DNA from: a virus
DNA length: 20,025 bases
Direction: 5' to 3' (one strand)
IMG/VR virus record: IMGVR_UViG_3300011013_000127
Location: 1 to 20,025 of that record
The notes under the pieces are model-generated. The model was not told where the DNA came from, ran no database searches, and saw only the letters and a list, made by a program, of their open reading frames with translations. This document shows positions 1 to 20,025 of this stretch, in pieces. Position numbers and translations under genes: made by a program. The number at the start of each line of letters is the position of its first letter. Position 1 is the stretch's first letter.

Positions 1-460
1 AGTTGCCTACATTCGGCGGTAATAAAATATTGGGGAGTGGCAGTTGTGGCATTGGCTTTCCCCCCTGCCTGGGGAAATTCGGCACCTGCGGCACCTGCGG
101 CACCTGCGGCACCTGCGGCACCTGCGGCACACCTCCTCCACCTTGGCCACCTCCTCCACCTTGGCCACCTCCACCGCCTACTGGCTGGTTCGGGTTAGGA
201 AGAATAGTACCCGGAGTTTGATACCCTACAGACAGAGATTGCGTTGGAGCCGGTGCTGTACCACCCAGCGCAGCGCCAAGCGCATTCACAGGAGCAGCCT
301 TCGCTGCTTGCTGTGCTACCTGCTGAACAGGTTTAGCCGCAGGCTTCTTAAAACTAGCCGCCTGCTTTGGCTTGGCCATGTTAGCAGCCTGACCGTAGTT
401 GCCAGACATAGGATTTTTTGGCGTTTTCTTTCGCTTTTGCTGATCAAAAGGCATATTCAT
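1..460 (-). CDS. Pro/Gly-rich low-complexity protein, 3' end beyond the window
   Basis: This reading frame opens with ATG at 460 and stays open to the left edge, so at least 153 residues are present and the C-terminus is missing. The start overlaps the stop of the preceding gene by one base (TAATG), the same junction used elsewhere in this gene block. The protein starts MNMPFDQQKRKK, continues with an Ala/Lys/Gln-rich stretch (residues about 25-60), then glycine runs broken by Gln (GGGGGQ twice) and five VPQ tripeptides in tandem followed by VPN. I do not recognise a family. Its place at the end of the tail genes suggests a virion protein, possibly a fibre, spike or internal protein, but this is inference from context. 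The low complexity means most of it is probably unstructured or a repetitive linker. The plus-strand frames here are shadows. Confidence 0.7.
   Translation of the reverse strand, partial: MNMPFDQQKRKKTPKNPMSGNYGQAANMAKPKQAASFKKPAAKPVQQVAQQAAKAAPVNALGAALGGTAPAPTQSLSVGYQTPGTILPNPNQPVGGGGGQGGGGGQGGGGVPQVPQVPQVPQVPQVPNFPRQGGKPMPQLPLPNILLPPNVGN
81..130 (-). repeat. 9-bp tandem repeat coding VPQ
   Basis: Five exact copies of ggcacctgc lie head to tail from 81 to 125, followed by a partial copy to 130. On the coding (minus) strand they give GTG CCG CAG, that is Val-Pro-Gln five times, then a sixth Val-Pro pair. The copies are identical at every codon position, which points to recent slippage or unequal exchange and makes copy number likely to vary between relatives. 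Confidence 0.85.
131..166 (-). repeat. 18-bp direct tandem repeat coding Gly-Gln linker
   Basis: Two identical 18-bp units start at 131 and 149 (acctcctccaccttggcc) and a shortened copy follows. They encode the GGGGGQ repeats of the left-edge protein. They adjoin the 9-bp VPQ repeat, so about 90 bp of this gene is made of two different tandem repeats. Confidence 0.8.
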
Positions 461-1905
461 TATGCAAAGAACCCTTTACCGTGTACTGCATTTTGTAAAA
501 TCTGACCCTTACGACGCATGTCTTCCAGCTTCTTTCGCTGCTGGATAGCAGACGACTGAGCACCAAGACCTTGCACTGCCTCAGCCACATCGAGACCACG
601 TGTAGCAGCAGTCCCTACATTAGCAAGTTCGTTCTGCTGCGCTTCATCTGTGATCTGAGCAATGTTTTGGATAGCCATGGGACTTCCTGCACCAGACATC
701 ACGTCCTGCAACTGCTGGTTAGCACCAGCGGTGGTAGCTTTGCTGCTGGTTGTTCCGGTGGGAAGTAAGTTTAAATTCTTGGCAGACGCCACGGATTTTG
801 AAGGCTGAATACCAGCATCCACAATTGGCCCAGCACCTTGATCAAAACCTTGATCATCCTTTCTACCAGCAGCATCCTGATAGCGACCCCATTGCTTTAA
901 CGCTAGGTTGACAAGACCAACAGGCCCTACACGATCAGTGCCGCCACCACCACCTCCACCACCAAGACCACCTTCACCCAGCAACTTATCAAGCATATTA
1001 TCCTTGAAGTTGTAGTCCGCCTCGGCCATGACCTTCTTCTGATCCCATTCCGCCCAATCTTTCATGGCCTCATTAAGGTCATCCGTCCAGTCACCGCGAA
1101 CAGCCTCTTTAAAGAGATCCCAAAATCCAGTGTCCACCCATGGAGCCTGAATGCCACCCGGGGGAATATTAACGTCGGGAACGGGTTCAGCATCATCAAA
1201 TATATCGTCACCCTCAAATGGGTTTTCTTCCTCTTCCTCATCTTTGTCAGGCCACTCGTCAGGAATCGGACCATCATCCCCGGGATGTTCATATTTCTCT
1301 TCCTCTTCGTCAGGAAGGTAATCAGGTTCATAAGGGCTGTCGTCATGTTTGTCAGGAATTCCATCCCCATCACTGTCTTTATCTTCTGGCGCCGGTGGCC
1401 CGGCTGGCCCGGGCAAGACAATCTCATCACCAGACATTAAGTCGCCATTCTCACTGACTAAATACATTCCATTCTTAATTAGCTGAATCAGGTATTCAGG
1501 GTTACCCGGGCTTGCGGAGTAAGGGTCGCCAAGTTGTTCAGCAAAGAAAACAATTTGATCTGTAGTAAGACCCAGTGACATCAACACCTTTAAACTATCC
1601 GATGACCAGTTATTGGGATCATACGGGTCTCCCGTACCCGGCCCCGGAGGCATGTCACCATACAGCCCTTCCATTCCAGAGACGGGTGGGTTAGAGCCAG
1701 TCGGTCCTGATGGAGCGGATGGACCCGTCTTCCCCGGCCTTGGTGCAGCGGCTTCTATAATGTCTGGACCAGTCGGTCCTGATGGACCAGTCGAATTCCC
1801 CCATGGGCCTGCTATATTCATGACAGACCCCTGAGTGGTTTGTGGTTGTCCTTGAGTCAGCTGATTCCTTGCTGAGTTACGAATAAAATCCTCTGCACGT
1901 GCCAT
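460..1905 (-). CDS. 481-aa acidic, collagen-like/calcium-motif low-complexity virion protein (putative)
   Basis: The start ATG at 1905 overlaps the stop of the collar-fibre gene by one base (TAATG). Visible parts in order: GP-rich collagen-like stretches (about residues 33-47 and 58-70, with GPSGPTGP and GPSAPSGPTG), a mixed region (100-160), a DxDxDGxxD segment DKDSDGDGIPD at 175-185 typical of thrombospondin type 3/EF-hand-like calcium loops, a very acidic stretch (about 186-240, including runs EEEE and EEEEE), an aromatic helical part (256-310), a run of eight glycines near 315-322, and an Ala/Gln-rich C-terminus (about 340-481) that is probably helical. No enzyme motif is seen. It sits after the nozzle and collar genes, so it is probably a virion or tail-associated protein; its exact role is unknown. 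The calcium-binding reading rests on motif shape only. Confidence 0.75.
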   Translation of the reverse strand: MARAEDFIRNSARNQLTQGQPQTTQGSVMNIAGPWGNSTGPSGPTGPDIIEAAAPRPGKTGPSAPSGPTGSNPPVSGMEGLYGDMPPGPGTGDPYDPNNWSSDSLKVLMSLGLTTDQIVFFAEQLGDPYSASPGNPEYLIQLIKNGMYLVSENGDLMSGDEIVLPGPAGPPAPEDKDSDGDGIPDKHDDSPYEPDYLPDEEEEKYEHPGDDGPIPDEWPDKDEEEEENPFEGDDIFDDAEPVPDVNIPPGGIQAPWVDTGFWDLFKEAVRGDWTDDLNEAMKDWAEWDQKKVMAEADYNFKDNMLDKLLGEGGLGGGGGGGGTDRVGPVGLVNLALKQWGRYQDAAGRKDDQGFDQGAGPIVDAGIQPSKSVASAKNLNLLPTGTTSSKATTAGANQQLQDVMSGAGSPMAIQNIAQITDEAQQNELANVGTAATRGLDVAEAVQGLGAQSSAIQQRKKLEDMRRKGQILQNAVHGKGFFA

Positions 1906-2900
1906 TATAAACCCAATCCTGTTCTGGAATTATTAAGACGTTCCATCATTGCCACATACATGTATGGCGGCACGGTAGCAACACTACCACCCGATACTGT
2001 ATGCGATATTGTACCACTTCCGCTGTGCGAGAGACTACCTGTACCAGCGTGTGCTAAGTCACTTGCTCCAGCATTGGCAAGTTTCGTGTAGAAATTTGCA
2101 CTAACACTGTCTCCAGTTAAAACACCTACGGTAGACGTAGTTCCAGTGCCTATAGTTGTGTCTGATACCTCGTGTTTATGGCTTAACCCGCTTGCAGGGT
2201 GATCTGAGATGGTTCCAGCCACGTCCGAACCCGCATGAGCACCAATACCACTGGCAACATCAGATATATTGTGGTCACCTACAGTCACTGACACCGCAGA
2301 TGAGGCAGCACCACCCGTATTACCGCTATCGGAACTAGACGACCAGCATCGCATGAACTTATCTGCAACATTCAGGCCCGATCCACCATTATCTTTAGAA
2401 TTAGCAGTTCCGTCCATGATGCTCCAGCCTTCAATGCCATTATCACCCTGAACACCCATGCGAACACTGCCTATCCGGTGGTCGCCGTAACCCGGAGCAA
2501 TCTTAGAGCCGTCTTTAGCTTCAAAAAACATGATTACATCACCGGCCACCACGTTTGGGTCCTCCCCCGGCCCTACCGGAAGGTAAATCTGCATATCGCC
2601 ACGACCCGTGGTGCCATTACCCTTGAAATCGTCCGCTTCACGGCACAACACAAGGCTCATTCCGCCTTTGTCACTTGGATAAGTGCTGCTGTCCGCATTG
2701 TAGTCCCAATTGTGCTGGGCTACTGCCCATCTGCACGATTGAATGGCGGGAGCCACTACCGATCCACGAAAAGTCACTGTGCCAGAGTGCTCAAGCCCCA
2801 CATTGGCGTTGCTGAAGATATCACGCAACACCGCAACCTGCTCTGGGAGCATGCCTGCATCCAGTAAGCGGTCAAATTGAATGGCATGGCGGGAATACAC
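1905..2900 (-). CDS. Tail fibre/collar-domain protein
   Basis: The start is GTG at 2900, overlapping the stop of the nozzle-like gene as TAGTG. The N-terminal 60 residues carry MYSRHAIQFDRLLDAGMLPEQ, probably an attachment part. Residues 158-200 read like the phage tail-collar (receptor-binding fibre tip) fold: GWSIMDGTANS, then LNVADKFMRCW and GNTGGA, matching the family pattern GW..DG....PDLRGRF....G..GG. The C-terminus closes with PPYMYVAMMERL (311-322), equal to the usual PPYY.L.YI ending. Between them is a Ser/Thr/Gly/His-rich segment (200-305) with regularly spaced His residues and an HKH at 241-243; T4 gp12, a collar-domain fibre, binds zinc through an HxH motif, so metal-stabilised trimerisation is a reasonable inference. 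This is probably the adhesin or part of the distal tail. Confidence 0.7.
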   Translation of the reverse strand: MYSRHAIQFDRLLDAGMLPEQVAVLRDIFSNANVGLEHSGTVTFRGSVVAPAIQSCRWAVAQHNWDYNADSSTYPSDKGGMSLVLCREADDFKGNGTTGRGDMQIYLPVGPGEDPNVVAGDVIMFFEAKDGSKIAPGYGDHRIGSVRMGVQGDNGIEGWSIMDGTANSKDNGGSGLNVADKFMRCWSSSSDSGNTGGAASSAVSVTVGDHNISDVASGIGAHAGSDVAGTISDHPASGLSHKHEVSDTTIGTGTTSTVGVLTGDSVSANFYTKLANAGASDLAHAGTGSLSHSGSGTISHTVSGGSVATVPPYMYVAMMERLNNSRTGLGL

Positions 2901-5401
2901 TACTCAGCAACCCCCTCTATGTCTACTGTCTGGATTTCAGGGACATTATCACCAGCATAGCCACGCAACTCAACAGACATCTTATGGTCACCATGAGATG
3001 TACCGCTATACATACCATCAATGCGGTACATTTCGTGTCCCGATGCGTTCTCTAGGCTACTTCTAGCCGACTTCATGTACAAAACAGCATCTTCGGTGTT
3101 AGTATCACCCACTTCTATGGCATCACCTAGCTTCATAGGCATACCATTGGAAGCTGGGGTAGTCGAATTGTTGTAATAAATCCGAATATCAACCCTTTGG
3201 TCACCTGCTGTGGGCTTAAACTTAATTCCGACAGAACGCTTATGCTCAGCGTCATCCATGGGGAAGTGAAAAGATGAACTTCTCCATGAAAACGGTATAG
3301 CACCGACAACATACTTACTGGTTGTGTCTGGATTCGTTGTCCAGTTTGCTGAAACTGTTAATGTGGTCGACGTCTGACCACTAATTGTACGTCTTTGCCC
3401 TTTACCAGTACCATCAAAAATATATACGCTAGCCCCAACCATACCACTAGTAAAGGAGGCAGCTGAATCAGACAAAGTGTTGCTACTGCCACCCGTTGCA
3501 GTGCCAGCTGTCTCGGAAGTGACAACATCTGTAGTACCTTGATCAGCTAAATATACCTTGGAATTCTCGCCGCCAAAGCTAAGGCGATTTTCACCACTAA
3601 TTTGTACCGAACTGGACGTCGGGATTTGCTGAGGATACTCAAATAGATCCCATGTTTTCCTTCTGATATTGAAGACCAAAGCACGTCTGGGAAAACTACC
3701 AGCATCACCCTCGAAAGCTACAAAAAAGTAAACCCGAGCCTTAGATCTGTCCACTTTTACATGAAACTTGTCCGACTTGGCAAAATCTATTTTGTCTCCA
3801 TCACCATCTCGTCGCCACAAGTCATGAATAGCAGTCCCAATTGACTGGCTTGAGCCACCAAAAATATATGGACCGCTATCATCCATCATGTACGCCGCAT
3901 TTTCAAACACATCCCAACAATAGTGGTTAAAAATACCACGATCATCTACATAGCGAACACTTCCATCTCTCAACGGATCGACAGAAAAGCTAAAAGCATA
4001 CTTATGTCGCCTTCCGCACAAATACAAATAAGGACCTAAAGGGCAAGCACCAACAATATCGTCATCATCGTTAATGTATTCCTGTACTGTAAACACATTG
4101 ACACTGGAAACACTCTCAGGCTCATCAGGCTCACTGAAATCAACCTGCCTGCGATTACTTTGTTCCGGTCTAATCACATAGCTAAGACCCGATGCAGTAT
4201 TACTGACCGCTGTATCCACTGTAATGGAGGTTGCGGAAGCGGCTGTAATCTTAAATGGCTTGGCTTCTCCAGAAATCTCTATATAACGACCCACCATCGT
4301 CGCAACCCAATCCGTGCTCGTTCCCGTAATGGTAGTCGAACCGTTGGTAGCCACTGTACCCCTGTTGTAATCCACATTTCCAAGGTAAAAGTAGCGATCT
4401 TGGAACTGAACAACTACTGGCCGGTCATTCGGCGGTGGCTCAAAGCGTCTCGCAACAAGGCTGTTGTCCACCGGGGGATTCGCCAGAACAAGAATCGTAT
4501 CATCATCTGAACTAAGATTAAGCGTGTTGTCATCTACCTGATCATTGAAGGTAATCGAACCGGAATAATCAACGGTATGCACCTTAAATAACACATTAGT
4601 AACGCCAGCTGTACTTCTCCACAACTCAACCTTGCCTGTTCCTGAAACACGAGCCTCAGTGGTGGTAGCAATGCTTGACCAGTCAAACTGATCTGTCTCT
4701 TCAGCAGTCACTGTAGTAAGAACCGACATGCTGCTTGGGACTGGAGTGGTGGTATCGTCCGTATACCTGACACCACACACGTATGTACCAGCTGTTGCAC
4801 CAAATCCATCTTCGCACCAAGTCCCACCAGAAGTGTAAGTGCCGTCAAATGATGTGTTAGTTAGGGTGAAAGTATTCGTCGTAACACCCTCAATTGTAAA
4901 TGTCTGTGCGTTTAAAGCGTTTGCCATCCCACCTGTGGCTGTTACATTTCCAATGCGAACCCTCTCACCATTCGACATGTCATGGCCATTGCTAGTGATT
5001 TCGTACTTTCCACCGCTATTAGCAATGCCCGTAATGGCACCACCCTTACCGGCTGCACTGATGGATGGAGTGGCAATACTAGGACCCGCTGATGGTGCAG
5101 TAATGCCAAGCTGCTCGACATTGGATGTTATGCCATCCCAACGAAAACCCCTGTCGATCCCATTAACACCAATGAGGTCACCCTGACGTGTTTTGCAAAA
5201 ACACAGGCGTTGGAATGTATGGAAATTACTGGATGAAATCGTAGATGTGCTGGTAAATGTGGCGGGCTGAATGCCACCACGCACCTGCAATTTACCCTGA
5301 ACTAATGTACTAACATTGTTCTGTGATACAGATGAACCGGCAGGAGAGTCTGTGGCATCCGCATCAGACACCTGACCCAAAAAATCACTGATACGTGGCA
5401 T
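2900..5401 (-). CDS. Tail nozzle / tail tubular protein B-like (stabilisation) protein
   Basis: 833 residues, similar in length to T7 gp12 (tail nozzle, about 790 aa). The body holds patterns common to podovirus nozzle/stabilisation proteins: VDFSEPDEPESV (419-430), PYLYLCGRRHKYAFSFS (457-473), a turn YVDDRGIFNHYCWDVFENAAYMMDDSGPYIF (484-513) and RALVFNIRRKTWDLFEYP (573-590), suggesting propeller-type blades. Inserted are beta modules: residues 122-195 (HDMSNGERVRIGNVT...TFTIEGVTTNTFTLTN...GTYTSGGT, like the FCCH-type module often found in phage tail proteins), 347-410 and 632-700. The gene follows the adaptor-like gene with a one-base gap (TAG T ATG), the same adjacency as tail tube A and B genes in T7-like phages. 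Assignment is by pattern, length and neighbours, without alignment. Confidence 0.55.
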   Translation of the reverse strand: MPRISDFLGQVSDADATDSPAGSSVSQNNVSTLVQGKLQVRGGIQPATFTSTSTISSSNFHTFQRLCFCKTRQGDLIGVNGIDRGFRWDGITSNVEQLGITAPSAGPSIATPSISAAGKGGAITGIANSGGKYEITSNGHDMSNGERVRIGNVTATGGMANALNAQTFTIEGVTTNTFTLTNTSFDGTYTSGGTWCEDGFGATAGTYVCGVRYTDDTTTPVPSSMSVLTTVTAEETDQFDWSSIATTTEARVSGTGKVELWRSTAGVTNVLFKVHTVDYSGSITFNDQVDDNTLNLSSDDDTILVLANPPVDNSLVARRFEPPPNDRPVVVQFQDRYFYLGNVDYNRGTVATNGSTTITGTSTDWVATMVGRYIEISGEAKPFKITAASATSITVDTAVSNTASGLSYVIRPEQSNRRQVDFSEPDEPESVSSVNVFTVQEYINDDDDIVGACPLGPYLYLCGRRHKYAFSFSVDPLRDGSVRYVDDRGIFNHYCWDVFENAAYMMDDSGPYIFGGSSQSIGTAIHDLWRRDGDGDKIDFAKSDKFHVKVDRSKARVYFFVAFEGDAGSFPRRALVFNIRRKTWDLFEYPQQIPTSSSVQISGENRLSFGGENSKVYLADQGTTDVVTSETAGTATGGSSNTLSDSAASFTSGMVGASVYIFDGTGKGQRRTISGQTSTTLTVSANWTTNPDTTSKYVVGAIPFSWRSSSFHFPMDDAEHKRSVGIKFKPTAGDQRVDIRIYYNNSTTPASNGMPMKLGDAIEVGDTNTEDAVLYMKSARSSLENASGHEMYRIDGMYSGTSHGDHKMSVELRGYAGDNVPEIQTVDIEGVAE

Positions 5402-5402
5402 A

Positions 5403-6575
5403 CTAGCTGTCCGTAGTAATAGTTGACTCTAAGTGTCTGAATAGGTAGTGATACCGACTCTGGCGTCCCCGGCCAATACTTGACCAATGACGTGCTTCGG
5501 CTTCCAACGCACGCCTCAATTCCATGTCAGCTACCTGCTTATTCATAGAAACATCCCGGGTGTCATTTGACATACGTGCAAGACGATACTCTACTTGTGC
5601 TTTCAGAGCCTCGATCATAGTCTCGGTCATATCTACAGGGTCAGAGACGACAATCTTAGTCGAGGTATAAGCCTGACCAAGAGTGCCATCAATGGTCACT
5701 GTAGTGCCGGAAATGGCAGTAATCTTATGCTGCTCATTATATGGGTTATCACCGGCAAGACCTGTCGGATGAGTAGTAGTGTCCGAACTAAGACGAATAA
5801 CCGAACCAACCATACTACTTGGAAGACCAGTGCTAGTCGTCAAGGTACTTGCACCGGACGATCCTGACGCAGTATAGGTCCGTGCCTCGGTTTCTACCCC
5901 TGCCCAGCGGAGTGTTCTGGGACGACGACGGTAAATGAAACCGAGAGGCTCTGCTGTTTCAGGGCTGGGATCGACCCACAACGCCCATAGATTGTCGTTA
6001 TCAGGGTCCCGCATGATAGTCCACGCCCATGTCTGACCAAAGGACTGAACAAAACGCTCTCTCTGAAGCCACTCTGTAGGGCTAATATAATATGTTACCC
6101 AGTAGCTTTTTTCTACAGCAACGTCATACAGACGCCACATATCAGACGGGAGAGAGTAAACACTGCGATACGATTCATACGTCGTGCTAGAGGCGACATC
6201 TTCCCCCGGATTAAATACACTATCCAGCGTAATGATGGTGCTAGACACACGACTCTCTACCTTATAAACCGTCTCATTAAATCGAACCCTACCAAACTTA
6301 ATCCACGTTGGCCACGTACCACCAGTAAGCGTAAGCTGACGCTCATTAGCCCCGCCCGTGTGATCATATGCAACCGTCCCGGTATTGTAGTTCGCCACTA
6401 GATCAATACGACCTTCACCAAGATAGTAGTCCCACTCAGCTGTCATGCTCAGGTCTCGATAAGACCCAAGGATTGATTCCTTGTACACGCGAAGATCCTT
6501 GCTACGTGCACCGCCATCATTCAGGGATGTTATGTAGTCAAGTAAATCACTGTATGTTAATACACCATCATCCAT
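5403..6575 (-). CDS. Head-tail adaptor / tail tubular protein A-like protein
   Basis: 390 residues with ATG at 6575, six bases after the stop of the 120-aa gene. The N-terminal helices (residues 1-60, YKESILGSYRDLSMTAEWDYYLG) and the sequence YSLPSDMWRLYDVAVE (140-155), LWALWVDPSPETAEPLGFIYRRRPRTL (196-222) and the C-terminal helices ALKAQVEYRLARMSNDT (323-339) resemble podovirus adaptor proteins that sit between portal and nozzle: phage-type LPsDm, w.dP.p, Y.rrP.tL, then a helical end. It is about twice the length of T7 gp11 because two beta modules appear inserted (about 66-130 and 234-310), similar in style to modules in the neighbouring nozzle gene. Assignment rests on pattern and gene order. 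Confidence 0.5.
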   Translation of the reverse strand: MDDGVLTYSDLLDYITSLNDGGARSKDLRVYKESILGSYRDLSMTAEWDYYLGEGRIDLVANYNTGTVAYDHTGGANERQLTLTGGTWPTWIKFGRVRFNETVYKVESRVSSTIITLDSVFNPGEDVASSTTYESYRSVYSLPSDMWRLYDVAVEKSYWVTYYISPTEWLQRERFVQSFGQTWAWTIMRDPDNDNLWALWVDPSPETAEPLGFIYRRRPRTLRWAGVETEARTYTASGSSGASTLTTSTGLPSSMVGSVIRLSSDTTTHPTGLAGDNPYNEQHKITAISGTTVTIDGTLGQAYTSTKIVVSDPVDMTETMIEALKAQVEYRLARMSNDTRDVSMNKQVADMELRRALEAEARHWSSIGRGRQSRYHYLFRHLESTITTDS

Positions 6576-6581
6576 TAGTTC

Positions 6582-6944
6582 TTATCCCATCATAGGAGGT
6601 TGTGGAGGACCCATTGGCGGAGGACCCATTGGCGGTGGACCTTGTGGTGGACCTTGTGGTGGCATCTGTGGTGGTTGTGGCATCGGCATTCCCTGATTCA
6701 CAGGAGATATAGGCGGTGCCATTGATATCTGCTGCTGATAAGGGTTGGCACCCTGAGTCAGTTCCCTAATCTGATTCTTCTGCATCTTATCCAGAATCAT
6801 CATCGACATCATAGCCGGATCTACAGGAGGTGGACCCGCCTGCTGCGGCGGACCCATCTGCCGAGGTGCCATTGGTGGCGGCTGTCGTGGAGGTCCCTGT
6901 AAGGCAGAGGCCATCTGGGCACCGAGTTCTGGAGGTAGAGGCAT
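6582..6944 (-). CDS. Pro/Met/Gln-rich 120-aa protein
   Basis: The ATG at 6944 overlaps the stop of the upstream 84-aa gene (TAATG). The protein is almost entirely Pro, Gln, Met and Gly, with GPPP repeats at both ends and one ordinary helical stretch (about residues 44-68, PAMMSMMILDKMQKNQIRELTQ). The C-terminal repeats come from tandem DNA repeats: a 15-bp unit twice (6604-6633) and a 12-bp unit twice (6634-6657). No family is recognised. Its place between portal and adaptor genes and its composition suggest a small virion or assembly protein, but this is only context. Confidence 0.65.
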   Translation of the reverse strand: MPLPPELGAQMASALQGPPRQPPPMAPRQMGPPQQAGPPPVDPAMMSMMILDKMQKNQIRELTQGANPYQQQISMAPPISPVNQGMPMPQPPQMPPQGPPQGPPPMGPPPMGPPQPPMMG

Positions 6945-7198
6945 TACGTTCTCCTTGGGGTTCCGATTATGTCATTCTTAGGTTTTGCACTGCGTTGTAA
7001 TTGGCGAATCACACGCTCCGCATTACGAGCACTCCTGCTTTCCGTAGGAGAATAGTGCAATGGGTTACGTGTTATCTCGGAAACAGCCTCCGGGCCTGTC
7101 ATGCCCAGAGTACGCGCCAGTGCACTGAAAGGACCACTGTTATATAACGGGTCCAGTTCCGCAGAACGCATAGCTGATGTGTGATCAGGCTGTTTCAT
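6944..7198 (-). CDS. Small protein of unknown function (84 aa)
   Basis: ATG at 7198 shares four bases with the stop of the upstream gene (ATGA), which suggests coupled translation. The protein is basic at its C-terminus (RSARNAERVIRQLQRSAKPKNDIIGTPRRT) and hydrophilic overall, with no membrane segment or recognisable motif. It lies in a group of four small genes between portal and tail adaptor. Confidence 0.65.
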   Translation of the reverse strand: MKQPDHTSAMRSAELDPLYNSGPFSALARTLGMTGPEAVSEITRNPLHYSPTESRSARNAERVIRQLQRSAKPKNDIIGTPRRT

Positions 7199-7731
7199 AA
7201 ATTCTTCTTGCTGTGTTTCTCGATAACCTGTGAACGCAAATTCTTCATCTTCTTCTTGCTGTGAGGTATTGAAGGATCTTTTTCAACTTCACGTGCCATG
7301 TAATCTTGCACAACATCTTCACCCATGCGCTTCTTTTTAAATTGGCGTTCAGGTGCCTTGTAACTAACCGCCCCCTCACAAGAGTATCCCTTCTTTTTAC
7401 ATGCCGCCTTAACGTCATCTATCGTGGATACCCACGCTAGGGCATCATCCGGTCGGCCTAGACCGCCCTTATATACTTTGCCAGCCGTTGGTATACCAGC
7501 CTTCTTAGCAGCACCAAGAATATACTCGGCGTTATCACTATTCAGTTTATCTGCCCAATGATGACTACCCTCAAGGAAAGCACGCTCAGTACCCTTTGTT
7601 CCGCACGGCTTCCGCATGGCCAGCATTGCAGCAAAGCCCGGGTTGTTCCCTTCATCAATCAAGCGATCATAAAAGGCTAGACAGTCAGGACCGTATTCAG
7701 CACATTCCATTCTGTACCTATCGTGGCTCAT
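7195..7731 (-). CDS. Phage protein of unknown function (178 aa)
   Basis: ATG at 7731 is preceded by GGGAGGCGAGA, a good ribosome-binding site, and the start overlaps the 53-aa gene by 14 bases. The N-terminal half contains AFYDRLIDEGNNPGFAAMLAMRKPCGTKGTERAFLEG (about residues 19-55), a pattern I associate with uncharacterised phage structural-region proteins, and four cysteines spread through the protein (10, 17, 43, about 110 and 118 region). The C-terminal third is strongly basic (KKKRMGED, HSKKKMKN, HSKKNL), compatible with nucleic-acid contact or an internal virion protein. No enzymatic motif is seen and no function is claimed. Confidence 0.7.
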   Translation of the reverse strand: MSHDRYRMECAEYGPDCLAFYDRLIDEGNNPGFAAMLAMRKPCGTKGTERAFLEGSHHWADKLNSDNAEYILGAAKKAGIPTAGKVYKGGLGRPDDALAWVSTIDDVKAACKKKGYSCEGAVSYKAPERQFKKKRMGEDVVQDYMAREVEKDPSIPHSKKKMKNLRSQVIEKHSKKNL

Positions 7732-7879
7732 TCTCGCCTCCCATTAAAGCATCGCCCAAATCACTAGGACCACCTTCACCTTCATACTCGATGGGGAGTC
7801 CGGTCATCTGGGAATATTCTTCAGCCATCCGCATACCTTCTTCGGTATAAGGAAAAGTCTTATCTCCTACTTTTGGCAT
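7718..7879 (-). CDS. Small conserved-looking phage protein (53 aa, MPKVGDKTFPYT start)
   Basis: I chose ATG at 7879 over the upstream in-frame ATG at 7915 because the junction with the portal stop is then TAG T ATG, identical to the junction at 5401-5405, and GAAGAGGA lies just upstream as ribosome-binding site. The product begins MPKVGDKTFPYTEEGMRMAEEY; small proteins with a MPKVG..FPYT opening occur in many environmental phages, as I recall, with no known function. The C-terminus is acidic and glycine-rich. Confidence 0.65.
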   Translation of the reverse strand: MPKVGDKTFPYTEEGMRMAEEYSQMTGLPIEYEGEGGPSDLGDALMGGENEPR

Positions 7880-7880
7880 A

Positions 7881-10061
7881 CTAGTCCTCTTCTTTCTTGG
7901 CTCGCATGAAATCAAGTTCCATCTGTGCCTTCTGCTTATCTAGTTCCAGAGTCTGCTTCTTGACCTCTAAGTCCATTTGCTTACCCTGCATGTCTAACTG
8001 TTTACTCTGCATATCAAGCTGCTTTAACTGTAACTCAACCTGCTGTTCAGCTTGCGCTGCCTGCTGCTCAGCTTGCACTGCCTGCTGCTGGGCTTGCATC
8101 TGCTGTTGCTGCATCTGCATCTGTTGCTGCTGCTGTTGCTGCTCGTCAGGACTAGGCTCCTGCGCCTGCTCAATAACTTGACCCGTCACCATATAGCGAC
8201 TTGGATCTAAGTCGTTAGCTTTTGCCCAATCTTCTATGAGTGCATTGTAAGGCTCCACAATTCCCTGTGCAGCAAACTGCTGTAAGTTAGGCATTGCAAT
8301 CTGGGCAAACTCATTAAGCTGACGAACCCGATTAACTTTGTTAGGCTTACGTGCACTTCCCGCCTCAACACGGTAATCGTAGTCACGCACAACCCTGTCA
8401 AAGGCTTGCGTTTTAATTTGCTTTGTCCAAAGATAAGCAGCCGATGCACCCAATACCGGAAATACATCGTCGGCACTTAGCGTCCATTCAGCCGCCTCCA
8501 TCTCCTTCAAAGCACAATTGCTCAACCAGTCTTCAACCTGACTGCTCATATCATCAGGACGAATAGAAACATTCTGATTCCTGATTTCAGCCTCAGCAGC
8601 CGACCTGATTTGAGTTGGACCGGCAAGACCATAGATTAATTCTGTTAAGCCCGTTCTTTTATCAATCATGTCCAGAACTTGGCGTACCATGTTCCAGATC
8701 TCGACATTAAATTGGGGAGCATCAAGGAACGAAACAACGTCCTGAACGCTCTTCCCAAATATGTCACTAATTTCTATATGTGTATACGGACCTAAACCAG
8801 ATTTAATCTGATCTTGAATTTCGGCACCAGCAGCCTTGGCAATCGCCACATACGTTGTGCTTGAGGCAGCCACCTTGTCAGCAAGGAATGACATGCACCA
8901 GTTAACAAAACGTAGTTCACCAATCGCTGGTTTAATCAAGGATATCGGCCACACTTCCTTCGGTTTATCGTGGAAGTGAAGGCGTGAGAATGGCCAGCCA
9001 CCGTCCGTCCAAAACGGGATAGGCCATTGCACTTGCATAAAGGCTTCATCAAACGACTTCTTGTCTAAATCCCACGAAGGTAAATTTAGCGGGAAGGGGA
9101 CATCCTCAGACACAGCAAGGAAACAGAAGTCACCAAACTGCTCCCAATCGTACTTGCTCTGACCATCAGCACGATTTGCTAGCTTCAGACGATCCCCAAA
9201 CCCGCATTTTGTATAGACCTCCCAGTATTCGATCAGGTCAAATGTCTTGCCTGACTTCTTCTCACCGGATGAGGGACGACGGCCTTTAGCATAAGTCTCG
9301 CCCTGTGCAGCCTTGGAAGCGAGATTGCCGGATAGCTTGCCATCAAGGTTGTACTTCCGATCTACTCTCCAAACTGGATGACAGACACGACGAGCAACCC
9401 ATGTGATATCTTCCCAATACTCTGCATCTGGATCGACAACAAAGTCATCAACTGACACATAGTGGCTCTTGGGATAACGGATAGCCGAACCTTTAGGCTG
9501 ATGTATATCAGTCCACAAGAGTGACATACCCTTGATGATCGCTTCGGTAATTGCACGCCTCGCCTGAACCTTCTTGTCAGCTTCATGCTGCAACCAGTTC
9601 AGGTAATGCTCCTTGATACTAGAGTGCGTCCGCTTAATCTCGCGTATGAAACTTTCCTGCGTTAGAAAATGATCATAGCTTTGAGACATCATCTGGTCCG
9701 CAGGATTAATTCCTAACGCCTCAGGTGCTATATCAGGGCCAATCCGAGGCGTAACTTGTATCACTGGGTTGCGGTGGTATAGCACCGGCCCAAATAAAGC
9801 TACGGCCTCGAAGACCCTATTAACAGTCATCCTGAAGTTAGGCAACGCCCCCTGCGCCTCTTTATCAAGGAACCCACCCGGGGCTTTAGCATACTCGCCT
9901 TTCCACATCCAATCATGGGAGCCATCAAAAAACTTCATCGCCTCATCGGCGTAACGGCCAAACTTTTCCTGTTTGACTTTTTGGGCATCCTTGATCTTCT
10001 GCATCCACTGCGAACATATCGCCGCCATTGGGTGATTTGTGTCGTCCCAGCTTGGCATCAC
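7881..10061 (-). CDS. Portal protein (P22/T7-type)
   Basis: 726 residues, matching the roughly 725 of the P22 portal. The dodecameric portal forms the DNA channel at one capsid vertex and the platform for the terminase and tail adaptor. The first codon is GTG at 10061 directly followed by ATG at 10058; AGGGAAG upstream could serve either. The segment TGLTELIYGLAGPTQIRSAAEAEIRNQ (470-496) followed by SIRPDDMSSQVEDW is the typical portal stem/wing signature. The C-terminal 90 residues (from about 636) are nearly all Gln, Met, Ala, Lys and Leu and end in a run of seven-residue repeats (KQLDMQS, KQLDMQG, KQMDLEV), consistent with the long helical barrel of P22-type portals. It sits downstream of the large terminase with one small gene between. 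Confidence 0.88.
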   Translation of the reverse strand: MMPSWDDTNHPMAAICSQWMQKIKDAQKVKQEKFGRYADEAMKFFDGSHDWMWKGEYAKAPGGFLDKEAQGALPNFRMTVNRVFEAVALFGPVLYHRNPVIQVTPRIGPDIAPEALGINPADQMMSQSYDHFLTQESFIREIKRTHSSIKEHYLNWLQHEADKKVQARRAITEAIIKGMSLLWTDIHQPKGSAIRYPKSHYVSVDDFVVDPDAEYWEDITWVARRVCHPVWRVDRKYNLDGKLSGNLASKAAQGETYAKGRRPSSGEKKSGKTFDLIEYWEVYTKCGFGDRLKLANRADGQSKYDWEQFGDFCFLAVSEDVPFPLNLPSWDLDKKSFDEAFMQVQWPIPFWTDGGWPFSRLHFHDKPKEVWPISLIKPAIGELRFVNWCMSFLADKVAASSTTYVAIAKAAGAEIQDQIKSGLGPYTHIEISDIFGKSVQDVVSFLDAPQFNVEIWNMVRQVLDMIDKRTGLTELIYGLAGPTQIRSAAEAEIRNQNVSIRPDDMSSQVEDWLSNCALKEMEAAEWTLSADDVFPVLGASAAYLWTKQIKTQAFDRVVRDYDYRVEAGSARKPNKVNRVRQLNEFAQIAMPNLQQFAAQGIVEPYNALIEDWAKANDLDPSRYMVTGQVIEQAQEPSPDEQQQQQQQMQMQQQQMQAQQQAVQAEQQAAQAEQQVELQLKQLDMQSKQLDMQGKQMDLEVKKQTLELDKQKAQMELDFMRAKKEED

Positions 10062-10077
10062 TTACTTCCCTATGAAA

Positions 10078-10599
10078 TTAACCAACAGGTTGGCTTGTTG
10101 CTTCACCAATCTTTATCTCAAGCCATTTTCGCTTAGGATTGCCTTTGAATTCAATTCCAAGTTCTATGGCTCGCTCTCGAAGCCCTGAATAAGTTTCCTC
10201 AACTGTCTCAGATTCAGGCTCTTCTGGAATATTTACAATAGCCGCAATCTTGTTTTCAGGCGCAGGGCCGGTTCCCTCCAGTGCCTCAAGACGCTCCATG
10301 ACGTTGCGACGCTCTTCTAGTTCTGCCTTGTAGAACTCCGTGAAGTCCCAAGCACCATTCTCACGCTGATCAGCGTTAAGTTGTAGCTTGGGGTCAGCAA
10401 TATGGCGGACAGCATCAAAGTGCCCCCCCTCTGCTGTACGGACGACCACGTTTCGACCTGAGCGCGATATACGCAACACAAAGCCGATCCGTGGCTCCGT
10501 ACCTTCTCGTGTCCCTGTAGTATAGAATTCCACCGGGGTTCCAACACGCACTGATGGCATGTTAAAACTTTGGATTTCTTCTAGGGTAGGTACGTTCAT
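10078..10599 (-). CDS. 173-aa protein between terminase and portal, with C-terminal HeH/SAP-like motif
   Basis: ATG at 10599 lies two bases from the terminase stop and follows GGGAGATTAATA, a good ribosome-binding site. Residues 16-85 look like a small beta barrel (VRVGTPVEFYTTG..EGTEPRIGFVLRISRSGRNVVVRTAEGG.FDAVRHIADPKL, then GAWDF). A linker rich in Glu/Pro follows (about 112-138). The end, YSGLRERAIELGIEFKGNPKRKWLEIKIGE (about 140-168), fits the short helix-extended loop-helix (HeH/LEM/SAP-like) pattern found in phage DNA-associated proteins, LR..A.ELGI.f.GN..R..L...I. A DNA- or nucleoprotein-contacting packaging accessory role is inferred from this and the position; it is not established. 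Confidence 0.65.
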   Translation of the reverse strand: MNVPTLEEIQSFNMPSVRVGTPVEFYTTGTREGTEPRIGFVLRISRSGRNVVVRTAEGGHFDAVRHIADPKLQLNADQRENGAWDFTEFYKAELEERRNVMERLEALEGTGPAPENKIAAIVNIPEEPESETVEETYSGLRERAIELGIEFKGNPKRKWLEIKIGEATSQPVG

Positions 10600-10601
10600 T
10601 A

Positions 10602-12332
10602 TTAATCTCCCGAGGGGCCTAAGTTAATATAAGAGCGGAAACCATCTCCGCTCTGTATCTTCGCATTTATATCTCGTTGTCTCGACCTGCGTGCACGCTC
10701 CCGCAATATCTTACCAACACGAGATGCATCTTTCTGTAACTTCTTTGGTTTTATATACCGCAATCCATGAGCAGCCGCATACTCACAAGTCTCAATGGCA
10801 TGGCAGTTACCACGACGATTGCCGTCATCGGTAACAAACCCGTTAATAACCTTCTTCTTAAAACGGTAGAACTCTCGGATAAGGTTAGGGCACTTAACAA
10901 TACTAACCAACATCTTTGGTGTTCCTGAGTCACGAACGTGCAGCCAGTCCCTTAGCCTCATTTCACGACCCTTAATGTCATCGCTACCGGCACGAAAGTT
11001 ACTCCCCGTCTCGACACTTCGCACGCCCCTGTCCTCTAGTTCCTGACTATATTGTATTCGAGGCAAAACACCACTACCGATTTCCCGTATCCGTCCACCG
11101 TGAGCATCAATTATAAACGACTGGAACACTCTCCCCCGGGTTTTAAACTCCACAGCCTCAGCAAATTGTCGAGCGTTACACTGTTGCAAGTATAACTCGT
11201 CGTAACAAATAACATAGTCACCATATGTCTCCGGGGGTACTCCCCAGAAAGTTACAGCACAAACGCTATGCCCCGGATCAACTACCATGTAGCGACACCA
11301 ATCCTCTGGGGGTTCTCCTTGGTTATCCGCAAGGACCTTTTGCACTGCGGTGCGTGGGTCTTCAAAACGGATAGCATTATGCACATCCTTTGAGAAAGTC
11401 GGGTACATAAGTACGCTGTCCGTAACCATCTCACCGAGAGCACGCTTCCGGTACTCATCCTCACCCTTCTTACGCCAACGCTTAATATTCTCCTGCTTGA
11501 CCTGCTCTGGCATAAATGGGTTGTCAAAGATAGTTGCACGGATGACTACCGTACTTGGCTTCTCTAGATTCTTCTCATCATCTGCACGCTCATTAAGATT
11601 GATGATGGCATCATTTTTAGCGTGTGGCAAAGCAGACCACCTTAGCTTTCCGTCCCGCATAGATAGACGAGCAATCATTTCGTCGTACCATTCAGGACGT
11701 TCGAGATCTTCATCAATATGCACTAAGTCAGCTTGGAAACCCTGAGCAGGCTCCCCCTTAGAACCCATGGCATATATAGTCCATCCGTTCTTTAGTTCAC
11801 ACATTTCAAATACATTCTGGGCACGCTTCTTCCATGCCCACTTCTTAACCATTCTCTCTGGAACCAGCGGAGGAGCAGGTCGAGTAGTTTTCTTACGCTT
11901 CCAATCACCCTCAATCCAAGGCTTCCAAGAACGCCACTCCCCTGTTTCCCTGTCTTTGATAATCTTAAAAGCACCCGGTCTAAACAGGTACTTATGAATT
12001 GTTCTTCCGATGTGCCCCTCGTCCATCCCAAGACACACTAGAACTCCGTTTTCTTTTGGATATTTGTCGTAAGGATCTTGCCCAGTCACAGCACGAGCAT
12101 CTTCCACAAATGCGCACAGACTCTTGCCCACTTGGTTTCCTGCCTGTATCAGGCACTCTTTGGACATGCATGAATGAAACCTCTCTTGAAAGGGCAGGGG
12201 TTCATAGAGACGCAGGGCTTCCACCCGGCGTCGAGCACGCTCGGCATGTAGCGCACGCAACTCCGACTTCTGGTGCTCAGTGGCATGCTGGTTGTAGACC
12301 GCATCCGGGATGTTAGTCGAGTTGTCCTGCAT
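10602..12332 (-). CDS. Terminase large subunit (DNA-packaging ATPase/nuclease)
   Basis: 576 residues. The ATPase part carries a deviant Walker A GNQVGKS at 65-71 after QAGNQ, and Walker B LVHIDED at 203-209 with the catalytic acidic pair. The C-terminal RNase H-like nuclease has VVDPGH at 350-355 (Asp352), FIIDAHGG at 406-413 (Asp409) and CHAIETCEYAAAHGL at 510-524, where a glutamate occupies the area of the usual third Asp. The enzyme pumps DNA through the portal and cuts concatemers. ATG at 12332 follows GGAAGAGGTAG and overlaps the zinc-ribbon gene by 20 bases. The C-terminal tail is strongly basic (RERARRSRQRD). Its neighbours (portal downstream) support the call. Confidence 0.93.
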   Translation of the reverse strand: MQDNSTNIPDAVYNQHATEHQKSELRALHAERARRRVEALRLYEPLPFQERFHSCMSKECLIQAGNQVGKSLCAFVEDARAVTGQDPYDKYPKENGVLVCLGMDEGHIGRTIHKYLFRPGAFKIIKDRETGEWRSWKPWIEGDWKRKKTTRPAPPLVPERMVKKWAWKKRAQNVFEMCELKNGWTIYAMGSKGEPAQGFQADLVHIDEDLERPEWYDEMIARLSMRDGKLRWSALPHAKNDAIINLNERADDEKNLEKPSTVVIRATIFDNPFMPEQVKQENIKRWRKKGEDEYRKRALGEMVTDSVLMYPTFSKDVHNAIRFEDPRTAVQKVLADNQGEPPEDWCRYMVVDPGHSVCAVTFWGVPPETYGDYVICYDELYLQQCNARQFAEAVEFKTRGRVFQSFIIDAHGGRIREIGSGVLPRIQYSQELEDRGVRSVETGSNFRAGSDDIKGREMRLRDWLHVRDSGTPKMLVSIVKCPNLIREFYRFKKKVINGFVTDDGNRRGNCHAIETCEYAAAHGLRYIKPKKLQKDASRVGKILRERARRSRQRDINAKIQSGDGFRSYINLGPSGD

Positions 12333-12846
12333 CTACCTCTTCCGAAACTTCCACGTTCTCTATAGGTACTTCCAGCAATAACGCTCTTGCTGTCTTCTGG
12401 ATCTCTAGATCCAACTCTTCATCGGTAATTTCTTCAAGGCTACGTTGTGCAGCACCTGAGTCTGATACCTTTACATTTAACTGTAACACCATGTTCAACA
12501 TCTTCTGCCGGGTAGCACTGCCCGGTTCGGTACTTAAGTAGTTTCCAAGGAAGTGCTGTGCAAATCCAATGGAGCCACCGAAGGCAGAAATTATATGCTG
12601 AAACGTCTCTGCCATGTGCGGTATATTACTTCCGCCTGACACTAATTCATCAAGAACCTTAATGCCATTCGTCTCAAGTTTCTTAATGCGTTCATCAATC
12701 TTCTTGTCTTCTTTTGCCTTATGCTGTTCAGCACGGCACATCTTGCAGACCATCTTATAGCCTGCTTCTTTTGTACGATCTTTGTGGAAATAATCATCCG
12801 TCAAAGGAAAATCCACAAAACACTTTTGACATTCTCTGGTTGCCAT
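12313..12846 (-). CDS. Zinc-ribbon protein in the small-terminase position
   Basis: 177 residues; ATG at 12846 follows ATGAGGTAAGT. The N-terminus has two CxxC pairs, CQKC (6-9) and CKMC (34-37), spaced like a small zinc ribbon, with the pattern ...DYFHKDRTKEAGYKMVCKMCR often seen in phage-encoded zinc-binding proteins. A Lys/Glu-rich helix follows (41-65), then a helical domain (75-125) and an acidic C-terminus (about 138-177). It overlaps the large terminase start by 20 bases and is the first gene after the capsid terminator. From position and a possible DNA-binding head I propose a small-terminase-like role; there is no sequence proof, and a transcription or other packaging factor is equally possible. 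Confidence 0.7.
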   Translation of the reverse strand: MATRECQKCFVDFPLTDDYFHKDRTKEAGYKMVCKMCRAEQHKAKEDKKIDERIKKLETNGIKVLDELVSGGSNIPHMAETFQHIISAFGGSIGFAQHFLGNYLSTEPGSATRQKMLNMVLQLNVKVSDSGAAQRSLEEITDEELDLEIQKTARALLLEVPIENVEVSEEVDAGQLD

Positions 12847-12856
12847 ACTTACCTCA

Positions 12857-12902
12857 TAAAAAAAGGGTGTCGTCGGAACGACTGGCGACCCGACGACACC
12901 CT
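12857..12902 (-). terminator. Rho-independent terminator after the capsid block
   Basis: A perfect 13-bp inverted repeat, 12864-12876 against 12890-12902 (GGGTGTCGTCGG arm), has a 13-nt loop and on the minus strand is followed directly by a run of T (A run 12858-12864 on the plus strand). It lies 27 bases beyond the stop of the decoration-like gene and 11 bases before the ATG of the zinc-ribbon gene, so it separates capsid from terminase expression. Confidence 0.9.
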
Positions 12903-12929
12903 GACTACCAAATTACTTTGGCTTACTCT

Positions 12930-13505
12930 CTAGTGACGAACACATGCAGAGACAAGAATCTCGTCTGAGCCGTCCGACGTCTGGAGAGCACGAGCAATAG
13001 CATTAACACCATCAATGGCGTCAGCTGATGCACCGATTTCAGCGGCTTCGCCGGAAGCAGCGGAGACAAGGATGTCGCCAACTGCAACTGTACCAGACCC
13101 TGAATTGGTTGTTACCTTACAAGGACCTTCGAGGATAACCCAGAAGAGTTCTTTGTCAGCAACAGTGCTCGTTAAATACTGGTCACCGATACCGGCCCAT
13201 TCAGCTACACCGCCTGATTGAGCCGTTATTCGACCCAAAGCGATACGACTGTTGGATGTACCGATATCAAACTTCAAGACCTTCTTGGCAGCAGTTAAAG
13301 CCGAACCTTTTGAGTTTCGGCAAATGACAGCTTTAATCTGTCGGCCACCTAAACGGGACTTGGAGCCACGAATGCTCGACGCGCTAACATCGACATCAGG
13401 CAATTCAAAAATCTGTCCTTCCCAATGGGAATTGATTTCGTTGCCGTCGTCGTCTGTACCCTTAAGGGTCTCGCCAAGCATGAAGGGAGGATCAACGTAT
13501 TTCAT
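12930..13505 (-). CDS. Putative capsid decoration / head-associated protein (191 aa)
   Basis: It follows the major capsid gene by 27 bases; ATG at 13505 has AAGGAAGAAAACG upstream. The sequence is rich in short beta strands, Gly, Ala and Ser. The second half, FWVILEGPCKVTTNSGSGTVAVGDILVSAASGEAAEI...AIARALQTSDGSDEILVSACV, resembles small capsid-surface proteins of the DUF2190-like type, in which a GP..V......GD.L......G pattern recurs. The position directly after the capsid gene and before the terminator suits a stoichiometric head protein. The family name is my inference from pattern; function in capsid decoration is likely but unproven. Confidence 0.6.
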   Translation of the reverse strand: MKYVDPPFMLGETLKGTDDDGNEINSHWEGQIFELPDVDVSASSIRGSKSRLGGRQIKAVICRNSKGSALTAAKKVLKFDIGTSNSRIALGRITAQSGGVAEWAGIGDQYLTSTVADKELFWVILEGPCKVTTNSGSGTVAVGDILVSAASGEAAEIGASADAIDGVNAIARALQTSDGSDEILVSACVRH

Positions 13506-13532
13506 CGTTTTCTTCCTTTCTTAAAAAACACC

Positions 13533-14663
13533 TTAAGCCAATGCAGCCAACTTAAAGAAGTTGCGCGGGCTTGAGAACTTAAGGTTAGACAACGTACTTA
13601 CAACAGCATTGAACGACTGGCTATGGATATCATAATCAGGACCTTCACTACGAAGGAGACTATCATCCATGGACTTCAGTTCCATGTTGTCATAGTTAAT
13701 ACCGTATCCAACACCAGTTGGTACGCCACTTTCCCAGCTAACTTCAACACCGTCGAAGTTAAGAACATTCTTGAATCCAAGTGCACGCAAGCTGTGTTCA
13801 CTTGAAATCTGGATACGTTCTTTATCGTCGATCAGGTTGAGCAAGTCTGTGTACAGGTCACGAGCCAAAAAGATGTTCGTGATCTGACCATTCTTGCTGG
13901 TGTTACGCTGAGCATTGATAATAGCATAACGCATGGCTTCGTCACCCTGAGCAGCGAACGTATCAGCCGAACCACTAAAAGCGGTTGAGGTGTAGTTCAC
14001 AATCAGTGGTGTCCAATAGTCATACTCGCTATCAGCAATACCATCTGGCCATATGGCACCAGATTCGTTTTCTCCACCAGCGTTACCAAGAGCGGTCGAA
14101 AGACCACCATAGGTATCACTTGCGTAACCAACCTTATCAGCTGCATTAGCTGTTCGCTGGGCACCAGTAGAGATATTCACCGTACCATTGACAGCGAACA
14201 TTGATTCAAGGCCATGCCATGATTGTTCGTTGCCAGAAGCACTACCATCAATGTAGTACTCAGTACCGAGAACCTGAGTGATGGAAGTTTCGAGGCGATC
14301 TACGAAATTCTCGAAGACCTTCACGACACCTTCCGGGCCACGATTGGAGCGGAATTCACGGTAATACATGGAGTCCGTAGCTTGATAGCCACGATATTCC
14401 ACATGAGCCGTTTTCCACAGGTTACGACGTGCGAAGTTACGCTGGGTTTCCCCAGTGTTTCCTTCGACTTTGTGAAGACGGAACTGGACTGGCCAGTCAA
14501 AGCCTTCACCGGAGTTGTTGTAGTTGACCCGACCTGCGGCCTCTAGCAACGCACCCATTTGATAGTTTCGGAGCATGGACTCTTCGACTTCACGGATGTG
14601 TTTAGCTAGCGTAGTAGCTGCGGTTCGGGAAAAGGCTACAGGATTGAAACCCTTATATGCCAT
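13533..14663 (-). CDS. Major capsid protein (HK97-like fold expected)
   Basis: 376 residues, with an AAAGG-containing ribosome-binding site in the short gap after the scaffold gene. The N-terminal 25 residues are helical (FSRTAATTLAKHIREVEESMLRNYQMGALLEAAG), followed by the long beta-hairpin-like region (YNNSGEGFDWPVQFRLHKVEGNTGETQRNFARRNLWKTAHVEYRGYQATDSMY), an alpha-helical spine (EGVVKVFENFVDRLETSITQVLGTEYY), and a C-terminal beta region ending SPRNFFKLAALA. Length, preceding scaffold gene and following decoration-like gene support the call. I see no clear protease gene or N-terminal delta domain, consistent with a separately encoded scaffold as in P22 and T7. Confidence 0.85.
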   Translation of the reverse strand: MAYKGFNPVAFSRTAATTLAKHIREVEESMLRNYQMGALLEAAGRVNYNNSGEGFDWPVQFRLHKVEGNTGETQRNFARRNLWKTAHVEYRGYQATDSMYYREFRSNRGPEGVVKVFENFVDRLETSITQVLGTEYYIDGSASGNEQSWHGLESMFAVNGTVNISTGAQRTANAADKVGYASDTYGGLSTALGNAGGENESGAIWPDGIADSEYDYWTPLIVNYTSTAFSGSADTFAAQGDEAMRYAIINAQRNTSKNGQITNIFLARDLYTDLLNLIDDKERIQISSEHSLRALGFKNVLNFDGVEVSWESGVPTGVGYGINYDNMELKSMDDSLLRSEGPDYDIHSQSFNAVVSTLSNLKFSSPRNFFKLAALA

Positions 14664-14688
14664 TTTCTCAACCTTTCTCTTTTAAAGC

Positions 14689-15879
14689 CTAAAACATACC
14701 GTCCGCAAACGCCTGTTGGCGCAACTTATCACCAGCGGACAAATGCTGGTTTTGCGAACCTAGTTGGTCAGAGGTTGGAACACTTCCTCCAGCAGGTGCA
14801 ATATACCCAGCAGTTGCCTGCGGGGCCGGTTGCGTCTGTTGTTGGTAATGCTCCACATTGCGTTGGTAGTTCTGCTGTTGAGCCTGCGCCACATCGTTAC
14901 TCTGACTGAGTTCCGTTGCAGCAAGGTCACCAGCATACATCCGTGTAGCCAACGTCCACAATGTATTGGGGTCTTCTATTCCGACATTACGGAAGTAGTT
15001 AACATAGTTTGTAACAGCACGACCCTGTTGAGTCATCACCTGTTGGCCATTCGCATCGGCCAGCAATTGGTTGGTACGAGGATCTTTCTCGTATAACCAA
15101 TCCGCATTACGAGTCATGATATCTTCAACATTGTATTGCTTTTCGACTTCCTGCTGCCTGCCTACGGCGTCTTCAACTACCTTGCCATATCTATCCTGAA
15201 ACAGCCTGTCAAATTCTTGTTCGATAACCTGAGGAAGGACTTCCTGTGGGCGACGTATAATCTTCTCGGCCCAGTCCTCCATGTAATGCACGTACTCCTG
15301 AGAGGCATTACGCAATGCAACCGGGGCGCCCTCTTTCCAGTCGGTGTAGATTTCACCTGTAGCGGCATCAACCTTTTGCTCTCTCCACCTCTCTAGATTC
15401 TGGAAGTCTACTTCTGGCGGACTCCACCAATGAGAGGGCGTGGCAATGGTTTCTTCTGCTGCGGGTTGCTGCTGCTGGTATGCCTGATATTCCTGCCACT
15501 GCTGCGAGGACACGAGGTCATTGTACTGCCGCCCGGAATCTATTAGCTGCTCGTTCTGCTGAGCATACTGTTGATTCTGTTGATAATAATCAGCCCACTG
15601 TTGATTCTGATCCTGAAGCTGTTGATACCCTTGCAGTAGGCGGGATTGTGCGTCCGCCTCGCTTTGAACATCAGTGAACCCTAGATTTGATATCTGGTCT
15701 GATAGTGTAGGGTAATATGGCTCTGGCTGCCCCTGATCCACCTCTCCGGTGAATGTCTCAGTAGGTTCTACTACTGGCTCGGGCGATCCTGCGAATGATT
15801 CAGTGCCGACACCTTCAAAAGACGATTCCGTGTCCTGTACTTCTCCGACTACTTCTTCAGTAGTTACGTCTGATGACAT
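14689..15879 (-). CDS. Capsid scaffolding protein
   Basis: 396 residues; ATG at 15879 has GGAGA eight bases upstream. The N-terminal 60 residues are acidic and rich in Glu, Thr and Ser. A Gln/Tyr-rich helical stretch follows (about 80-145, with QQLQDQNQQWADYYQQNQQYAQQNEQ), then a longer helical centre (160-300) and a disordered Gln/Pro/Ala C-terminus ending in a short basic helix (SAGDKLRQQAFADGMF, 381-396), the usual place for the coat-binding segment of scaffolds. It lies directly upstream of the capsid gene, the typical scaffold-coat order. Scaffolds guide procapsid assembly and leave before or during packaging. Confidence 0.8.
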   Translation of the reverse strand: MSSDVTTEEVVGEVQDTESSFEGVGTESFAGSPEPVVEPTETFTGEVDQGQPEPYYPTLSDQISNLGFTDVQSEADAQSRLLQGYQQLQDQNQQWADYYQQNQQYAQQNEQLIDSGRQYNDLVSSQQWQEYQAYQQQQPAAEETIATPSHWWSPPEVDFQNLERWREQKVDAATGEIYTDWKEGAPVALRNASQEYVHYMEDWAEKIIRRPQEVLPQVIEQEFDRLFQDRYGKVVEDAVGRQQEVEKQYNVEDIMTRNADWLYEKDPRTNQLLADANGQQVMTQQGRAVTNYVNYFRNVGIEDPNTLWTLATRMYAGDLAATELSQSNDVAQAQQQNYQRNVEHYQQQTQPAPQATAGYIAPAGGSVPTSDQLGSQNQHLSAGDKLRQQAFADGMF

Positions 15880-15924
15880 TAATATTCTCCATGTCGTTAA
15901 GCATTATCAAAGTATTCCATGCAA

Positions 15925-15955
15925 GTGTATTGCTGTATCCATTGCAGCACAACAC
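15925..15955 (-). promoter_or_regulatory. Weak hairpin between the 61-aa gene and scaffold
   Basis: On the minus strand GTGT..TGCTG pairs with CAGCA..ACAC (4 + 5 bp with a 2 x 2 internal loop and a 9-nt loop), starting right at the stop of the 61-aa gene. There is no T run after it, so it is not an intrinsic terminator; it could be an mRNA processing or stability element. The remainder of 15880-15954 holds only the scaffold ribosome-binding site. Confidence 0.3.
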
Positions 15956-16140
15956 TATGCCTTTTTGATTGGCTTAGGTTTTTTCCACCAGAAGAGCATG
16001 TGGCCTATAAATTTCACTAAACCAACTTCCGTGTAACCAAGATCACGTGCATGTTTACGCAAGCGAACACAGTCTTCACAGCATCGCATGCGAATCATAA
16101 TCCGGTATTTTGTATTTGGTCTGATGAAGCGAGACTTCAT
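15955..16140 (-). CDS. Small basic Cys-containing protein (61 aa)
   Basis: I chose ATG at 16140 because AGGAGATATTT stands directly upstream; the longer in-frame start at 16239 would add 33 residues with no ribosome-binding site and run through the divergent promoter area. The product MKSRFIRPNTKYRIMIRMRCCEDCVRLRKH... is very basic, has CCxxC at 20-24, and a hydrophobic aromatic patch LVKFIGHMLFWW (41-52) before a Lys-rich end. It could be a tiny metal-binding or membrane-associated protein; no family is recognised. It is the first minus-strand gene of the capsid transcription block. Confidence 0.55.
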   Translation of the reverse strand: MKSRFIRPNTKYRIMIRMRCCEDCVRLRKHARDLGYTEVGLVKFIGHMLFWWKKPKPIKKA

Positions 16141-16150
16141 AAATATCTCC

Positions 16151-16208
16151 TGTGTATATGGGTAATCGTACACAAGATACACCCGGGATTGAAACAGCAA
16201 TATACACA
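16151..16208. repeat. 9-bp inverted repeat in the divergent intergenic region
   Basis: TGTGTATAT at 16151-16159 is matched by ATATACACA at 16200-16208, a perfect 9-bp inverted repeat separated by 40 bp, with a further TACACA copy at 16169-16174. On the minus-strand transcript the second arm ends one base from the AGGAGA ribosome-binding site of the 61-aa gene. It may be an operator pair for the divergent genes or an mRNA hairpin; both are inference. Confidence 0.4.
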
Positions 16209-16229
16209 GTTCCATAAAAAAATCATAAT
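16201..16229 (+). promoter_or_regulatory. Candidate sigma70-type promoter for the plus-strand pair
   Basis: TATACA (16201-16206, four of six to TTGACA) and CATAAT (16224-16229, five of six to TATAAT) are separated by 17 bp, about 35 bp upstream of the ATG at 16264. No other better match is seen in the 123-bp gap. Confidence 0.35.
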
Positions 16230-16263
16230 GCACTAGCACGCATTAAACAGAAAGGACAACAAA

Positions 16264-16500
16264 ATGCAGAAACCATCCCCCTGCCAAAGGGCGTTTCATT
16301 TCCTCGGATGCTGCTTTTTCATCTTTGCATCCTGCTATTTTGCCATGCTCTTATGGAAAAGCTATGTCTGGTATCAGTGGCTCGATGCAATGGAGAAGAA
16401 TCTAATTCGGCAGACGCCCCCTACGAGTGACCCCCTTATAAACCCTCGCGGGCGATTCGGTGTCACACAAAAAGAGTACAAGAAGCACTGGGAACTATGA
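16264..16500 (+). CDS. Small single-pass membrane protein (78 aa)
   Basis: Plus strand, opposite to its neighbours. ATG at 16264 follows AAAGGACAACAAA, a good ribosome-binding site. Residues 11-31 (FHFLGCCFFIFASCYFAMLLW) form one clear transmembrane segment; the N-terminus is short and basic and the C-terminal 45 residues are polar, with aromatic residues just after the membrane. Its stop overlaps the next start as ATGA, so the two are probably made together. Small membrane proteins encoded as an isolated pair in a phage are often lysis (holin or spanin type) or superinfection proteins; no diagnostic motif allows a choice. Confidence 0.65.
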   Translation: MQKPSPCQRAFHFLGCCFFIFASCYFAMLLWKSYVWYQWLDAMEKNLIRQTPPTSDPLINPRGRFGVTQKEYKKHWEL

Positions 16501-16850
16501 TTTCCATCCTGCTGTTATGCTCACTTCCAGTGGATGAGCATTTTGTAGTAGACCACTATGACGGTGCTGTTTGGAATGTAGTTAAGCAACGCGGAACACA
16601 GTTCACGCAGCTACTCTTCTACACCTACACAAGACACGGCCTTCGCTACGAAGACTTTCGGGTCCTAAAGCAACCACCGATAGTAAGAAACTACAGGCGA
16701 CACAGTGAGATCACATTTGTAGACTCCAGAGGCAGCGTCATTAGAAAAGTCTATGTCCGGGCTTACAATGTCATCACTTCAACTTTCGACATTGAACTAA
16801 AGAACAGGAAACAGTTTCCCTTAGGCCACAGGCGAAACCTCTCTTACTAG
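16497..16850 (+). CDS. 117-aa protein of unknown function, coupled to the membrane protein
   Basis: ATG at 16497 sits inside the stop of the upstream gene (ATGA). A short hydrophobic opening MISILLLCSLPV (1-12) could be a weak signal or membrane anchor with a Cys at position 8, but it lacks a standard charged N-region or lipobox. The rest is polar, basic and rich in Tyr, Arg and Phe (YDGAVWNVVKQRGTQFTQLLFYTYTRHGLRYEDFRV...), probably beta-rich. No known family is recognised. A spanin-like partner role for the first gene is only a possibility from the order of a membrane protein followed by an overlapping exported-looking protein. Confidence 0.6.
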   Translation: MISILLLCSLPVDEHFVVDHYDGAVWNVVKQRGTQFTQLLFYTYTRHGLRYEDFRVLKQPPIVRNYRRHSEITFVDSRGSVIRKVYVRAYNVITSTFDIELKNRKQFPLGHRRNLSY

Positions 16851-16863
16851 AAAGGAGGTGATC
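16848..16863 (+). promoter_or_regulatory. Orphan extended Shine-Dalgarno, complement of the 16S rRNA 3' end
   Basis: TAGAAAGGAGGTGATC is 16 bases whose complement, GATCACCTCCTTTCTA, equals the well-known 3' end of many bacterial 16S rRNAs. Its TAG is the stop of the 117-aa gene. No ATG, TTG or properly spaced start codon follows; only a GTG inside the motif (16858) opens a 36-codon frame. It adjoins the terminator on the other strand. Confidence 0.5.
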
Positions 16864-16898
16864 AAAAAAAGAAAGCAGGCCCGTAAGAACCTGCTTTC
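16864..16898 (-). terminator. Rho-independent terminator of the small-gene/MPE operon
   Basis: GAAAGCAGG (16871-16879) pairs perfectly with CCTGCTTTC (16890-16898) around a 10-nt loop, and on the minus strand the stem is followed by seven T (A run 16864-16870). It ends minus-strand transcription about 100 bases after the 65-aa gene and just before it would run antisense through the plus-strand pair. Lacking a T run on the other side, it is not a good plus-strand terminator. Confidence 0.85.
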
Positions 16899-17000
16899 CA
16901 TGGTGCATTATCGGGAAGGTGTGGCATTTCCCAATAGGCGATATCTACACAAGGGGAAACTTGTTTAGATACTTTTATTATGCCGAAAGCGGTAGCGATG

Positions 17001-17198
17001 TCAACTGCCGACTTCGGTAATATCAGTTAATTTATCAAAATTTTTAAGATGTGTACAAAGCCTGTAAGAGAGGGCCAAAGACAGGTAGACCTTCGTGGTG
17101 CTGTCTTTACCATCATACAGGGCGACGATTAGCTGATCTCCTTCCTTGAAGACGCTTAAATCGTCGGGTCTTATCTGTTGCACATGCTGGTTCGTCAT
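17001..17198 (-). CDS. Small protein of unknown function (65 aa)
   Basis: ATG at 17198 overlaps the stop of the preceding gene as ATGA. The protein (MTNQHVQQIRPDDLSVFKEGDQLIVALYDGKDSTTKVYLSLALSYRLC...) looks like a compact mixed fold with a central beta-rich stretch (residues 20-42). No family is recognised. It is the last gene of the operon before the terminator, and its stop codon lies in the loop of a hairpin with CCGAA/TTCGG and CGGTAG/CTGCCG arms (about 16982-17019). Confidence 0.6.
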   Translation of the reverse strand: MTNQHVQQIRPDDLSVFKEGDQLIVALYDGKDSTTKVYLSLALSYRLCTHLKNFDKLTDITEVGS

Positions 17199-17452
17199 CG
17201 AGTACTGCGGCGTATGTAATCCGTCGGGTTCATCTGTCCGGCGCGACGTTGTTGCTCTGAGTAATTTAGTAAAGCCTGAATGTCCTCTGCTGTCAAGCTG
17301 GTGAAGTCATCATCCATGACTTTCTTTATAGCCTGTGCAGCAAGACCCTGTGCATGCTGAAAGGTATTTCCGGGAGCCGGGCGTTGGCTGGCCTCCCACT
17401 GTGGTGCCCAATCACTTTTAACGGGGATTCTGAACGGAAATTTTCTGGCCAT
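17195..17452 (-). CDS. Small protein of unknown function (85 aa)
   Basis: ATG at 17452 shares one base with the stop of the gene before it (TAATG). The N-terminus is basic and aromatic (MARKFPFRIPVKSDWAPQWEASQRPAPG), the rest is predicted helical (AQGLAAQAIKKVMDDDFTSLTAEDIQALLNYSEQQRRAGQ). The phrase SLTAEDIQALLNYS parallels the ESDLEELMNYAS of the neighbouring 60-aa protein, so the two may share a small helical module. Function unknown. Confidence 0.6.
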   Translation of the reverse strand: MARKFPFRIPVKSDWAPQWEASQRPAPGNTFQHAQGLAAQAIKKVMDDDFTSLTAEDIQALLNYSEQQRRAGQMNPTDYIRRSTR

Positions 17453-17634
17453 TACTTGCCACCCTTCTTCTTCTGCATTCGCTTAGAGGCATAGTTCATC
17501 AACTCTTCGAGGTCACTCTCTTCGAGTTCAGCGTCGGGCTTACCCATGATGAGTTGAATCTTCATGGTCATCCGACCCGGTTTAAGTTCATCTAAATTAT
17601 CTTGCTTCTTTGCTTGCTTCTTTTTGTGTGCCAT
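17452..17634 (-). CDS. Small Lys-rich protein (60 aa)
   Basis: I prefer ATG at 17634 to the longer start at 17655: it forms a TAATG junction with the metallophosphoesterase stop, like the neighbouring junctions, and gives MAHKKKQAKKQDNLDELKPGRMTMKIQLIMGKPDAELEESDLEELMNYASKRMQKKKGGK. Both ends are rich in Lys and the centre is acidic and helical. This suggests nucleic-acid or nucleoprotein contact, but no family is recognised. It is coupled to the gene ahead and the gene behind. Confidence 0.6.
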   Translation of the reverse strand: MAHKKKQAKKQDNLDELKPGRMTMKIQLIMGKPDAELEESDLEELMNYASKRMQKKKGGK

Positions 17635-18809
17635 TAGTTTATCCTGTTTTTCCAAGCCCAGACTGCATCCCTGACATCCGAGAACCCGATCATCCTTCTT
17701 TCCTCAGGGAACAGGACAAAGGTCGGACATGTGGGGATAGCCGAGGCATATCCATATTGGTGTGAGTACGGGCTGGTAATCTGGTAGCTACCCGGCCTTG
17801 CCGCATATCTTTTCAGTCCGTGCCGAATAAACATTTCAGTAGCTGCTTCATGGTGGTGCCCAATAACTCCGATGTCAAACGGTTCTTCACCATACTCATA
17901 GAATCGTTTAACAGCGTGGGTCTGGTTCAGGCTGGAATTAAACCTTCCGGTCTGATGGCGTACCACCATTTTATATTCCTGCCCGCCTACATCAATATAC
18001 AACCTAGCCTCAGCGGGAGCATAACAAATCTTATGCTGTGCAACAATCTTAGAGAGATAATCCACGCCACCGATCTGTGCAGTCCACGCATCATGGTTAC
18101 CGCTAATCACAGCGAGTATCTTATCCCCGAACAATTGCAGATAGTAATCAAACAGTTTCCACTGTTCATCAGGTGTGGAGTTCGCGCCAATCAAAGCACT
18201 TCTATGTTTAATATGGTTATCAACCCCGTCGCCGCCAAAGATAGCGTAGAACCCGGGCGTGTCCCGAATCAGAATTGCGTCCTCGCGCATCCTTTTAAAA
18301 TCGCACGCGCTGCCGGGCGCGATATGTTGATCGGAAATTACCGATATCGCTATCGGGCCATTGGGGAATGACACATTAAACTTCCCTCTTTTAATTTCCT
18401 TATCAATTCTTTTTGCCGACTTCTTCTCGGCTCTTGACCATTCCCCGGGTCCATCCCAGTCGTCATCCCACAGCGGGGTAACGGTATGGTTTTCATACTG
18501 GTCAATTTGTTGCTTAAGATCTTTTAGTTCAGCCTGAAGTGCTTCGTTTTCAAAATCGTATGCAGCTTCAGATACAGCATCTTGAAAGTTATCAACAGAA
18601 GTTTTCGCAGTGGGTAGTTCCCTGACAACCTTTCCCTGTTTATCTGTGATTGGAAGTTGTCCTTGTTCTTTGAGGATGCGGAGACGATAGCTTACGCTAT
18701 TCGTACTCCTGCCTAGATGTTCGGCAACATCCCTTACTTGGAAGCCTTGCTGTCTAAGTTTAACGACACGAGCATCTTCTTCCGGTGTCCACGGTATATG
18801 CTTACTCAT
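17634..18809 (-). CDS. HTH-metallophosphoesterase fusion protein
   Basis: 391 residues; ATG at 18809 follows AGGAGGGAAACA. The N-terminus (7-48, WTPEEDARVVKLRQQGFQVRDVAEHLGRSTNSVSYRLRILKE) is a SANT/GcrA-type helix-turn-helix. A Glu/Lys/Gln coiled-coil-like linker follows (about 78-145). Residues 153-375 carry the calcineurin-like metallophosphoesterase motifs: SDQH (Asp160, His162), GGDGVDN (Asp194), SGNHD (Asn238, His239), VRH (His285) and GHHHE (His318, His320). All metal-ligand positions look intact, so it should be an active hydrolase; substrate unknown, with phosphodiester, nucleotide or nucleic-acid ends as options. It heads an operon with three small genes. The DNA-binding head suggests that it acts on DNA or at a defined site. 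Confidence 0.8.
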   Translation of the reverse strand: MSKHIPWTPEEDARVVKLRQQGFQVRDVAEHLGRSTNSVSYRLRILKEQGQLPITDKQGKVVRELPTAKTSVDNFQDAVSEAAYDFENEALQAELKDLKQQIDQYENHTVTPLWDDDWDGPGEWSRAEKKSAKRIDKEIKRGKFNVSFPNGPIAISVISDQHIAPGSACDFKRMREDAILIRDTPGFYAIFGGDGVDNHIKHRSALIGANSTPDEQWKLFDYYLQLFGDKILAVISGNHDAWTAQIGGVDYLSKIVAQHKICYAPAEARLYIDVGGQEYKMVVRHQTGRFNSSLNQTHAVKRFYEYGEEPFDIGVIGHHHEAATEMFIRHGLKRYAARPGSYQITSPYSHQYGYASAIPTCPTFVLFPEERRMIGFSDVRDAVWAWKNRIN

Positions 18810-18842
18810 TGTTTCCCTCCTGTTGAATCGACTAATAACAAA

Positions 18843-18848
18843 ATTATA
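18843..18848 (-). promoter_or_regulatory. -10 box of the promoter for the HTH-metallophosphoesterase operon
   Basis: The minus strand reads TATAAT, a perfect consensus, about 34 bases upstream of the ATG at 18809, which would place the transcript start near 18836 and leave a short leader with the AGGAGGG site. No good TTGACA box stands 17 bp upstream (TTATTT is there), so an activator or a weak -35 may be used. Confidence 0.45.
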
Positions 18849-18892
18849 GTCATGAAATTCAGCTAAAATAATCCCAATTGATAATTAAGTGA

Positions 18893-18921
18893 TTGACCGT
18901 ATTCTGGTAACGTGCTAAATT
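18893..18921 (+). promoter_or_regulatory. Sigma70-type promoter reading into the structured RNA
   Basis: TTGACC (18893-18898, five of six) and TAAATT (18916-18921, four of six) are spaced by 17 bp; initiation would be near 18928, just ahead of the first strong hairpin. It is divergent from the TATAAT box at 18843-18848. Confidence 0.45.
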
Positions 18922-18927
18922 TGCTTA

Positions 18928-19304
18928 GTCTAAGTCGTTCTCCCTACCACGCTTTAGGCAGGTGTCGCATATCTAAAGGTGTGTGGCACCATTTTCTCCT
19001 TTGCTTGTTGTGGAATAAAACCCCAATTTGGTAAACAAGCTGGTGACTGGTCAGGCACCAATGTACTGCGGTGTATAAATCCTGACGAAAAAGGAGTCGA
19101 TAGCTACGACCTTGAGGGGTGTGGTACATCCCCTGACCTCAAGTGAGCACGAATTTCCTGCCTTGCACCCGTGAGTGTGTAAGGAGTAGCCTGATAACTG
19201 GGGTAAGCGAAACCCATACATCTGTCACTGGGCAGCTGAGCCAGTCAGGCCTCGACTCAGGGGGATGTGTGTACCGGCCGGTCCCCTCGGAAAGGACACA
19301 CATC
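18928..19304 (+). ncRNA. Large structured RNA or leader of unknown class
   Basis: No real gene is seen here; instead a chain of complementary segments is found on the strand that leads to the 19305 gene. Pairs seen: CCACGCTTTAG with CTAAA..GTGTGG (18947-18986), GCTTGTT/AACAAGC (19003-19040), GTCAGG-CACC/GGTG..CCTGAC (19050-19086), GTCG/CGAC (19096-19110), CTTGAGG/CCTCAAG (19111-19143, with GGGG/CCCC inside), CCTTGCAC/GTGTAAGG (19161-19184), CCTGA..CTGG/CCAGTCAGG (19190-19249), and GATGTGTG/CACACATC (19264-19304). So many adjacent stems of 6-9 bp are unlikely in random DNA. It does not match tmRNA, RNase P, group I or II intron cores, hammerhead, HDV, or a common riboswitch as far as I can tell by eye. 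The end is a leader because the last stem touches the ribosome-binding site of the next gene. Confidence 0.5.
19264..19304 (+). promoter_or_regulatory. Ribosome-binding-site sequestering hairpin
   Basis: GATGTGTG (19264-19271) pairs perfectly with CACACATC (19297-19304), the eight bases between the AAAGGA (19291-19296) and the ATG at 19305. The loop holds the palindrome ACCGGCCGGT (19273-19282), so a second stem may form there. The upstream AGGGG (19258-19262) can instead pair with CCCCT (19283-19287), which would compete with the outer stem; this is the layout of a translational switch. Confidence 0.5.
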
Positions 19305-19517
19305 ATGATTCGCTACTATATAAACACCGCACATAAACCTAATCTACTTATAGAACCCGGGGACCCAGTCGTCTGGCGTGGGGAGTATTCGCAACACTCT
19401 ACCACTGATGAACCCATAATATTAGTCAGACTGCTGTTCGACTATGATGCACCACTGTTCCCAGTACATAAAAACACTCTTGTTGAATTTGTACCTGCAA
19501 AAGATCTAGAAGAATAA
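19305..19517 (+). CDS. Small protein of unknown function (70 aa)
   Basis: I place the start at 19305 because AAAGGA lies eight bases upstream; a longer frame from 19143 runs through the RNA stems and has no ribosome-binding site. The product MIRYYINTAHKPNLLIEPGDPVVWRGEYSQHSTTDEPIILVRLLFDYDAPLFPVHKNTLVEFVPAKDLEE is acidic and predicted to be beta-rich, with no motif I recognise. The gene is alone on the plus strand, under the structured leader, and a weak hairpin (TGAC.CCGT with ACGG.GTCA, about 19539-19575) follows without a T run. It may be an early or regulatory gene. Confidence 0.6.
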   Translation: MIRYYINTAHKPNLLIEPGDPVVWRGEYSQHSTTDEPIILVRLLFDYDAPLFPVHKNTLVEFVPAKDLEE

Positions 19518-19715
19518 ATCCACTCTATGGACCGTATTTGACCCGTAACGGAAGCAAAACAAAACGGGAGTCAGAACACTAATCAGACGACGGACGGTGT
19601 ATACGGCTCTTCTGCGGCTTCTGGTGGGACGATTGGCCTAAGGGGGTGAAAAAATCCCCGAGTGGGACATTATGGGACCCCCGCGACCACGGGGTAGGCG
19701 TAGGCGGGTCAGCCT

Positions 19716-19736
19716 TATTGATACTCAGTATCAATA
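19716..19736. promoter_or_regulatory. 21-bp palindromic operator, site 1 (perfect)
   Basis: Arms TATTGATACT and AGTATCAATA are perfect complements around a single C. The inner 15 bp (TGATACTCAGTATCA) match the 7-1-7 Fur-type consensus TGATAATCATTATCA at 13 positions. Confidence 0.6.
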
Positions 19737-19738
19737 GC

Positions 19739-19759
19739 TATTGAGATTCATTCTCATTA
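19739..19759. promoter_or_regulatory. 21-bp palindromic operator, site 2
   Basis: This site starts TATTGAGA and ends TCTCATTA around TTCAT, with TGAGA/TCTCA as its clear inverted part. It is identical over 21 bases to site 3 and starts 23 bp after site 1. Confidence 0.6.
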
Positions 19760-19761
19760 CT

Positions 19762-19782
19762 TATTGAGATTCATTCTCATTA
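19762..19782. promoter_or_regulatory. 21-bp palindromic operator, site 3
   Basis: Exact copy of site 2, 23 bp further on. Inner 15 bases TGAGATTCATTCTCA match the 7-1-7 Fur-type consensus at 12 positions. Confidence 0.6.
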
Positions 19783-19794
19783 GTGGCTGTCTGT

Positions 19795-19815
19795 TATTGA
19801 TACTAGGTATCAATA
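19795..19815. promoter_or_regulatory. 21-bp palindromic operator, site 4
   Basis: TATTGATAC and GTATCAATA are perfect 9-bp arms around TAG. It has the same half-site as site 1, starts 33 bp after site 3, and so completes an outer-inner-inner-outer order (A B B A). Confidence 0.6.
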
Positions 19816-20025
19816 GGCAATTGGTTTTGATTGGTGGGTGGCAACACATAAACGGAAATAGATATTAGCAAAACTAATACGATGCGTCTGTAGTATGTCC
19901 CCCTCTTATACTTTACCCCCTTACTCAACATTAACGCTAACGCCCCCATAAGCCCTCATACGGTCACCTAATCCGCAGCCTATCATATGTCACGATTCGA
20001 TAGCGTCGATTTTGGGCGATTCTAT

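Follow-up and report, generated by a model that had tools for sequence, protein, structure and literature searches.

A conserved, pseudoknotted RNA that precedes a gene for a small SH3-like protein in uncultivated phages and may act as its leader

What is encoded in the roughly 375 nucleotides, devoid of any credible gene, that lie between a promoter-like sequence and the gene for a 70-aa protein in the genome of an uncultivated phage? The stretch belongs to a virus record of 20,025 bases (IMG/VR record IMGVR_UViG_3300011013_000127), the whole of which is referred to here as the window. The minus strand of the window has an operon of late type, with terminase, portal and major head protein, and the region under study adjoins it in divergent orientation. 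On the plus strand, a sigma-70-like promoter, TTGACC-17-TAAATT, spans positions 18893-18921 (TTGACC at 18893-18898 and TAAATT at 18916-18921, with a 17-nt spacer) and would place the start of transcription near 18927-18928; -10-like hexamers are found at the corresponding place in the relatives L018 and L021 (TACACT) and L025 (TACATT). The promoter call is a consensus match, which does not prove function. Counted from where transcription is expected to begin up to the last base ahead of the ATG, the putative leader RNA covers positions 18928-19304 (plus strand) and is followed by the 70-aa gene at 19305-19517 (plus strand). A first-pass annotation had proposed an unclassified structured RNA for this interval, extending from the promoter to the ATG. 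The promoter and the stems that it quoted are all present with the sequences it gave, and the proposal itself is borne out by conservation, by covariation and by the absence of a matching Rfam family.

No recognisable relative of the phage terminase was found among the 50,697 phage records searched; a general DNA comparison of the window with isolated phages gave no match, nor did a search of isolated phages with the 70-aa protein. Weak matches obtained with the corresponding protein of relative L091 were at chance level and were rejected. ARAGORN detected no tRNA or tmRNA genes in the window. The neighbour on the minus strand (17634-18809) encodes a 391-aa protein that combines an N-terminal helix-turn-helix-like part with a calcineurin-like phosphoesterase domain; it corresponds to PHROG 7339 (DNA repair exonuclease), and its transcription is directed away from the RNA.

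Relatives were gathered from IMG/VR with four baits: the terminase, the neighbouring phosphoesterase, the 70-aa protein and DNA patterns. A nucleotide profile (nhmmer) detects the region in ten distinct relatives beyond the window, all of them contigs of uncultivated phages, giving a set of 11 sequences that we call type 1 (the window, L004, L014, L018, L021, L022, L025, L035, L077, L083 and L088). The most distant member, L035, is recovered with a profile E value of 1e-19 and scores 161 bits with the covariance model. When sequence patterns were used to look for additional members, only known ones or chance matches came back (eight unrelated in one scan), and a pattern scan of genome contigs yielded no match to the type-1 RNA. 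The conserved core, delimited by nhmmer, the alignment A3, covariation and the covariance model R1, lies at 18994-19264 on the plus strand of the window; it measures 232-305 nt across the 11 sequences and contains about 80 invariant positions. Compared with its nearest relative, the window shows 1 difference in the 271 positions of the core and 18 in the 210 positions of the 70-aa gene (15 of these at third codon positions); in an adjacent intergenic stretch, identity is only 47%. A hidden protein gene was considered as an explanation and rejected: core lengths vary by lineage, and none of the reading frames stays open across the core in every homologue.

A conserved structured RNA is encoded on the plus strand at 18928-19304, and it is conservation and covariation across relatives, not folding energy, that establish it. 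The fairer test rests on A3, an alignment built from sequence alone. On A3, the proposed structure pairs 89.8% of cells, compared with 73.5% in shuffles; 35 pairs are changed on both sides, compared with 23.1 (none of 500 shuffles reached as many), and the covariation score is 0.438 against 0.154. When partners were shifted by one to three columns as a control, pairing fell to 32-45%. The stems are thus kept by paired changes in homologues, as had been anticipated. With the sequences aligned by hand along the helices, 95.4% of cells pair and 40 of 62 pairs are changed on both sides (2,000 shuffles: mean 27, maximum 35); this alignment is biased, having been fitted to the structure. In either alignment the cells are not independent, since the 11 sequences group into about five lineages. 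Comparison of the folding energy with shuffled controls, also proposed at the outset, gave less: z is -1.65 on the plus strand, with 7 of 100 shuffles as good, and -2.70 on the minus strand. The energy model used cannot form pseudoknots, and taken alone its verdict is weak evidence for an RNA. An RNA made from the minus strand was rejected even though the z score is better there, as the helix cells contain 21 G-U pairs and 7 A-C mismatches. A-C would read as G-U on the opposite strand, so the excess of G-U favours the plus strand and points to transcription in the same direction as the gene.

The fold model comprises 12 helices with crossing pairs, in the 5' to 3' order Z crossing A, F crossing B, the segment GAAAAAG, and then C enclosing D, E and G. 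The first-pass annotation had read the region as eight successive hairpins. Its stems exist, but they do not form a simple row: A interleaves with Z and F with B, and C closes a domain. The conserved core is preceded in the window by a 13-bp hairpin, P0, and a U-rich stretch (18961-18990, plus strand). L018, L021 and L025 have a long hairpin of different sequence at this position, between promoter and core, and the lineage of L014, L077, L083 and L088 has none; in these four, a promoter-like site stands directly 5' of helix Z and marks the natural 5' end of the core. P0 lies outside the universally conserved core.

Two H-type pseudoknots are supported by covariation. Pseudoknot 1 (18994-19040, plus strand) consists of helix Z (18994-18999/19010-19015) crossing helix A (19003-19009/19034-19040), with a small hairpin, Y (19023-19031), in its loop. 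Helix A, GCTTGTT/AACAAGC in the window, pairs in 100% of cells of the hand alignment, and six of its seven pairs are changed on both sides. The figures for helix Z are 92% and five of six; it has mismatches in the window and in L025, pairs in only 66% of cells on the MAFFT alignment, and is the least certain of the crossing helices. Pseudoknot 2 (19041-19086, plus strand) is made of helix F (19041-19045/19056-19060), with pair types UA, CG, AU and TA/CG, crossing helix B (19050-19055/19081-19086), in which four of six pairs are changed on both sides; within it lies hairpin H (19063-19066/19071-19074), with a UGCG or UGAG loop. In A3, the joining segment GAAAAAG (19087-19093) that comes next is near-invariant.

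The 3' domain, 165 nt long, is closed by the long-range helix C (19094-19100/19252-19258), two pairs of which change on both sides, one of them being A-U, U-A or U-G depending on the lineage. Inside it, helix D (19111-19117/19137-19143; CTTGAGG/CCTCAAG in the window) shows changes on both strands in all seven pairs, around a loop in which the bases GUGUGG...CCCCU never vary. Helix E (19161-19168/19177-19184; CCTTGCAC/GTGTAAGG in the window) carries a GUGA (GNRA) loop in 10 of 11 sequences and has five of its eight pairs changed on both sides, and the covariation alignments place helix G at 19190-19193/19246-19249, continued by G2 at 19197-19201/19241-19245. A third pseudoknot is possible. The CCCCU of the helix D loop (19130-19134) could pair with AGGGG at 19259-19263 to form a helix K; the two strands are complementary in all 11 sequences and never vary, so that covariation neither supports nor refutes the pairing. 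Beyond the core, the window has a terminal hairpin, GATGTGTG/CACACATC (19264-19271/19297-19304), whose loop side carries the ribosome-binding sequence AAGGA (19292-19296). This hairpin occurs only in the window and in the near-identical L004, where it has one mismatch. It is the one among the four stems originally quoted that is not general; the other three are conserved with compensatory changes.

Does the RNA belong to a known class? The covariance models of Rfam 15, which include GOLLD, ROOL, OLE, HEARO, group I and II introns, RNase P, tmRNA, riboswitches and EAR, gave no match at gathering threshold for the window and six relatives, and nothing relevant was found at E values up to 10 for the window region and L018; the earlier failure to fit the sequence by eye to known classes is upheld. 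Our literature search found no description of the RNA, although its coverage was partial and an earlier description outside Rfam is not excluded. Most likely, the region represents a new class of structured RNA. Nearest to it in character are ROOL and GOLLD, which are likewise large, multi-pseudoknotted phage RNAs with strong covariation and unknown function, GOLLD also having a conserved 3' part and a variable 5' part (PMC12286853). GOLLD often exceeds 800 nt, and both are usually found near tRNA genes (PMC12286853). The type-1 RNA is smaller, comes from a window without such genes, is tied to one protein gene where ROOL and GOLLD have no partner gene, and is not matched by their models. It shares with riboswitches and with the pseudoknots of ribosomal-protein leaders a pseudoknotted fold, a 5' position and a 3' strand near the start codon of one gene, but it has no family match or known ligand, and its core is larger than most of theirs. 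The manA and wcaG motifs, structured RNAs found 5' of phage genes mainly in marine metagenomes, show that marine phages do carry structured leaders (PMC2864571); both are in Rfam, and their models do not match the type-1 RNA.

The partner gene is constant. In each of the 11 type-1 phages, the gene that comes next on the strand of the RNA codes for a homologue of the 70-aa protein; these homologues are 70-86 aa long and share 33-51% identity between lineages. AlphaFold2 predicts a small barrel for the 70-aa protein (mean pLDDT 89.4), and the model satisfies the criterion for a small five-stranded SH3-like barrel. Its structural neighbours are SH3-like barrels, with VIA-align Z scores of up to 6.7, and the weak matches include Spt5/KOW among others; Foldseek returned no match below E 0.4. 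Scores this low may reflect a common arrangement only, and the predicted fold implies no function. The protein has no match in Pfam, none in PADLOC or NCBIfam at E values up to 1, and only chance-level matches in PHROGs. In L018, L021, L077 and L083, the gene is followed by another small gene whose product has one likely membrane helix and a WNWxW-like motif.

Other phages, including L038, L068, L069 and L090/L091, encode a relative of the SH3-like protein but have no type-1 RNA. The gene is preceded there (for instance in L118, L069 and L110) by a different conserved RNA of about 180 nt, the type-2 leader. Among its ten distinct sequences, 95.4% of cells are paired compared with 85.7% in shuffles, 15 pairs are changed on both sides compared with 8.5, and two sets of helices cross, making this RNA pseudoknotted as well. 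In most members, its last strand ends a few bases before the start codon, and in most sequences that strand holds the only candidate ribosome-binding bases. L072 and L073 have a diverged version with an insertion in a hairpin loop and without the G run before the start codon. Four matches in bacterial genomes, confined to a 22-base pattern, were taken as chance. The two types resemble each other in genomic place, in the gene served, in having a pseudoknotted fold whose final strand comes close to the start codon, and in strong covariation. They differ in their helices and show no detectable similarity by sequence or covariance model, and a common origin could not be shown. Every SH3-like homologue examined together with its upstream sequence has one type or the other. 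Several type-2 phages have a divergent neighbour other than the phosphoesterase, leaving the SH3-like gene as the constant partner. With leader type mapped on bootstrap trees, a single change sufficed in 64% of those for the protein and in none of those for the phosphoesterase. That leader type tracks the protein better than the neighbouring phosphoesterase is only suggestive, given that the protein tree is poorly resolved.

The reading that we find most likely is that the type-1 RNA acts in cis, as the 5' leader of an early phage mRNA, and gates production of the SH3-like protein. This function is inferred, not shown, and we give it about an even chance of being right. Most likely, host RNA polymerase would start at the sigma-70-like promoter and make the leader first, as part of what we infer to be a single mRNA running through the gene. 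As covariation shows, the leader folds as two H-type pseudoknots in tandem, followed by a 3' domain that helix C closes and that helix K might lock as a third pseudoknot. Depending on whether it is folded or bound by a partner, the 3' domain could then set the access of ribosomes to the start codon of the SH3-like gene. The likely partner would be the SH3-like protein itself, in an autoregulatory loop, or else a phage or host factor, although no ligand or binding is known. The leader reading is suggested by the near-perfect conservation of the core next to a diverging gene, by its invariable position directly upstream of one conserved gene and in the orientation of that gene, the plus strand showing nothing terminator-like between core and gene in type-1 phages (the joint transcript has not been observed), and by the sister phages, which keep the gene behind a different covarying, pseudoknotted leader close to the ATG. 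The relation of leader type to the protein tree, within its limits, adds to this. Ribosome-binding sequences provide a further argument. Seven of 11 type-1 genes, from no more than four lineages, have no adjacent four-base ribosome-binding match, as compared with 26% of the long reading frames of these contigs (74% of the frames have one). The contrast is if anything understated, since the long-frame set includes spurious frames, and the missing matches fit with leader-dependent initiation. Several features count against a leader: the distance from the last folded strand of the core to the start codon varies from 18 to 101 nt among type-1 members, the element immediately 5' of the ATG is not conserved between type-1 lineages, some 80 invariant positions exceed what simple autoregulation needs, the ribosome-binding-like G run is lost in the type-2 member L072, and no ligand, RNA-binding activity or transcript is known.

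The variable spacing and a core richer than control would require make a serious rival of the idea that the RNA is a stable non-coding molecule acting in trans, either by joining the SH3-like protein in a ribonucleoprotein or by serving a host factor as a decoy, with the gene placed downstream since the two are made together. Its size, its two or three pseudoknots, its GNRA and UNCG-like loops and the many unpaired bases that never vary suggest an active surface of its own; RNA and gene always co-occur; and SH3-like barrels are common in RNA-binding proteins, Spt5/KOW being among the weak matches obtained here. We nevertheless consider a trans-acting RNA unlikely: there is no terminator or processing site to separate it from the gene, the same gene is served by two unrelated RNAs, and SH3-like folds have so many functions that the match is unspecific. 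One could also envision, with slightly less reserve but still as a tentative idea only, a new class of phage RNA, compact yet knotted like catalytic or ribonucleoprotein RNAs, that works with the SH3-like protein and for which sister phages have swapped in an unrelated RNA doing the same job.

Other roles appear more remote. Transcribed first from an early promoter, the RNA might modify RNA polymerase and so carry it past the terminators of the early operon, and intrinsic terminator-like sequences do occur further down the operon in L021, L077 and L083. The put RNAs of phage HK022 and the EAR element are similarly promoter-proximal, structured and placed at the head of an operon. They are, however, several-fold smaller and simpler, nothing in Rfam matches, including the epsC/EAR family, and such a role accounts less easily for one gene having two unrelated RNAs, so that we regard processive antitermination as quite improbable. 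We are more doubtful still of a ribozyme or intron-like RNA with a new catalytic fold. The long-range helix, the pseudoknots and the highly conserved core recall the complexity of catalytic RNAs, but no Rfam match was found to group I, group II, RNase P or self-cleaving families, and the gene that follows is intact and begins with a start codon of its own, leaving no split exon to be seen. Least credible to us is an RNA antitoxin paired with the SH3-like protein in the manner of type III toxin-antitoxin systems. A pseudoknotted RNA directly 5' of a gene for a small SH3-like protein is reminiscent of such systems, and ToxN-type toxins also have a barrel fold; on the other hand, the RNA has no tandem repeats, it is not separated from the gene by a terminator, known type III toxins are more than twice as large as the protein, and no toxin family, ToxN, CptN and TenpN included, was matched in Pfam, or in PADLOC and NCBIfam at E values up to 1.

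Few large phage RNAs have a proven structure, and for most of them no partner is known. The type-1 RNA brings a testable one, since the same small gene always follows, and together with type 2 it provides a natural comparison in which two unrelated RNAs precede one gene. It also offers an entry to RNA-based control in a phage group that lacks a recognisable terminase relative among the records searched.

A second conserved non-coding patch is present in the window at 19627-19683 (TTGGCY(T/C)A...TGAAAAAATC...GNGGGACRTWAT) and also in L004, L014, L018, L021, L035, L038, L069, L083, L088 and L091. It lies downstream of the small early genes with either leader type, is followed by variable G- or C-rich runs, and could serve as a site on the DNA or give rise to a small RNA. 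L021 and L083 have a terminator-like sequence before it. Long C and G runs come after it in L018 (about positions 1-130) and near the ends of L021 and L022; several contigs stop at such runs, perhaps reflecting an assembly limit. Farther along the window, at 19714-19782, are three 23-base tandem copies of CTTATTGAGATTCATTCTCATTA, conserved in L004, with further ATTGATACT..AGTATCAAT inverted repeats nearby.
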